Source: Clostridium sp. (lineage in GTDB: Bacteria; Bacillota; Clostridia; Clostridiales; Clostridiaceae). From it: 64,000 nt of DNA. Each line of letters starts with the position of its first letter. Positions within the stretch are counted from its first letter, which is position 1. Shown here piece by piece: positions 1-64,000 of the stretch. The stretch covers positions 1,737,958 through 1,801,957 of the forward strand of contig NZ_JAKVOI010000001.1 of assembly GCF_022482905.1 (NCBI RefSeq), written 5' to 3'. The notes below the pieces were generated by a model that was given only the letters and a program-made list of their open reading frames with translations, was not told where the DNA came from and did no database searches. The position numbers and the translations under genes were made by a program.

Positions 1-213
1 AGCTTCTTTTAAAGCAATATACATTTTAGATAAAAAATCTTTTTTACTCTGGGCAACTATACCTTCTTTAATATTTGCTCCTATACTCGTACCTGAACGG
101 AGTAATTGCTTGGAAATAACATATTCTTTCTTATTTTCTTTAATATGTTTATACAGGTCAACTATTTTTATCGAAAACTCAAATGACTTCTTATAGACTA
201 CATTTTCTTTCAA
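1..213 (-). CDS. Four-helix-bundle protein (23S rRNA intervening-sequence / S23 family), partial
   Basis: Reading leftward from a TTG at 211-213, about 70 residues are open to the window edge, so the 3' end is missing. An AGGAGG lies 8 bases upstream of the TTG and no ATG competes, which fixes the start. Visible motifs are SFEFSIKIVDLYKHIK, SKQLLRSGTSIGANIKEG and KKDFLSKMYIALKEA, the usual N-terminal half of the four-helix-bundle family named after proteins encoded in 23S rRNA intervening sequences. Stand-alone members have no firmly known role; a related fold is found in the Avd accessory protein of diversity-generating retroelements. It follows flgL and the repeat at 287-395, a place where fliW or csrA is often found in related bacteria, so it may be an insertion. 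Family assignment is firm; function is unknown. Confidence 0.75.
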   Translation of the reverse strand, partial: MKENVVYKKSFEFSIKIVDLYKHIKENKKEYVISKQLLRSGTSIGANIKEGIVAQSKKDFLSKMYIALKEA

Positions 214-286
214 TCAATCAGCCTCCTAAACAATAATATCTAAAATTATTAACAAAATAATTATTGCTTAATCAGGCAATACCCTA

Positions 287-395
287 TCAAAGTTCAATTA
301 TCAGAGTTCAATTATCAATTTTAGTGGATTTTCGGTCAAAACCGAAAATCTTCATTAACTGATATTTAATATTTGAACTTTGTTCTTTAATTAAT
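287..395. repeat. Dispersed palindromic repeat, copy 1
   Basis: An imperfect palindrome of about 105 bases. The core is GATTTTCGGT, a 4-base loop, then ACCGAAAATC (327-350); the outer arms carry AAAGTTCAATTATCA on the left and TGATATTT..TTTGAACTTT on the right. It overlaps the last codons of flgL, separating it from the four-helix-bundle gene. Two further copies lie at 4278-4390 and 24919-25014. As RNA the leftward transcript could fold into a long hairpin, so it could end or protect the flgL message, although no clean U-tract follows. Confidence 0.75.
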
Positions 396-2369
396 GTAGT
401 CCATAAGTGTAGGCTGCATCACCCTTGCACTTGTCTGAAGACATGCAGTGTATACCGTAGACATGGTATAGTATTCTATTGTCTTCTCGGTTATATCGAT
501 GTCCTCGGTTTTTGAAAGTACCTCAGTCATGTTTATCTTCGTATCGTCATTCTGGTCTGACAGGCTTTCCATTCTGTTCGCTTTTGCACCTACTTCGGAT
601 CTTACCTTGAGAAGCTGTTTTGAGGCCTTGTCTATGTCCGAGAGATCATCATTGGTAAGTGCTGCCGTTGCCGCATCTTCATCATCTTTCCAGCCTCCCG
701 CTCCGTCTTCAATCTGTCCTGCCAGATGATGGACTATTCTGTTCAGAAGTGCCGCCGTGTTGTCATCGGAACCCGTTCCATACTGCAGTATGTCCGTTGC
801 ACAGGCATTGTATTCCACTACAACTCCCTTTGACACTTCCATCTTTCTCTTTGAAGATATATTGTTCATTTCAACACTGGAAAATTGTTTGTTCTGCAGT
901 GCTGACAGATCATCTATGGATGTATCGGTTATGCTTATATTGTCACTGCTGTTTACAGCCAGGAATTTTATGTTTCCATCATCTGTCTTTACAGCAGTTA
1001 CTTTGTCTTTGAGACTGCCTGACTGTATCTGGTCATTTATAGTTTTCACAAGGTCATCAACAGTATTTATTGTAGATTTTGCACCTTCTTCGGTAGGATC
1101 TGCCGGAATGGAAACACTTGAGGATATATCCTCGAGTGGTGCCTTCTGGTCAAGTGTGAAGGTTATTGTCTGTCCCTTCCAGGAGCTTAAATCCACACCG
1201 TCTGTCTGAACTGAAGGAATATCTGAAAGTGAACTGCCGTCAATTCCAAGATATTTTATAGATATATTCTCTGAATCCGACGATTCGGCTGCAAGATTTC
1301 TTCCTTCCAGGGCCGACAGACTCAATGTAGATGCACCTTCTATTTCAATATCAGTAGCAGAAGTCGGTATTCCAAATTTCAATTTACCACCATCTGCCGT
1401 AACCTCCAGCTTACCACTGAGATCAGTATTGCCACCTATTGCAGTATTCAAGGCGGCAGTAACTGCCTCTATAGTCGGAGGATCGGGAAGTGAACTGCAG
1501 TCTATGGAAACAGGAACTTCTTTTCCATCCACACTGAAATCTATATCTACTGTTCCCTGCCATTCATCCGCATTGAACGCCGCAGTCTTACCATTTAAAT
1601 TTTGTTTGAAAGAGACCATATCGGCATTTTTAATTGTAGTATCCTCTATTTTTATAGTACTGCTGCTGTCCTCTGAAGTAAATCTTATACCACCATCTTC
1701 AGTTCTGGATACGCTTATTTTATCTTTGAGGTTTGAATCAGCCTGGATCTCGGTATTCAGGTCATTTATTACATTATTTACATTGTCATAGCTTCCATCC
1801 AGCGTCACAGTTCCTGTTTTAATCTCTCCGGAAGAGCTGGTTATGCTGAAAGTTATATTGCCGCTCCATTCAGAAGCAATAAAGGGAGCAGTTGTTTCCA
1901 CCTGGGGAGATTCCACCGTGTAATCCTCTGTCATGACAGGTTTTGAAAGTCCCCTGGTGCCTGCAAAAATATAATCACCCTGAAAGCTTGTGTTCAAAAG
2001 CTGGGCTATCTGGGATATTCTCTGATTTACTTCATCTTTTATCTTGCTTCTCTCATCGGAACCGTAAGCCGCATTTCCTGAACTGACAAGTTTGCTCCTT
2101 ATACCTGACAGTACTGTTCCAATCTGACCAAGTGCGGTATCCGTAGTATCCATGAAATTAACTGCCGTAGTTATATTCGTCTTGTACTGTGAATTTGCAT
2201 TTATATCTGTGTTCAGCTGCATCGACCTCACCACATTGAAGGGATCGTCGGAGGGCTTTGAAAAGTTCTTCATGGATGACATCTGCTGCTGAATCTTGCT
2301 TAAATTCTGCAGGTTCAGCTGCATGTCGGAAAGAAAGCTGTTTGCCAGCATTTTATTAGTTATTCTCAA
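387..2369 (-). CDS. flgL: Flagellar hook-filament junction protein FlgL (HAP3), oversized
   Basis: FlgL joins the hook to the filament. The N-terminus (MRITNKMLANSFLSDMQLNL) and the coiled C-terminus are typical of the flagellin-like D0/D1 domains. The start is TTG at 2369, preceded by GGGTGGTG, because it gives the conserved MRITNKM beginning; an in-frame ATG six codons later would cut it off. At 660 residues it is about twice the usual FlgL length. The excess lies in the middle and contains three related units beginning at W168, W270 and W397, each with a Trp-x-Gly start, a short helix with LN/IN, and a GxIKF or GKLKF strand followed by an I-x-I-x-D/G ending. These look like surface-exposed beta domains inserted in the variable region. 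It is the last gene of the flgM-flgN-flgK-flgL unit, 14 bases after flgK. Confidence 0.93.
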   Translation of the reverse strand: MRITNKMLANSFLSDMQLNLQNLSKIQQQMSSMKNFSKPSDDPFNVVRSMQLNTDINANSQYKTNITTAVNFMDTTDTALGQIGTVLSGIRSKLVSSGNAAYGSDERSKIKDEVNQRISQIAQLLNTSFQGDYIFAGTRGLSKPVMTEDYTVESPQVETTAPFIASEWSGNITFSITSSSGEIKTGTVTLDGSYDNVNNVINDLNTEIQADSNLKDKISVSRTEDGGIRFTSEDSSSTIKIEDTTIKNADMVSFKQNLNGKTAAFNADEWQGTVDIDFSVDGKEVPVSIDCSSLPDPPTIEAVTAALNTAIGGNTDLSGKLEVTADGGKLKFGIPTSATDIEIEGASTLSLSALEGRNLAAESSDSENISIKYLGIDGSSLSDIPSVQTDGVDLSSWKGQTITFTLDQKAPLEDISSSVSIPADPTEEGAKSTINTVDDLVKTINDQIQSGSLKDKVTAVKTDDGNIKFLAVNSSDNISITDTSIDDLSALQNKQFSSVEMNNISSKRKMEVSKGVVVEYNACATDILQYGTGSDDNTAALLNRIVHHLAGQIEDGAGGWKDDEDAATAALTNDDLSDIDKASKQLLKVRSEVGAKANRMESLSDQNDDTKINMTEVLSKTEDIDITEKTIEYYTMSTVYTACLQTSARVMQPTLMDYIN

Positions 2370-2383
2370 TATTTACACCACCC

Positions 2384-4255
2384 TTACTTTTTCAGTCCGT
2401 TTATGACTACATCGAGAAGTTCGTCCACCGTTGATATCATCTTTGCATTTGCCTGATAGCAGTGCTGGAACTGTATGAGGTTCGTCATCTCCTCGTCTAT
2501 GGAAACACCTGATACGGAAGCTCTTGACTCATCGTAGCTTGCTAGCCTCGACGCACCGGTTGATATCTCATTTTTTGCAGTCTGTTCCTGGGTTCCAACC
2601 GTATTTATCGTCCCCCTGAAATAGCCGTCGAGAGTTGACCCTCCTGTGGTACTTGTCAGGGTATAAACCCCGTCCAGTGTATCATCGGCCTTGAAAATCC
2701 CGGTTTTGTCTATAAAATCTTCTCTTGAAGTGATTTCCCCGTTTTCGTCCATGCCCTGCACGTCCAAAAGTGTATCTCTCAGCTGTGCAACTGCCAGTGC
2801 CCTCTGTCCGTCCGTGCCTGTTGCAACAGCATTCCCCTGGGAATCATACTTCGTATCCGTCTTGATCTTTGACGGGTCCTCCATTATTTTAACATTCACG
2901 GTTATATTGGATGCATTTATGCCGTCTTCATATTCAGCAGTATAGTCAGCCCCGCTCTTGTCCTTGTAGTCTCCATTCACAAAGAAGTTGTTTATGCCTC
3001 CCTCCGGCGATCCGCTGCCGTCGGCTGTAAATTTGCCGTTCTGGCTTATTATGGCATTAACGGAAACCGCCAGTGATTTCGCAAGCTTATCAAGCCGAAC
3101 CTGATAGCTCTCTATGTCATCCTGCACCGACATATAACCATTCAATTCACCTGTAGGCGGTTTGAACAGTGCAAGCTGGCTGAAGCTTGTAGGGGATGTC
3201 CCCTGTATCTTGTTGTCTCCGTCCACGCTGTATGCATTGCCGTTGTTGTCCGACCAGAGCACCCGGTATTTAAGGAGGTCATTTGCCTGTTCCGCAGTCA
3301 TGTCATTTATGGTAAGTTCAACTTTGTTGGCATCCGACTGGATGCCCTTTTTATAATAGACGACTTTATAGCTTCCAGTGCCGTTCTCATCTACAGTATC
3401 TGGAGTTACTGCATTTATATAGGAGAAGGTAGCCACATTTGCATCATCCGGCTTTATTGACTGGACTATGTTTACCGGTTTGCCGTCAGCCCCTATTGGT
3501 GCCAGTCCGTTGTTGTCACCTGCACTTCCCAGTATGGAGGTATTTGTAGTTGTTACATCTATTCCGTCATAGCTTTTCTGATCCACACTTATACCGAACT
3601 TTTCACTCAGCTGGTCAAGGAGAAGATCTCTCTTGTCCATGAGATCGTTGGGATTGTTTCCGGATATGCTCACATCCCTTATCTGCTGGTTGAGCTGTGT
3701 AATCTGGCCCAGCATCTGGTTTATCTCAAGAACATCCGAGCTTATTCCTTCCTGGGCATCTTTTACAAGGTCCGTAAGCTGTGAATAGGTGTGGTTGAGG
3801 TTGTCGGTTAGCTGAAGTGCCTGCTGTGCCACTACGGTGGTGTTGTCCGAAGGTGAGGTGTTCAGATCCTGCCAGGAATCAAAGAACTTTCCCATAAGAT
3901 CGGAAATTCCCGTATCCGTAGGTTCGTTCAGTATTCCCTCCACCTGGCTCAAGTATTTGTCCCTTCCCGTATAGAGACCGTTGATACCATTTTCTATCCT
4001 GTACTGGTAGTCAAGGAAGGTATCCCTTATCCTGTCGATTGAAGCTACCGTTACTCCTGTTCCAAGCTGTCCTGCACTGGCGGCATTGTTCATGCTGGGC
4101 ATTGTATATGGCGAGGTTGTTACAAGATCCGCCCTCTGCCTTGAGTATCCATCTGTATTTGCATTTGCTATATTGTGGGATGTTACATTTAATGAAGTCT
4201 GCTGCGAAAAAAGTCCGCTTTTCGACGTATTGAATATAGAAAATAAACCTGGCAT
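2384..4255 (-). CDS. flgK: Flagellar hook-associated protein FlgK (HAP1)
   Basis: FlgK is the other hook-filament junction protein, exported by the flagellar type III system. The N-terminal rod/hook signature NVTSHNIANANTDGYSRQ lies at about residues 23-40, and the C-terminal D0 helix is seen as MTNLIQFQHCYQANAKMISTVDELLDVVINGL. Length is 623 residues, toward the long side for the family because of the central variable part. The ATG at 4255 has AAGGAG 8 bases upstream. It sits between flgN and flgL in the usual late-flagellar order; a copy of the dispersed palindrome occupies the gap between flgN and flgK. Assignment is secure. Confidence 0.95.
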   Translation of the reverse strand: MPGLFSIFNTSKSGLFSQQTSLNVTSHNIANANTDGYSRQRADLVTTSPYTMPSMNNAASAGQLGTGVTVASIDRIRDTFLDYQYRIENGINGLYTGRDKYLSQVEGILNEPTDTGISDLMGKFFDSWQDLNTSPSDNTTVVAQQALQLTDNLNHTYSQLTDLVKDAQEGISSDVLEINQMLGQITQLNQQIRDVSISGNNPNDLMDKRDLLLDQLSEKFGISVDQKSYDGIDVTTTNTSILGSAGDNNGLAPIGADGKPVNIVQSIKPDDANVATFSYINAVTPDTVDENGTGSYKVVYYKKGIQSDANKVELTINDMTAEQANDLLKYRVLWSDNNGNAYSVDGDNKIQGTSPTSFSQLALFKPPTGELNGYMSVQDDIESYQVRLDKLAKSLAVSVNAIISQNGKFTADGSGSPEGGINNFFVNGDYKDKSGADYTAEYEDGINASNITVNVKIMEDPSKIKTDTKYDSQGNAVATGTDGQRALAVAQLRDTLLDVQGMDENGEITSREDFIDKTGIFKADDTLDGVYTLTSTTGGSTLDGYFRGTINTVGTQEQTAKNEISTGASRLASYDESRASVSGVSIDEEMTNLIQFQHCYQANAKMISTVDELLDVVINGLKK

Positions 4256-4277
4256 TCAATTCAACTCCTTCTTTTTC

Positions 4278-4390
4278 TAAAGTTCAATTATCAACGTTCA
4301 AATATCAATTTTGGTGGATTTTCGGTGACAACCGAAAATCTTCATTAATTGATATTTGTTTTTTAAACTTTGATCTTTAATTTAATTATC
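4278..4390. repeat. Dispersed palindromic repeat, copy 2 (inside flg operon)
   Basis: Same family as the copy at 287-395: AAAGTTCAATTATCA at the left, core GATTTTCGGT-gaca-ACCGAAAATC at 4317-4340, and TGATATTTG..AAACTTTGATCTTTAAT at the right. It fills nearly all of the flgN-flgK gap, so flgK and flgL messages from the flgM promoter would carry it as a long hairpin in mid-operon. Confidence 0.75.
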
Positions 4391-4787
4391 TGGTTTTTCC
4401 CAGGGCATTGTAGGTATTTGCTCCCCTGTTGGGATTGAGTGCCCTGAGCATCTGGTTCGTAAATCCAAGCCACTGCTTTATGAGTGCTTCATTGGTATCC
4501 TTCTGGAGCTGCATTTTTTCCAGAAGCTCCACTATGTCATCATATAGATTTTTCAGACTGGTGTCTCCCTTTTCAGCCACTATCTCCCTCATGGGTCTTT
4601 TCTGTGTTATCCTTCTTCTTTCTATCTCGAGCTTTGCAACATCCTTGCTTCTTTCATCTATGACCTTCACTATCTTGTCCAGAGAAAATACTTCCTTCTT
4701 CACAAGGTATCCGTTCTGCTCAAGAAGTGCTTCGTAGAGCAGCTGGAGCACCCTGTACTCCTCCTGCATTATTTCCTCCAATTTCAA
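4386..4787 (-). CDS. flgN: Flagellar chaperone FlgN family protein
   Basis: A 133-residue, mostly helical protein in the position that FlgN (YvyG in Bacillus) takes between flgM and flgK. FlgN binds FlgK and FlgL in the cytoplasm and brings them to the export apparatus. The sequence is rich in Leu, Glu and Lys with heptad-like spacing (VELLEKMQLQKDTNEALIKQWLGFTNQMLRALN), in line with the family's long helices; sequence conservation is low, so position in the operon carries much of the call. It starts 17 bases after flgM. The stop codon touches the repeat at 4278-4390. Confidence 0.8.
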   Translation of the reverse strand: MKLEEIMQEEYRVLQLLYEALLEQNGYLVKKEVFSLDKIVKVIDERSKDVAKLEIERRRITQKRPMREIVAEKGDTSLKNLYDDIVELLEKMQLQKDTNEALIKQWLGFTNQMLRALNPNRGANTYNALGKTR

Positions 4788-4804
4788 ATGTGGTTCACCT
4801 CCGA

Positions 4805-5077
4805 TTATATCCTTCCCTTCATGGCATCTATTATCTTCTGTGCCACAAGCCTGGCATCTACATTATATGTGCCGTTTGACACCGCTTTTTTTATATTTTC
4901 AACTTTTTCCTTTGAATCTATCATACTTCCATCCATTGAATAGGAGCTGAGACTCTTCCCAACAGATGATATTGAAATGGAATCCCTGCCCCTGACTTCG
5001 TGATTTATGTCCTTTCCCCTTCTATTTTCACTGTATGGGTTCACCATTTGGTTTGAACCGATCCCATTGACTTTCAT
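4805..5077 (-). CDS. flgM: Anti-sigma-28 factor FlgM
   Basis: FlgM holds sigma-D/sigma-28 inactive until the hook is complete. This 90-residue protein has the usual disordered, polar N-terminal half (MKVNGIGSNQMVNPYSENRR) and the C-terminal sigma-binding helices, seen in KEKVENIKKAVSNGTYNVDARLVAQKIIDAMKGRI. The motif I-x-x-G-x-Y-x-V/I-D at the centre of the C-terminal region is characteristic. It is first in its transcription unit and has a good sigma-D type promoter at 5119-5145, so the regulator is made by the sigma factor it inhibits, a well-known feedback arrangement. Confidence 0.92.
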   Translation of the reverse strand: MKVNGIGSNQMVNPYSENRRGKDINHEVRGRDSISISSVGKSLSSYSMDGSMIDSKEKVENIKKAVSNGTYNVDARLVAQKIIDAMKGRI

Positions 5078-5118
5078 AAAAATACACTCCTAACTTAACT
5101 TAGCTGTTGATATTAGTA

Positions 5119-5145
5119 TTATCGATTAGTTGGTTTCAACATTTA
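5119..5145 (-). promoter_or_regulatory. Sigma-D (sigma-28) type promoter of the flgM-flgN-flgK-flgL unit
   Basis: On the leftward strand TAAA (5142-5145) is followed after 15 bases by ATCGATAA (5119-5126), close to the flagellar consensus TAAA-N15-GCCGATAT. It lies 42 bases upstream of flgM and just after the terminator of the fliY unit, so the late flagellar genes have their own start. Confidence 0.72.
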
Positions 5146-5153
5146 TACCTGCA

Positions 5154-5195
5154 ATAAAAAAACAGTATATTTAGAATTCATTTCTAAATATACTG
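5154..5195 (-). terminator. Intrinsic terminator of the che-fliM-fliY operon
   Basis: A perfect 14-bp stem (5163-5176 with 5182-5195) and 5-base loop is followed in the leftward direction by seven U residues. It lies just beyond the fliY stop codon. Confidence 0.88.
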
Positions 5196-5212
5196 CATTC
5201 CAATATAAATTA

Positions 5213-6478
5213 TCAATCAATATCCGCTCCAAGAGACCTTATTTTATCTTCATCACTTACTATGCCTGTTATTCTCACTCCGAAGTTTTCGTCTATTACA
5301 ACTACTTCTCCATATGCTACTTTCTTGCCGTTTACGAGTATTTCAACCGGTTCTTCCGCCAGCTTGTCAAGTTCTATAAGCGAACCCGTACCAAGGTTGA
5401 GTATGTCCCTTATCTTTTTCTTGGTCCTTCCAAGCACTACTGAAATCTGAAGTGGTACATCCATTATAAGATCTATGTTCTTAGGTACGACTTCCGTATC
5501 CCCGCTGTTTCCAAGAGGCTGAAAAGCTGCCTGATGCACGTCCACCGGATTCGGGTTCTGCCTTACAGGCTGGGCTGGGGTTTCTATAGGCTTTTCATTT
5601 ATAGTTTCCCTCTGAGACCTAGGTTCCGGCCTTTGTGCCGCAGGTTTTCCGGAAGGCTGCGGTGCTTCCTGTGCCGGTTTTTCTGAAACCGGCTTTTCAC
5701 TGGCTGCAGCACTTTCCTCTTTGCTTTTGGAATCAGCTTCAGGTTTGTTGATTCCTTCTTCCTGACCCATCATTATGGAAACTATTTTCTTTGCAGTTTT
5801 AATAGGAAGTATCTGCATTATATGGCTGTCTACAAGTTCACCTATCTTGAGGGAAAAAGAAACTCTTATGATTGTCTCGTCATCAGATATCGTCTCCGAC
5901 AACGGTTCTGTCATATCCGTCCATATTCTCGATACAGGCGGTGATATATTTACCTCCCTCATGAACATCGTAGCCATGGAAGTTGCAGCAGAACCTATCA
6001 TCTGGTTCATCGCCTCGGATACGGCACTTTCCTGGATTTCAGAAAGATTCGTAAGGCTTTCTTCACTGAGTTTTCCATCGCCGCCCATCATGAAATCTGC
6101 AATGACGGCAGCATCCCTTACCTCCATGACAAGCAGGTTTTCTCCTATTATACCGCTTGTATATTTGACTTCAAGTGCTATATTCGGCACTTTGAACTCA
6201 CTTTTCAGTTCTTTGAGATTTGTTATTGTGACTACAGGAGTAGTTATATTTACCGGTTGATTTATTATAGTAGAAAGTGCTGTGGAGGCTGAACCCATGG
6301 ATATATTCCCTATTTCTCCAAGTAAGTCCTTCTCTACATCTGACAGCTGTGAGTCTTTTACTTCATCTTCCTTTTTATCTTCCCCTGGATTCCCCTTGTC
6401 TTCTCCTCCATTTAAAAGTGCATCTATTTCTTCCTGTGAAAGGAAACCGTTACCCCCATTGTCATTCCCATTACTCAT
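5213..6478 (-). CDS. fliY: Flagellar motor switch phosphatase FliY
   Basis: FliY is the switch-complex protein of Gram-positive flagella that also removes phosphate from CheY-P. The N-terminal LSQEEIDALLNGG resembles the CheY-binding segment of FliM. Two CheC-type motifs follow (around EIGNISMGSASTAL and ESAVSEAMNQMIGSAATSMATM), then a Pro/Glu/Gln-rich linker at roughly residues 240-325, and a C-terminal FliN domain with VPLQISVVLGRTKKKI and GTGSLIELDKLAEEPVEILVNG. The chosen ATG overlaps the end of fliM (TATGAGTAA), giving 421 residues; a longer reading adds only four codons. The protein is last in the operon and is followed by a terminator. Assignment is secure. Confidence 0.93.
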   Translation of the reverse strand: MSNGNDNGGNGFLSQEEIDALLNGGEDKGNPGEDKKEDEVKDSQLSDVEKDLLGEIGNISMGSASTALSTIINQPVNITTPVVTITNLKELKSEFKVPNIALEVKYTSGIIGENLLVMEVRDAAVIADFMMGGDGKLSEESLTNLSEIQESAVSEAMNQMIGSAATSMATMFMREVNISPPVSRIWTDMTEPLSETISDDETIIRVSFSLKIGELVDSHIMQILPIKTAKKIVSIMMGQEEGINKPEADSKSKEESAAASEKPVSEKPAQEAPQPSGKPAAQRPEPRSQRETINEKPIETPAQPVRQNPNPVDVHQAAFQPLGNSGDTEVVPKNIDLIMDVPLQISVVLGRTKKKIRDILNLGTGSLIELDKLAEEPVEILVNGKKVAYGEVVVIDENFGVRITGIVSDEDKIRSLGADID

Positions 6479-7466
6479 ATTCTTCCACATCCTTATCTAT
6501 TATATCTAGTATCTCAACGCCCATATTCTTACCAACAGTTCCAGGTTTCCCGCGATAGTATACCTGATCCTCAACCATCAGCTTTACAGGACTTGTGGTC
6601 TTTTCATTCAACGTGATGACGTCTCCTACATTCAGGCTGAGGAATTCCCTTACAGTAACATCCGCAGTTCCAAGAACGCAGGAAAGATTCATGTCAACTA
6701 TATTCAGTCTGTCCCTCAGCTTCTGGCGGGATTCGCTCAGTACATCTTCATCACTGTCCTGAAACCAGTATTGTACTACAAGTTTGTCCAGTACCTTCTC
6801 TATGCTGAGATAAGGTATGCATATGTTGATAAATGTAGTATTGCCTCCCATTTCCACCGAAAAAGTTATAAGTGCTACAGGATCATTCGGTGCCAGAGTC
6901 TGGTTCAACGCAGGATTTGTCTCAATACCTTCCACTTCTGTCTCTATCTCCATTACATCTTCCCATGCAAGCTTTAAATTCGATATAAGTCCGGCATTTA
7001 CAACATTTATTATATTCTTGTCTATGTCTGTAAATTCCCTGGCCTTGAATTTTCCCGTGCCGTTTCCTCCAAGGAGCAGGTCTATCACCTCAAATACAAA
7101 CTGTGGATTTATTTCGAACAGCACCGATCCACTAAGCGGGGGCATTTTGAATATTGTCAAAATAGTTGGATTCGGTACTGAATGAATAAATTCCTCATAG
7201 GTGATCTGCTGCACGGATTCCACCTTTACCTTGACGTTGCTCCTTACCTGGCCGGTCAAATAGTTGGAAATTATTCTGGCATAGTTATCATGTATAAGTT
7301 CAAGAGTCCTTATATGCTCTTTGGAAAACTTCTGAGGACTTCTGAAGTCATAGGGCTTTATCTTCTGTTTTTCTTCTTCTTTGGGTACTTCATCTGGAGT
7401 AAGCTCCCCAGCAGACAAGGCAACTAAAAGGGCGTCTATTTCACTTTGCGATAATACATCTGCCAT
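6471..7466 (-). CDS. fliM: Flagellar motor switch protein FliM
   Basis: FliM forms the middle ring of the switch complex at the base of the flagellum and receives CheY-P. The N-terminal LSQSEIDALLVAL is the CheY-binding helix. The middle CheC-like domain begins around DFRSPQKFSKEHIRTLELIHDNYARI, with LTGQVRSNVKVKVESVQQITYEEFI, all classical FliM segments. The last 80 residues form the FliN-like domain (SCVLGTADVTVREFLSLNVGDVITLNEKTTSPVKLMVEDQVYYRGKPG). Length 331 is normal. The 3' end overlaps the fliY start by eight bases, suggesting coupled translation. Confidence 0.95.
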   Translation of the reverse strand: MADVLSQSEIDALLVALSAGELTPDEVPKEEEKQKIKPYDFRSPQKFSKEHIRTLELIHDNYARIISNYLTGQVRSNVKVKVESVQQITYEEFIHSVPNPTILTIFKMPPLSGSVLFEINPQFVFEVIDLLLGGNGTGKFKAREFTDIDKNIINVVNAGLISNLKLAWEDVMEIETEVEGIETNPALNQTLAPNDPVALITFSVEMGGNTTFINICIPYLSIEKVLDKLVVQYWFQDSDEDVLSESRQKLRDRLNIVDMNLSCVLGTADVTVREFLSLNVGDVITLNEKTTSPVKLMVEDQVYYRGKPGTVGKNMGVEILDIIDKDVEEYE

Positions 7467-7498
7467 TACTTTCCCTCATTTCTTATGAAAATTCTAAG

Positions 7499-7903
7499 TT
7501 AAAAAAGTTTGTCTATATTAATCAATGTGACAACTCTGTCCTTGAAGTTTATGACTCCCTCTATGTATGCCTTTTTGTTTTCATCAGTTATCTTTTCAAT
7601 CATGCTTTCATCTAGATCCAGTACTTCATCTACCTGATCCACAACTATGCCGACCAGTTCCTCTTCCATTTCAAGTATTATTATACTCTCTTCACTTTGT
7701 TTACTGTTTCCCTGTTTGGGAACATCCATTAGAAGATTTATATCCAGAATTGATATGACATTTCCTCTCAAATTTATTATTCCCTTTATGTGGGAAGGTG
7801 CCCTGGGTACCTTCGTTATTTCCATGTAATCATTTATACTCTGAACTTTTGAAGTTTCTACAGCAAACTGCTCATTGCTCAATTTAAATATAACTACCTG
7901 CAT
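7499..7903 (-). CDS. cheW: Chemotaxis scaffold protein CheW (copy 1)
   Basis: CheW links chemoreceptors to CheA. This 134-residue protein is a single CheW domain, with FKLSNEQFAVETSKVQSI, IKGIINLRGNVISILDINLL and VDQVDEVLDLDESMIEKITD all visible. A second CheW of 149 residues lies upstream in the same operon; the two are clearly different in sequence. It is placed between cheY and fliM. Confidence 0.93.
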   Translation of the reverse strand: MQVVIFKLSNEQFAVETSKVQSINDYMEITKVPRAPSHIKGIINLRGNVISILDINLLMDVPKQGNSKQSEESIIILEMEEELVGIVVDQVDEVLDLDESMIEKITDENKKAYIEGVINFKDRVVTLINIDKLF

Positions 7904-7918
7904 ATATTATACCCCCCG

Positions 7919-8278
7919 TTAACCAAGTACTTTGTTTATTGCTTCAAGTACCCTGTCAGGCTGAAACGGCTTTACTATAAAATCTCTGGCACCTGCTTTT
8001 ATAGCATCCATTACCATGGTCTGCTGCCCCATGGCCGAACACATTATAATCTTTGCATTTGGATTTATACCCTTTATCTGCTTTACAGCTTCTATTCCAT
8101 CCATGTCGGGCATTGTTATATCCATTGTAACTACATCCGGGGATTCCTTTTTAAAGAGTTCCACGGCTTTGATGCCGTTGTTTGCCTCACCTACAATTTC
8201 AAATCCATTTTTCTCCAGTATGTCTTTAATCATCATCCTCATAAAAGCTGCGTCATCTACAATTAATACTTTTGCCAT
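7919..8278 (-). CDS. cheY: Chemotaxis response regulator CheY
   Basis: A 119-residue single receiver domain. The acidic pair DD (VDDAAFMRM), the phosphoacceptor Asp in VVTMDITMPDMDG, the conserved Ser/Thr (IIMCSAMG) and Lys (FIVKPFQPDRV) are all present. CheY-P binds FliM/FliY to alter motor rotation. GGAGGG lies just before the ATG. The placement between cheC and a cheW fits; there is no output domain. Confidence 0.95.
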   Translation of the reverse strand: MAKVLIVDDAAFMRMMIKDILEKNGFEIVGEANNGIKAVELFKKESPDVVTMDITMPDMDGIEAVKQIKGINPNAKIIMCSAMGQQTMVMDAIKAGARDFIVKPFQPDRVLEAINKVLG

Positions 8279-8322
8279 TTTTTTCCCTCCAAATTATTTA
8301 CTCCTTAACTAATATTATATTA

Positions 8323-8922
8323 TCATCCTATTCCAAGGCTTCCCAGTATTTTTTCGAGAGAACCTGGCATAGGTATATAATAAAAGTGTCCTTTTATTTC
8401 GGAATTATCTTCTATAAAAATAGTTTCTATATCAAGGACATATTCATCAAATTGTCCTGCTTCTATAAAAGTGGTAGACAGTATTGCCCCCAGCATATCA
8501 TAGGTAACCGCCGGAACAGAAGGTGTTATAAAAAGTCCTGTGAATTTTGATATTGCGCTCATGTAGGAACTCGATATTATATTTCCTATTTCGCATATGG
8601 CCGAATTCCCCATCTCGGTAAGTTCTTCGGATTTTTCTCCCGTCAGCTTGTATACTATATTGAGAGCCGTTTCCTTTTCGAACACGAAGAGTATGTTTCC
8701 CGGCGTATCCCCAAGTATTCTTACAAGTGCACCGACAACAGGCTGATCTGCACCTATATTCTTGAATATGTCATTGAAAGGCACTATGTTTATGAACGGC
8801 ACAGTCATGTCCACTTTTTTGTTCAAAAGCTGTGAAAGTGCTGTTGCAGCATTTCCCGTTCCTATGTTTCCAACTTCTCTCAGTGCATCTATCTGCAGCG
8901 GGGTGAGATTGTCATAACTCAT
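8323..8922 (-). CDS. cheC: CheY-P phosphatase CheC
   Basis: A 199-residue CheC with two active-site type motifs: DALREVGNIGTGNAATALSQLL at the N-terminus and NSAICEIGNIISSSYMSAIS near the middle, each followed by a conserved Pro region. In Bacillus, CheC removes phosphate from CheY-P weakly and more strongly when bound to CheD. CheD is encoded in the same operon, so the CheC-CheD feedback loop seems complete. Length matches the two-motif form. Confidence 0.94.
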   Translation of the reverse strand: MSYDNLTPLQIDALREVGNIGTGNAATALSQLLNKKVDMTVPFINIVPFNDIFKNIGADQPVVGALVRILGDTPGNILFVFEKETALNIVYKLTGEKSEELTEMGNSAICEIGNIISSSYMSAISKFTGLFITPSVPAVTYDMLGAILSTTFIEAGQFDEYVLDIETIFIEDNSEIKGHFYYIPMPGSLEKILGSLGIG

Positions 8923-8936
8923 AATACCATACCTCC

Positions 8937-10979
8937 CTAAACAAGAGCTGCAACATCCAGTATAAGTGTTACAAGTCCATCTCCAAGTATCGTAGCTCCA
9001 ATGTATTCCTTCATTGATTTAAGTGTCTTGCCAAGTGGTTTTATAACTATCTCCTTCTGTCCGAGAAGTGAATCCACCATGAGACCGACTGTCTTTTCGC
9101 CTACTTTTACTATTACTATATAATTTTTGCTCTCGCCCGACTTTTTAAGTCCAAGCCTGTTGTACAATCTTATAAAAGGTATTACATTTTCGTTGTAGAT
9201 TATGATCTCCTTGTTGTTGGACAACTTTACGAGATCCTCCCTGTAGTCTATGACCCTGTCTATATATCCAAGGGATATTGCCATGGTTTCCTCTCCGACT
9301 TTTACAAGAAGTGCCTGTATTATCTGGAGTGTAAGCGGAAGTCTTATGATGAAGGAGGAACCTTTTCCATCTTCACTTATAAGGTCAACCGTGCCGTTAA
9401 GTGAGGATATCTTGTTTTTTACTACATCCATTCCCACTCCTCTTCCAGATATGTCGGTTACTTCCTTGTTTGTGCTGAAACCCTGCATGAATATGAGATT
9501 TTTGATGTCATTTTCTGACATTCCGTTTGTGTTTATGCCTATGCTTTCAGCTTTTTCCCTTACCTTTTCCACATTTATTCCTGCACCGTCATCTTCAACT
9601 TTTATGACTGCCTGGGTTCCTTCCTGATATGCAATGAGTCTTACCTGCCCTACGGGATTTTTCCCCGCCTTGAGTCTTTCATCCTTGGATTCAATTCCAT
9701 GGTCTGCGGCATTCCTTATAAGATGTATAAGCGGTTCTCCTATCTCGTCTATTACGGTTCTGTCAAGTTCTGTATCGGCTCCCTTTATTATGAGCTCCAT
9801 ATCCTTGTCCAGTTCAACGGAAAGATCCCTTATGAGTCTCGGGAATCTGCTGAATACAGTATCGAGAGGCAGCATCCTTATCTTCATTACAAGATCCTGA
9901 AGATCCGATGTGGTTCTTGCAACCTGCTCAAGTGTTTCATTCAGTTCTGCAGATTTATAGTTGCTGCTTATCTGTTCAAGTCTCGTCCTGTGTATTACAA
10001 GCTCGGACACCATGTTCATGAATTTGTCCAGTCTCTCAAGATCCACCCTTACGGATTGATGAACCTTCCTGTGGGGCTTTTGATTTTTAGCTTTTGGAGC
10101 CTTAGGCTTGCCTGTCTCGGCAGGCTTTGGTTTTACAGCCTTTGGAGGAGAAGAAATTTTTTTGCTTTCCTCTTTTATCTTGTTCTCCTTCTCTGCTTTT
10201 ATATCCACATCCTGAACTTCGACATTGTCGACTTCCGATATTCCGTTGACGATATCCTTTATCTCATCCCTGGTTCTTGTAGAAAGGAGTACTATATCTA
10301 TCTCCAGGTCAAAATTTTCTTTTTCCAGATCCTCGGTGCCCGGGACTGATTTTATTATCTCCCCGGCTTCCTCCAGACTCTTGAATATGAGAAATGCCCT
10401 TGCTGATTTCAGAAGAGTATTTTCACTCAATTCTATCTTTATCTGATAGGCATGATATCCCTTGTCATTTGCCTGTTTGATGACATTTATATCATACTCG
10501 TTCAGTTTGACTATAGGTGTCTGATCTTCATCGTTTGAAGGTTCTTCCTCTTTATCCGGTTTGTCTGGAATCTGGCTTTCCTTTTCTTCCGGCGGCTGAC
10601 CCCCGCCTGCTATTTGCTCAAGTTCCTCCATTATTCCCTCAATCGGAGTTTCGTCATCTATTCCTTCCTCTATGTTCTTCAGCATCTGCTCGAGGGTATC
10701 AAGGCATTTGAACAAAACTGTAACTACATTCTGACTTACTTTGAGTTCACCCTCCCTAAATTCAGATAATACATCCTCCATCTTATGGGTAAGTTCCGCC
10801 ATTTTATTGAATCCCATGGTGGCAGCCATTCCCTTTATCGTATGTGCAACCCTGAAAATTTCATTTACTTTATCTACGTTGTCAGGTTCCTGTTCAAGTT
10901 GAAGGAGCGACTCATTCAAAGTCTGCAGATTATCCATTCCTTCTTCCAGAAACATAGACATGTATTGTGATGTGTCCAT
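8937..10979 (-). CDS. cheA: Chemotaxis histidine kinase CheA
   Basis: CheA is the receptor-coupled kinase feeding CheY and CheB. Domains in order: HPt with the phosphorylated His in AHTIKGMAATMGF (about residue 47); an acidic linker; a CheY-binding P2 region; a Lys/Pro-rich linker around residues 270-310; the dimerisation domain (VRVDLERLDKFMNMVSELVIHRTRLEQI); the ATP-binding domain with LIRNAADHGIE, DDGAGI and DISGRGVGMDVVK; and a C-terminal CheW-like domain ending in GDGLVTLILDVAALV. The 680-residue length is typical. AGGAGG precedes the ATG. Confidence 0.96.
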   Translation of the reverse strand: MDTSQYMSMFLEEGMDNLQTLNESLLQLEQEPDNVDKVNEIFRVAHTIKGMAATMGFNKMAELTHKMEDVLSEFREGELKVSQNVVTVLFKCLDTLEQMLKNIEEGIDDETPIEGIMEELEQIAGGGQPPEEKESQIPDKPDKEEEPSNDEDQTPIVKLNEYDINVIKQANDKGYHAYQIKIELSENTLLKSARAFLIFKSLEEAGEIIKSVPGTEDLEKENFDLEIDIVLLSTRTRDEIKDIVNGISEVDNVEVQDVDIKAEKENKIKEESKKISSPPKAVKPKPAETGKPKAPKAKNQKPHRKVHQSVRVDLERLDKFMNMVSELVIHRTRLEQISSNYKSAELNETLEQVARTTSDLQDLVMKIRMLPLDTVFSRFPRLIRDLSVELDKDMELIIKGADTELDRTVIDEIGEPLIHLIRNAADHGIESKDERLKAGKNPVGQVRLIAYQEGTQAVIKVEDDGAGINVEKVREKAESIGINTNGMSENDIKNLIFMQGFSTNKEVTDISGRGVGMDVVKNKISSLNGTVDLISEDGKGSSFIIRLPLTLQIIQALLVKVGEETMAISLGYIDRVIDYREDLVKLSNNKEIIIYNENVIPFIRLYNRLGLKKSGESKNYIVIVKVGEKTVGLMVDSLLGQKEIVIKPLGKTLKSMKEYIGATILGDGLVTLILDVAALV

Positions 10980-10991
10980 TTGATTCCCTCC

Positions 10992-11765
10992 TTACAGTTT
11001 CCTATATATAAAGGTAGATGCCTTTTCGAAACCATATTCTTTATAATTATATATGCTTTCAGTGGCTCCCACAAATAATAATCCTCCTTTTCTCAAAGAC
11101 TGGCTGAATTTTTCATATATCCTGTCCTTTATATCCTGATTGAAATATATTACTACATTTCTGCATATTATGAGATCAAAGTCCCTCTCATATGTGTCCA
11201 GTATAAGATCATGTTTTCTGAAAGTAACCATATTCTTTATACTGTCTTTTATGATATACTTATCGTCATTTTTTATAAAATATTTATCTAAATATTCTTT
11301 TTTAACATTTTTTACTTCCTGTTCAACATATTCTCCCATTTTTGCCCTGTCAATTATGGTGTTGTCTATATCGGTGGCAATTATGGTATGTCTCCTGCCC
11401 GGGGACAGCTCTTTCAGGTATATTGCCACAGAATAGGGCTCTGCCCCTATGGAACAGGCTGCACTCCATATCTTGATGGAATTGTTGTTTTTAAGGATTT
11501 CATCTTTCAATTTGGATTTCAATTCCTTGAATATCTCCGGATTTCTGAAAAACTCGGATACATTTATAGTTATAAAATCCAGGAACTTCTGTCTCTGTAG
11601 TTTGTCCTTCTTCAACAGATTTATGTAGTTCTCTATGCTGTCCACTCCTACCCTTGACATGAGGCTGTTTATTCTCCTGTGAAGCTGGTTGGGCTTATAG
11701 GCCGACAAATTTATGTTGAACTCCCTTAAAACCCATTTCTCAAAGTAATCCATATCCAGAATCAT
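10992..11765 (-). CDS. cheR: Chemoreceptor glutamate methyltransferase CheR
   Basis: CheR methylates glutamates of chemoreceptors using S-adenosylmethionine. This 257-residue protein has the N-terminal helical domain (NQLHRRINSLMSRVGVDSIENY) and the AdoMet fold with IKIWSAACSIGAEPYSVAIYL, IIATDID and DLIICRNVVIYFNQ. Its start overlaps the cheB stop codon (ATGA), so translation is probably coupled to its antagonist CheB. Confidence 0.95.
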   Translation of the reverse strand: MILDMDYFEKWVLREFNINLSAYKPNQLHRRINSLMSRVGVDSIENYINLLKKDKLQRQKFLDFITINVSEFFRNPEIFKELKSKLKDEILKNNNSIKIWSAACSIGAEPYSVAIYLKELSPGRRHTIIATDIDNTIIDRAKMGEYVEQEVKNVKKEYLDKYFIKNDDKYIIKDSIKNMVTFRKHDLILDTYERDFDLIICRNVVIYFNQDIKDRIYEKFSQSLRKGGLLFVGATESIYNYKEYGFEKASTFIYRKL

Positions 11766-12859
11766 AAAGTCTTCCTCCTAATCGATACTAATTCTACAAG
11801 TTTGTCGGTTATATCCCCAAGCTTCAGAACCATTTCAACTTTTCCTGTAGAATAGGCCGCTTTCGGCATTCCATAAATAATACAGGTTGACTCATCTTCA
11901 GATATGGTTATTCCACCGCTGTCCTTTATTACTGCAGTTCCATCAGCTCCATCTCTTCCCATCCCGGTCAGGACAACACTTATGAGATTCCCGCCGTATA
12001 CTCTTGCAGCCGATTTAAACAGCTTATCTACTGCAGGCCTTACCCCCCATATTGCAGGTTCTTTGTTCAGGTGCACCCTCCTGTCCTGTCCAACTTCCAT
12101 GTGAAAGCCTCCAGGCGCTATATATATGGTATCCGGCACTATTTTCATGTTGTCTGAAGCCTCCACCACCTTTTGAAGGGAATTTGAATCAAGCCGTTCT
12201 GAAAATGCCTTTGTAAAGCCTACCGGCATATGCTGCACTACAAATGTAGGTATCCCGAAATTTTTAGGAAGCTTTGTTATAACAGAATACAGTGCCTTCG
12301 GCCCTCCTGTGGAGGCTCCGATTACAATTGCCTCTATGCTTCCGTTTACTTCATGAAGGTGCTTGTCTGTCTTGTCGTGAAGTACTTTTTTCGTCGTTCT
12401 GGTGCTTTCAGCTCTGGGACCGGATTGATTTTTCTGTCTGGATATCTGATAGGATAATTTTATTTTTTTTATCAACTCATCCTTGACTTTATCTATGTCC
12501 AGGGAAATGCTTCCTGAGGGCTTTGGTACAAAATCAAGGGCACCTGCGTCAAGGCACTCCATTGTCAGCTTGGTACCTTCCTTTGAAATACTGCTGAGCA
12601 TTATTATAGGTATATTTATATTCCGCCTGTGCATTTCCTTCAGGGCAGATATACCGTCCATTTTAGGCATTTCCACATCAAGTGTTATTATATCAGGTAC
12701 ATTTTCTCCGGAATATTTTCCCGATAATTTTTCCAGCAGATCCTCTCCATTTCTGGCTGTTCCTATGGTCTCCATATCGGGTTCCCCGCCTACCATATCC
12801 GAGATAATTCTTCTCATCAATGCTGAATCATCTACTATCAAAACTTTTATTTTTTTCAA
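11762..12859 (-). CDS. cheB: Chemotaxis methylesterase/deamidase CheB
   Basis: CheB removes methyl groups from receptors when phosphorylated by CheA. The receiver domain (KVLIVDDSALMRRI, phosphoacceptor in IITLDVEMPKMDG) spans about residues 1-125. After a basic linker, the C-terminal esterase has the Ser-His-Asp set in VIGASTGGPKAL, FVVQHMPVGFTKAF and VVLTGMGRDGADG. The start is TTG at 12859, with GGAGTGAT upstream. Length 365 is usual. Confidence 0.95.
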   Translation of the reverse strand: MKKIKVLIVDDSALMRRIISDMVGGEPDMETIGTARNGEDLLEKLSGKYSGENVPDIITLDVEMPKMDGISALKEMHRRNINIPIIMLSSISKEGTKLTMECLDAGALDFVPKPSGSISLDIDKVKDELIKKIKLSYQISRQKNQSGPRAESTRTTKKVLHDKTDKHLHEVNGSIEAIVIGASTGGPKALYSVITKLPKNFGIPTFVVQHMPVGFTKAFSERLDSNSLQKVVEASDNMKIVPDTIYIAPGGFHMEVGQDRRVHLNKEPAIWGVRPAVDKLFKSAARVYGGNLISVVLTGMGRDGADGTAVIKDSGGITISEDESTCIIYGMPKAAYSTGKVEMVLKLGDITDKLVELVSIRRKTL

Positions 12860-12890
12860 GTTATTATCACTCCACTATAAAAAATATATG

Positions 12891-13379
12891 TTATAATTCC
12901 TTAGTGCCCAATCCCACTGTGCGTATTTTTACGATTCCACTGGAAGTATCGAATATCATTGTCCTCCCTTTATTGCCGCCAAGGTCCTCTGCCAGTACCG
13001 GAATGGAGTATTTTTTAAGAGTAAGTTTAACTGATTTTCCATTTCTGCTGCCTATGTCCATTATCATGCTCTTATCGGAAAAGTTAAACATTGATGCTCC
13101 CCCTGCTATTTTGGCCTTCATGTTTTGTTTTTTCACACCCATGTTCTCCAATTTTTCTATGAGCATTGGAATGGCGAGATCTGCAAATTTCATAGGATTT
13201 TTTACAATACTGAACTGAGTACTGTCCGGAAGCATTATGTGCGCCAGCCCACCTACGGCTTTAAATCTGTCATACATGGCTATACCTATGCATGACCCCA
13301 GACCGATGGTCATGATTATATCGGGAGATGCTGCAGTATTCATATCTGCAATTCCAACTTTTATCTCTTTTATATCCAT
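12891..13379 (-). CDS. cheD: Chemoreceptor glutamine deamidase CheD
   Basis: CheD deamidates receptor glutamines and activates CheC. The catalytic Cys and His sit in MTIGLGSCIGIAMYDRF and GGLAHIMLPDS, and the later GGASMF and IGSRNGKSVKLTLKKYSIPVLAEDLGGNKGRTM segments are family hallmarks. Length 162 is normal. It lies between a cheW and cheB in the operon. Confidence 0.95.
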   Translation of the reverse strand: MDIKEIKVGIADMNTAASPDIIMTIGLGSCIGIAMYDRFKAVGGLAHIMLPDSTQFSIVKNPMKFADLAIPMLIEKLENMGVKKQNMKAKIAGGASMFNFSDKSMIMDIGSRNGKSVKLTLKKYSIPVLAEDLGGNKGRTMIFDTSSGIVKIRTVGLGTKEL

Positions 13380-13398
13380 AACATTGCACCTTCCAATT

Positions 13399-13848
13399 TT
13401 ATTGTATGAGCTGCTTTTCTTCCTCAGTGAGTATTGTGGAAAAATTCAGGAATATTATTATTTTTTCATCTATTTTTATAAGCCCCTTTACATATCTTCT
13501 GGATATACCGGATACAATATCCGGAGGGACTTCTATGGTTGACGGGTCTATGTCTCTTACTTCCGAGACAACATCCACTATAATGCCTATTTTATTTTCA
13601 TTCTGTTTTGTTACAATAATCTTGGAGTCCTTTGTATTTTCACTTTCCTCAAGTCCGAACTTCTTTGTCAGAGATATAACCGGCAGTATACTTCCAGAAT
13701 AGTTTATGACACCTTCCACAAAATCCGGTGAATCGGGAATTTTAGTCGTTTCTTCATAGCCAAGTATTCTCTCTACTTCCATTATGTCTGTAGCATAAAA
13801 TTCCCCGTTTATACTGAATATCAATACTTTCAACTCTTTTTCATCCAT
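13399..13848 (-). CDS. cheW: Chemotaxis scaffold protein CheW (copy 2)
   Basis: A 149-residue single-domain CheW protein with FSINGEFYATDIMEVERIL, VEGVINYSGSILPVISL and GIIVDVVSEVRDIDPSTIEVPPD. It differs from the other CheW of the same operon in the long acidic segment after the second strand. GGAGGG precedes the ATG. Two CheW proteins per operon would allow differently composed receptor arrays, but the sequence does not show which receptors each serves. Confidence 0.92.
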   Translation of the reverse strand: MDEKELKVLIFSINGEFYATDIMEVERILGYEETTKIPDSPDFVEGVINYSGSILPVISLTKKFGLEESENTKDSKIIVTKQNENKIGIIVDVVSEVRDIDPSTIEVPPDIVSGISRRYVKGLIKIDEKIIIFLNFSTILTEEEKQLIQ

Positions 13849-13886
13849 TTTTATGAACCCTCCTCAACTTATTATATAAATAAAAT

Positions 13887-15839
13887 TTATAACACAAATT
13901 TGTCCACTACCACATTTCCGTCTTTAAGATAGGCATGTACATTTTTACTCGGGGAATCCAGTACCGTTTCCCTCGTCCCTACCTTGAATACAGTGTTATG
14001 GTATGCTATATCGGCCCATATATTGCCTTCACTTTCAACTTCAATTCTAGTTGTTACACCTGCCACACTTCCTATAGTCCTGCACTTTATTTCATTTTTT
14101 GCCTTGAGACAACCTCCTCTGGCCACTGATCTTTCCCTGAGAAATTCGATTGACCCATTGGCTGTAATATTGGAAATGTATTCTCCCCTGCCTGTAATAA
14201 CTACATCTCCCGAGCTCTCGATTTTTGAGTCCTGACAATATGCTATGACAACTTTTACCGGAAGTCTCAGTGTATTTTTCAATTCCTCTATTTTTGAATC
14301 CGCACAATCTATCAGTTCATTCAATTCCGTATAGTTTTCTATATTCACAGGTGCAATTCCTACAAGCTTCGACCTTATAAGCCTTATAAGATCATCATCT
14401 CCTACATCTTCAGTCTCGGGCTGGGATTTCATATCCAAAATTATATTTGCACATAATCTCAGTAGATTTTTAAACTTATTCTCCAGAAGTATTTTTATAA
14501 TTTCTCCGTCTTTTCTCTCCTGACCAAATAAGTTGTACATTTTTATCTCATTGACAGCCGTTTCAAGATCCCTCATATTCCTTGTGAAATCGCCAAGATG
14601 CTCTATAGTCCTTACTTTGTCTACATCTTCGCCGCCTCCGCATATTTTGGAAGCAACTATGCTTCCCTTTATGATTATATTGCCCCTTGCACTCAATACA
14701 GACCTTTCCACATCCTTGTCTACGACAAGATTGTTGCCGCATTCTATTCCCATGCCTTCCTTTATGCTTCCATGAATGGTTATGTCTCCCACAAAACAGA
14801 CATTTCCCGTCTTTAAATCAACATCCTTGTTCAATTCATGAACCTGATTTACATAAAATATATTTCCCTTTCTGGAGGGCTTCCCATCAATTGCCGCGAC
14901 TACGGTGTCATCATCTTTTATCAAACATCCCGCACCTGCTTTTATATTCAGTTTCTTTCCGCTCTTGCACTTTACGACGTTTCCCATGATGTCCGATCCA
15001 TCTTCGCCTTTCTTTCCAGGATGACGTACAGCTACAACTTCATCCTTCTTGATGGCATTTACAAGCCCTATGCTCTTAAAATCTATGTTTCCAACTGCAT
15101 CTTCCTTAAATGAAGATGATGCCTTAAACTTGGCCTCTATATAGTCATCTTCACCGTCTACAACTTTCTTTCCCCTTGCTATAAGGATTCTCCTGCTGCT
15201 TTCTTTCATAAGCTTATTTAAGTTTTCTTTTATTATACCATAGATTATATTACTTTTTGCAATTTCTTCCTCTATGTCCTTTTCCGTATATTTCGGAGGA
15301 TCTATTGTCTGCATGGCATATGGATGAAGTATAACTTCTTCCCCTTCTTTTTCATCTTTCAGACCATATATGATTTTGGAACTGTAGACAATTTCCGCAT
15401 ATGCTTCCATCCTGTCATCGGAGATGTAGATGTTGATCTGTCTCCGAGGTTCATTTTCTTCAAAGATGACTCTTATCTTGTTTGAACTGAATACTTCCAT
15501 CTGATCTTCCACTTCAGTTCCATCCACCAGAACAGTCATACTGCCGGATTTCTTTATAATTGCAGGCTTTCTACCCTCTTCAGGATCTTTTACAATTATA
15601 TTTCCATCCTCAACTTTTACGGTTCCATTGTTTTCATCTATTATCTCCGGTGCTTTCCGGGATAACTCCGAATTTCCATCTGGTTCATCAATTTCTACTT
15701 CTATGGTCACCTTTCTCTTGAAAAACCCCTTTTTGTCCTCCAGAAGCTTGTACCTCAAGTCTTTCTCTTCAATATTCAGCTGAGCAGCAGCAGCCCCAAT
15801 ACAATTTTGCAGTGAAGTCCCATGAAATACCTTTTTCAA
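13887..15839 (-). CDS. FapA family protein (DUF342), flagellar-operon associated
   Basis: A 650-residue member of the FapA/DUF342 family. The first 60 residues resemble the Jag N-terminal domain (KLLEDKKGFFKRKVTIEVEI). The middle and C-terminal parts show the repetitive beta-helix pattern of DUF342 with GDITIHGSIKEGMGIECGNNLVVDKDVERSVLSARGN-like strands (about residues 350-400) and IESSGDVVITGRGEYISNITANGSIEFL near the end, separated by a helical stretch. Members are linked to flagellar localisation or envelope functions in other bacteria; the exact job is not settled. The TTG start at 15839 overlaps the stop of the aminotransferase gene (GGTTGA). It heads the chemotaxis genes, fitting a motility role. 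Confidence 0.85.
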   Translation of the reverse strand: MKKVFHGTSLQNCIGAAAAQLNIEEKDLRYKLLEDKKGFFKRKVTIEVEIDEPDGNSELSRKAPEIIDENNGTVKVEDGNIIVKDPEEGRKPAIIKKSGSMTVLVDGTEVEDQMEVFSSNKIRVIFEENEPRRQINIYISDDRMEAYAEIVYSSKIIYGLKDEKEGEEVILHPYAMQTIDPPKYTEKDIEEEIAKSNIIYGIIKENLNKLMKESSRRILIARGKKVVDGEDDYIEAKFKASSSFKEDAVGNIDFKSIGLVNAIKKDEVVAVRHPGKKGEDGSDIMGNVVKCKSGKKLNIKAGAGCLIKDDDTVVAAIDGKPSRKGNIFYVNQVHELNKDVDLKTGNVCFVGDITIHGSIKEGMGIECGNNLVVDKDVERSVLSARGNIIIKGSIVASKICGGGEDVDKVRTIEHLGDFTRNMRDLETAVNEIKMYNLFGQERKDGEIIKILLENKFKNLLRLCANIILDMKSQPETEDVGDDDLIRLIRSKLVGIAPVNIENYTELNELIDCADSKIEELKNTLRLPVKVVIAYCQDSKIESSGDVVITGRGEYISNITANGSIEFLRERSVARGGCLKAKNEIKCRTIGSVAGVTTRIEVESEGNIWADIAYHNTVFKVGTRETVLDSPSKNVHAYLKDGNVVVDKFVL

Positions 15840-16675
15840 CCTTTCTCCCCCCTACACTTCAAATTTTTTATATCATCATTTACCCGTCTGTCATAGGCTC
15901 TCATTATCTCAATTACTATTTTATTTTGTGAAGAAGTAAATTCAACGTCATCTATTGATCTTACCGGAAGAACTTTTGGAGAAGTTCCCGATATAAAAAC
16001 CGCATCAAATTTATCTATGTCCCTGTAGTTCACCTTTTTTTCTACTGCATCAATTCCCATTTCAAGGGCTATTTCCATTATAACCTGCCTCGTAGTGCCT
16101 GGCAGGACCTGCTCCACAGGGGCAGTAATGAGTTCGCTGTCCTTTATAAAGAAAATGTTTGATCTGCTTCCTTCCGTTATGTTTCCATTCCTGTCCACAA
16201 GTATGGCTTCAAATACACTCTTCTCTTTTATTCGAGTATCTATTCGTTTTCTAAAGTCCATGTCTATAATTTTTGCATTTGGATTTTCTCTTTCACCAAA
16301 AAATAAAAATGTATCCACTCCTTTTCTATATTCTTCAATGTCAGGATAATGATATTTTATAAAATACATGAGGAAATTATTTTCATGTTCGCCGTAATTG
16401 AATACAAGCTTCATATTTCCTGCACTGCACCTGTTTATATGTATGAGTTCAATTATACTTCTCTTTATGTCTTCCATAGGAATCCATAATTCCAGGCCGG
16501 CTACTCTGGCTGAATTTTCAAGGCGGCAAAGATGCCTCTCCAGAAACAGCGGTATGGAATCCACAATTCGTATTACCTCATATAATGATTTCCCTTCTGT
16601 CACGTATGTATCTTCAAATTCCCTACATTCCTTTACATTGTTGTTGAACAAGAAAAATTTACCGTAATTCTCCAA
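15836..16675 (-). CDS. Aminotransferase class IV, aminodeoxychorismate lyase-like
   Basis: A fold-type IV PLP protein of 279 residues. Marks are VTEGKSLYEVIRIVDSIPLFLERHLCRLENSA near the N-terminus, the FRKRIDTRI stretch where the PLP lysine is expected, and EAILVDRNGNITEGSRSNIFFI plus LPGTTRQVIMEIA that hold the PLP phosphate. This pattern fits 4-amino-4-deoxychorismate lyase (PabC, folate pathway) but branched-chain or D-amino acid aminotransferases share it. I chose the TTG at 16675 because AGAGGTGA lies just upstream; an in-frame ATG 20 codons earlier has no such site. It is first in the long motility operon and is translationally joined to the FapA gene, which is odd for a metabolic enzyme. 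Confidence 0.78.
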   Translation of the reverse strand: MENYGKFFLFNNNVKECREFEDTYVTEGKSLYEVIRIVDSIPLFLERHLCRLENSARVAGLELWIPMEDIKRSIIELIHINRCSAGNMKLVFNYGEHENNFLMYFIKYHYPDIEEYRKGVDTFLFFGERENPNAKIIDMDFRKRIDTRIKEKSVFEAILVDRNGNITEGSRSNIFFIKDSELITAPVEQVLPGTTRQVIMEIALEMGIDAVEKKVNYRDIDKFDAVFISGTSPKVLPVRSIDDVEFTSSQNKIVIEIMRAYDRRVNDDIKNLKCRGEKG

Positions 16676-16699
16676 TTGTATCACCTCTGAGTTCTTCTT

Positions 16700-16728
16700 A
16701 TTATATTCTATCATTATCAACAGTGTAA
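16700..16728 (-). promoter_or_regulatory. Sigma-A type promoter of the aminotransferase-FapA-che operon
   Basis: On the leftward strand TTACAC (16723-16728), a 17-base spacer and TATAAT (16700-16705). It lies about 25 bases before the chosen TTG start and is the only good promoter seen ahead of this operon. Confidence 0.55.
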
Positions 16729-16730
16729 TT

Positions 16731-16759
16731 TCCACACAATCAGAATTTTATGTTATAAT
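16731..16759 (+). promoter_or_regulatory. Sigma-A type promoter of the HAD phosphatase gene
   Basis: TCCACA (16731-16736), a 17-base spacer and TATAAT (16754-16759), about 50 bases ahead of the TTG start at 16808. The -35 box is weak (4 of 6). It is back-to-back with the leftward promoter at 16700-16728. Confidence 0.42.
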
Positions 16760-16807
16760 TAATTGTATAATTGCCAATTTGTCGATTGAAAAGGTGGATG
16801 ATTTATT

Positions 16808-17452
16808 TTGGAAAGACTTGCAATATTTGATGTGGATTTTACTATAACCAAAAGGGAGACTCTTCTCGAATTTTATCTTTTCATGATAAAAAGACATCCT
16901 GTTTCAATATTACATGCCCCGCTGTCCATTATATCATCATTTCTGTTTATAACAGGGCTTATGGATGCAAAGAGAACCAAGGAGATTTTTATAAGTTTTA
17001 TAAACGGAATTGATGAAGTGGAAATGAATTCTATTGTAAATGAATTTTATGACAAAAGGCTCTGCAAAATATTCTATGATGATGCAATTTCTGAAATTCG
17101 GAAGTTGAAATCAGAGGGATTTAAAATTTATCTGATTTCTGCTTCGGCTGAATTTTATTTGAATACACTGTATAATATAAAAGAAGTCGATAAGGTAATA
17201 GGAACGGCATTTTTAAAATCCGGGGGAAGATACAGAAACAAAATAGTAGGTGAAAACTGCAAGAGTGATGAAAAAGTTTCCAGGCTTAAAAATTACCTGG
17301 AGGAAGAAAACATAGAGGTGGATTTTGAAAATTCCTATATGTTCTCGGACTCTCTTTCAGATCTTCCACTGTTCAATCTTGTGGGAAATCCCTATCTTAT
17401 AAATTTCAGGGGAAAAGATACAAAGGGAATAAAAGTGCTCCAGTGGAAATGA
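16808..17452 (+). CDS. HAD-superfamily phosphatase, subclass IB (SerB-like)
   Basis: A 214-residue HAD hydrolase. Motif I is FDVDFTITKRETL (nucleophile and acid Asp pair), motif II the Ser in YLISASAEFYL, and motif III the Asp-rich MFSDSLSDLPLF. A cap with hydrophobic segments (HAPLSIISSFLFITGL) lies between motifs I and II, as in subclass IB, which includes phosphoserine phosphatase and similar small-molecule phosphatases. The substrate cannot be read from sequence. The TTG start is supported by AAGGTGG upstream and by placing FDVD at residue 7. It is a single-gene unit closed by a strong terminator. Confidence 0.82.
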   Translation: MERLAIFDVDFTITKRETLLEFYLFMIKRHPVSILHAPLSIISSFLFITGLMDAKRTKEIFISFINGIDEVEMNSIVNEFYDKRLCKIFYDDAISEIRKLKSEGFKIYLISASAEFYLNTLYNIKEVDKVIGTAFLKSGGRYRNKIVGENCKSDEKVSRLKNYLEEENIEVDFENSYMFSDSLSDLPLFNLVGNPYLINFRGKDTKGIKVLQWK

Positions 17453-17468
17453 CCGGCATATGTAAAAT

Positions 17469-17510
17469 GGAGATAAATTCGTGCAGGCACGGATTTATCT
17501 CCATTTTTTT
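17469..17510 (+). terminator. Intrinsic terminator after the HAD gene
   Basis: A stem of about 15 bp, GGAGATAAAT..ATTTATCTCC with a GTG/CAC extension near the loop, is followed by ATTTTTTT. The leftward gene on the other strand ends at 17509, right beside it. Confidence 0.85.
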
Positions 17511-17841
17511 ATTCTTCCAGTGATGCGTAATATTCAGAAACTTCATCAAATTCAGCATCATCAGGGATTACAAGTTCTCCCATATCTCCTTCTCCAACAA
17601 CTTTGAATAAGTATACACTGCCATTTTCATGATTTTCAACTATAGCATATTCATTTTCTTTATATGCAAATCCATCTACAACTTCACACTGAACTGCATT
17701 TCCATTTTCATCTTCCAAATCCACCATGAGTGGTTCATGATCCCCACAGCCGCAACCGCAGTCTTCACCATGTACATTTTCATCTCCGCAGCTGCAATTT
17801 CCTTCTGACTCATTGTAGTCCTGAATTTTTTCGTTATCCAT
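17509..17841 (-). CDS. DUF1292 protein with cysteine-rich N-terminus
   Basis: The C-terminal two thirds (LVDLEDENG..ECEVVDGFAYKENEYAIVE, VYLFKVVGEGDMGELVIPDDAEFDEVSEYY) is DUF1292, an acidic small family of Firmicutes whose function is unknown. This copy has an added N-terminal stretch, CSCGDENVHGEDCGCGCGDH at about residues 16-36, with five Cys and two His in 21 residues, that could bind a metal ion such as zinc. AGGAGG lies ahead of the ATG. Inverted repeats AGTGTTA (17859-17865) and TAACACT (17883-17889) flank the promoter zone and could be an operator or leader stem. It is a single-gene unit. Confidence 0.8.
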   Translation of the reverse strand: MDNEKIQDYNESEGNCSCGDENVHGEDCGCGCGDHEPLMVDLEDENGNAVQCEVVDGFAYKENEYAIVENHENGSVYLFKVVGEGDMGELVIPDDAEFDEVSEYYASLEE

Positions 17842-17932
17842 ATACGGACCTCCTTTTAAGTGTTATGTTTTAATTTTACCCTTAACACTCAAATATTAAA
17901 AGCTTTTTTTACATTAAATAATATTTATTTAA

Positions 17933-17968
17933 AAAAAGACACAGAGCAGATAAAATCCACTCTGTATC
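17933..17968 (-). terminator. Intrinsic terminator of the PFOR gene
   Basis: In the leftward direction GATACAGAG..CTCTGTGTC (one G-U pair) forms the stem and TTTTTTT follows. It lies just beyond the PFOR stop codon at 17982. Confidence 0.8.
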
Positions 17969-17981
17969 CTTATATACACAA

Positions 17982-20900
17982 TTATTTATAAAGATCTACC
18001 AATCTTAATAAATGTTCATAACGTTCTGCTGCAGCTTTCTCAGACTCACTGAACAACTTCTCTGCACGATCAGGGAATGCACGTTTCAAACGAGTATAAC
18101 GTGTTTCATTGTTCAAGAAGTCCTGATAAGTTCCATCACCTGGCTTGGATGTAAGAGTGAATGGATTCTTTCCTTCAGCCTTACGAGTAGGATTGAAGGA
18201 GAACAGATTCCAGTATCCAGCTTTTACAGCTTTCTTCATCTCATCCTGGCAGTGGTTCATGCCGCCTTTAACTCCGTGAAGTTCACAAGGTGCATATCCA
18301 ATGATAAGTGATGGTCCGTTATAAGCTTCTGCTTCAGCAATAGCCTTGACAGCCTGTGCTGGGTTAGCACCAAGGGCAATCTGTGCTACATACACGTATC
18401 CATAGCTCATAGCTATTTCAGCAAGACTCTTCTTGCCAACTTCTTTACCGGCAGCAGCGAACTGACAAACTTCACCGATGTTGGAAGCCTTTGAAGCCTG
18501 TCCACCTGTATTTGAGTACATTTCTGTATCGAATACCATGACATTTACATTTTCTCCTGAAGCAAGCACGTGGTCAAGTCCACCGAATCCGATATCGTAT
18601 GCCCATCCATCTCCACCGAGAATCCATACTGACTTCTTAGCAAGATACTGTTTCTTGTCAAGTATTTCTTTAGAAGTTCCACAGCCTGCAGCAGCAGCTT
18701 TTTCAAGTTCAGCTACCAATGCATCAGCAGCAGCTGTGTTTTCTTTTGTACTATCTTTTGTTTCTATAAACTTCTTGGCAGCAGCTTTAAATTCATCAGA
18801 TGCTTTGTCAGAAGCAGCAAGCTTCTCGATTTTGGCTATAGCCTGGTCACGAAGTGTCTTCTGTCCAAGATACATACCAAATCCATGTTCTGCGTTGTCT
18901 TCAAATAATGAGTTAGCCCAAGCTGGCCCTTTATTTGAATCCTTGTTAACTGTGAACGGACTTGTTGCAGCAGGACCACCCCAGATGGAAGAACATCCTG
19001 TAGCATTTGAAATGTACATCTGCTCACCAAACAACTGTGTAATCAAACGAGCATAAGATGTTTCAGCACATCCTGCACAGCTTCCTGAGAACTCAAGAAG
19101 TGGCTGATTGAACTGTGAACCCTTAACTGTGGTATCAGCTGGAACTCCAGGTTTCTTGCCTATATTAGCAACTAGATAATCGAAGACCGGCTGCTGGTCT
19201 GCCTGTGATTCCTGAGGTACCATCTTGATAGCCTTTGTAGGGCAGACAGTGATACATTCTGCACATCCCATACAGTCAAGAGGAGATACGCTTATTGCGA
19301 ATTTGTATTCTCCAGCCTTTGGCTTGGTGTCAGCAACCTTGATATTCGAAGGAGCTGCTTTTACTTCATCTGCACTAAGCATGAACGGACGAATTGTTGC
19401 ATGAGAACATACAAATGCACAGTTGTTACACTGAATACATTTATTTGGATCCCATTCTGGAACAGTTACAGCAGTACCACGTTTTTCATATGCAGAAGCT
19501 CCAATTTCATATTGTCCATCTGGATTTTCTTCGAATGCAGATACAGGAAGACTGTCTCCATCCATAAGTCCGATAGGATTCATAAGATTTTTAACAAGTT
19601 TAACTGTTTCCGGACGTCCTTTGAGTTCTGGTGCTGGAGCATCTGGAGCTGGATTCTTCCATGAAGCTGGAATTTCTATTTTATGAACAGCGTCTACACC
19701 GGCATCAATTGCCTTGTAGTTCATTTCTACAACTGCATCGCCTTTTTTGCTGTATGATTTCTTGGCAGCAGCCTTCATAAATTTAACGGCATCATCAATC
19801 GGCATAACATTTGCCAATTTGAAGAATGCTGACTGAAGAATTGTGTTGGTACGCTTACCCATACCAATCTCAATTGCCTTGTCGATAGCATTGATTGTAT
19901 ATAACTGGATGTTGTTGTCTGCTATATATTTCTTGGCATCGGCAGTCAATTTGGAATCCAGTTCGTCGTCTGACCACTGGCAGTTGATCATGAATATTCC
20001 GCCTGGTTTAACATCCTGAACCATCTTATATCCTTTAACAACATATGATGGGTTGTGACATGCAACAAAGTCAGCCTGATTTATGTAGTATGGACTTCTG
20101 ATTGGCTTATCTCCGAATCTGAGATGTGATATTGTTACACCACCAGTTTTCTTGGAATCATACTGGAAATATGCTTGTATATATTTGTCTGTGTGATCAC
20201 CCAATATCTTTGTTGAGTTCTTGTTGGCACCTACTGTACCATCACCGCCAAGACCCCAGAATTTACATTCTACAGTTCCAGGTGCAGATGTAATAGGAGC
20301 TGGTTTAACTTCCGGCAAACTCAGGTTTGTAACGTCATCAACTATACCGATTGTGAAACGAGCTTTAGGAGCACCTTTCTTCAATTCAGTATATACAGCA
20401 AACAATGATGAAGGCGGAGTATCCTTGGAACCAAGTCCATAACGTCCAGCTGTCAATACTATATCGTTAAGTCCTGCTTCACGGAAAGTTGTAGCTACAT
20501 CAAGATACAATGGATCTCCCAATGCTCCAGGCTCTTTTGTACGATCGAGAACTGCAACTTTTTTAGCTGTCTTAGGTAAAACTTTAAGAAGTGCGTCAGA
20601 TACCCATGGACGATACAGACGAACTTTAACAAGTCCAACTTTTTCTCCCTTGGCTGTCAGGTAATCGATAACCTCTTCAGCTACATCACATACAGATCCC
20701 ATAGCAATGATGACACGGTCAGCATCAGGAGCTCCATAGTAGTTGAACAAATCATAGTTTGTACCAAGTTTTTCATTTATCTTAGCCATATATTTTTCAA
20801 CAACAGCTGGTAATTTATCATAAGTTGTGTTGCTTGCTTCACGGTGCTGGAAGAATACATCTCCATTTTCATGAGAACCACGCATAGCTGGATGTTCCGG

Positions 20901-21527
20901 ATTCAATGCATGTTCACGGAAAGCTTTAACTGCATCAAAATTGCACATTTCTTTAAGATCTGCATAATCCCATTTTTCTATTTTTTGAATTTCATGAGAT
21001 GTACGGAATCCATCAAAGAAATTGATAAATGGAACTTTACCTTCAATTGCAGAAAGATGTGCAACTGGGCTTAAATCCATTACTTCCTGTGGGTTTGTCT
21101 CAGCAAGCATTGCAAAACCTGTCTGACGACAAGCATATACATCACTATGGTCACCAAATATATTAAGTGACTGAGTTGCAACAGTACGTGCCGATACGTC
21201 GAATACGCAAGGAAGCTGTTCAGCAGCAATTTTATACATGTTAGGAATCATTAGAAGAAGACCCTGTGATGCTGTAAATGTTGTTGTGATAGCTCCGGCA
21301 GCAAGAGAACCATGAACAGTTCCTGCAGCACCTGCTTCAGACTCCATTTCTACAACTTTAACCTGGTTACCGAAAATGTTCTCCTGTCCTGCAGCAGACC
21401 ATTGGTCAATAACATCAGCCATTGGACTTGATGGTGTAATTGGATAGATACCAGCTACTTCTGTAAAAGCATAAGCTACGTGTGCAGCAGCTGTATTACC
21501 ATCCATTGATTGTTTAGATCTTGACAT
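17982..21527 (-). CDS. nifJ: Pyruvate:ferredoxin (flavodoxin) oxidoreductase
   Basis: The 1181-residue single-chain PFOR splits pyruvate and CoA to acetyl-CoA and CO2 and reduces ferredoxin, the main energy step of clostridial fermentation. Domains run from the pyruvate-binding domain (MDGNTAAAHVAYAFTEVAGIYPITPSSPMA) through the gamma part (WGLGGDGTVGANKNSTKIL) to two 4Fe-4S motifs (CIQCNNCAFVC with a later C; CMGCAECITVC), and the TPP domain with CAGCAETSYARL, NATGCSSIWGG and GDGWAYDIGFGG. Codon use differs from its neighbours: arginine is nearly always CGT where most other genes use AGA/AGG, as expected of a very highly expressed gene. The leader upstream is long (see 21528-22055). Assignment is secure. 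Confidence 0.97.
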   Translation of the reverse strand: MSRSKQSMDGNTAAAHVAYAFTEVAGIYPITPSSPMADVIDQWSAAGQENIFGNQVKVVEMESEAGAAGTVHGSLAAGAITTTFTASQGLLLMIPNMYKIAAEQLPCVFDVSARTVATQSLNIFGDHSDVYACRQTGFAMLAETNPQEVMDLSPVAHLSAIEGKVPFINFFDGFRTSHEIQKIEKWDYADLKEMCNFDAVKAFREHALNPEHPAMRGSHENGDVFFQHREASNTTYDKLPAVVEKYMAKINEKLGTNYDLFNYYGAPDADRVIIAMGSVCDVAEEVIDYLTAKGEKVGLVKVRLYRPWVSDALLKVLPKTAKKVAVLDRTKEPGALGDPLYLDVATTFREAGLNDIVLTAGRYGLGSKDTPPSSLFAVYTELKKGAPKARFTIGIVDDVTNLSLPEVKPAPITSAPGTVECKFWGLGGDGTVGANKNSTKILGDHTDKYIQAYFQYDSKKTGGVTISHLRFGDKPIRSPYYINQADFVACHNPSYVVKGYKMVQDVKPGGIFMINCQWSDDELDSKLTADAKKYIADNNIQLYTINAIDKAIEIGMGKRTNTILQSAFFKLANVMPIDDAVKFMKAAAKKSYSKKGDAVVEMNYKAIDAGVDAVHKIEIPASWKNPAPDAPAPELKGRPETVKLVKNLMNPIGLMDGDSLPVSAFEENPDGQYEIGASAYEKRGTAVTVPEWDPNKCIQCNNCAFVCSHATIRPFMLSADEVKAAPSNIKVADTKPKAGEYKFAISVSPLDCMGCAECITVCPTKAIKMVPQESQADQQPVFDYLVANIGKKPGVPADTTVKGSQFNQPLLEFSGSCAGCAETSYARLITQLFGEQMYISNATGCSSIWGGPAATSPFTVNKDSNKGPAWANSLFEDNAEHGFGMYLGQKTLRDQAIAKIEKLAASDKASDEFKAAAKKFIETKDSTKENTAAADALVAELEKAAAAGCGTSKEILDKKQYLAKKSVWILGGDGWAYDIGFGGLDHVLASGENVNVMVFDTEMYSNTGGQASKASNIGEVCQFAAAGKEVGKKSLAEIAMSYGYVYVAQIALGANPAQAVKAIAEAEAYNGPSLIIGYAPCELHGVKGGMNHCQDEMKKAVKAGYWNLFSFNPTRKAEGKNPFTLTSKPGDGTYQDFLNNETRYTRLKRAFPDRAEKLFSESEKAAAERYEHLLRLVDLYK

Positions 21528-22055
21528 ATGAAATTTCCTCCTTTATTTTTAAAATCATAAAGTCACTTACAAAATTCAGCAAGCATTGATTTATCTAACC
21601 TTTATCCGTTAGATTTTTATATTTTTCTCCACCATGAGACAACAAGTGCAAATACACAAAATATCAGCTCATAGAGGAGGAGAATAAACATATTTTATTT
21701 TAACAAAAATCTATCAGTTAAAATCTCAACTAATATTATACTTTTATATTACAACAAAAAATTAAATCTGTAAATTATAAATTTATGCTGTATTAGTAAA
21801 TTTTTTTGTTTGTATACCATAATACTACAAGTAATTTCAATATATTGATAACCTGTATCAACTATATCAAATATATATTTCATAAATATCAGTTAAAATA
21901 GCGAACTTATCCGCCTTTTAAAAAAGTCCAATCAGTCCACTAAATACAGAGCTTATTCCATATAAATATTTTTTTAACAATGTAATTGTCTACATTAACA
22001 TTATAACATAAAATATTATTTAACAAAATATATTTTTCAAATATGTAATTTTAAA
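21528..22055. other. AT-rich intergenic region with the PFOR leader
   Basis: No gene is visible in these 528 bases. The right-hand part, 5' to PFOR, has AAAGGAGG next to the start, a small hairpin ATCTAAC..GTTAGAT (21593-21614), a second purine-pyrimidine stretch around 21680, and a TATAAT on the leftward strand near 21733 that could be the -10 box of a leader of nearly 200 bases. No convincing -35 box goes with it. The left part, after the murG-like gene, is plain AT-rich sequence without a clear terminator. Confidence 0.5.
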
Positions 22056-23123
22056 TTATTTTATACTGTATTTCTCAATTACATCTATTATCTTGTCCGA
22101 TCCATTTCCGGCACTGCTGCCTGCCATTTTATTTATATAGTCATTTCTGCTGCTGTAGAGCTCATCTATTTTTTTTACAAGCGTGTCGGGCTTCAAAACG
22201 TCCTCGCTCAATACCATGCTGTATCCCCTCTTTTCAAAGGATGCCGCATTCAATATCTGATCTCCCCTGCTTGATTTTCGCGACAGCGGAATAAGAAGGT
22301 TCGGCTTTTTCAGGGCAAGAAGTTCAAATATGGCATTCGCACCTGCCCTTGATATTACAATATCAGCTATATTCAGTACATGAGGCATATTTTCATTTAC
22401 GTACTCAAATTGCAGGTATCCTTTTCTGCCCTCCATGCCCCTGTCAATATTTCCCCTGCCGCATATGTGAATTATGTTGTATTTTGAAAGCAGCATATCC
22501 AGTGAAGCCCTGACCGTATCATTTATAAACTTTGAGCCTAGACTTCCGCCGACTACGAGAATCACCGGTTTATCATCCTTGAAGTTGCATATTCTCTTTC
22601 CTATTATCCTGCTTCCGTTTATAATTTCACTGCGAATGGGGGTTCCCGTCAGAATGCCCTTCCCGTCTTTTATCTTGTTTAAGGATTCCGGGAAAGTCAA
22701 ACATATTTTATCACAATAGGGTGCAGAAATCCTGTTTGCAAGACCCGGAGTAATATCCGACTCATGTGCTATGACAGGTACTTTGTTTAAATGTGCTGCT
22801 ATTACTACCGGTACTGAAACAAAACCGCCCTTTGAAAACACTACATTGGGTTTTACCTTCCTTATTATAATAAATGCTTGAAATACTCCTTTTATTACTT
22901 TGAAAGGATCCGTAAAATTCTTTATATCAAAGTATCTCCTGAGTTTTCCGCTGGATATGGCATGATATTTTATTTTCTGAGAGGTTATTATTTTTCTTTC
23001 GATCCCGTTTTTGGTTCCTATATATTCTATTTTATAGCCTCTCTTCTTTAATCCCGGTACGAGGGCGAGATTTGGTGTTACATGCCCTGCAGACCCGCCG
23101 CCTGTTAATATTATCTTTTTCAA
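22056..23123 (-). CDS. murG: MurG-type UDP-GlcNAc:lipid I N-acetylglucosaminyltransferase
   Basis: MurG makes lipid II from lipid I at the inner face of the membrane. The 355-residue protein has the N-terminal [14 protein letters not shown] loop, [27 protein letters not shown] and the C-terminal nucleotide-binding [24 protein letters not shown], all characteristic of MurG. It is not beside other division and cell-wall genes but after recJ, so it may be a detached or second murG; that cannot be told from this window. It begins 19 bases after the recJ stop. Confidence 0.88.
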
Positions 23124-23142
23124 ATTCTATTCCTCCCGAATA

Positions 23143-24891
23143 TCAATTGGTTGAAATTCTAAAATCTTTTACAATAATCTGAATGGTCCTGTTATTGTTG
23201 TATTCATTAAAGACCGGGAAAAACACAATGTCAATATACATACTTTTAAAATCATTTGACAAGATTCTGTTGAGTCCGGTAGTACCCCATGACTTTTCCA
23301 CAACATGCCTGAACCTGTCTCCACCGTTAAAGATCAGGGCATCCATCTTGTTCAAACTATTGTTCAACCTGCAGAACAACTTGACTGTATTTTTGTCTTT
23401 TCCCATAAAGAACACCTTGAACACCTCTACATTCTTTTCGGCAAATACAGGTGATGGATTCCCCACACCAAAAGGCTCAAGACGTTTTATATCTTTTATA
23501 ATGCCAGAGGTTATACTCTCAAGGGGAAGTCTCCTGTCTATTATTATTTTAGGTATGACATCCTCATCTGTAAGGCTGCAGCTGTCATTAAGTCTTTTCC
23601 TGAGTTTATCTATGTTGTCCTCTTTTATGGACATTCCTGCCGCCATTTTGTGTCCTCCAAAATTTTCCATAAGATCTCTGCACCTTGACAGTTCTACGAA
23701 CATGTCATATCCTTCTATGGATCTTCCGGAACCCTTGCTAAGAATCTCGCCCTTCGTGATTACTATAGATGGCAGATTGTATTTTTCTTTGAGCTTTCCG
23801 GCTACAATTCCCGCAATACTCTCATGTACATCGCCTTTGTATGCTACAACCACCCGGTCATGTTTCAATTCGGAATTTTCCACCATATCCACTATTTCCC
23901 CGAGACTTTTAGTTGTCATATCCTGTCTCATAGAATTGAGTTCCCTCAATCTGCCTGCAAGAAAAGCTGCCTCAGCCGTATTTTCCGCCATGAGAAGCTT
24001 TAGGGCTGTTTCTGCACTTTCAAGTCTTCCCGCTGCATTTATACAGGGCCCCAATACAAATCCTACATGATAGGCTGTAATATTTCCCGGTTCCAGAGAG
24101 TTTTCCTTTAAAAGAGCTCTTATACCCATATTTTGGGTATTGTTCAACGCATGTATTCCATGTTTTGCAATGATCCTGTTCTCGCCTACAAGGTCCACAA
24201 CATCACAGATGGTGCCGATTGCAGCATATTCGATAAACTTCAGGGCTTCCCCTTCATCAACACCCATTTTTCTGTAGAGCACCTGGACAAATTTGAATGC
24301 AATACCTGCCCCACAGAGCATTTTAAAAGGATATGGACATTCCTCCTGTTTTGGATCTATTACAGCATCTGCGGGGGGTATGTCGGATGGTATGTCATGA
24401 TGATCCGTCACAATCACCCTCATATTGAGTTCCCGGGCCCTTGCAATTTCTTTAAAGGCGGATATACCATTGTCACAGGTTATAATTGTGGAAATCCCCT
24501 CTGAATTCAACTTTTCTATTCTTTCCAGATTCATTCCATAGCCCTCTTTTATCCTGTCGGGTATATGGTACTTTACATCAGCCCCGCAGCGAAGAAGTGC
24601 ATTATAAAGTATATAGGTGCTTGTTACACCGTCCGCATCATAATCCCCGTATACTGCAATTTTATCTTCCCTTGCTATGGAATCGCATATTATATCCGTT
24701 CCCGTTTCCACGTCCTTCATGGAAACGGGATCATGCAATTTGTCCATGGAGGGGTTTAGAAAATCAACTATTTCACTTTTTGAAGTTATCCCCCTGTTTG
24801 CAAGTATGGACTGAGTAATATCATCTATACCTGTTTCCCTGGAAATATTTTTATCCAGCCTGTGTACCCTGAGCATCCATCTTTTCTCCAC
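23143..24891 (-). CDS. recJ: Single-strand-specific 5'-3' exonuclease RecJ
   Basis: RecJ belongs to the DHH phosphoesterases and degrades single-stranded DNA in recombination and repair. Motifs in order: VYGDYDADGVTSTYILYNAL, TCDNGISAF, VIVTDHHDIP, FIEYAAIGTICDVVDL, the DHHA1 motif FGGHKMAAGMSI, and a C-terminal OB-type domain. Its 582 residues match the Gram-positive form of the family. No other nuclease domain is visible. A copy of the dispersed palindrome stands between this gene and the upstream peptidase gene. Confidence 0.9.
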   Translation of the reverse strand: MEKRWMLRVHRLDKNISRETGIDDITQSILANRGITSKSEIVDFLNPSMDKLHDPVSMKDVETGTDIICDSIAREDKIAVYGDYDADGVTSTYILYNALLRCGADVKYHIPDRIKEGYGMNLERIEKLNSEGISTIITCDNGISAFKEIARARELNMRVIVTDHHDIPSDIPPADAVIDPKQEECPYPFKMLCGAGIAFKFVQVLYRKMGVDEGEALKFIEYAAIGTICDVVDLVGENRIIAKHGIHALNNTQNMGIRALLKENSLEPGNITAYHVGFVLGPCINAAGRLESAETALKLLMAENTAEAAFLAGRLRELNSMRQDMTTKSLGEIVDMVENSELKHDRVVVAYKGDVHESIAGIVAGKLKEKYNLPSIVITKGEILSKGSGRSIEGYDMFVELSRCRDLMENFGGHKMAAGMSIKEDNIDKLRKRLNDSCSLTDEDVIPKIIIDRRLPLESITSGIIKDIKRLEPFGVGNPSPVFAEKNVEVFKVFFMGKDKNTVKLFCRLNNSLNKMDALIFNGGDRFRHVVEKSWGTTGLNRILSNDFKSMYIDIVFFPVFNEYNNNRTIQIIVKDFRISTN

Positions 24892-24918
24892 AAAAATCCC
24901 CTCTCTATTATTGGAAAT

Positions 24919-25014
24919 TTCAAAGTTTAAATATCAAAGTTCAAATTTGGTCAATTTTCGGCTGATACCGAAAATCTTCATTAACTGAACTTTACTCTTT
25001 GAACTTTACTCTTT
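24919..25014. repeat. Dispersed palindromic repeat, copy 3
   Basis: Third member of the family, more diverged on the left: core ATTTTCGG..ACCGAAAAT (24954-24975), then CTTCATTAACTGA exactly as in copy 1, and TTTGAACTTTACTCTTTA at the right end. Like the other two it starts at the stop codon of a leftward gene, here the M16 peptidase. Confidence 0.7.
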
Positions 25015-26236
25015 ACTTAAATATCTGTATGGAAGGATTGTTCATTACTTTGTCTATAACAGAATATATTTCTTCCGTTGAAACGGCATCAAGATCTTCA
25101 ATCTCTTCATCAAATTTTGTGAAACTTCCATGCATCAGTTCACAGGTAGTGAGCTCCTTGCAGAGCTGAACCGATCTTTCCGCTTTCAACGCCCTTTTTA
25201 TCTTTATCCTCTTTGACAGGTCATTTATGACATCCTCACTAAAATAATCCCCACCATTTTTGATGTTCTCAACAACATTGTCTATACTGCATATGCAGCT
25301 GTGTATCTTCTCTGCGGATGTACCCATTTTTATGGATAGAAGTTTTATACCTGTCTCATTTTTTATGCTGCTTCCTATTTCATAGGCAGCGGCATTTTCA
25401 GTTCTTATCCTGTCAAACAGAAAACTGCCTGTTCCCTGTCCGAAAGCACAATTGAACAGCATAAGCGCTTTAAATTCCCTGAAGTTCAGATCACTTATAT
25501 CGAAAATATATTGAATTTTAGCTCCGCCCGTATTATTCCCGCTGCTTTCATATATGCCCGGCAGATTCACTTCATACAGATTTGTCCTGCAGTCCGGCAG
25601 TTCATCCCCGTCTTTAAATTTCTGAAAGTAGTGTTCCATCAGATTGAGTATATGCTCAAAATCAAGAGAAGATGAAAAACTGACTACACAATTGGATGGA
25701 ACATAGAAGCTACTGTAAAAATCAACTATATCCTGCAGTTCAATTGTTTTTATGCTGTGCTTAGAACCTATTATAGTTTCTTTTATTCTCCTGTTTTTAA
25801 AGGAATTCATAAATAAAAGATCCTCACAGCACTGGTACGGATCGTCCTTCCACTCCCTGAGTTCCTGGGATATTACATCCATTTCGCCTTCAAATCCGCC
25901 TTCAGGAAACAGCGGGTTCAGCAGCATATCGGAATACAGTTCAACCGCCCTTTCAACATCCTGGTTCAGACAGCTTCCATAATATACTGTATACGGATAG
26001 TTGGTCATGGCATTTTCAAATCCGAATATACTGTCACACATGTTGTTTATGTCATTTTCAGTCCTGTTTATTGTACCTTTTGATATCATGTGTTCAAGTG
26101 CATGCGCTGTTCCAAAGGCAAATCTTCCCGTCTCATCAAGCGCCCCTGCATTAAACCCTATACATAGTGAAGTTATCTGCCCCTCTCTATGTTCATATAT
26201 GATTTTCATCCCATTTTTCAAAGTAAAGTATTCCAT
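25013..26236 (-). CDS. M16 family zinc peptidase-like protein
   Basis: A 407-residue protein of the insulinase/pitrilysin family. The inverted zinc motif HxxEH is seen in GTAHALEHMISKGT at about residues 43-56; a third ligand Glu is expected in the downstream helix (ELYSDMLLNPLFPEGGFEGEMDVISQELREW). The C-terminal half is the inactive M16 repeat (FGQGTGSFLFDRIRTENAAAYEIG). Related proteins process peptides or act in pairs with an inactive partner, and no partner gene lies next to it. It starts four bases after the DJ-1-like gene ends, so they are co-transcribed. Confidence 0.85.
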   Translation of the reverse strand: MEYFTLKNGMKIIYEHREGQITSLCIGFNAGALDETGRFAFGTAHALEHMISKGTINRTENDINNMCDSIFGFENAMTNYPYTVYYGSCLNQDVERAVELYSDMLLNPLFPEGGFEGEMDVISQELREWKDDPYQCCEDLLFMNSFKNRRIKETIIGSKHSIKTIELQDIVDFYSSFYVPSNCVVSFSSSLDFEHILNLMEHYFQKFKDGDELPDCRTNLYEVNLPGIYESSGNNTGGAKIQYIFDISDLNFREFKALMLFNCAFGQGTGSFLFDRIRTENAAAYEIGSSIKNETGIKLLSIKMGTSAEKIHSCICSIDNVVENIKNGGDYFSEDVINDLSKRIKIKRALKAERSVQLCKELTTCELMHGSFTKFDEEIEDLDAVSTEEIYSVIDKVMNNPSIQIFK

Positions 26237-26239
26237 TTT

Positions 26240-26812
26240 CTATTCACCATAATGCTGTTTTACAAGATTCATCAAAGTGGATTTCTCCACCCTTCTCAGA
26301 GTTTCGCCGTCTGCAATATTTTCAAGTATCTTGAATGCAAAATAAATTGACATTGCAGCTCCCCTGCTTGTTATTATATTACCGTCCTGAACTACAAAAT
26401 CTTCTCTATAATCCACGCTGCCAAGTTCATCTTTGAAATTGGGGTTTGAAGTTACCTTTTTGCCCTCAATAATGCCCGCCTTTTTCAAGACTATTGGAGC
26501 AGCACATATTGCCGCCACAAATTTACCTTTTGAGTGGAATTCCTTTACAAGTGCCGTCACATTTTCATTGTCCCTCAAATTAGTCGCCCCGGGAAGTCCT
26601 CCCGGAAGTATTACGACATCATATTTATCCGGATCTATATTTTCAATTAATTCATCTGTTATTATAGTTGTATTTCTCGAGCTTGTTTTTTCCCTGCTGC
26701 CGTCTGCAGATGCAATTACACAGTTTACATCTCCCCTTCTCAGAATATCAACAGGTGTAAGAGCCTCTATATCCTCAAATCCATCAGCAAGCAGGACTAC
26801 TGCATTTTTCAA
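26240..26812 (-). CDS. DJ-1/PfpI family protein
   Basis: A 190-residue protein of the class I glutamine-amidotransferase-like fold, DJ-1 branch. The reactive Cys lies at the nucleophile elbow (KFVAAICAAPIVL), the conserved Glu in ADGFEDIEALTPVDILRRG, and GGLPGATNLRDN follows. Members act as stress-response chaperones, glyoxalases or deglycases; activity here is unknown. AGGAGGGG precedes the ATG. It heads a leftward unit with the M16 peptidase and probably recJ and the murG-like gene. Confidence 0.87.
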   Translation of the reverse strand: MKNAVVLLADGFEDIEALTPVDILRRGDVNCVIASADGSREKTSSRNTTIITDELIENIDPDKYDVVILPGGLPGATNLRDNENVTALVKEFHSKGKFVAAICAAPIVLKKAGIIEGKKVTSNPNFKDELGSVDYREDFVVQDGNIITSRGAAMSIYFAFKILENIADGETLRRVEKSTLMNLVKQHYGE

Positions 26813-26835
26813 AAAAATCCCCTCCTTTTATTAAT

Positions 26836-26864
26836 ATTATAATAATTATCACTGCTACTTACAA
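26836..26864 (-). promoter_or_regulatory. Sigma-A type promoter of the DJ-1/M16 unit
   Basis: Leftward TTGTAA (26859-26864), a 17-base spacer and TATAAT (26836-26841), 24 bases before the ATG at 26812. Confidence 0.65.
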
Positions 26865-26866
26865 AT

Positions 26867-26904
26867 AAAAAATCCTGCATCTCATACTGTATGCAGGATT
26901 TTTA
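26867..26904 (-). terminator. Intrinsic terminator of the glpF-glpP-glpK unit
   Basis: AAAATCCTGCAT..ATGCAGGATTTT forms a perfect 12-bp stem with a 10-base loop and runs of A and T on both sides, so it could work in both directions. It lies eight bases beyond the glpK stop codon. Confidence 0.88.
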
Positions 26905-26911
26905 TAGTTTT

Positions 26912-28417
<1,506 letters not shown>

Positions 28418-28440
28418 TCAATATATCTTAATAAGTTTTT

Positions 28441-29007
28441 TCATAGATTCCACAATTTGCTGTCCGTTGTGGACACTGCCACAGCTCCTGCCGACAGTGA
28501 TTCCATAACATCTTTTTTGTCTGTTATGAGCCCGCCTGCAATTATCGGGACTCTGATTTCCTTTTCAAGCACGCTTATTATTTTGCTTGCCACACCGGGC
28601 ATTACCTCAACTGCGGTAGGATTTGTTTCATGTATGCTCTTTATTCCTGTTTTAAGCGACAGTGAATCTATTGCGAACATTCTCTGTATGGTATGCAAAT
28701 CGAGCTGGTTTGCATATTTTATATTTGAAGCCCTGGTGCTTATTATACCGTCTGTTTTTACAGATTCTTTTATAAATCTGACAGCTGCCTGATCACCTCT
28801 GAGTCCCTCTATCATGTCCAAATGAATAAACACCAGTTTCCCACTTTTCTTGAGTCTGCTGCATATATCTTTTATGCTCAGTATGTCACCATATAACACA
28901 AATACTATGCCTGCACCGCTCTGAATCGATTTTTCCAGATCGGCATCATTTCTTAAAGCTGCTATAACCGGATTTTCTATCAGTACTTCCTTGAGTTTAA
29001 TCATCAA
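28441..29007 (-). CDS. glpP: Glycerol-3-phosphate-responsive antiterminator GlpP
   Basis: GlpP binds leader mRNA of glycerol genes together with glycerol 3-phosphate and prevents early termination. The 188-residue protein shows the family's markers: NPVIAALRNDADLEKSIQSGAGIVFVLYGDI, VFIHLDMIEGLRGDQAAVRFIKE, GIISTRASNIKYAN and VPIIAGGLITDKKDV. Between glpF and glpK, it is well placed to act on the leader hairpin upstream of glpF (29876-29920). Confidence 0.93.
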   Translation of the reverse strand: MMIKLKEVLIENPVIAALRNDADLEKSIQSGAGIVFVLYGDILSIKDICSRLKKSGKLVFIHLDMIEGLRGDQAAVRFIKESVKTDGIISTRASNIKYANQLDLHTIQRMFAIDSLSLKTGIKSIHETNPTAVEVMPGVASKIISVLEKEIRVPIIAGGLITDKKDVMESLSAGAVAVSTTDSKLWNL

Positions 29008-29095
29008 TATATACCTCTTTCAAATTAATTTGTTCACACTGTAAATACTATATATAACAATAACATTACAGCTGCAATTAATTCAAGAAACAAAT

Positions 29096-29803
29096 CTAGA
29101 ATACCGCTGTAAACAGAAAAGCTCCTGCCAGGCCTCCAATTATCGGTCCGACAACAGGCACCCAGGCATATGACCAGTCCGAATCGCCCTTACCTGCAAT
29201 AGGCAGAATGGCATGTGCAATTCTCGGTGCCAGGTCCCTTGCAGGATTAATTGCATATCCGGTTGGTCCTCCCAGCGAAAGCCCAAGTGACCATATCAGA
29301 AGAGAAACAAAGAATACTCCAAATCCCGGTGCAGCTTTCTGAATTCCTATTCCGAGAATTCCAAATACAAGAGTTGCCGTTCCGAGAAATTCAGTTAAAA
29401 AATTCAGCGGTAATTTTCTTATAGCCGGTGCAGTACAGAATATACCGAGCTTGGCCGCCTTGTCTTCCGTCACTTCCCAGTGCGGCAGATATGTAAGCCA
29501 TACAAGTGCCGCCCCGGCTATTCCTCCAAGCATCTGTGCACATATATAACCCGGTACCTGTGATACAGGAAATTTTCCTATTGCCGCAAGTGCCAGTGTA
29601 AGTGCAGGATTAAAATGCGCCCCACTGACATTTCCAAATATGAAAGCAGGTATTCCAACTGCAAATGCCCATCCGGTAGTTATAACCATCCAGCCTGCAT
29701 TCTGTCCCTTGCTTTTTACAAGAGTGCAGTTTGCACACACCCCGTCTCCAAGATATACTAAAATCATCGTTCCAACAAATTCTGCTGCCAATTTTGTCAT
29801 CAT
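29096..29803 (-). CDS. glpF: Glycerol uptake facilitator (aquaglyceroporin)
   Basis: A 235-residue MIP-family channel with six hydrophobic segments. The two half-helix motifs are present as GAHFNPALTLA and GYAINPARDLAPR; the Asp after the second NPA (NPARD) is typical of glycerol-conducting GlpF rather than water-only channels. The start is one of two adjacent ATG codons (MMTKLAAEF) with AGGGGT upstream. It opens the glpF-glpP-glpK unit and follows a leader with a strong hairpin. Confidence 0.93.
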   Translation of the reverse strand: MMTKLAAEFVGTMILVYLGDGVCANCTLVKSKGQNAGWMVITTGWAFAVGIPAFIFGNVSGAHFNPALTLALAAIGKFPVSQVPGYICAQMLGGIAGAALVWLTYLPHWEVTEDKAAKLGIFCTAPAIRKLPLNFLTEFLGTATLVFGILGIGIQKAAPGFGVFFVSLLIWSLGLSLGGPTGYAINPARDLAPRIAHAILPIAGKGDSDWSYAWVPVVGPIIGGLAGAFLFTAVF

Positions 29804-29862
29804 TTCTACCCCTACTCTTCCTATATGCTTTTAACCGATTACATAGCACATAAAATAATTTT

Positions 29863-29920
29863 TTCGCGAAAAGAAGCCGTCATTAATAAAGCTACTTTGC
29901 ATAGCTTTATTAATGACGGC
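29863..29920 (-). promoter_or_regulatory. glpF leader terminator, probable GlpP antitermination target
   Basis: A perfect 18-bp stem (29876-29893 with 29903-29920) and 9-base loop is followed leftward by TTCTTTTCG. It lies between the promoter at 29953-29981 and glpF, as the GlpP-controlled terminators of glycerol genes in Bacillus do. That GlpP is encoded by the second gene supports control by glycerol 3-phosphate. The U-run is interrupted, so the strength of termination is uncertain. Confidence 0.68.
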
Positions 29921-29952
29921 TCTCACACTCTCTGCCCTTTACTATATTTTAT

Positions 29953-29981
29953 ATTATAGTATATAGACCATACTATTTCAA
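29953..29981 (-). promoter_or_regulatory. Sigma-A type promoter of the glp unit
   Basis: Leftward TTGAAA (29976-29981), a 17-base spacer and a perfect TATAAT (29953-29958). Transcription would start near 29946, giving a leader of about 140 bases that includes the hairpin at 29876-29920. Confidence 0.75.
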
Positions 29982-29999
29982 TAGTACCCGGTAAAATTC

Positions 30000-32861
30000 T
30001 CATGACTTTTTGATAGATACACTCTTTATTTTATCGTCTATATTATCAATTGCCTTTCCCTTTCCTCCTCTGTTCTGCAGCTTTATATCTGTCAGGGGTA
30101 TCGTAGAATTCATACCTTTTGAATAGTTTATATCAAAGTAAAGCCTGCTGCTTTTTTTCAAGACATTTGAATAGATTACCCTGTCACTTTCCTCCAGTTT
30201 TATGCCAAGTGAGCCCGATGCAATTCTGCCGGAAGCATTCACGTCACTGCCCGAAAATTTTATTGACATGCCATTTCCCGTAAACATGATTATTTCTGAA
30301 TCTTCATCCTCCGAATACACTATATCCGTTAAAATGTCATCCCTGCTCTTAAATTTATAGGCAGCCGCCCTGAGTCCCACATCTTCAAAGCGTTTCAGTT
30401 CCGTCTTTTTCACCATTCCATTCCGGGTAAAAAAGTATATATATCCGGTGTTGAAATTGTCAACGGAAAGCAGCTTCAATATGTCGGACCTATGGTGAAT
30501 TTCAAAAAGATCTTCTATGTGTATGCCCTTTTCAATATTCTGCAGCATGATCGAGGGCATTGAAAACACATCCCCATTTTTTCCAAATACAAGCAGGGTA
30601 CATGATGAGTTTGTATTCACACCAAAAGTCCTCCTGCTGTTGGAAGCTGATTTCAGCATTCCATCTTTGTCTATTGAGATATAGAAATCTTCATGATGCC
30701 GGCTATCTACAAAATCCACCTTTAAAATTCTATCTTTCGGGGGAAGGTGAAACATACTTGTACTCACTATATTTCTGTCCTCCGGGTCGATCTTAAGTTC
30801 AGGTATGGTAAAATCAAGTCCCAGCTTCGTAATTATACTCAAAAATGTTTTGCCTCTTTTTTCGGAAACCAGTCCGGCACTTAAAAGTTTTTCACCTTTC
30901 CTGAGTTTTATGGCCGAGAGTTTCGTATAGGCGGTCCTGAAGCCATTTACTGCAGTTTTCTTTATACCTCCAGTGTCGGTAAACAGTATGAAATTGTTCC
31001 CGTAATCCTCATTTTTCAGGCTTACTACAGAAACTATGCTTTCACGTGAAGTGTCCAGCCCCTTTATGACACTGTCAAGCTTCTCGCCTTTCTCCTTCCA
31101 CTTGAACTCAGGTATATCGATTCCCTTCAGCTGGTACATGTTTCCTTGGTCCGTAAAAAACATTACTGTGTCCCCGGTGCTGGAGTTTAGAAGAAATCTA
31201 TTGCAGTCACCTTCCCTATAATCTATTTCATCCACATTTTTGCTGGAACGATTATAGCTCTTATTCGATATTCTCTTTATAAAGCATTCCTTTGACATGG
31301 TAATTACAATGTCTTCTTCTATTATGATTTCATCAATCTGGATTTTTGCACTGCTGTCATCCTCCAGAATGGAAGTTCTCCTGTCATCCCCGTATTTATC
31401 CCTTATTTTTCTCAATTCACCTTTTATAACCTTGAACTGCTCACTTTCACTGGACAATATGAGTTCCAGTTTATCTATGTAACCGTACAGTTTCTTATGC
31501 TCTTTTTCAAATTCAACTATCTCAAGCCCGGTAAGTCTGTAGAGCATAAGTTCCAGTATTGCCTCCGCCTGGATCTTCGTAAAGCCGAACTTGTGTGCAA
31601 GATTATTTGAGGCATCTTTTCGTGAATTTGAACTTCTTATTGTCTTTATGATCTCATCCATTATTCCAATGGCCTTTATGAAGCCCTCCACTATGTGGAA
31701 CCTCTTTTTGGCTTCGGAGAGTTTCTTTTGGGTCCTTCGTACAAGCAACTCCCTCTGGTACTTTATAAAGTACTCAAGTATGCTTTTCAGGGAAAGTACA
31801 ACCGGTTTTCCCTCTGCAAGTGCCACCATATTGAAGGAAACGCTGCACTGGAGATCCGTCTTCTTAAAAAGGTATTTCAATATTTTTTCGGCACCCTCAT
31901 GATCCATTGACTTTTTGAATTCAATTACGGCTCTTATACCGCTCCTGTCAGACTCATCTCTTATATCATAGATGCAGTCGAGAGTTTTGGAATGTTTTTT
32001 GTCTGCAGTCATTTCTGAAATTGTCTGAAGAAGTCTCGCCTTGCTTCTCCTGTACGGAAATTCCGTTATCACTATTGCAAGTCTTCCATTTTCCAACTTT
32101 TCTATAGAAGTCTTCGCCCTCAGGGTGACCTTTCCCTCTCCCGTACTGTAGGCGGATTTCAGTGACTCCCTGCCTATTATTATCCCTCCTGTGGGAAGAT
32201 CCGGTCCCTTGACGTACTTCATAAGTCCATCCGTATCAAGATTCGGTTCATCTATAAGTGCTACTGCAGCATCTATTACCTCCCGCAGATTGTGGGGCGG
32301 TACATTGGTTGCGAGCCCTACTGCTATTCCAAAAGCACCATTTACAAGCAAATTGGGATATCCTACCGGAAGTACTTCAGGCTCCTTTTCAGACCCCGAG
32401 TAATTGTCTATCATATCCACTACATCATCTTCCATATGGCTCACCATCTCCACTGCAATTGGAGTGAGCCTGGCTTCCGTATAACGCATGGCGGCAGCAT
32501 TGTCTCCGTCCTGGCTTCCCCAGTTTCCGTGGCCGTCTATAAGAGGCATTCTCGTAGTAAATTTCTGGGCAAGTATCACCATTGCATCGTATACGGAGGA
32601 ATCACCGTGGGGATGGTATTTACCGAGTATGTCCCCCACTATTCTGGCAGATTTGTAATATGGCCTGTCTGGAAAAGCTTTCAGCATATAGGCTCCGTAT
32701 ATTATTCTCCTGTGGACCGGCTTCAGACCGTCCCTCACATCCGGCAGAGCCCTGTCCTTTGCCACCTCCACTGCGTATGGAAGATAGTTGTCCGGCATAG
32801 CTTCCTCTATTGAAATCCTCACTATATTCTTGTCCTTTGGTATTATTGTCTTTCTCGCCAA
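30000..32861 (-). CDS. parC: DNA topoisomerase IV subunit A (ParC / GyrA family)
   Basis: The DNA-cleaving subunit that unlinks daughter chromosomes. The N-terminal part has LPDVRDGLKPVHRRIIYGAY, GKYHPHGDSSVYDAMV and the active Tyr in AAAMRYTEARLT (about residue 127), then the coiled-coil gate and a C-terminal beta-pinwheel. I prefer the TTG at 32861, which gives MARKTIIPKDK and has AAAGGACGG upstream; an in-frame ATG nine codons earlier has no ribosome site. The 953 residues are long for ParC. A degenerate GyrA-box, QNRGGKG, lies about 25 residues from the C-terminus rather than at the start of the pinwheel. Being paired with parE and not beside dnaA/recF genes argues for topoisomerase IV over gyrase. 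Confidence 0.87.
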   Translation of the reverse strand: MARKTIIPKDKNIVRISIEEAMPDNYLPYAVEVAKDRALPDVRDGLKPVHRRIIYGAYMLKAFPDRPYYKSARIVGDILGKYHPHGDSSVYDAMVILAQKFTTRMPLIDGHGNWGSQDGDNAAAMRYTEARLTPIAVEMVSHMEDDVVDMIDNYSGSEKEPEVLPVGYPNLLVNGAFGIAVGLATNVPPHNLREVIDAAVALIDEPNLDTDGLMKYVKGPDLPTGGIIIGRESLKSAYSTGEGKVTLRAKTSIEKLENGRLAIVITEFPYRRSKARLLQTISEMTADKKHSKTLDCIYDIRDESDRSGIRAVIEFKKSMDHEGAEKILKYLFKKTDLQCSVSFNMVALAEGKPVVLSLKSILEYFIKYQRELLVRRTQKKLSEAKKRFHIVEGFIKAIGIMDEIIKTIRSSNSRKDASNNLAHKFGFTKIQAEAILELMLYRLTGLEIVEFEKEHKKLYGYIDKLELILSSESEQFKVIKGELRKIRDKYGDDRRTSILEDDSSAKIQIDEIIIEEDIVITMSKECFIKRISNKSYNRSSKNVDEIDYREGDCNRFLLNSSTGDTVMFFTDQGNMYQLKGIDIPEFKWKEKGEKLDSVIKGLDTSRESIVSVVSLKNEDYGNNFILFTDTGGIKKTAVNGFRTAYTKLSAIKLRKGEKLLSAGLVSEKRGKTFLSIITKLGLDFTIPELKIDPEDRNIVSTSMFHLPPKDRILKVDFVDSRHHEDFYISIDKDGMLKSASNSRRTFGVNTNSSCTLLVFGKNGDVFSMPSIMLQNIEKGIHIEDLFEIHHRSDILKLLSVDNFNTGYIYFFTRNGMVKKTELKRFEDVGLRAAAYKFKSRDDILTDIVYSEDEDSEIIMFTGNGMSIKFSGSDVNASGRIASGSLGIKLEESDRVIYSNVLKKSSRLYFDINYSKGMNSTIPLTDIKLQNRGGKGKAIDNIDDKIKSVSIKKS

Positions 32862-32903
32862 GTCAAACCGTCCTTTCTTTTTCAGCATGCAATTATGGAT
32901 TGT

Positions 32904-34853
32904 TTAAAACTGCGCATACTTGTACATGTACTTTTTCCTCGGTGCCACAACATCTCCCATGAGTAGGGAAACCATTTTTTCCGCTTTTGCCGCATCATCT
33001 ATGGTTATCTGCTGGAGTGTCCTTGTCTCCGGATTCAAGGTAGTTTCCCAGAGCTGATCAGGATTCATCTCTCCAAGTCCCTTATATCTCTGTATAAGCG
33101 CACCTCTCCCGACTTCCACCTTTGCTTTTGAGAGCTGCCTTTCACTGTAAGCATACCTTACAATCTGTTTTTTTCTGTTCTCCCTGTATACTTTATAAAG
33201 AGGCGGAAGTGCTATATACAGGTGCCCGTTTGAAATAAGCTGCCTCATGTATCTGTATATGTAAGTCATCCAGAGAGTCCGGATATGATATCCGTCCACG
33301 TCTGCATCGCTCAGTATTATTATCTTTCCATATTTCAGATCCTTTTCCTCATAATTTTCAAGTATGCCCGTGCCTATGGCTGCATTGAATATTTTAAGTT
33401 CCTCACTTCCAATTACATTTTCCAGGTTCTGCTTCTCAGTATTCATTATCTTTCCCTTTGATGGCATTATTGTCTGGAATCGCCTGTCTCTTGCCTGTTT
33501 TGCAGATCCACCGGCAGAATCGCCTTCCACTACTATGAATTCACAATTTGAAGCATCCTTCAACGTGCATACTGCAATTTTTCCTGCAAGGGGTGCCGCC
33601 CCTTTTCCTATTTTCTTTTTCTCCGCATCATTTATTTTCTTTATTTTTTCCCTTCTGGCCGCCGACTGAAGGGCATTGCCTATTATGGCAGAAGCAGTCT
33701 CCTTGTTGTCCTCTATCCATTCCGAAAGCTTCGTATAGGAGAGATCATTCATAAAGGTGTATGCCTCGGTATTCCCAAGTTTTGTCTTTGTCTGCCCTTC
33801 AAATATGGGATTACTTATCCTCACCTTGATTATGGCTGTCATTCCCTCTCTCAGATCATCACCTTCAAAATTTTCATTCTTGTACAGGTCCAGCTTTCTG
33901 CCACAGTCTTTGAACGCCCTTGTCATTCCTGTTTTGAACCCGCTTTCATGGGTCCCGGCCTCCCTGGTTGGAATATTGTTTACATAGCTTGCTATATTGT
34001 ATGCAGTTGAATCCGTAAACTGTATGCAGACTTCCCCGTGAACATTTATTCCATTTATCTGTCTCTCACCTTCAAACAATATTGGATCCCTGTGAATGGG
34101 TGTCTTGCTTTCATTCAAATACTCCATAAAATCAAGGAGCCCGCGGCTGGAGTGATATTTTCTTTCCACCGGTTCACCGGATCTGCTGTCTACGAGCTTC
34201 AAGGTTATTCCTTTATTCTGGAATGCAAGCTCTCTCAATCTCTCATCTATTACATCCAGTTTGAAGTCAACTGTTGAAAACACCCTGTCATCCGGCATGA
34301 ATGTAACCTTGGTTCCGGTAGAATCCGAAGTCCCTACTACCTGGAGGCCTGTTACGGATGTCCCGGGCATATTTTTCTTGAGTGACCTGTCATAGGCATA
34401 CTCGAATCGCTGCCTGTATACGTGTCCATTTTGCCTTACCTCCACCTCCAGCCATCTTGAAAGGGCATTTACAACAGCTGCCCCTACTCCGTGAAGGCCT
34501 CCTGATGTCTTATATACACTGTTGTTGAATTTGCCTCCAGTATGAAGTTCTGTAAACACCATCTCAACACCTGTCTTTTTCTTTACAGGATGAACTCCCG
34601 TAGGAATTCCCCTGCCGTTGTCTTCTACAGTTACACTGCCATCTTCATTTAAAACAACTACTGCATAGCTTCCGAAACCGTTTGAAATTTCATCTATAGA
34701 ATTATCCAGTATTTCCCATATGCAGTGATGGAGTCCCTTGCTCCCTGTAGAGCCTATGTACATTCCCGGCCTTACCCTGATTGGTTCAAGTTTTTCAAGG
34801 GAAGTAAGAGAATTGACATCATAGACTTCACTATCCGGGTTTATATGATCCAT
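32904..34853 (-). CDS. parE: DNA topoisomerase IV subunit B (ParE / GyrB family)
   Basis: The ATPase subunit of the type IIA enzyme. GHKL ATPase features are EILDNSIDEISNGFGS, VEDNGRGIPTG and TSGGLHGVGAAVVNALS; the TOPRIM domain has VEGDSAGGSAKQARDRRFQTIMPSKGK and ILSDADVDGYHIRTLWMTYIYRYM; the C-terminal end is RYKGLGEMNPDQLWETTLNPETRTL. The 649 residues fit ParE and the short Gram-positive GyrB alike; pairing with parC, 42 bases downstream from its end to the chosen start, supports ParE. A promoter lies just upstream at 34936-34964. Confidence 0.9.
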   Translation of the reverse strand: MDHINPDSEVYDVNSLTSLEKLEPIRVRPGMYIGSTGSKGLHHCIWEILDNSIDEISNGFGSYAVVVLNEDGSVTVEDNGRGIPTGVHPVKKKTGVEMVFTELHTGGKFNNSVYKTSGGLHGVGAAVVNALSRWLEVEVRQNGHVYRQRFEYAYDRSLKKNMPGTSVTGLQVVGTSDSTGTKVTFMPDDRVFSTVDFKLDVIDERLRELAFQNKGITLKLVDSRSGEPVERKYHSSRGLLDFMEYLNESKTPIHRDPILFEGERQINGINVHGEVCIQFTDSTAYNIASYVNNIPTREAGTHESGFKTGMTRAFKDCGRKLDLYKNENFEGDDLREGMTAIIKVRISNPIFEGQTKTKLGNTEAYTFMNDLSYTKLSEWIEDNKETASAIIGNALQSAARREKIKKINDAEKKKIGKGAAPLAGKIAVCTLKDASNCEFIVVEGDSAGGSAKQARDRRFQTIMPSKGKIMNTEKQNLENVIGSEELKIFNAAIGTGILENYEEKDLKYGKIIILSDADVDGYHIRTLWMTYIYRYMRQLISNGHLYIALPPLYKVYRENRKKQIVRYAYSERQLSKAKVEVGRGALIQRYKGLGEMNPDQLWETTLNPETRTLQQITIDDAAKAEKMVSLLMGDVVAPRKKYMYKYAQF

Positions 34854-34894
34854 ATTTTTACCTCCAAAGATTATTCATTATATAATTTCAGCTA

Positions 34895-34928
34895 TTAAAA
34901 AAACCTCCTAATTTAATTATAGAAGGTT
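34895..34928 (-). terminator. Probable terminator of the cbi operon
   Basis: Leftward AACCTTC..GGAGGTT with additional TAATT/AATTA pairing near the loop, then TTTTTTT. It stands 39 bases beyond the cbiN stop but also downstream of the proposed parE promoter, so it might instead act as a leader attenuator of parE. Confidence 0.5.
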
Positions 34929-34935
34929 CAAAATT

Positions 34936-34964
34936 ATTATATATATATAATTCAAATTATGCAA
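34936..34964 (-). promoter_or_regulatory. Sigma-A type promoter of parE-parC
   Basis: Leftward TTGCAT (34959-34964), a 17-base spacer and TATAAT (34936-34941). It is immediately after the cbiN stop codon and about 85 bases ahead of the parE ATG. Confidence 0.5.
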
Positions 34965-34966
34965 AT

Positions 34967-35275
34967 CTATTTGATAGTTTTATTTCTCTCTACAAATCTT
35001 CCAAGGAAAAAGAAAAGAACACCTACTCCAATACCTGTCTGCACACAGAATAGAAGACTTTCAATTTCTCCGGGGAGCTCTCCTCCAATCAACTTTTCCA
35101 TGACCGGTGTAGCCCAGGGTTTATATTCACTTCCCTTGATCTGTGAAACCACCTTGCTTCCCGCATCGTCAGAACCTCCGAATTCGGCACCTTTCAGGGT
35201 GAATAAAGGTACAACGGCAATAACCAGGGCAATGAGCAATAAAATTATAATCTTTTTTTTCGTCTTTCTATTCAT
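34967..35275 (-). CDS. cbiN: Cobalt ECF transporter subunit CbiN
   Basis: CbiN is the small membrane partner that enables CbiM to load cobalt. The 102-residue protein has a hydrophobic N-terminal segment (IIILLLIALVIAVVPLFTL), a polar outside loop beginning GAEFGGSDDAG, the segment YKPWATPVMEKLIGGELPGEIESLLFCVQTGIGVGVLFFFLG with the second membrane helix, and a short charged tail. Its start overlaps the end of cbiM by one base. Confidence 0.93.
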   Translation of the reverse strand: MNRKTKKKIIILLLIALVIAVVPLFTLKGAEFGGSDDAGSKVVSQIKGSEYKPWATPVMEKLIGGELPGEIESLLFCVQTGIGVGVLFFFLGRFVERNKTIK

Positions 35276-36027
35276 CAGTTTTCTCCTTTCTTCAAAAATC
35301 CAATACCTGTCAGTTCGGATTTTGCGTAGGTTTCAAGGCACATGACTATAACAACACTTAAAATACCTTCAATGATGGCCAGCGGAACCTGTGTAGGAGC
35401 AAATACTGCAAGAAATTTGGCTGTAGATGCCGGTACGCCGCCGTTTGAAGACGGATATGCAAGTGCAAGCTGTATACTTGTCACACAATAAGTAAACAGA
35501 TCACCGATCGATGCTGCCAGAAAAATACCCACATGTTTGTTTACCTTCAGCTTCTGACACAGTTTATAGATCGCATAGGACACCAGCGGACCTGCAATGG
35601 CCATTGAAAATGTATTGGCGCCCAAAGTAGTCAGTCCACCGTGTGCAAGCATAATTGCCTGAAAAATTAATACAATAATACCTAAGATTGATACTACGGT
35701 CGGTCCGAACAAAATTGCACCAAGTCCTGTACCTGTCATGTGTGAACAGCTTCCAGTCACAGAAGGTATCTTCAAAGATGAAACTATAAAAATAAATGCA
35801 CCTACCATGGCAAAAATAGTGATGGTTTTACGATTTTGGGACAATGTTTTTTTAATAGACAGGTAACCTGCCACCAGGAAGGGAATACATACTGCGCCCC
35901 ATATGATACAATATTTCGGCGGAAGATATCCCTCCATGATATGCATTGCATTTGCCACCGGAACTATTCCAAGAAACAATGCAAGAACTGCTGAAATTGT
36001 AACAGCTTTTTTTTCTTTAAGATTCAT
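35275..36027 (-). CDS. cbiM: Cobalt ECF transporter substrate-binding subunit CbiM
   Basis: CbiM binds cobalt ion at its mature N-terminus. Residues 1-27 look like a signal peptide ending in VANA, after which the conserved MHIMEGYLPP metal-binding end begins. The rest is a bundle of membrane helices with the typical SVTGSCSHMTGTGLGAILFGPT and LAHGGLTTLGANTFSMAIAGP stretches. Length 250 is normal. It follows cbiO by 27 bases. Confidence 0.94.
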   Translation of the reverse strand: MNLKEKKAVTISAVLALFLGIVPVANAMHIMEGYLPPKYCIIWGAVCIPFLVAGYLSIKKTLSQNRKTITIFAMVGAFIFIVSSLKIPSVTGSCSHMTGTGLGAILFGPTVVSILGIIVLIFQAIMLAHGGLTTLGANTFSMAIAGPLVSYAIYKLCQKLKVNKHVGIFLAASIGDLFTYCVTSIQLALAYPSSNGGVPASTAKFLAVFAPTQVPLAIIEGILSVVIVMCLETYAKSELTGIGFLKKGEN

Positions 36028-36054
36028 TTTATTTTCCTCCTTGTTGTCCTCAAT

Positions 36055-36879
36055 TTATTTCAGAATTTTTTTTAATTCCTGTATATTTTTAGGATAACTT
36101 TTCATATTCTCCAGTAGATGTTTTTCTGCAAGCAATTCGCAGACTTCCAGCATGGTGGGCTGCTTCAGATTTGCCTGTTTTAAAGCTTCCATATTGTTGA
36201 AAATTTCCAGCGGCGTTCCATCTGCAATGATCCTTCCTTTGAAAAATACAAGTATCCTTTCAGCCCACCTATATGCAAAATCCACATCATGTGTGGAAAT
36301 CAGGATTGTCTTGCCCTCCGACGCAAGTTTTGCCAGGACTTCCTCCAGCATCATTGCATTTAGAGGGTCCAGTGCTGCAGTGGGTTCATCAAATATAACA
36401 ATTTCCGATTTCATGGCTATGATGTCTGCAATGGTAACACGCTTCTTTTCACCACCGCTCAAGTAGTGCGGCGGACGATTCTTCAAATCTGTAATGTTCA
36501 TGTATTCCAATGCTTCTTCAACCCGTTTCCTCACTTCTTCTTTTGGAAGTTTTAAATTCATGGGACCGAACCCAACCTCTGCCATAACTGTAGATGCTAT
36601 AATTTGATTGTCTGCATCCTGAAATACAATTCCAATATTTTTTCGAAGCTCCTTTAAATTTTTTCTATTGATAACCGTACCACGATAAATGATTTTCCCC
36701 TGTTCTGCCGTAATAACTCCGTTGACATTCAAGAAAAATGTTGATTTACCAGATCCATTTGAGCCAATCACGGCAATTTTTTCGCCTTCATATATATCCA
36801 CATCTATTCCGTTTAATGCATGATCCCCATTTCCGTAAGTATAGTGTAAATTTTCAACCTTCAATATTATCTTTTTCAT
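36055..36879 (-). CDS. cbiO: Cobalt ECF transporter ATPase CbiO
   Basis: The ATP-hydrolysing subunit of the cobalt importer. Walker A is VIGSNGSGKSTFF, the ABC signature YLSGGEKKRVTIADI, Walker B IVIFDEPTAALDP, and the switch His ISTHDVDF. Some ECF systems use two ATPases, but only one gene is present, as expected for CbiMNQO, which works with a CbiO pair. 274 residues. It begins 12 bases after cbiQ. Confidence 0.94.
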   Translation of the reverse strand: MKKIILKVENLHYTYGNGDHALNGIDVDIYEGEKIAVIGSNGSGKSTFFLNVNGVITAEQGKIIYRGTVINRKNLKELRKNIGIVFQDADNQIIASTVMAEVGFGPMNLKLPKEEVRKRVEEALEYMNITDLKNRPPHYLSGGEKKRVTIADIIAMKSEIVIFDEPTAALDPLNAMMLEEVLAKLASEGKTILISTHDVDFAYRWAERILVFFKGRIIADGTPLEIFNNMEALKQANLKQPTMLEVCELLAEKHLLENMKSYPKNIQELKKILK

Positions 36880-36891
36880 AGCTGCCCCCTC

Positions 36892-37701
36892 CTATTGTGT
36901 AAAAGTCCATAGTAAAATCAAGAAAATTATGAATAATACTGCCGGGGCAATATGTCCTGCTGCCAGTTCTTTTTCTTCCCTCCAAAATACAAGTTCTCCA
37001 TCATAACATCTGGCTTCCATGGCATCATAATAAGCTGCAGCCTTTTTCAGGGAAATGATCAGCATGTTGCTTACAATACTTCCGAAAGTATGGCAGGAAG
37101 TTTTGAAATCACAGAAGCCCTGACGTGACTCAGCAGAATTTCTCATTTTAGTATAAGCATCCATCAAGATGAAAATATATCGATAGATTATATCCATCAA
37201 TTCTACAATGAGCTTTGGTACATGGACTTTTCTAAGTACATATATAATCTCGGAAGATGGGCTGGACAGCGTCATCATCTGCACGGCACTCACGGCTGCA
37301 AAAACCTTCAGAATTAAAAAAAGCACTTCCCTAAGTTTTTGCCGGGACGTAAATACATAAAAGAAACCAAGATGCATATTATATTGTCCAATGGGCTGCC
37401 TTGAAAAATCAACGGCAATTGTAAAAGTCCCAAGTATAATGAATGCTATTGGAATAGCCAGTATCGACAAATATTCACGTGCTGGAAGTCCTCCCTTTAC
37501 AATTGTCAGGTAAGCCATTGCAACAATAATTGAAATAGATACCAATGGGTTGTCCAAACCAATACACAGGATCAATGTTGCAATGGAAAAGAATACTTTG
37601 AAAGTAGAATTCCAATTATTTATTCCGGAATTATAGGCATATAAATCAATTGAAAAACCTTCCCCATGATGATGCCCGCACTTGCAATAATTTTTTCCCA
37701 A
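36892..37701 (-). CDS. cbiQ: Cobalt ECF transporter transmembrane subunit CbiQ
   Basis: CbiQ couples the ATPase to CbiM. The 269-residue protein has several membrane helices and the cytoplasmic coupling segment with MDIIYRYIFILMDAYTKMRNSAESRQGF..SFGSIVSNMLIISLKKAAAYYDAMEARCYDG. The start is TTG at 37701 after GGAGGAGTGAA. The first residues, YCKCGHHHGEG, form a Cys/His patch that could touch metal. It is the first gene of the operon, before cbiO, cbiM and cbiN, which is not the usual cbiM-N-Q-O order. Confidence 0.92.
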   Translation of the reverse strand: MGKNYCKCGHHHGEGFSIDLYAYNSGINNWNSTFKVFFSIATLILCIGLDNPLVSISIIVAMAYLTIVKGGLPAREYLSILAIPIAFIILGTFTIAVDFSRQPIGQYNMHLGFFYVFTSRQKLREVLFLILKVFAAVSAVQMMTLSSPSSEIIYVLRKVHVPKLIVELMDIIYRYIFILMDAYTKMRNSAESRQGFCDFKTSCHTFGSIVSNMLIISLKKAAAYYDAMEARCYDGELVFWREEKELAAGHIAPAVLFIIFLILLWTFTQ

Positions 37702-37725
37702 TTCACTCCTCCTTTAATTATGCTA

Positions 37726-37762
37726 AAATTAAAAATCCCTCTCAACTCAATAGTCAAGAGGG
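37726..37762 (-). terminator. Terminator of the cobalamin riboswitch (expression platform)
   Basis: Leftward CCCTCTTGACT-attg-AGTTGAGAGGG, an imperfect 11-bp stem, followed by ATTTTTAATTTT. It stands between the riboswitch aptamer and cbiQ, 25 bases before the start, and would stop transcription when B12 is bound. Confidence 0.75.
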
Positions 37763-37833
37763 TAAAAAAAGTCACGGCAATATAAAAATATCCCAGACAT
37801 CCCCCTATACATCGTAGAGTTGATCGTACACCA

Positions 37834-37996
37834 TTACAGGCAGGTATTCTGACTCAAGCATCATTGCCCTTATAACCTTCCCGGTTTCCCAGTGGCATAT
37901 TTATAAAGGCTCATCTTTTACAGCGGCGGGACCGTGCAGGACTTTCACCTGACTTCCCTTTTAATCCAAAGCAATTTGCAACTTTGTCACCTGTAA
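37834..37996 (-). ncRNA. Cobalamin (B12) riboswitch
   Basis: On the leftward strand the aptamer runs from TTACAGG (P1 left arm, 37990-37996) to CCTGTAA (37834-37840). In between are GTGAAAGTCCTGCACGGTCC, CCGCCGCTGTAA, GCCACTGGGAAACCGGGAAGG and the B12 box AGTCAGAATACCTGCC, all landmarks of this riboswitch class. Control of a cobalt importer by B12 is the expected use. A downstream terminator serves as the switch output. Confidence 0.95.
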
Positions 37997-38001
37997 CGTA
38001 T

Positions 38002-38030
38002 ATTAACTTTTAGCATTGTTGTTTAGTCAA
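38002..38030 (-). promoter_or_regulatory. Probable promoter of the riboswitch-cbi operon
   Basis: Leftward TTGACT (38025-38030), then a weak GTTAAT or TTAATA -10 box at 38001-38007 after 17-18 bases. It fits in the short gap after the chemoreceptor gene. Confidence 0.4.
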
Positions 38031-38049
38031 ATATATCAAATATTCATCA

Positions 38050-39786
38050 TTATGTCAATTCTGCTGCATGTTTTTCAAGTTTGAATTTGTCAATTATTTT
38101 ATTCAGTTTTTCTGCCATTTCAGCCTGTTCCTGTGCCGCAGTATATATCTGTTCTATATTTTCAGAAGCATTATTTGTGCTCTCTTTGATAATATCCGTG
38201 TTGCTTGACGACTTTTCAAGAAGTTCGGCCATGTTTTGTGATGCACGGCTTATCTGATCCATAGTTGCACTCAGCTCCTCCGACATGGCAGCTATCTTTT
38301 CCGATGAAGAACTTACAACATCTGAATCTCTATAGTATTCACCGCTCATATTTTCAAAATTTTTGAACTGGGGACCTATTTGATCTTTCATGAATTTCAA
38401 TATTTCACTGCTGTTGTCACAAATATTCCTGAAGGCGAACCCAACCTTTGATATGGTGTCCTCAATTTTTGTCACAGCTTCAGAAGACTGTTCTGCCAGT
38501 TTCCGTACTTCTTCTGAAACTACCGCAAACCCCTTTCCATGCTCGCCTGCCCTGGCTGCTTCAATTGCCGCATTAAGCGCAAGAAGATTTGTCTGTTCTG
38601 CAATGGATGCTATTGTATCAGCCATTGTTTTTATATCACCGACAATCTTTCCATCCTCGATGGCCTTCAATATGCTTTCTTCTTTTTGTCTGTACATGTT
38701 TCCTATTTTGTTCACGGCTTCGTTTATATTACTTTTGAACTTAATTGCCCTGTCCTTTGAATCAATGGATGTCCTGCTTCCTTCCTCCGCACTTTTAGCC
38801 AATTCATCAGCACTTGAATTGACTTCCTGTACAGAAGCACTTATCTCTTCCGAAGAAGAACTGTTTTCCTGAAGTCCATCTATTATGTTATTTGTCGAAT
38901 CAATTATGTTTCTAAATTTAAGTGCTATATCTTCCACAAGAGATGACAGTCTGCTGCTTGTATCTCCCATATTTTTTGCATCTTTCCTGATTGTTCCTAT
39001 AAGCTCCCTGATGTTTTTCTGGGCACTTTCAAGAGCGTTAATAGCCTGTCCAAATTCATCATTTCTTTCCAGCTTGTAGTCATGAGAAAAATCATATTTA
39101 GATAAATTTGTTGCAAAATCCACTACTTTCAACAAATGAATTCCTATATCCTTTGCAGTAAATATTCCTATAAATATAGAAAGCCCAAGTCCCAGCAGCA
39201 TTATCACAATGCTCATAATGGTTGATCTATAAAACACCTGATGATTTTCACTATTGGAAAGCCCGGCATTCTTTTTATTATTTTCTATCAACAGAGCTAG
39301 ATTTTTCGATATATTTTCTCTTACCGGGGATATGTCCTTATTTTCATTTTCCGCCTTTTTGTACTCTCCTTTTGAAGCAAGGGCAGCTGCCTTATCTGTA
39401 GAATTCATATATTGAACAAGCTGACTTTTTATGTTTGCCCATGGGCTTCTTTCAGAATATGTAGAATATACTTTGTTATATTCAAGTATATTTTTATTGA
39501 TTCTATTTTCACTCCTTTTAATATCGGATAGAGTTTCCTCCCTTTCCCATGGCCTGTTTTGATATATGAGCTTCAAAAGATCCATCCTTATTTCAGTGAC
39601 ATTCTGTTCTGTATCAGTGAGAAGGTAAATACTGCTTAGATTCCTGCCATACATATTTTCCGAATTCGAATCAATTTTTCGAAGTCCGGTTATATCGGTT
39701 ATGCCAATTATAAAAATTAGTAATGCAACGATTACAAAAGAAAGTACCAATCTTGTTCTTACCTTTAAATTGCTCAAGATATTCAT
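38050..39786 (-). CDS. Methyl-accepting chemotaxis protein (4HB-type sensor)
   Basis: A 578-residue chemoreceptor. The N-terminal helix ([21 protein letters not shown]), about 160 residues of extracellular helices similar to the 4HB sensor type, a second membrane helix ([22 protein letters not shown]), a HAMP region and a long signalling coiled coil follow in order. The tip [37 protein letters not shown] binds CheA and CheW. The ligand cannot be told. There is no pentapeptide tether at the C-terminus. A small XRE regulator gene ends 34 bases upstream and seems to share its transcript. Confidence 0.93.
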
Positions 39787-39820
39787 TTCAAACCCTTCCT
39801 CTCAACTCTACAATAATTAT

Positions 39821-40015
39821 TCAAAAGCTGTCCTCTGAACCACTTTCAATATCAATATCCAATCTTTCCACAATCAAGTTCTTGTACTTTTTTCCTGAGC
39901 GCCTTCCATTTAAAATATCAGTGAGGTAATTTTCATTTACCCCTATTTCACTTGATAATTCTCTCTGAGTCATATTCAGATCTATAAGTCTCTTTTTTAC
40001 TTTGATGCCAAACAT
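39821..40015 (-). CDS. Small XRE/Cro-type helix-turn-helix protein
   Basis: At 64 residues it is little more than a DNA-binding domain: KVKKRLIDLNMTQRELSSEIGVNENYLTDILNGRRSG is a clear Cro/CI helix-turn-helix. AGGAGA lies 9 bases ahead of the ATG and the base composition matches neighbours, so it is a real gene. It reads leftward straight into the chemoreceptor gene and is divergent from another XRE regulator at 40330. It might control either, or both; the sequence does not decide. Confidence 0.75.
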   Translation of the reverse strand: MFGIKVKKRLIDLNMTQRELSSEIGVNENYLTDILNGRRSGKKYKNLIVERLDIDIESGSEDSF

Positions 40016-40329
40016 AGTTGTTTTTCTCCTACCTTTGATAGTATCACCCCCCTAACCTTATAAATCAACAACTACATTGAGATTTTCTGTTAATTTATGG
40101 AATTGAAATGCTAGTTAAGTTATATTTTAAATTAGAAGTGTGTTAAAATTATGGTATAATACCATATCTTAGTGTAATTATAATACTGAAATCAGTAAAT
40201 GTAAAGTTGTACTACCACACTAAATTTCTTTAATTATTCTTGATAACGATCTTTAAGCTACTAATACATGGATCTATGAATTAAAATATAAATAACTTAA
40301 TCTTATATTAGTCAGGAGGTATCTGTTCA
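40016..40329. other. Control region between two divergent XRE genes
   Basis: No gene is seen. It holds a rightward sigma-A type promoter with an operator-like palindrome (40132-40165), a second TATAAT near 40179, and a leader of about 150 bases before the gene at 40330. A clear leftward promoter for the small XRE-chemoreceptor pair could not be picked out. Confidence 0.5.
40132..40165 (+). promoter_or_regulatory. Promoter with embedded palindromic operator
   Basis: TTAGAA (40132-40137), a 17-base spacer and TATAAT (40155-40160). The -10 box is inside ATGGTAT-A-ATACCAT (40151-40165), a perfect 7+7 palindrome. A repressor bound there would block the promoter; the XRE proteins encoded on either side are candidates. 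Confidence 0.6.
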
Positions 40330-40749
40330 ATGTGTAATTTAGGTGAAAGACTGGAGCATATTTTAAAATATTTCAACACTACAAAAAAAGATTTTGCTCT
40401 GTCTATAGAATACTCTCCAGGAAATGTAACCGATTGGATAAAAGGGCGATACAAGCCGTCCAGCAGGGCACTTATAAACATAGAAAAAAAATACGGCATC
40501 TCACAGAGATGGCTTATAGAAGGCATGGGAAATATGTTTGTCAGATCACCCGGAAACATTATCATCGATATAAATGAAAGTAAGATTTCACTCGCAGCGA
40601 ACGTTAACAACTGTAATATTAAACTGACAGGCGGCGAGGCAGACCTTATAAAAATGTATAGAAAATTGGATGAAAAGAACAGAAGAAAAGTTGCAGTATT
40701 CGTAGAAAAACTAATTAAAAGTTCCAATTTAGAAGAAAATCCAACATAG
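40330..40749 (+). CDS. XRE-family transcriptional regulator (phage CI-like)
   Basis: A 139-residue protein with an N-terminal helix-turn-helix (RLEHILKYFNTTKKDFALSIEYSPGNVTDWIKGRYKPSSRALINIEKKYGISQRWLIEGMG), which resembles CI-type repressors of temperate phages, including the WLxxGxG ending. The following 75 residues are polar with a C-terminal helical segment (EADLIKMYRKLDEKNRRKVAVFVEKLI) often seen in such regulators. No peptidase S24 domain is present. AGGAGG stands 8 bases before the ATG. No other phage genes are around. Confidence 0.85.
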   Translation: MCNLGERLEHILKYFNTTKKDFALSIEYSPGNVTDWIKGRYKPSSRALINIEKKYGISQRWLIEGMGNMFVRSPGNIIIDINESKISLAANVNNCNIKLTGGEADLIKMYRKLDEKNRRKVAVFVEKLIKSSNLEENPT

Positions 40750-40813
40750 AATTATCTTTTTTGATGTATTTTCGTATCTTTTTCAGATATATGACTTTAT
40801 ACGCACGCTAATA

Positions 40814-40843
40814 GAGAGACAGATTATCATTAATCCATCTCTC
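40814..40843. terminator. Hairpin between converging genes
   Basis: GAGAGACAGATTA-tcat-free loop-TAATCCATCTCTC forms a near-perfect stem (one or two mismatches) between the XRE gene and the leftward unknown gene. There is no proper U-run on either side, so it is a weak terminator candidate at best. Confidence 0.4.
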
Positions 40844-40857
40844 CAATTCTATTATTT

Positions 40858-41190
40858 CTATATGTCTTTTGCGGCAGCAGCCGCTACCTTAAAGAGAGCT
40901 ATCAAAATATCCTTCTCATAAGGTGGAACATTTTCAAACCCCTGTAGAAATACTACATGCCTTCCATCCAGTTCCACCTTTTCCTGGGGCATGAAGGTTT
41001 CCTCCCCGGCTCCTGCAACATATGCAATTCTCTTTGTAAATCTTTCCGAGAAGATAACCTGGGTTCCGGCGTAGAATTCAGCCGTATTTTTGCAGATAAC
41101 TTCAAATAGCCTCTTTATATTTTCACATTTGAGTATCTCCTCAAGGTTGCGCACTACAAGTTCTTTAAAATCCACCTTATATATACACAT
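40858..41190 (-). CDS. Unknown 110-residue protein encoded after the HydG-like gene
   Basis: Not recognised. The protein is short and soluble, with helical ends: FKELVVRNLEEILKCENIKRLFEVICKNTAEFY at the start, beta-type sequences in the middle (TQVIFSERFTKRIAYVAGAG, KVELDGRHVVFLQGF), and PPYEKDILIALFKVAAAAAKDI at the end. The order of helix, strands and a final amphipathic helix is reminiscent of a small GAF-like domain, but this is only a guess. It overlaps the end of the HydG-like gene by 14 bases if the ATG at 41190 is used; a GTG five codons later is an alternative. The overlap suggests coupled expression and a shared role. Confidence 0.62.
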   Translation of the reverse strand: MCIYKVDFKELVVRNLEEILKCENIKRLFEVICKNTAEFYAGTQVIFSERFTKRIAYVAGAGEETFMPQEKVELDGRHVVFLQGFENVPPYEKDILIALFKVAAAAAKDI

Positions 41191-42604
41191 CCCTCTGCCC
41201 GTCCGAGATCAGCTGGAGTTTCTTCCTTATTATATTTTGCTTCGCCTCGTCAAATTCCCCTATGGTCTGATCTATTACGCTGTTTCCTACTGCTTTTGTA
41301 TCAGGAGATGCATAATCCAGCAGATATTCCTTGAAGGTAAATATGGCATTTGGAATACAATAATTGTGAATCAGGGACTTCTTGGCTATACTCATGAAAT
41401 GGGACCCCGTTCTTCCACACCTGTAGTCTGCCGTACAAAAAGAAGGTATACATCCCTGTCTGCATACGTCCCTGACTGCCTCGTCAAGACTCCTCATGTC
41501 ACCAAGCTGAAATTGCTCCTTCTCAGGTATGAGCCCCCTGTCATACTCGGTATATCCTCCAATTCCAATTCTTGATCCGGCATCAATCTGTGACACTCCA
41601 AGAGGCAGTACCTCTTCTCTGACTTTTGTACTCTCCCTTGCAGTTAAAATCATTCCAGTATAAGGCACTGAAAGTCTCAAAATCGCAACAAGCTTCTTAA
41701 AATCATTGTCCGATACTCTATATTTCGGTTCCAGAGTATATGGCACGTCAAGTGCCGGCTCTATTCTCGGGAAAGATATGGTATGAGGTCCGACTCCACC
41801 GAACATCTTTTCAAAATGAATTGTATGGTAAAGCAGCCCCATAACTTCAAATTTCCAATCGTAGAGCCCGAACAGGGCACCTATCCCAAGGTCGTCAATT
41901 CCAGCCTCCATGGCCCTGTCAAGTCCATACAGCCTCCATGCATAATTGGCTTTCACATCTCCATGTGGATGAATTTTTCTGTAGGTATCATGGTGATAGG
42001 TTTCCTGGAATATCTGAAATGTCCCTATTCCAGCTTCATGAAGCTTTTTATATCCGTCTACATCCATAGGTGCTGCATTTATATTGACCCTTCTTATTTC
42101 TCCCCTGCCAACTTTTGTATCGTAGACAGTTTTTATTGTTTCAGCTATAAAATCCGCATCATACATTGGATGTTCACCATACACGAGTATCAATCTTTTA
42201 TGTCCTGCCCTTTCAAGAACCTCAACTTCACTTCTAAGTTCATCCATGGTGAGTGTCTTTCTCTCTATGGCGCCATTGTCCCTTCTGAATCCACAATAGA
42301 GACAATCATTTATACATTTGTTTCCAACGTAAAGCGGTGCAAAAAAGACTATTCTCTTGCCGTATACTTCTTCCTTTATCTGCCTTGCAAGCGCAAACAT
42401 CTCTTCGAGAAGCTCCTCGTCCTGTATCTGAAGCAATTTTGCAGTTTCTTCCGGTTCAAGCCTTACCTTGTTTCTGGCCTTGTCAAATATGGCCCTTATT
42501 TCACTTTTTTCTGGATTTTTTGCCTCATCCAGCTGTTTCCAGATCTTATCATCATCGATAAAATCCTTGAATTCAGGATCAAGATACTTTTTATCTATCT
42601 TCAT
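41177..42604 (-). CDS. HydG-like radical SAM protein with altered auxiliary-cluster motif
   Basis: The 475-residue protein aligns over its length with HydG, the tyrosine lyase that makes the Fe(CO)2CN unit for the [FeFe]-hydrogenase H-cluster. The radical SAM motif is C97-INDC-LYC104. HydG-like stretches include AGIGTFQIFQETYHHDTYRKIHPHG, GIDDLGIGALFGLYDWKFEVMGLL and GPHTISFPR (H274, matching the dangler-iron His of HydG). HydG carries a second cluster on a C-terminal Cx2Cx22C motif, usually in CTACYR-GRTG. Here it reads CTADYRCGRTG..NYC: C390 and C416 are kept but the middle Cys is Asp393 and a new Cys396 appears. So the enzyme may bind the cluster differently or be a paralogue with another product. 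hydE, hydF and hydrogenase genes are not nearby. GGGAGG precedes the ATG. Confidence 0.82.
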   Translation of the reverse strand: MKIDKKYLDPEFKDFIDDDKIWKQLDEAKNPEKSEIRAIFDKARNKVRLEPEETAKLLQIQDEELLEEMFALARQIKEEVYGKRIVFFAPLYVGNKCINDCLYCGFRRDNGAIERKTLTMDELRSEVEVLERAGHKRLILVYGEHPMYDADFIAETIKTVYDTKVGRGEIRRVNINAAPMDVDGYKKLHEAGIGTFQIFQETYHHDTYRKIHPHGDVKANYAWRLYGLDRAMEAGIDDLGIGALFGLYDWKFEVMGLLYHTIHFEKMFGGVGPHTISFPRIEPALDVPYTLEPKYRVSDNDFKKLVAILRLSVPYTGMILTARESTKVREEVLPLGVSQIDAGSRIGIGGYTEYDRGLIPEKEQFQLGDMRSLDEAVRDVCRQGCIPSFCTADYRCGRTGSHFMSIAKKSLIHNYCIPNAIFTFKEYLLDYASPDTKAVGNSVIDQTIGEFDEAKQNIIRKKLQLISDGQRDVYI

Positions 42605-42945
42605 TGATTTCCTCCCAATAAAAAAATTAAACTCTCCAAAATAATGCTGAAAGTTTAACTAACTCATACAAAATCGTATCAAACAGAATACATTTTGTCA
42701 TAAATATGTTCTATCAGCATTTTGCTCGGATAATTCTTTGCAATCTGGCATAGATTTTTACTTTATTCCTTAGAAACAGAACATCTATAACTAAAGATTT
42801 ATCTATATTGTATACTTATAAGGTAGTGATTGTCAATAAAATTATTGATAATAATTTAACGCATAAATGTATCGATACATTTTTCAAAAAATCTATTTTC
42901 GTATACAATTTAATAAATCTCAAACAGAAATTGGAGGAAACAAAC
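42605..42945. other. Divergent control region between the HydG-like gene and pdxS
   Basis: No gene is seen. Leftward, ATGACA, 17 bases and TACGAT could drive the HydG-like gene. Rightward, the 140 bases before pdxS hold several GTATAC-like half sites: ATTGTATAC (42807-42815), the perfect 18-base palindrome AAATGTATCGATACATTT (42865-42882) and GTATACAAT (42901-42909), the last being the inverse of the first. A MocR/GntR-type PdxR regulator would be a plausible reader, but none is encoded in the window. Confidence 0.55.
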
Positions 42946-43815
42946 ATGTCAAATTATAAATTAAATAAAAATTTAGCTCAAATGCTAAAGGGTGGAGTAA
43001 TAATGGATGTAGTAAACAAGGAGCAGGCGTTGATCGCTGAAAAGTCAGGTGCCTGTGCAGTAATGGCCCTTGAAAGGGTACCTGCGGATATAAGAAAGCA
43101 GGGTGGCGTTGCAAGGATGTCAGATCCAGAAATGATAAAAGAAATCAAGGATGCTGTTTCCATACCGGTTATGGCAAAGGTCAGGATAGGTCACTTTGTT
43201 GAGGCACAGATCCTGCAGCAATTAAATATAGATTTTATAGATGAAAGTGAAGTTTTAACTCCGGCTGACAACTCCTATCACATAGACAAATGGAACTTCA
43301 AGGTACCTTTTGTATGCGGTGCCAGGAACCTCGGGGAAGCATTGAGGCGAATAGGTGAAGGGGCCTCCATGATAAGGACGAAGGGAGAAGCCGGAACTGG
43401 AAACATAGTTGAAGCTGTAACCCACATGAGAAGCATGATAGCTGAAATAGGAAAGGTAAAAAGTGCAAGGAAGGAAGAACTTATGAGTATTTCAAAGGAA
43501 ATCGGGGCACCTTACAACTTAGTAGAATACATATGGAAAAACGGGAAACTTCCAGTAGTGAATTTTGCGGCAGGCGGCGTGGCAACTCCTGCAGATGCAG
43601 CACTAATGATGCAGCTTGGTGCAGAAGGTGTATTTGTAGGTTCGGGAATATTCAAATCCCAAAATCCCGAGAAGAGAGCCCGTGCGATAGTAATTGCCAC
43701 AACCTACTATAATGATCCTGAGAAAATCGAAAAAGTGTCCGAAGGCATAGGCGAAGCAATGTCAGGGCTTGAAATCAAGGATATACAGGATAAATATGCA
43801 GAAAGAGGATGGTAG
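42946..43815 (+). CDS. pdxS: Pyridoxal 5'-phosphate synthase subunit PdxS
   Basis: PdxS builds PLP from ribose 5-phosphate, glyceraldehyde 3-phosphate and ammonia given by PdxT. The 289-residue barrel protein starts at the ATG at 42946 ([22 protein letters not shown]), preceded by GGAGG; longer readings are open but have no ribosome site. Landmarks are [70 protein letters not shown] and [30 protein letters not shown]. Assignment is secure. Confidence 0.96.
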
Positions 43816-43817
43816 AA

Positions 43818-44381
43818 TTGAAAATTGGTGTACTGGCACTTCAGGGTGGGGTAACAGAACATATCAATCACATTGAAATGCTCAATCAAAATGCAGTGGA
43901 AATAAAAAATCCAGATGATTTAAAGGATATTGATGCCTTAATAATTCCAGGGGGTGAAAGTACCACCATGGGAAAACTGCTGAAAGCTGCAGACATGCTT
44001 GATCCACTTCGCAAAAAGATAACGGATGGACTTCCTACCTGGGGAACCTGTGCCGGTATGATACTGCTTGCAGACTCAATAGAAAATTCAAGTCAGAGGT
44101 ATCTTGGAGTAATTGACATAACTGTAAGAAGAAATGCCTATGGAAGTCAAATCGAGAGTTTCTGCGAGGAGGCATATATTCCTGAAGTATCAAGCTCAAA
44201 AATACCTCTTGTATTTATAAGAGCTCCTTATATTACACATATCGGAAAAGATGTAAAAGGTTTATGCAGCATCTCCGGAAAAACAGTTGCCGCAAGATGG
44301 AAGAATATTTTAGTAACTGCCTTTCATCCAGAACTTACAGAAAATTTGGAATTTCACAAATACTTTCTGTCAATGATCTAA
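43818..44381 (+). CDS. pdxT: Pyridoxal 5'-phosphate synthase glutaminase subunit PdxT
   Basis: PdxT frees ammonia from glutamine for PdxS. The triad is visible: the Cys in [12 protein letters not shown], and the C-terminal His and Glu in [32 protein letters not shown] is another signature. I prefer the TTG at 43818, giving [12 protein letters not shown] with GAGG nine bases upstream; the ATG at 43809, which overlaps pdxS, is also open. 187 residues is normal. Confidence 0.95.
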
Positions 44382-44383
44382 CC

Positions 44384-44434
44384 AATTTGCAGTTTACAAT
44401 GCAGCATTTCGACACAGATTGTAAACTGCAAATT
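44384..44434 (+). terminator. Strong hairpin after pdxT
   Basis: A perfect 17-bp stem (44384-44400 with 44418-44434) with a 17-base loop, then TTTTAATC. It begins three bases after the pdxT stop and ends one base before the stop codon of the leftward gene, so it probably serves both. Confidence 0.75.
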
Positions 44435-44764
44435 TTAATCACAATCTGCCATTGACAGTATATTTATAACGGGCACTTCATAGGGATGAACCCGTTTTAT
44501 GGTTTCAACCGCTTTTTTCACCACAGTACTTTTACAGCAGAATTCAACCTTGCATTCTTCCTCCATACTTATCCTGCCGACTTCGCCTTCAAAAGGGCTG
44601 GCACCTTCAAGCGGTCTCCAGTATCCTGTAACTTTGGATACAGACATGCAGTTGTCATAATTTCCACCTATGCTCAAAGCTCCAATTTCATTCAGGCTTT
44701 CTCTCAGGTTGTCAACATATTCCTCTGGAATAAAAGTTTCTATTTTATAATTTTTAGAATTCAA
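44435..44764 (-). CDS. NIF3/YqfO C-terminal-domain-like protein (PII-like fold)
   Basis: A 109-residue protein resembling the inserted CutA/PII-like domain of NIF3-YqfO proteins, found alone: MNSKNYKIETFIPEEYVDNLRESLNEIGALSIGGNYDNCMS at the start, a middle with GYWRPLEGASPFEGEVG, and the typical RVHPYEVPVINILSM at the end. The family is widely annotated but without known function; the fold suggests trimer formation and small-ligand or metal sensing. It lies 2 bases after a flavodoxin-like gene, so the two are one unit. Confidence 0.75.
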   Translation of the reverse strand: MNSKNYKIETFIPEEYVDNLRESLNEIGALSIGGNYDNCMSVSKVTGYWRPLEGASPFEGEVGRISMEEECKVEFCCKSTVVKKAVETIKRVHPYEVPVINILSMADCD

Positions 44765-44766
44765 GA

Positions 44767-45225
44767 TTATTCCCCCATTTTTTCACTCAGTTCACCTGCA
44801 AATGCTTCTGCCGCCTTCAGGTCATCTTCATTCGGCCTTCCTTTTGCTATTCCACCTATTAATTTTAACGGTCCATAGGTGTCAAAACCTTTTGAAGCAA
44901 AGCTTCCAATAACATTGAATCCATGTTCAACAAGCTTTTCCTTCAATGAATCATTATATTCCGCTTTTCCCTGACCGCTGGTTGAAAATACAAAAGCTTT
45001 TTTGTCTTTCAATTTCGGCAGCCCGTCAATTAACCTCAAAATATTTTTGTGAAATTTTCCGTAAAATATTCCGGAGCCAAATCCTACCACATCATAATTC
45101 TCAATTTCCTCTATTTTTACTTTCCCTGCATCAACTACATCTGCTTTTAGTTTATTCCCAATTTGGAATGCAATTTTCTCAGTATTTTTATGTTCCGTGG
45201 AAATATAAATTATTAAGCTTTTCAT
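44767..45225 (-). CDS. Flavodoxin-like protein
   Basis: A 152-residue flavodoxin-fold protein. The phosphate loop of FMN binding is seen as YISTEHKNTEKIA near the N-terminus, followed by the family's DVVGFGSGIFYGKFHKNILRLI and KKAFVFSTSGQGKAEYNDSLKEKL. The Ser/Thr-rich loop is STEHKN instead of the classical STGNT, and the protein resembles the flavodoxin subgroup of unknown partners rather than the electron carrier Fld. I take the ATG at 45225 with AAAGGGGAG upstream; a longer reading lacks a ribosome site. Confidence 0.83.
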   Translation of the reverse strand: MKSLIIYISTEHKNTEKIAFQIGNKLKADVVDAGKVKIEEIENYDVVGFGSGIFYGKFHKNILRLIDGLPKLKDKKAFVFSTSGQGKAEYNDSLKEKLVEHGFNVIGSFASKGFDTYGPLKLIGGIAKGRPNEDDLKAAEAFAGELSEKMGE

Positions 45226-45287
45226 TATAATATCTCCCCTTTCAGTGTGAATATCTATAATTATCATGATATCACTATTTAAGTGCT

Positions 45288-45316
45288 TTGACATTGTTTT
45301 TCACAGGGATTATACT
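45288..45316 (+). promoter_or_regulatory. Consensus sigma-A promoter of the 2-hydroxyacid dehydrogenase gene
   Basis: TTGACA (45288-45293), a 17-base spacer and TATACT (45311-45316), 30 bases before the ATG at 45347, which has AGGAGG ahead of it. The best sigma-A match in the window. Confidence 0.78.
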
Positions 45317-45346
45317 TAAATCACAGTAAAAAATAGGAGGTATATC

Positions 45347-46297
45347 ATGAAAAATACAGTGTTCCTGAATTCCAAAAAGCTGAATTTTGATGGCAGAATT
45401 GATTTTTCCAGGCTAGACAAATTTACCAAGGTCACAAAGTACGATACGAGCAATGAAGATGAAATTCTTGAAAGAGTACAGGGCCAGAACATAGTTGTCA
45501 CCAAAGAACTTCCCCTTGGTGAAGAACTTATATCCAGGTTTCCACCATCAGTTGAACTCATATGCGAAGCTGGAACAGGTTACAACAATATAGCCATAAA
45601 ATCCGCAAAAGAAAAGAATATAACCGTATGCAATGTTCCGGGTTACAGTACTGATGCAGTTGCCCAGCTTGCCATAACCTTCATACTCAACTTGAGCTCC
45701 TCACTTGCACTTCAGCAGGTTATGATAAAGCAGGACAACTTTGACAATTTTACAAAAGATCTTCAGGTTCCGCACTTTGAAATAAAAGGTAAAACTCTTG
45801 GAGTAATCGGTGCCGGTTCCATAGGTCAGCGTGTAATAAAAACAGCCCTGAGTCTTGACATGAATGTTTTCGTTTACAACAGAAGTATAAAACCTATAGA
45901 AGGTGTAAAATTTGTAAGCCTTGATGAACTTCTTGAAAAAAGTGACTTTGTAACAATACACTGTCCACTTACAGACAGTACAAGGCACCTTATAGACAGG
46001 GACAAATTAAAGTTGATGAAACCTTCTGCCTTTATTATAAATACCGCAAGGGGTCCTATAATAAATGAGTCCGATTTAATAGAAGCACTCAAAAGTGGCG
46101 AAATTGCAGGTGCCGCACTGGATGTCCAGGAAGTGGAGCCTCTTGATACAAAAAGCCCTCTCTTTTCAATGAAAAATGTTATACTTACTCCCCACATAGG
46201 CTGTAAGTGCATTGAATCAAGGCAGCGGCTGATTGAACTTTTAACGGACAATATAGAGTCATTTATCAACGGCAATCCTGTAAACGTAGTAAGCTAG
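45347..46297 (+). CDS. D-isomer-specific 2-hydroxyacid dehydrogenase
   Basis: A 316-residue NAD-dependent enzyme of the D-2-hydroxyacid dehydrogenase family. The NAD-binding loop is LGVIGAGSIGQRVI, followed by the substrate Arg in INTARGPIINESDLIEAL, the Glu in DVQEVEPLD and the His in LTPHIGC. It could act on D-lactate, hydroxypyruvate, 3-phosphoglycerate or a similar compound; it lacks the C-terminal ACT domain of SerA. No operon partner is seen; it has its own promoter and terminator. Confidence 0.88.
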   Translation: MKNTVFLNSKKLNFDGRIDFSRLDKFTKVTKYDTSNEDEILERVQGQNIVVTKELPLGEELISRFPPSVELICEAGTGYNNIAIKSAKEKNITVCNVPGYSTDAVAQLAITFILNLSSSLALQQVMIKQDNFDNFTKDLQVPHFEIKGKTLGVIGAGSIGQRVIKTALSLDMNVFVYNRSIKPIEGVKFVSLDELLEKSDFVTIHCPLTDSTRHLIDRDKLKLMKPSAFIINTARGPIINESDLIEALKSGEIAGAALDVQEVEPLDTKSPLFSMKNVILTPHIGCKCIESRQRLIELLTDNIESFINGNPVNVVS

Positions 46298-46303
46298 ATA
46301 CTA

Positions 46304-46344
46304 AAAAAACCTATCGCACTAAAAAATTAGTGTGCTAGGTTTTT
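46304..46344 (+). terminator. Intrinsic terminator after the dehydrogenase gene
   Basis: AAAAACCTA-t-CGCACTAA / TTAGTGTG-c-TAGGTTTTT forms a 17-bp stem with one mismatch and a 5-base loop, with A and T runs on both sides. It could act in either direction; the leftward gene at 46418 ends about 75 bases away. Confidence 0.85.
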
Positions 46345-46417
46345 ATCATGTTTACCTATATTCCTGAGCAATATACAATTTTTTGATTTTTGTAAATGAA
46401 TTTATGACTTTATTGTT

Positions 46418-47287
46418 TTAAAACAAGCTTGAAAAAAAGTTTTTGATGGCCTCCATGATTCTTGCAAAAAATCCCTGGGCCTCAGGACTTGACAGAGTAC
46501 CCTTAAGCTGGTTTGCAACATCGCCGAGCTGGCCTTTTATATCTCCAAAGTTCAAATTAAGTCCATTTATCTTGTTCATGAGTGAAATTATTTTATTCAT
46601 GTCCTCATCGCTCAAGTTCACATTGTAATTATTGGTTACATTTTGAACTATATTTTTCATGTCTTCTTCGCTCTTTGGTTTTTCCTTTACGACCTGCGTC
46701 TTTATATCATTAATTAGTCCGGCTGCCTTATCCTTGCCTATTTTGTCTCCGATCTCCCCTGTAGTCATAAGCTCGTCATTTGCAACCTTTTTCTTGTCTT
46801 CATCTATTTTACCGCCTGCACTGCTGTTTTCATATCCCTTTAAAATACCTGTAAGTGCTGCAGTGCCTGATACACTAAAAGGTGCTGCTGCTTTGACATT
46901 GGCATTTTTTACACCTGCCGTGATCAGGGCATTTTTTATCATGCTGCTGCTCACCCATGATATGTTGTTTGTCGAAACATTCAGTCCGCCGCTTGTAGTA
47001 GGTTCTACATAGGCACAGGATATGGATCTTGTCCCGATTTGGTCGCTGCTTGCCACACCACTTAGATATTTTTTCTCCTCATCAATATTGACTTCTATTA
47101 CATCTGCATCCTGTCTGCTTACCCCAAAATACTTGAGCATATCCTCCTTCTGGCTGGCTGTAAGGTCGCCGCCCAGTGTAACCACCTTATAGGAATCTGC
47201 ATAAACTCTATTCTGCGATAAAGATATTACTACAGTTAAAGCCATAAACACCAACAATAACCTGTTTGCAATTCTTTTCAATTTCAT
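46418..47287 (-). CDS. Secreted DUF1002 protein
   Basis: A 289-residue DUF1002 protein with a signal peptide (about residues 1-30, ending VYA before DSYK). The N-terminal block VTLGGDLTASQKEDMLKYFG, the ISCAYVEPTTSGGLNVSTNNISWVSSSMIKNALITAGVKNANVKAAAPFSVSGTAALTGILKGYE stretch and the C-terminal helices are the family's pattern. The family is common in Gram-positive bacteria and has no known role. It lies between two terminators and is transcribed alone. Confidence 0.87.
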   Translation of the reverse strand: MKLKRIANRLLLVFMALTVVISLSQNRVYADSYKVVTLGGDLTASQKEDMLKYFGVSRQDADVIEVNIDEEKKYLSGVASSDQIGTRSISCAYVEPTTSGGLNVSTNNISWVSSSMIKNALITAGVKNANVKAAAPFSVSGTAALTGILKGYENSSAGGKIDEDKKKVANDELMTTGEIGDKIGKDKAAGLINDIKTQVVKEKPKSEEDMKNIVQNVTNNYNVNLSDEDMNKIISLMNKINGLNLNFGDIKGQLGDVANQLKGTLSSPEAQGFFARIMEAIKNFFSSLF

Positions 47288-47372
47288 ATGCTAAAACCTC
47301 TTTCTCTACTTAATTTTATAATGCTGCCATAAAATTCAGGCACTACTATTTTATCATAAACATGATGAAGTA

Positions 47373-47410
47373 AAAAGGACGCCTTTAATAAAACGACAAG
47401 GCGTCCTTTT
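47373..47410 (-). terminator. Intrinsic terminator of the Cache-type chemoreceptor gene
   Basis: AAAAGGACGCCTT..AAGGCGTCCTTTT, a perfect 13-bp stem with a 12-base loop. It follows the chemoreceptor stop codon at 47433; in the other direction it also looks functional, though no rightward gene ends here. Confidence 0.85.
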
Positions 47411-47432
47411 GTAATTCATACTGATTTAAATA

Positions 47433-49430
47433 TCAAATAGTAAATTTGTCAACTGCCTCCCTAAGCTTGTTTGAAAGTTCCAGCTGACTCTCAGAATTAG
47501 ACTTTATTATATTCACAGAGTTTGATGTTTCCTCTATATTCTCCTTTATGTCATCCATATTTACAGCAGATTTCTGCATATTTTGCGATACATTGTCCAC
47601 AGCCCTGCTTACTTCATCAACTATAGTATTGAGTTCCTCGGACATCGAAGCTATCTCTCCAGACATCTTGCTGATAAAATCTGAATCCTCGTAATACTGG
47701 TTCCCTACGTCAGTAAATCCTTCCAGCTGTGGAATTACACTTTCGTTTATAAACTCAACCATATCTCTGCTGTTGTCATTATTGATCTTGAAGGCATCTT
47801 CCACCCCGGAAATCTTTTCCTTGATTTCTGAAACGGATTCTTTTGTCTGCTCCGCAAGTTTCCTTATTTCTTCTGCAACAACCTTGAAGCCTCTTCCGTA
47901 TTCCCCTGCTCTTTCCGCTTCAATAGCTGCATTTAGCGCAAGAAGATTGGTCTGCTCGGATATGACTGCAATAGTATCTGCCATGTCTCTTATATTTTCT
48001 ACTATTTTCGTGCTCTCAATTGATTTGACTATTTTCTCCTCCTTCTCTTTATACACATTTCGTACCTTTTCTATTGAAGTCCTGCTTTTAGACTGTATAT
48101 CAAGCGACCTGCTCTTCAATTTATTGGCCACATTACTTCCATCCATCGACTTTTGTGACAGTTCATTTATGCTGGAATCAACCTCCTGCATGGATGCCGT
48201 AACTTCCGCCGAAGATGCACTTGTTTCCCTGACGCCTGATATTATATTTTCCATGGCTGTATTCATTTTTTCCGATTTCCCCGACAGATCCCCTGCTGTT
48301 TTTAAAAGATCCTCGCTGGATTCATTTATATACTTTGAGTTGTTCCTTATCTCCTTAACAAGTCCCACAAGTTCAAGCTGCATGATCCTAAAGGAATTGG
48401 AAAGCTTGCCTATTTCGTCTTTGTATCCAATGAGGTTTTTATATTTGTTTTCATCATATGTCATGTCAAAATTCGATATCTTTTCCGCCATGTCAGCCAG
48501 TACAAGCATAGGCTTCCCTATTTTTCTTCCAAGATGTATTGAAGCCAATATGCTTACCACCAGTACAATCACTACTATCAGCAATATAAACATTATAAGC
48601 TTTTTAACAGATTTTGTAACCTCGCTTACAGGCACTGCAAACCCGACAATCCAGCTGCTACAGGGTATTTTCGACATAGTAAAGTACTTTTCTTCACCAT
48701 CATAATCCTTCAGTTTAACCAGGCTTTTTGTAAGTATCTGTGAAAATCGCCCGTTCATAACCTTGCTTACTTTTTTGGGCTCGTCTGAAGTAGGTTTGAA
48801 TCCCTTGTATCTATGCACTACAAAGCTCCCAGCATGATCTATCATAAATCCATAGCTGTTGTCCATGGGTTTTGCCTTTTCAAGTATATTTGTGATAACT
48901 CCTACATTCATGTCATAGCCAAGCACCCCCACTATTTTGTTATTAATGACTACTGGCTTTGCTATGGTAACTATAATCTGCTTTGTATGTGCATCCACAT
49001 AGGGCTCCGTGAATATGAGTCCTTTCTTGTTGACAGCTTCCATGTACCAGTCCCTCCTGGTGCAGTCATAATCGGAGGGCGGCACCCACCCAGCACCACT
49101 CAGCATGTCATTTCCTGCAGTACCTACATATACATCCAGAACATCAGAGTTGCCTTTAACTTCTTTCTTAAGATAAGGTACAACCTTTTCCGTGTCCAGC
49201 GTATTCATGCTTTCTATGGAATCTGCTATTTGACTTACTATTTTGCCGTGACCGTCAAGCCACCCGTTTATCTTCTCGGCATACTTGTCGGATGACACTT
49301 TCATGATATCTTTCGATTTATCCATTACTGCATTGTAGGCTATATAGTAGGTTATAACAGATACTATCAAAATACCGACTATACTTATCAAAGATGTTGT
49401 CAAAATTATTTTTGTCTTAATACTTTTCAT
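47433..49430 (-). CDS. Methyl-accepting chemotaxis protein (dCache-type sensor)
   Basis: The second chemoreceptor of the window, 665 residues. A first membrane helix ([27 protein letters not shown]) is followed by an external double-Cache sensor of about 250 residues with the characteristic [39 protein letters not shown] and [12 protein letters not shown]; then a second helix, HAMP, and a signalling coiled coil with the tip [37 protein letters not shown]. Such sensors often bind amino acids or carboxylates. I prefer the ATG at 49430 (MKSIKTKII) after GGGGG rather than a start 15 codons earlier. A sigma-D type promoter is upstream. Confidence 0.93.
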
Positions 49431-49461
49431 TAAATCCCCCCATTTTCTACATGATAATATT

Positions 49462-49487
49462 ATTTCCGCAATCAAGTCGACTTTTTA
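49462..49487 (-). promoter_or_regulatory. Sigma-D type promoter of the Cache chemoreceptor
   Basis: Leftward TAAA (49484-49487), 14 bases and GCGGAAAT (49462-49469), matching 6 of 8 bases of GCCGATAT. It sits 32 bases before the ATG at 49430, so the receptor would be made together with late flagellar proteins. Confidence 0.55.
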
Positions 49488-49635
49488 TATCAAAATTCAC
49501 TTTTTTATTATTAATTATATAGTAATTTTTTAAAAATATAAAGTAGATAATATAAATCCGCAAAAATATAAATATTATGATAAATTATTATTATTTATCA
49601 ATACAGAGTTATTATTCATATAATTCCATATAAAG

Positions 49636-49664
49636 TAAAAAAATAAGGGAGCCTGAAAGGCTCC
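49636..49664 (-). terminator. Intrinsic terminator of proBA
   Basis: GGAGCCT-gaa-AGGCTCC (49648-49664) followed leftward by CTTATTTTTTT. It lies 15 bases beyond the proA stop codon. Confidence 0.85.
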
Positions 49665-49679
49665 ACCTCAACCGTGCGT

Positions 49680-50936
49680 TTATTTTCTTATCTGTCCACT
49701 GCCGTAGATTATATATTTCGATGTAGTGAGTTCATTGACACCCATAGGCCCCCTTGCATGGAGTTTCTGGGTGCTTATACCTATTTCTCCTCCAAAACCG
49801 AACTGTCCTCCATCTGTAAATCTTGAAGAAGCATTTACATATACGGCGGCCGCATCTATCTCCTTCAGGAATTTCTGGGAGTTTGCATAGTTATTAGTTA
49901 CAATTACTTCAGAATGACCCGTACCATATTTATATATATGCTCTATGGCCTCGTTTATATTCGGGACCACTTTTACAGCAAGAATCAAGTCGAGGTATTC
50001 GGTCCACCAGTCTTCTTCAGATGCCGGAACTACTCCTTCTACAATTTTTCTTGTTATATCGCAGCCTCTTATTTCAACTCCCAGATTCTTCAGCACTTTA
50101 CACAAATGCGGGAGAAAACTCTCCGCTATATTCCCATTTACAAGAAGTGTTTCCATTGCATTGCAGACTCCCGGTCTCTGGGTTTTTGCATTTACAATTA
50201 TTTCTTCCGCCATTTTAAAATCCGCAGATTCATCCACATATACATGACAGTTTCCGAGTCCTGTTTCTATTACCGGAACAGTGGAGTTTTTAACTACGTT
50301 TTTTATCAGTCCCGCTCCTCCACGCGGTATGAGGACATCTATATATTCATTCAGCTTCATCATTATATTTACACACTGTCTCTCCGCAATATCTATGAAC
50401 TGTATTGCACCTTCTGCAACACCCGCCTCATAGCATGCCCTGGATATTACGTCATATATTGCGGCATTGGAATTTATTGCCTCGCTGCCGCCTTTCAATA
50501 TGACTGCATTTCCAGACTTGATGCAGAGGGCTGCCGCATCCACAGTCACATTCGGTCTTGCCTCATAAATTATTCCTATGACTCCGAGGGGCACCTTCAT
50601 CTTTCCTATATTCAGTCCATTGGGCCTTTTCCACATTCTTATTACTTCTCCTACCGGATCTGGAAGTGCTGCAGTATCCTTCAAAGTCCCTGCCATGTCT
50701 TCAATTCTCCTGTCATCCAGCATCAACCTGTCTATCAATGCCCTGGAGATACCCTTTTTTCTGGCATTTTCCACATCTTTTTCATTTTCATGCATTATGT
50801 AGTCCTTATTCTTCAGAACAGCTTCACTCATATTTACAAGTGCCCTGTTTTTCACTTCAGTTTTCTCATAGGAAAGCTTCTTTGAAGCTTCCTTTGCAAA
50901 TCCGGCTTTTTCCATGATATATCCTTTTATATCCAT
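49680..50936 (-). CDS. proA: Gamma-glutamyl phosphate reductase
   Basis: Second step of proline synthesis, reducing gamma-glutamyl phosphate with NADPH. The 418-residue aldehyde-dehydrogenase-type protein shows KVPLGVIGIIYEARPNVTVDAAALCIKSGNAVILKGGSEA, VIPRGGAGLIKNVV, the catalytic Cys in QRPGVCNAMETLLV and the C-terminal ARGPMGVNELTTSKYIIYG. All are standard for ProA. It lies 23 bases after proB. Confidence 0.96.
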   Translation of the reverse strand: MDIKGYIMEKAGFAKEASKKLSYEKTEVKNRALVNMSEAVLKNKDYIMHENEKDVENARKKGISRALIDRLMLDDRRIEDMAGTLKDTAALPDPVGEVIRMWKRPNGLNIGKMKVPLGVIGIIYEARPNVTVDAAALCIKSGNAVILKGGSEAINSNAAIYDVISRACYEAGVAEGAIQFIDIAERQCVNIMMKLNEYIDVLIPRGGAGLIKNVVKNSTVPVIETGLGNCHVYVDESADFKMAEEIIVNAKTQRPGVCNAMETLLVNGNIAESFLPHLCKVLKNLGVEIRGCDITRKIVEGVVPASEEDWWTEYLDLILAVKVVPNINEAIEHIYKYGTGHSEVIVTNNYANSQKFLKEIDAAAVYVNASSRFTDGGQFGFGGEIGISTQKLHARGPMGVNELTTSKYIIYGSGQIRK

Positions 50937-50959
50937 AACAAAACCACCTTTTCATTCAA

Positions 50960-51769
50960 TTATAACCCATCATCTCTGGCAATAAACAAAGTTCCCACAT
51001 TATCAAAGGATATTATACTCCTGATTATATTTTTAGTTTCCCCCTTTGCAATTACCATGGGCACTCCATTTGAGGTAGCAATTCTTGCAGCATTTATCTT
51101 CGTGGCCATTCCACCTGTCCCGAACCTGCTTCCCGCACCACCTGCACACTTCTCTATTTTATCCGTTATATCGCATACCTCACTTATCAAGACAGCTTCA
51201 GAATTCTCCCTTGGATTTCCGCTGTACAATCCATCAACATCAGATAACAGTATAAGCAGGTCTGCACCTATAAGCGACGCAACCATTGCAGACAGCGTGT
51301 CATTGTCACCAAATTTGATTTCATCTACAATTACCGCATCATTCTCATTCACAATGGGTATGACTCCCTTCTGCAGCAAAGTGGAAAAAGTATTTTTTGC
51401 ATTCATGATTCTGTGTTCCTGGGTCATGTCCTCTTTTGTAATTAGTATCTGTGCCACCGTCTTTCCATACTCTGAAAAAAACTTTTCATAGGTATTCATC
51501 AAAAGTCCCTGCCCCACAGCAGCTGCCGCCTGACTTTCCGGGATACTGTCCGGTTTCCTGTCCAATCCAAGTTTGCCCATTCCAGCACCTATTGCCGCTG
51601 AAGTAACAAATACTATTTCCATTCCCATATTATGAATATCTGCAATCTGCCTTACAAGATGTTCTATCATGTATAAATTCAAAAGTCCGCTTTTATATGT
51701 CAGAGTTGAACTTCCGACTTTAATTACTATTCTCTTTATGTCTTTCAAGTATTGTTCTCTATTTTTCAT
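50960..51769 (-). CDS. proB: Glutamate 5-kinase
   Basis: First step of proline synthesis. The 269-residue kinase domain has [82 protein letters not shown] and [15 protein letters not shown], all amino-acid kinase signatures. It lacks the C-terminal PUA domain of the longer enterobacterial form, like many clostridial enzymes. The ATG at 51769 ([10 protein letters not shown]) follows AGGTGG; the longer reading upstream has no support. Confidence 0.95.
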
Positions 51770-51806
51770 AATAATATTTCCACCTAGTTTAAATTTTTTA
51801 TCGGTT

Positions 51807-53030
51807 CTATGCCGCAGATTTTCTATAATCATACATCTGCATAATTCTGCTGTAATTGTAATCCTGACTGTCACATGCAGGATACTGGCTCCTGTCCCAC
51901 CTGTGATCCCTTGAAAGTCTTGAATCAGTCACATTGAAATAGGAATGTGCAAGTACATTCGACCCATTATATGACACAGGATCATCCCACGTGGCATCCA
52001 GCTGATAATATTCCCCCTGTATTTTCACTATATTCCATGCATGTCCAATCCATCCTGTACCATTGTTGGCTTCGCCTACTACCATTTTGTTTTCTATGCC
52101 GGCCTCATGGAGAAGTCTGTACATGGCATCGGCATAACCCTGGCAGACACCCACTCCATTTATTAAAATGCCATAGGCAGTATAGGAATCCTCCGGAATA
52201 CTGTTTACATCCACATCAGCCCTTTCATCATATCTTGCATTATTTACAACATAATCATGAAGCGCCAGTTCCTTCTCATAATCTTTCATTGCAGGGTTGG
52301 TAACGCTATTCACTACTCTTTTGACTTCATCGTTCACCTCTTTGTTCTTTTCCGTCAGTTCATCCTTGGTACCTTCATACTTGAAATTTATTGTCATTTC
52401 AACTGAACTTCCATCTTCTGATTGAATTGTACCGGATGCTCTTTCATACCAGGCCCTCAAATCCGGCGAATCATTCATTATACTGTCTATGACATCCAGA
52501 TTATAGGTACCTTCATCATAATCTTCTATATAAAGCACCAGCTGTGAATCATAATCCATGATTGCTTTTTTCACAACATTGTAATATTCAGTATAATCAT
52601 TAATATCTATTGCATTTCCGACTGATTTGCGTATTATCTTAAAATTGCATTTAACAGGCTGATCCAGCTTATAACCATTTGTATCCTTTAAATTGTCATC
52701 TATATTAAGGACATAGGCTTTTCCCTCCTTATATGGTTCTTTTGGAGAAATCTTCAATTTGTCACCGTCATCCATGGAAATATCAACAGGAATACTGCTA
52801 TTATCATCGGATTCATACACTTTAATTGAATCTTTTGCAGTATTTATATCCACATTTCTATTAAAAGTTACGGTCCATATTTTGTCTGAATTTACAGCAT
52901 AAGTACTTCCATCATTCCACACTTTATAATTTCCCTCAGCATAAACAGTTTGTCCAATAAAAAGAAAGAAAAACGCCGCACAAATTGCACCTAATCTGCA
53001 AATTGTCTTAAACACTGTGATCGCCTCCAT
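51807..53030 (-). CDS. Secreted protein with Ig-like and transglutaminase-like domains
   Basis: A 407-residue exported protein. A signal peptide covers about residues 1-31 ([13 protein letters not shown]). Residues about 35-135 resemble the SbsA-type Ig domain ([53 protein letters not shown]). The C-terminal half is a transglutaminase-like thiol fold with the triad Cys296 ([16 protein letters not shown]), His330 (WIGHAWNIV) and Asp345 ([10 protein letters not shown]). Such proteins usually act as proteases or cross-linkers at the cell wall. It stands alone, 37 bases from proB's start, and might share its transcript. Confidence 0.87.
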
Positions 53031-53072
53031 TTATAAGCAAATTGTATAAATTCCATATATAGCAAGCCGCAG

Positions 53073-53948
53073 CTATTTGTTTAACAGCTCATACAGAACC
53101 TGAGTTCCGCAGTCACCCTTGTTTTGTTCCAGAAGCTTGTCATATAGTGATTTCGAAAGTTTAAGTGCAGGAGTTTCAAGATTCATGTTCTCCGCTTCAT
53201 TCAAAGCTATATTCATGTCCTTTACAAAATGTTTTACATAGAATCCCGGTTTGAAATCCCCTTTTATCATCCTCGGGGCAAGATTGCTGAGCGACCAGCT
53301 GCCGGCTCCCCCCACTTCTATGCTTTTCAGCACTGTCTCAGGATCAAGCCCTGATTTTTTCGCATATGCCATGGCTTCACATACTCCCATCATATTTGCA
53401 GCTATGGCTATCTGGTTGCACATTTTTGTATGTTGTCCGGAACCTGCTTTTCCCTGCCATACTATATTTTTTCCCATGAGCTCAAATAATGGCCTTGCTT
53501 TTTCAAATACCTCTTCATCACCACCTACCATTATGGAAAGTGCTGCATCCCTTGCACCTACGTCCCCGCCTGATACTGGTGCATCCAGTGCATATATGCC
53601 TCTGTTTTTTGCAGCCTCGTAAATTTTCTGAGCAAGAGAGGGTTTCGATGTTGTCATGTCTATTACAATGCTTTCTCTTTTCGCATTTTCAAGTATTCCA
53701 TTCTGTCCAAAATAGATTTCCTCAACATCTTTCGGGTATCCTACTATTGAAATCACAACATCCGACTCCTTTGCAAGGTCTGATACCCTATTCTTCCACT
53801 GTGCACCTTTTTTGACCAGATTATCCGCCTTGGATTTTGTCCTGTTATAAACAAGAAGTCTGTAACCACCTTTTATAAGGTTGGAAGCTATACTGCTGCC
53901 CATTACCCCTGTTCCTACAAATCCTACAACCAAATTTCTATCCGACAT
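53073..53948 (-). CDS. NAD(P)-dependent beta-hydroxyacid dehydrogenase
   Basis: A 291-residue member of the 3-hydroxyisobutyrate / tartronate semialdehyde reductase family. VGFVGTGVMGSSIASNLIKGGY binds the dinucleotide, DAPVSGGDVGARDAALSIMVGG binds substrate, and the catalytic Lys is in GSGQHTKMCNQIAIAANM. The Arg in YNRTKSKADNL suggests NADP preference. Substrate is uncertain. The ATG at 53948 (MSDRN) with AAAGGTGGG before it is chosen over an earlier GTG. TTCCAA, 17 bases and TATAAT just upstream make its own promoter likely. Confidence 0.87.
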   Translation of the reverse strand: MSDRNLVVGFVGTGVMGSSIASNLIKGGYRLLVYNRTKSKADNLVKKGAQWKNRVSDLAKESDVVISIVGYPKDVEEIYFGQNGILENAKRESIVIDMTTSKPSLAQKIYEAAKNRGIYALDAPVSGGDVGARDAALSIMVGGDEEVFEKARPLFELMGKNIVWQGKAGSGQHTKMCNQIAIAANMMGVCEAMAYAKKSGLDPETVLKSIEVGGAGSWSLSNLAPRMIKGDFKPGFYVKHFVKDMNIALNEAENMNLETPALKLSKSLYDKLLEQNKGDCGTQVLYELLNK

Positions 53949-53991
53949 TCCATATCCCACCTTTTGATCATTTCTAATACTTTAATTATAT

Positions 53992-54030
53992 AGAAAAAGC
54001 TTATAATTTGGAAGGACTATCAAATTATAA
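53992..54030 (-). terminator. Intrinsic terminator of the PucR-type gene
   Basis: TTATAATTTG..CAAATTATAA (54001-54030) is a 10-bp stem, followed leftward by GCTTTTTC. It covers the stop codon of the regulator gene. Confidence 0.65.
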
Positions 54031-55198
54031 AATAGTCATATATGAAGATAGCCATTGAAAATCTTATTCTGGAATAATAATTTTTGAAGTCTACACCACA
54101 CAGTTCATTTATCCTGTTGAGCCTGTTTTTCAGAGTATGCCTGTGTATAAAAAGTTTGTTTGAGGTGTTTGTTATGTTGCACTCATTGGCAAGATAAAGT
54201 TTCAAGGTTTCAAGATATGAGCTCTTGTGAATCATGTCATAATCTATAACCGGCTTTAGTGTTTCGTAGGCGAACCTGATGGAATAATTGCTGTAATGAA
54301 GTATTTCAAACAATCTGAAAAGTTCTATGTCCGACGATGAACAGATCCCCTTTTGCGCTCCAATCTTCTTCAGTGTTTCCTCGCTTGTCAGTGCCTCGTT
54401 AAAAGCTGAAAAAATATTGTCCGTACTTTCCAGGATGCTTGTTCCTATAAGAAAACTCATCTGAAATTCTTCTGAAAGGGATGTCAATATTTTCGAGATA
54501 TCAAATACTATATCCTGAAGGGACATATTGTCATTCAGAGATACTATAAACAAAACTTTCTTTCCTGAACGTTCTATACGCATTTCACTTCCTATACCTG
54601 CAAAATAGGACTTTATTTTCTCTATACCCCTGAACATTATATTGTCGGTTACTATGCTGCTGTCCGCATGAGATACTGAAAGCAGGAATAAGTATACTTC
54701 TGACTTCAGCCTGGATTCCATCATCCTGTATATGTAATTATCCGAATTGTCATTCACAATTCTGCACAATTTGTTTCTCAAATTCATAAAGTCAGAATCA
54801 TCGTGCAGATTGAGCTGCAAGCTTATATTTTCCATTAGTACATGGGTAATATGTGAAAATGTAAGATTCGGGGGAAGTTCAATTATCGGAAAATCATATT
54901 TGTCGGCGGAACTTTTTATATACTGTGGAATTTCATCTACATAATATCCCGTTTGTATTGCCATACCACATACCCCTTTGTTTTTAAGCTTTGGAATAAT
55001 ATCTCCATACAAGGCCTCATTGTCAATTCTATATCCCGTAGTAATAAGAAGCTCTCCCTTCTGAAGAGAATCCAGCGCATCCAGTATTTCCATCAAATTG
55101 ACCCATGAAATTTCATTGTTGACTCCCCTTTCTCCAGCTACAATTTTTGCTCCTTCAAGTAAATTTAGTTCTATGATATTTTTTACGAGCAAAGACAT
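54020..55198 (-). CDS. PucR-family transcriptional regulator
   Basis: A 392-residue regulator with the N-terminal purine-catabolism (PucR) domain (IIELNLLEGAKIVAGERGVNNEISWVNLMEILDALDSLQKGELLITTGYRI..VCGMAIQTGYYVDEIP), a middle GGDEF-like region with poor conservation, and the C-terminal helix-turn-helix (YLETLKLYLANECNITNTSNKLFIHRHTLKNRLNRINELCGVDF). Related proteins control purine or amino-acid use. It is divergent from the ABC importer at 55486, the most likely target. AGGAGG is close to the ATG. Confidence 0.87.
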   Translation of the reverse strand: MSLLVKNIIELNLLEGAKIVAGERGVNNEISWVNLMEILDALDSLQKGELLITTGYRIDNEALYGDIIPKLKNKGVCGMAIQTGYYVDEIPQYIKSSADKYDFPIIELPPNLTFSHITHVLMENISLQLNLHDDSDFMNLRNKLCRIVNDNSDNYIYRMMESRLKSEVYLFLLSVSHADSSIVTDNIMFRGIEKIKSYFAGIGSEMRIERSGKKVLFIVSLNDNMSLQDIVFDISKILTSLSEEFQMSFLIGTSILESTDNIFSAFNEALTSEETLKKIGAQKGICSSSDIELFRLFEILHYSNYSIRFAYETLKPVIDYDMIHKSSYLETLKLYLANECNITNTSNKLFIHRHTLKNRLNRINELCGVDFKNYYSRIRFSMAIFIYDYFII

Positions 55199-55410
55199 GT
55201 GAATCCTCCTTCAGGAATTTTATAATTATCTAAAGATGATTATATATTATCAAATAGTAAAAATCAAAATCAAGAGTATATACAGATCCAAACTGTACAT
55301 TTTTCATATTACTCCGTAGAAATATATCAATTTTATAGATGTGGCTTTGTAATTTTTGATAATTTAAACGTATACATTTGCATAATGTATAAATACTATT
55401 GAAAAAAATG

Positions 55411-55428
55411 TACAATAAGTATATTGTA
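55411..55428. promoter_or_regulatory. Operator-like palindrome before the amino-acid ABC operon
   Basis: TACAATA-agta-TATTGTA is a perfect 7+7 inverted repeat about 60 bases before the substrate-binding protein gene. It overlaps candidate promoters (TTGAAA at 55399-55404 with TATTGT, or TACAAT with TATGAT, both with 17-base spacers). A binding site for the neighbouring PucR regulator is plausible. Confidence 0.5.
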
Positions 55429-55485
55429 TGTATTATGATATACTTATAAAATTAATCTAAAGCAAATTAAAGGGGGATCTACTTT

Positions 55486-56289
55486 ATGAAAAAAATTTTA
55501 TCAATTATTATTGCCATGTCGGTAATAACAGTTTTATTCGCAGGATGTGGAAAACAATCTGGAAGTTCTGACTCTTCCAGCAGCGGGAGTACACTTGAAA
55601 AGGTTAAAAAGGACAAAAAAGTAGTACTTGCTGTAGACGATACTTATCCACCAATGGAATTCAGAGACGAGAACAACAAACTTGTAGGCTTCGATATAGA
55701 TATGGGAAATGCCATAGCCAAACAGATGGGTATCAAGATTGAGTTTGTTTCAACTGCATGGGATGGAATATTCATGGGATTGAAGAGCAAAAAATATGAT
55801 GGTGTTCTCTCTTCCGTAAGCATGACCAATGAGAGAAAGCAATCCATGGCCTTCTTTGGTCCATATATTCACGGCGGTCAGGTCATATCGGTGAAAAACG
55901 GCAATACATCTGTCAAATCATCAAAGGATCTGAAAGGTAAAGTAGTAGGAGTACAGATTTCAACAACAGGTGAAGAATCTGCGAAAAAAATTCCTGGCAT
56001 TAAACAGATAAAAACATATGACAAGATAACCGATGCCTATAATGACCTTATGATAGGAAGAATTGAAGCCGTCATAGTTGACAATGTGGTAGCAAATTAC
56101 TATCAAAAACAGAAAAAGGGTTTTGAAGTTTTAAGCGAAAAACTTACTGATGAACCATTTGGAGCAGCCTTCAGACTTGAAGACAAGGATCTGGCAGCTG
56201 AATTCGACAAAGTCTATAAAACCTTGAAAGCAGACGGGACCGCTGCAAAAATCTCTGAAAAATGGTTTGGTACGGATGTTACAAAATAG
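55486..56289 (+). CDS. Amino-acid ABC transporter substrate-binding lipoprotein
   Basis: A 267-residue family-3 solute-binding protein. The lipobox LFAGC puts the lipidated Cys at residue 21; a Ser/Gly linker follows. The binding fold is marked by VVLAVDDTYPPMEFRDENNKLVGFDIDMGNAIAKQMGIKIEFV and WDGIFMGLKSKKYDGVLSSVSMTNERKQSMAFFGPYI. Ligands in this family are polar amino acids; the sequence alone does not tell which. The downstream permease and ATPase complete the importer, and the lysine-degrading operon beyond makes lysine a candidate. Confidence 0.92.
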   Translation: MKKILSIIIAMSVITVLFAGCGKQSGSSDSSSSGSTLEKVKKDKKVVLAVDDTYPPMEFRDENNKLVGFDIDMGNAIAKQMGIKIEFVSTAWDGIFMGLKSKKYDGVLSSVSMTNERKQSMAFFGPYIHGGQVISVKNGNTSVKSSKDLKGKVVGVQISTTGEESAKKIPGIKQIKTYDKITDAYNDLMIGRIEAVIVDNVVANYYQKQKKGFEVLSEKLTDEPFGAAFRLEDKDLAAEFDKVYKTLKADGTAAKISEKWFGTDVTK

Positions 56290-56313
56290 TAATTTCCAAC
56301 ATGGAAAAAATAC

Positions 56314-56345
56314 GGTCTGCCCCGCTGAAAGTACTGGGACAGACC
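56314..56345 (+). other. Hairpin between binding protein and permease genes
   Basis: GGTCTG-c-CCC..GGG-a-CAGACC, about 9 paired bases with one bulge on each side and a 12-base loop. No U-run follows directly. In such operons hairpins after the binding-protein gene often protect or partly end its message, raising its ratio to the membrane parts. Confidence 0.5.
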
Positions 56346-56399
56346 AATAAATTTATGGTAAAATATTTTTTACAAGCATTATAAAACCGGGAGGAAAAT

Positions 56400-57050
56400 A
56401 TGAATATAGATGTAATTATAAGCAGTATGCCAGTCATACTGCGTGGATGTGTCATGACAATAGAATTAACAGTAATTTCTCTGTTGATTGCAACTTTACT
56501 TGGAATTTTAATTTCACTTTTAAAAATATCTTCTAACAAAGTGCTTTCATACATAGCTTCATTTTATACCTGGATCATAAGGGGAACTCCTCTGCTCGTT
56601 CAACTGTTTTTTATATACTACGGTCTTCCTGCGATAGGTATAACACTCACCGAATTCAGCGCAGCAGTAATTGCACTCAGCTTGAACAGCGCAGCTTATA
56701 TGGCTGAAATCATAAGGGGGGGCATACTTGGAATAGACAAAGGGCAGACCGAAGCCGCAAAAGCCCTTGGCTTTTCATATGTACAGACAATGAGAATAAT
56801 AATTCTTCCCCAGACAATAAGAATTATTCTTCCGGCACTTGGAAATGAATTTATAGCCATGATAAAGGATACATCCCTTGTTTCAACTATAGCCATGGTT
56901 GAACTGATGAGAACCGCACAGCAGATTTCATCGGCAAAGTTTGCCCCTATAGAAATGTATCTTACGGCTGCATGCATGTATCTTATAATGACTACAGTGT
57001 TTACTGCCCTGTTTACAGCTTTCGAGAGAAAAATGTCCAAATATGCATAA
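56400..57050 (+). CDS. Amino-acid ABC transporter permease
   Basis: A 216-residue HisM/GlnP-type permease with about five membrane helices. The polar-amino-acid permease pattern is clear: ILRGCVMTIELTVISLLIATLLGILISLL, YTWIIRGTPLLVQLFFIYYGLP, AAYMAEIIRGGILGIDKGQTEAAKALG (the EAA loop contacting the ATPase) and LGNEFIAMIKDTSLVSTIAMVEL. It lies 110 bases after the binding protein gene and 14 before the ATPase gene. Confidence 0.94.
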   Translation: MNIDVIISSMPVILRGCVMTIELTVISLLIATLLGILISLLKISSNKVLSYIASFYTWIIRGTPLLVQLFFIYYGLPAIGITLTEFSAAVIALSLNSAAYMAEIIRGGILGIDKGQTEAAKALGFSYVQTMRIIILPQTIRIILPALGNEFIAMIKDTSLVSTIAMVELMRTAQQISSAKFAPIEMYLTAACMYLIMTTVFTALFTAFERKMSKYA

Positions 57051-57064
57051 AGGAGTGAATAAAA

Positions 57065-57799
57065 ATGTACATGATAGAAGCGAAAAATCTGACCAAGACC
57101 TTTGGAGAACTTGTTGTATTTGACAATATGAGTGTAAATGTGGAAAAAGGTGAAGTCCTTGTAATAATAGGGCCCTCAGGCTCCGGCAAAAGCACCTTCT
57201 TAAGGTGTCTCAACAGTCTTGAAATACCTGATTCAGGTGAAGTAAGTATTGAAGGACAGGTTATAAACTACAAGAATAAAAAGAGTACAAGAGCCATAAT
57301 TGAGAAAATGGGCATGGTATTCCAGAATTTCAATCTGTTTTCCCATATGACGGTTCTTGAAAATGTCATGGTAGCCCCGATAAAGGTGAAAAGGGAAAAC
57401 AAAAATGAGGTCGAAAAAAGGGCAAAGAGAATAATTGAAAAGGTCGGCCTCATAGATAAACTTGACATGTATCCTTCAAAGCTTTCAGGAGGCCAGAGAC
57501 AGAGAGTTGCAATAGCAAGAGCCCTTGCCATGAATCCCGACATAATGCTGTTTGATGAACCTACATCGGCACTGGATCCTGAACTCGTGGGAGAAGTGCT
57601 TAATGTAATGAAGGAACTTGCAGAAGAAGGCATGACAATGGTTGTAGTCACACATGAAATGGGATTTGCAAAAGAGGTTGCAGACAGGGTAATATTCATG
57701 GACAGCGGAAAAATAGTCGAGGAGGCTGCACCTGAAGAAATATTCAACAATCCTAAAAATATAAGGACCAAATCATTCCTGAGCAAAATTATTGCATGA
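57065..57799 (+). CDS. Amino-acid ABC transporter ATPase
   Basis: A 244-residue GlnQ-type ATPase. Walker A is [17 protein letters not shown], the ABC signature [41 protein letters not shown] runs into Walker B, and the switch His is in [28 protein letters not shown]. Together with the permease and binding protein it forms a complete high-affinity importer. The last gene of the unit. Confidence 0.95.
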
Positions 57800-57812
57800 A
57801 TCCATATGTGTA

Positions 57813-57858
57813 AAAATATTCTGTCAGCACCCATTATCAACGTCTGGCAGAATATTTT
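57813..57858. terminator. Shared terminator of the ABC operon and the kam operon
   Basis: AAAATATTCTG..CAGAATATTTT (11 bp, extended by CAG/CTG pairs after a mismatch) lies between the two converging operons. A/T-rich tails on both sides allow bidirectional use. Confidence 0.7.
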
Positions 57859-57871
57859 CATCTGGCTTTCC

Positions 57872-58660
57872 TCACGCGAAATTCTTTTTGACGATTTCAG
57901 TGGCGAAAAAAGTGGCTACATCATCTGCAAATTTTCCTGGTCCGAACCCTGCATCATATCCAAGTTCCTTTGCGAGTTCATGGGTTATCCTTGCACCACC
58001 GCAGGCAAGTATCACTTTATCTCTCAAGCCTTCCGCCTCAAGAAGCTCCACAAGATTCAAAAGATTTTTTATATGGACGTTTTTCTGGGTTACTGTCTGT
58101 GAAACAAGGAGCACATCTGCATTGAGTTCTTCAGCTTTTTTTATAAATTCCTCATTTCCAACCTGGCTCCCAAGGTTATAGGCCTCTATCATATCATATC
58201 TCTCAAGCCCATAGTGCCCTGCATACCCTTTCATATTCATGATGGCATCTATTCCCACAGTATGTGCATCCGTGCCCGTACTTGCACCGACCACCACCAG
58301 TTTTCTCTTTATATTTTTCCTTATATATTTGTTGATTTGGTCCATGGACATGGTCTTTACACCTATGGTTTTCACAATTATATTTGTATAGTCTATGCCG
58401 TATTTGAGGCTTCCATATACTACGTAAAATGTAAAGTCGTTGTCAAGCTTCTTGTGACATACTACATCAGGTTCTTCAATCCCCATTTTTTCTGCAATAA
58501 GCCTTGCAGCTTCCGTGGATTTCTCGGAATTCTCCACCGGAAGTGTGAAGCTCACCTGTACCTTTCCATCGTTCATGGTATCCCCGTAGGGCTTTACATT
58601 TTTCAAATCAAGCGTCTTGTCAAATTCCTTTTTTCCCATGGAATACAATCCACCGCTCAT
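57872..58660 (-). CDS. kamE: D-lysine / beta-lysine 5,6-aminomutase beta subunit
   Basis: The B12-binding subunit of lysine 5,6-aminomutase. The N-terminal part with the PLP lysine (LKYGIDYTNIIVKTIGVKTM region) is followed by a Rossmann-like B12 domain, VVVGASTGTDAHTVGIDAIMNMKGYAGHYGLERY, carrying the DxHxxG cobalamin-ligand motif, and later KVILACGGARITHELAKELGYDAGFGPG. The ATG at 58660 (MSGGLYSMGKKEFDK) after GGGAGGTGAT is preferred over an earlier GTG. 262 residues is standard. Together with KamD it moves the terminal amino group to C5. Confidence 0.95.
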   Translation of the reverse strand: MSGGLYSMGKKEFDKTLDLKNVKPYGDTMNDGKVQVSFTLPVENSEKSTEAARLIAEKMGIEEPDVVCHKKLDNDFTFYVVYGSLKYGIDYTNIIVKTIGVKTMSMDQINKYIRKNIKRKLVVVGASTGTDAHTVGIDAIMNMKGYAGHYGLERYDMIEAYNLGSQVGNEEFIKKAEELNADVLLVSQTVTQKNVHIKNLLNLVELLEAEGLRDKVILACGGARITHELAKELGYDAGFGPGKFADDVATFFATEIVKKNFA

Positions 58661-58673
58661 GACGATCACCTCC

Positions 58674-60224
58674 CTATATTTCCAACATCAGTTCAATAAA
58701 TGGATTAAAATAGCTCTCATCCTTGACAATAACACCTTCCAGGCCCTTGCCACCTTCTCTTGACCTTTTTATTCCCGCAAAAGCACCTTTTTCAATAGTA
58801 TTGAAAAGTCCGTCACGCTCGATGTCCCGCAGAAGGTGAAATGCATTTTTCAGGACAAAATCAGCACGTTTCTGGATTATTCCACCCTCTTTAAATTCTA
58901 TTTCATCACCTAGAGACTTCATTGAATTGAATATATAGGAAGCATTTTCTATGGAAAGAGCCCTGTCCGACATAAATGGTGTGTGGATGGCTTCCGTAAG
59001 CATTCCAAGAAGGTGAATTTTCTGTCCAGTCATTATAGTAACCATGTTGAAAAGTGCGTCCTGTACGTGACCCCTGAAAATATTTCCCGTCATGTACTTT
59101 GTAGGCGGCATGTACTTAAGCGGCGCCCTGCTGAATATTTCCCTTGCCATCTGTGCCTGGGCGAGTTCATATACAAATGCATTTTCCATATCCGGGTCCA
59201 TCTCAAATGCATGTCCAAGTCCCATCTGTTCTTCCCTAAGCCCTGCCATAAGCGCAAACTGCTCGTTTATAAACTGTGACGCCAGTACGGTATGTGCTTC
59301 TTCATAGGCATCTGCAGTAGTCAAATAGTTGTCCTCACCAGTATTTATTATTATGCCTGCAAAACCATTTATAACTCTGGAAAAATACTGGTCTACAAGC
59401 GTCCTCTTCATGTTTATATCCCTGAACAGTATTCCATAGAGTGCATCATTCAGCATCACATCAAGCCGTTCCACCGCTCCAAGTGCCGCAATTTCCGGCA
59501 TGCAGAGACCGGAACAGTAGTTGCAGAGTCTTATATACCTCTTGAGCTTGCTGCCAACTTCATCAAGCGCCTTTCTCATCAGCCTGAAGTTTTCCTGGGT
59601 TGCATAGGTGCCTCCAAAGCCCTCCGTCGTGGCCCCATATGGTACATAGTCAAGAAGGCTCTGTCCCGTAGTCCTTATGACTGCTATAATGTCAGCCCCC
59701 TGCTTCGCAGCTGCAACCGCCTGGGTTATGTCCTCATATATATTTCCCGTTGCGACAATTACATACAAGTATGGCCCTTGCTTGTCACCATAAGTTTCTA
59801 CAAATCTGTTTCTCTTCTTCCTGTTTTTCTCTATTATGTCCACACTTTTCCGCGCTATCTCCACTGATTTCTGCATTATTTCAAACTGATCTCCGTCCCT
59901 GAATTCCTTGAGGTCAATTTTCCCTTCTGAAACCTTGAGTGCTATTTCATCCGCTGCAAGTCCTGTAGCCATCATGGCATTTACAATATAGAAGCATATG
60001 CCCCTTGATAGATTCTCCCCTTCGTTTACATTGTCAACTACAACATTCGGAAGAGGAACTCCATTTCCATCTATTCCGTCAATTCCCATAAGCCTGCATA
60101 TTGTCCTCTCTACAGAAACCGTAGTATGCCTGTCAATAAAATTCTGCACATCAATAGATATGTTTCTGGCACAGTTTCTGGCCTTATCCACTATTTCAAA
60201 ATTCAGATTAAGCTTATCTTTCAT
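58674..60224 (-). CDS. kamD: Lysine 5,6-aminomutase alpha subunit
   Basis: The large subunit that forms the TIM-barrel and binds PLP and adenosylcobalamin from KamE. Segments such as VERTICRLMGIDGIDGNGVPLPNVVVD, FGGTYATQENFRLMRKALDEV, RLCNYCSGLCMPEIAALGAVERLDVMLNDALYGILFRDINMKRTL and QFINEQFALMAGLREEQMGLGHAFE are characteristic. I take the ATG at 60224 (MKDKLNLNF) following GGAGG; an upstream start six codons away lies inside kamC. 516 residues fits the family. It overlaps kamC by 11 bases. Confidence 0.95.
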   Translation of the reverse strand: MKDKLNLNFEIVDKARNCARNISIDVQNFIDRHTTVSVERTICRLMGIDGIDGNGVPLPNVVVDNVNEGENLSRGICFYIVNAMMATGLAADEIALKVSEGKIDLKEFRDGDQFEIMQKSVEIARKSVDIIEKNRKKRNRFVETYGDKQGPYLYVIVATGNIYEDITQAVAAAKQGADIIAVIRTTGQSLLDYVPYGATTEGFGGTYATQENFRLMRKALDEVGSKLKRYIRLCNYCSGLCMPEIAALGAVERLDVMLNDALYGILFRDINMKRTLVDQYFSRVINGFAGIIINTGEDNYLTTADAYEEAHTVLASQFINEQFALMAGLREEQMGLGHAFEMDPDMENAFVYELAQAQMAREIFSRAPLKYMPPTKYMTGNIFRGHVQDALFNMVTIMTGQKIHLLGMLTEAIHTPFMSDRALSIENASYIFNSMKSLGDEIEFKEGGIIQKRADFVLKNAFHLLRDIERDGLFNTIEKGAFAGIKRSREGGKGLEGVIVKDESYFNPFIELMLEI

Positions 60225-61683
60225 TTTTTTCCTCCTCGCCATACAGCTTTTCAGCTATATTTATAATCTCATCATCTATACCCATAAGCCTGCATATGTT
60301 GATGGCATCTCGCGGTACGGGAGTGTCTCCATCCACTTTCTCCAGCGTATAATCCATGGATTCACTTATGGATTTCAAATAGGCCTCTCCATCTGTTCCG
60401 GACTCCTTCAGTCTTCTGAAATCAACATTTTTAAGACCTTTTATTTGATAATGAAACCCTGCAAATCTGCATACCCCGTCATAGTGCGTTGAGATTATGC
60501 TTATTGAATTGAACCTGTTCATATAGCATACAAGTGCCTTTGCTATATTGCTTCCCTCTACAGGATTTGTACCCCTTGCAAACTCATCGACAACTATGAG
60601 TCCACTTTCACTTTTAATCCTGTCCAGCACTTTTTTAAGTGCAAGTACCTCCCCTCCAAAGCTGCTCAGCCCGTTTCGCACCGATTCCATGTCTTCCCGG
60701 AGAAAAACCACAAAATCAAGCGGCCAAAATTGAAAGCAGTCGGAAAATGTATAAAAGCCCATGACAGCCATTATGTAGTTAAGGAGAATTGTCCTGAGCA
60801 CTACGGTTTTCCCTCCCATATTGGCACCGGTTATTACAGTCGTACCATTTTGTACATCAATGGATATGGGACAAAACATACCTCCTCTTTTTGTGACTTC
60901 ATCCTTTATCATTGGATTCACAGCATTTCTCATATATATCCTTTCAATACCGGAAATCCCTGGAGGGCACATGTCATAATCCAGCGCAAGTTTCGCCTTG
61001 GCAAGGGCAATATCCAGCCTTCCCAACGACAGAGCTGCAAGCATCAGTCTGTCCGCATTTTCTGAAATACTGAAGGAGAGCTTTTCTCTTATCTGAAACT
61101 CCAGATTCTTTTCACGTTCCGCAAGCTCCTGTCTTCTTTCAAAAAGTTCTCTTTGTTTCCGGGCATCCTTTTCCCGAAATATCATTTTGTCAAATTTCTT
61201 CTTTGAACACCTTGTATTCTTTAGCTCCAGAGAATATTCATCATAGATGTGAAAACCCGAAGTCCTGGATTTTACAGGATTAAGCAGGTTATAAATCCCT
61301 GAGAAATCATGAAAAGCCGCACCATGTATGTCAAGTCCGCAGTTTTCATACAACTCCTTGATTTCAGAATGCAGCTGTACAAAATATTTTATTTCATACA
61401 GCTCGACTTCATCAAGGATATTTCCATCACCACACCTTGTAAAAGTATTTCTTATGTCCTTGAATCTGCCAAGTATGCTTCTAAAATTATTCATGACAAT
61501 GCCGTCTCCTGCAGCCGGCAAACATTCTTCAACATTTTTATATTCAAGCAGGAGTTCATCTTTTTCCTTCAAGGGCTTTAGATCATATAAAATATCAGCT
61601 GTATACACACAGCATATAGAAAGTCTGTCAAGCACATAATAAAAACCTGTTTTCTCCAATGTATTCCTGTCTATATAATTCAT
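60214..61683 (-). CDS. kamC: Lysine 5,6-aminomutase reactivase ATPase (MutS-like)
   Basis: A 489-residue protein with a MutS-type ATPase domain at its C-terminus: Walker A TVITGANMGGKTVVLRTI, SSFGGEVLALKKVL, Walker B LIVVDEFARGTNPVEGSNIA and the His loop ISIISTHYDGV. The N-terminal two fifths is a helical domain with a basic coiled stretch (REKDARKQRELFERRQELAEREKNLEFQIREKL). No mismatch-binding domain is present. In lysine-fermenting bacteria this gene, with kamB, encodes a chaperone that reactivates the B12-inactivated aminomutase. Start and stop overlap the neighbours on both sides (ATGA with kamB). Confidence 0.85.
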   Translation of the reverse strand: MNYIDRNTLEKTGFYYVLDRLSICCVYTADILYDLKPLKEKDELLLEYKNVEECLPAAGDGIVMNNFRSILGRFKDIRNTFTRCGDGNILDEVELYEIKYFVQLHSEIKELYENCGLDIHGAAFHDFSGIYNLLNPVKSRTSGFHIYDEYSLELKNTRCSKKKFDKMIFREKDARKQRELFERRQELAEREKNLEFQIREKLSFSISENADRLMLAALSLGRLDIALAKAKLALDYDMCPPGISGIERIYMRNAVNPMIKDEVTKRGGMFCPISIDVQNGTTVITGANMGGKTVVLRTILLNYIMAVMGFYTFSDCFQFWPLDFVVFLREDMESVRNGLSSFGGEVLALKKVLDRIKSESGLIVVDEFARGTNPVEGSNIAKALVCYMNRFNSISIISTHYDGVCRFAGFHYQIKGLKNVDFRRLKESGTDGEAYLKSISESMDYTLEKVDGDTPVPRDAINICRLMGIDDEIINIAEKLYGEEEKNER

Positions 61684-62729
61684 TCAATCACATCCAGACC
61701 ATATTCCATTACATTGAAAACCGGTATGTCCGTATTTGCCTTCAGTTTTTTTCGGAGTACTTCATAATTCATGGCATATCCCGAGGTTGACACCGGATTC
61801 ACGCTTATCCCTATTATATTCATGCTGTTTCTCACCTTGATCCTCCCTCCCCTGGCTTTAAATGAATCAAAACACCTTTTACTCAAGAAAAGCTTTGTAC
61901 TGTCTTCCACTACAAAAGTAGTACTTCCAGGATTCAATGCTGAACCTGCAATGTCCATTATGAGTCCATCCGTCAATACGCCTTTTATAAATATAAATTC
62001 CGGTTTTTTCCCGAGGTTTGATATTATTTCTTTGGATGACCCTATTGCCGTCTTCAATTTACTTTTCTCAATCCTGCTGCCATATACAAAAGCGATTCTG
62101 CAGTCGATCATACTCCTGTCATAAATTTCACCTATATCGTCCCCAGCCTTTTCTATGGAGAACAGTTCCAGAAGGTTGCAGGTTTCTCCAACAAGCTTTT
62201 CCATATTTTCCGAGAAAGCTGCACCAACACACAATATGGAGGCTTCTGTAACTTCCGGCGAGGCAAATGTCTTTCTTGACAATGCCCCGTCTATGATTGC
62301 CAGTTCACATCCGTATTCCAGAAATCTGTCCATTAAATACCTCATCTGTTCTTTAGTAGACGGCCCCGCAATTTCAATAAATCCGGGATATATGCTTTTT
62401 CCAACTACTATATTTCCCAGAGGAGTGGACATGTTAAACTCATCCAGTATATCCAAAGTTGCATCACTTTTAAGCAGGCATGACTTCGATGTAGCAACAA
62501 AAATATTTTCACCTATATAGATTCTCGGTTTCTCCGTAGAGGTTACAATATCCTTTCCTTCACCGTCCCTGCCTATTGAAGTTATTCCAACTTTCTTCTT
62601 TTCAAGCTGACGGAGCAAAAACTTCAGGGTAGTTGTTTTTCCCGTATTCTTTTCAATTCCTATAAGTGATATGCTCCTGTATCTGTTCAGACCATCCAGG
62701 AGATTTTCAAAATCATCCGATCTTTTCAT
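61680..62729 (-). CDS. kamB: Lysine 5,6-aminomutase reactivase subunit KamB
   Basis: A 349-residue protein with an N-terminal P-loop, SLIGIEKNTGKTTTLKFLLRQLEK, at about residues 20-43, typical of a nucleotide-binding fold related to CobB/MobB-like proteins. The rest (IYPGFIEIAGPSTKEQMRYLMDRFLEYGCELAIIDGALSRKTFASPEV) has no further recognised domain. Its place after kamA and before kamC, with a two-base gap and an ATGA overlap, matches the kamABC order of lysine fermenters, and I take the name from that context. Confidence 0.82.
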   Translation of the reverse strand: MKRSDDFENLLDGLNRYRSISLIGIEKNTGKTTTLKFLLRQLEKKKVGITSIGRDGEGKDIVTSTEKPRIYIGENIFVATSKSCLLKSDATLDILDEFNMSTPLGNIVVGKSIYPGFIEIAGPSTKEQMRYLMDRFLEYGCELAIIDGALSRKTFASPEVTEASILCVGAAFSENMEKLVGETCNLLELFSIEKAGDDIGEIYDRSMIDCRIAFVYGSRIEKSKLKTAIGSSKEIISNLGKKPEFIFIKGVLTDGLIMDIAGSALNPGSTTFVVEDSTKLFLSKRCFDSFKARGGRIKVRNSMNIIGISVNPVSTSGYAMNYEVLRKKLKANTDIPVFNVMEYGLDVIE

Positions 62730-62731
62730 GT

Positions 62732-64000
62732 CTATATGCTTTTAGACTCAGGGTCATTTCTGCCGGTGAATTTTTTCATTCTCATCTTTCTCTCGGAGTC
62801 CCCGCATTCTATTGTCATCTTTTCTCCATTGAGCAAGCCCGAAATTCCTATCCTGTGGACTTTCTTATTCCCCCTGCACACCTCGCAATGACAGTCCGGT
62901 CTGTAATTTTCAGGCTCCTGGTAGGTTGTTATAACTCCCTCGAAATTTCTCATTATGACCTTGTCATTGCTCTGGCTTATCACATAATTTGGCATTATAG
63001 GTATCTTGCCTCCGCCTCCGGGTGCGTCAACTACAAAGGTAGGCACACAGTATCCGGATGTATGTCCCCGGAGTCCCTCTATTATCTCCACCCCTTTTGA
63101 AACAGACGTCCTGAAATGGCTGAGTCCCATGGAAAGATCACATTGATAAATGTAATACGGTCTTACCCTTATCTTCACAAGTTCATTTACAAGCTTCTTC
63201 ATTACATGGACGCAGTCATTCACCCCTCTAAGCAGAACGGACTGGTTTCCGAGCGGAATACCGGCATCCGCCAGCATTTCACATGCCCTTTTTGACTCTT
63301 CCGTAATTTCATTCGGGTGGTTGAAATGTGTATTGAGCCATATAGGATGGTACTTTTTGAGCATATTTACAAGATCTTCAGTTATCCTCTGGGGCATGAC
63401 CACGGGAACTCTCGAACCTATTCTTATTATTTCCACATGGGGAATTTCCCTCAATTTTTTTATTATATATTCCAGTTTATCATCGCTTATGAGCAGGGCA
63501 TCTCCACCTGACAGGAGCACATCTCTTACAGCCGGATTCGAGGCCACATATTCTATGCACTTTTCTATTTGAGCCATTGGAAGAAGATGATCACTGTGTC
63601 CTGCAAATCTTCTCCTTGTACAGTGTCTGCAGTACATGGCACATTGATCCGTTATGAGCATCAGAACCCTGTCAGGATACCTATGGGTAAGCCCGGGTAC
63701 AGGTGAATCTCCATCTTCATGAAGAGGATCCATGAGATCCTCACTTGAAATATGAGTTTCCTCTACAGTAGGAACTGCCTGCCTCCTTATGGGATCAAAC
63801 CTGTCATTCATATCTATCAGCGACAAATAATAAGGTGTTATAGCCATTCTGAACCTTTCAAGACACTTTTTTACTCCATATTCCTCCTCAGGTGTAAGTT
63901 CCATATATTTTTTCAGCTCATCCACTGTCTCGATTCTGTTTTGAACCTGCCACTTCCAGTCATTCCACTTATAATCTTCAACATCCTTGAAAAGCTCCCG
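62732..64000 (-). CDS. kamA: L-lysine 2,3-aminomutase, 5' end outside window
   Basis: A radical SAM, PLP-dependent enzyme that changes L-lysine to L-beta-lysine. The 422 residues visible include the WNDWKWQVQNRI segment near the missing start, the cluster motif C-AMY-C-RH-C in TDQCAMYCRHCTRRRFAG, RDVLLSGGDALLISD, and DAPGGGGKIPIMPNYV with the PLP lysine. The C-terminal CHCEVC is part of a zinc site. The reading frame stays open to the window edge, so the start lies beyond 64000. It is the first known gene of the kam operon within view. Confidence 0.94.
   Translation of the reverse strand, partial: RELFKDVEDYKWNDWKWQVQNRIETVDELKKYMELTPEEEYGVKKCLERFRMAITPYYLSLIDMNDRFDPIRRQAVPTVEETHISSEDLMDPLHEDGDSPVPGLTHRYPDRVLMLITDQCAMYCRHCTRRRFAGHSDHLLPMAQIEKCIEYVASNPAVRDVLLSGGDALLISDDKLEYIIKKLREIPHVEIIRIGSRVPVVMPQRITEDLVNMLKKYHPIWLNTHFNHPNEITEESKRACEMLADAGIPLGNQSVLLRGVNDCVHVMKKLVNELVKIRVRPYYIYQCDLSMGLSHFRTSVSKGVEIIEGLRGHTSGYCVPTFVVDAPGGGGKIPIMPNYVISQSNDKVIMRNFEGVITTYQEPENYRPDCHCEVCRGNKKVHRIGISGLLNGEKMTIECGDSERKMRMKKFTGRNDPESKSI

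Follow-up and report, generated by a model that had tools for sequence, protein, structure and literature searches.

The analysed stretch of DNA, hereafter the window, spans 64,000 nucleotides (G000:C1:1737958-1801957) and carries on its minus strand a hydG gene and, directly downstream, a small ORF (Table 1). The hydG product exceeded the curated cut-off of the HydG equivalog model TIGR03955 and scored 279.3 bits with the ThiH (2-iminoacetate synthase) model TIGR02351, which is under the curated cut-off of 380. Its sequence alignment to ThiH stopped before the auxiliary-cluster motif. The predicted model of the window HydG resembled the HydG structure 4wcx, presumably from Thermoanaerobacter italicus, over 452 residues (7-475), C-terminal part included. 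The radical SAM CX3CX2C motif was present, with C97, C101 and C104 being invariant in a 64-row alignment and kept in all 198 HydG sequences of the count described below. The same alignment had an invariant His274 in GPHTISFPR, which we take to be the dangler-iron ligand of the HydG structures. The radical SAM cysteines and this histidine are thus intact, as the original prediction had stated.

Codon reading of the C-terminal region agreed with the prediction that residue 393 is an Asp, its GAC codon lying two changes from TGC, and that residues 390, 396 and 416 are cysteines. It also revealed an extra cysteine, Cys385, which had gone unmentioned. The window protein does not display the literal C-terminal CX2CX22C of HydG (it reads C390-x2-D393), and the cysteines on hand for its putative auxiliary cluster are C390, C396 and C416, plus C385. 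Whereas the HydG structures 4wcx and 4rtb (the latter from Carboxydothermus hydrogenoformans) read CTACYR (CX2CX22C), the window protein reads CTADYRC (CX5CX19C). A sequencing error at codon 393 is unlikely, because CTADYRC recurs in the HydG genes of C. algifaecis and C. tyrobutyricum, both 87-88% identical to that of the window. The HydG of strain cel8 reads CTAGYRC.

Table 1. Features of the hydG locus and of related genes in the same genome (window positions, unless given as G000:C1 coordinates)
Feature	Position	Strand	Remarks
hydG ORF, HydG radical SAM maturase	41177-42604	minus	475 aa; TIGR03955 511.8 bits, cut-off 312.15
110-aa ORF, weakly GAF-like model	40858-41190	minus	overlaps hydG end
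Radical SAM motif C97-x3-C101-x2-C104	42293-42316	minus	cysteine positions read
His274 (CAT) of GPHTISFPR	41783-41785	minus	invariant column, 64/64 alignment rows
Cys385, possible alternative ligand (C385-x4-C390-x25-C416)	41450-41452	minus	codon read
Cys390 (TGT), first auxiliary-cluster Cys	41435-41437	minus	codon read; kept in 198/198 HydGs
Asp393 (GAC), replaces canonical middle Cys	41426-41428	minus	codon read
Cys396 (TGT), proposed relocated middle ligand (C390-x5-C396-x19-C416)	41417-41419	minus	codon read
Cys416 (TGT), third auxiliary-cluster Cys	41357-41359	minus	codon read; kept in 198/198 HydGs
HydE	G000:C1:2373449-2374429		outside window; 375.1 bits
HydF	G000:C1:169427-170605		outside window; 589.9 bits
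PF02906 proteins, two	G000:C1:39997-40701 and 3114061-3114774		outside window

The window genome (3.57 Mb, one contig) encoded one HydG over the family cut-off, that of the window; a second HydG with an intact motif, for which a search had been proposed, was not found over this cut-off elsewhere in the genome. The earlier statement that no hydE, hydF or hydrogenase gene is near proved correct, with HydE, HydF and two [FeFe]-hydrogenase-type proteins (PF02906, H-cluster domain) being encoded in the same genome, all outside the window. When inspected by eye, the two PF02906 proteins kept the H-cluster cysteines and resembled what we take to be group B [FeFe]-hydrogenases. The higher-scoring PF02906 type common to most of the genus was not found among the two PF02906 matches of this genome.

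All 13 genomes of the genus encoded HydE, HydF and PF02906 proteins. Seven encoded a HydG over the cut-off, three of the CTACYR type and four of the variant type; apart from that of the window, variant hydG genes were present in three genomes of the genus, at 82-88% identity. In C. tyrobutyricum (G012), the only HydG over the cut-off was 88% identical to that of the window, read CTADYRC and occurred alongside HydE and HydF; of the three PF02906 proteins encoded there, one had the canonical H-cluster motifs. An isolate of this species is described in PMC8444407 as producing H2. No HydG over the cut-off was found in G002, G005, G006, G007, G008 and G009, all having HydE, HydF and PF02906 proteins. 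Hence, the presence of a hydrogenase in this genus is no proof that HydG is needed.

These six genomes agree in kind with the acetogenic clostridia of PMC9431212, the part of which covered here reports that a search by known motifs left five of eight acetogenic Clostridium species without a HydG, and cites a figure of about 1% for in vitro hydrogenase activation when HydG is missing. The HydG-less genomes of both studies would be compatible with HydG being dispensable or decaying in the genus, with CO and cyanide coming from another route and the variant heading for loss. We regard this as improbable, since the window gene is intact and has counterparts in the three other genomes mentioned above, and since the variant lacking Cys393 (C393-less) was found in distant phyla in the HydG tree described below.

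The distribution of the cysteines was counted in 198 distinct full-length HydG sequences, after exclusion of duplicates and of matches whose alignment failed to cover window residues 100-420. Sampling was non-random. Similarity to the window protein guided the retrieval of 80 loci; a class search gave a HydG match in 184 genomes, and 110 unique sequences were read from it, taken from the top 30 by score, from further high and middle scorers and from the 34 genomes with the lowest scores, the remainder being mostly high scorers. Cys393 was absent from 39 of the 198 HydGs, with Asp in 15 and Gly in 24, and in the class-wide part of the sample it was missing from only 2 of the 110 unique sequences (window not counted). 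Cys396 was present in 32 of the 39 C393-less HydGs vs. none of the 159 C393-bearing ones. The corresponding figures were 9/39 vs. 2/159 for Cys385, and 37/39 vs. 2/159 for Cys385 and/or Cys396. Seven C393-less HydGs had no Cys396, five of them with Cys385 and two with neither; the latter two came from genomes (G315 and G316) that each have a second HydG keeping Cys393.

The simplest reading of these counts would be that the middle auxiliary-cluster ligand has been relocated, with CX2CX22C becoming CX5CX19C, which supported the shifted ligand set put forward originally. As a further inference, Cys385 could act as the substitute ligand in the five C396-less HydGs, so that the new site of the middle ligand would be 396 or perhaps, in certain lineages, 385. 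As 15 of the 39 C393-less HydGs have their Asp in the very place of the ligand, one may suppose that Asp393 serves as third ligand of an auxiliary cluster with altered redox potential, and that Cys396 is incidental. This seems improbable to us, because the Gly found in the other 24 has no side chain able to bind iron, making Asp393 unlikely as the key residue, and because all 15 Asp393 HydGs also carry the Cys396 that C393-bearing sequences never had. An Asp as essential ligand was thus rejected.

A HydG tree was built by a quick method, with the motif columns left out, from 100 thinned HydGs (35 of the 39 C393-less and 65 of the 159 C393-bearing sequences) and six ThiH sequences as outgroup. 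A family tree had been suggested originally to look for a CTADYRC clade; here, the C393-less rows formed two clades. One comprised 21 rows (SH-aLRT 99), including Syntrophomonas relatives, Atribacterota, Omnitrophota and others. The second comprised 15 rows (SH-aLRT 95), among them the window HydG and one C393-bearing row. Three changes between Cys and another residue were needed at position 393. Forcing all 35 C393-less rows together cost 54 log-likelihood units with an AU p value of 0.056, so that a single origin of the Cys393 loss is not firmly rejected. An independent-pairs test of Cys393 loss against Cys396 gain was not significant, the 2-3 pairs available being too few to reach significance, and the Cys393/Cys396 association rests on few independent changes.

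The column of window residue 337 also differed between the two groups, with Cys in 44% of the 39 C393-less HydGs vs. 2% of the 159 others; this Cys is present in the HydG of Syntrophomonas wolfei (GCSQIDAG) and absent from that of the window.

The HydG of S. wolfei (SWOL_RS05190, sequence SFCTADYRCGRTG) has the motif CTADYRCGRTG. It resembles the window HydG in this motif, in being the only HydG over the cut-off in its genome and in having a homologous small ORF adjoining its gene. It differs in sharing 59% identity with the window protein, in having no Cys385 and in being encoded in an operon with hydE and hyd1ABC, whereas the window hydG has no such neighbours. L243, a close relative of the S. 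wolfei HydG, fell in the other C393-less clade than the window HydG.

According to PMC5626996 (Losey et al. 2017), S. wolfei Hyd1ABC was co-expressed in E. coli with HydE, HydF and HydG of the same species and a 348-bp ORF, and the active enzyme was purified. With methyl viologen, the purified Hyd1ABC showed 3,340 U/mg (Table 1 of that paper) or 571 U/mg (its Table 2), and it contained 29.2 Fe per mole vs. 30 predicted; its Results and plasmid section report no HydG-minus control. The gene-specific parts of the published primers matched the S. wolfei sequence exactly, the forward primer covering the ATG of hydG and the reverse primer the end of hydE, and the hyd1ABC primers also matched the hyd region. 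This match and the motif reading indicate that it was the CTADYRC HydG that was used to mature the hydrogenase in E. coli. When the HydG model was searched against 14 control genomes including E. coli, only T. maritima gave matches at E <= 1e-90; at E <= 1e-3, E. coli matched too, and one control genome alone passed the family cut-off.

The S. wolfei protein, with CTADYRC, as the only HydG over the cut-off in its genome and as the maturase employed to obtain an active [FeFe]-hydrogenase, is the kind of case that the original prediction had named as reducing the motif to a normal variant. It contradicted the idea of a one-off oddity at the window and pointed to a recurring variant. Since it also departs from CX2CX22C, this exact spacing is of little use for judging function. 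By analogy, the window gene probably encodes a working HydG.

We further considered the genomes reached via C393-less loci. Among these 32, a single HydG was found in 29, HydE in 30, HydF in 26 and PF02906 proteins in 30, with absences counting as weak evidence because many are metagenome assemblies. Four Atribacteria genomes, G317-G320 (loci L047, L048, L049 and L051; CTADYRC), had HydG and PF02906 and no HydF at E <= 1e-80, which could be due to incomplete assemblies or to a diverged HydF.

A last alternative is that the enzyme has lost its auxiliary cluster, or holds it only unstably, and acts as a ThiH-like tyrosine lyase that sets free cyanide or some other product, with no maturase role; the missing literal CX2CX22C, the location of the hydE, hydF and hydrogenase genes outside the window and the mutational evidence, given in PMC9431212, that the HydG C-terminal cluster is essential for maturation would fit this view, but the published use of the S. 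wolfei CTADYRC HydG to make active hydrogenase, the conservation of C390 and C416 in all 198 HydGs, the single HydG in 29 of the 32 genomes, most with HydE, HydF and PF02906 proteins, and the score under the ThiH cut-off make it very doubtful. In the same way, the earlier suggestion of a paralogue that does not make the Fe(CO)2CN unit was not supported, the window HydG being the only one over the cut-off in a genome with HydE, HydF and two PF02906 proteins, and a non-HydG paralogue was rejected on account of the family score, the single copy and the use of the S. wolfei HydG.

The spacing itself is partly known already. The covered part of PMC9431212 (2022) lists CLAU_RS03260 of C. autoethanogenum as a HydG candidate with C-x(5)-C-x(19)-C, and candidates of other acetogens with C-x(4)-C-x(23-25)-C, naming both spacings as possible C-terminal cluster motifs. 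Compared by published spacing and not by sequence, the former matches C390/C396/C416 of the window protein and the latter resemble C385/C390/C416. Unlike the present count, that part of the paper describes no exclusivity or clade pattern. A literature search by title gave no work on HydG ligand relocation besides PMC9431212, and the exclusive Cys393/Cys396 pattern was not found described in a search conducted mostly by title.

The small ORF was followed in the 194 of 198 HydG loci with at least 400 bases downstream. A homologue lay directly after hydG in 26 of 37 C393-less sequences, in 9 of 58 C393-bearing sequences with at least 52.5% identity to the window HydG and in none of 99 more distant ones. 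Besides the window, loci with such a homologue were L031-L036, L040, L047-L049, L051-L059, L061-L065, L067-L069, L073, L084, L089, L096 and L098. The S. wolfei homologue lies between hydG and hydE, within the amplicon of PMC5626996. The Pfam/NCBIfam search of the family gave no fitting entry, stray matches being limited to single members of the 34, and its profile found nothing better than E 0.086 among PDB sequences. The predicted model (pLDDT 92.5) matched DosP at E 8.7e-4 and then, with weaker E values, mostly GAF-domain and sensor-kinase chains. The term "GAF-like" is therefore tentative. The small protein belongs to a conserved family encoded downstream of many HydGs of one family branch.

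We favor, with a probability of about 0.75, a working, sole HydG in which the middle auxiliary-cluster ligand has moved to Cys396. The window HydG would then be a radical SAM tyrosine lyase making CO and cyanide, and for H-cluster assembly it would supply HydE and HydF with an iron-carbonyl-cyanide unit. As in other HydGs, three cysteines would hold its auxiliary iron-sulfur cluster, with the middle one shifted by one helical turn (C390/C396/C416, CX5CX19C, instead of C390/C393/C416, CX2CX22C) and with Cys385 as a second possible substitute ligand. The family, the fold of the model, the single copy, the partner genes, the mutual exclusion of Cys393 and Cys396 and the published use of a CTADYRC HydG are shown, whereas cluster binding by Cys396, activity of the window enzyme and unchanged chemistry are what we infer. 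A bolder version, which we hold only tentatively, is that the middle ligand moved from 393 to 396 in two separate lineages, with a third solution via Cys385, and that the re-ligated cluster differs in geometry and is assisted by a GAF-like protein of its own, the product of the adjoining downstream ORF.

Recognition of HydG commonly relies on CX2CX22C, and hydG was sought by known motifs in PMC9431212. With a broad group of HydGs having an apparently moved ligand, such motif rules should be relaxed. The natural series formed by C393, by D/G393 with C396 and by G393 with C385 offers a test of how the auxiliary cluster and the dangler iron depend on their ligands, for which the S. wolfei HydG is a ready system.
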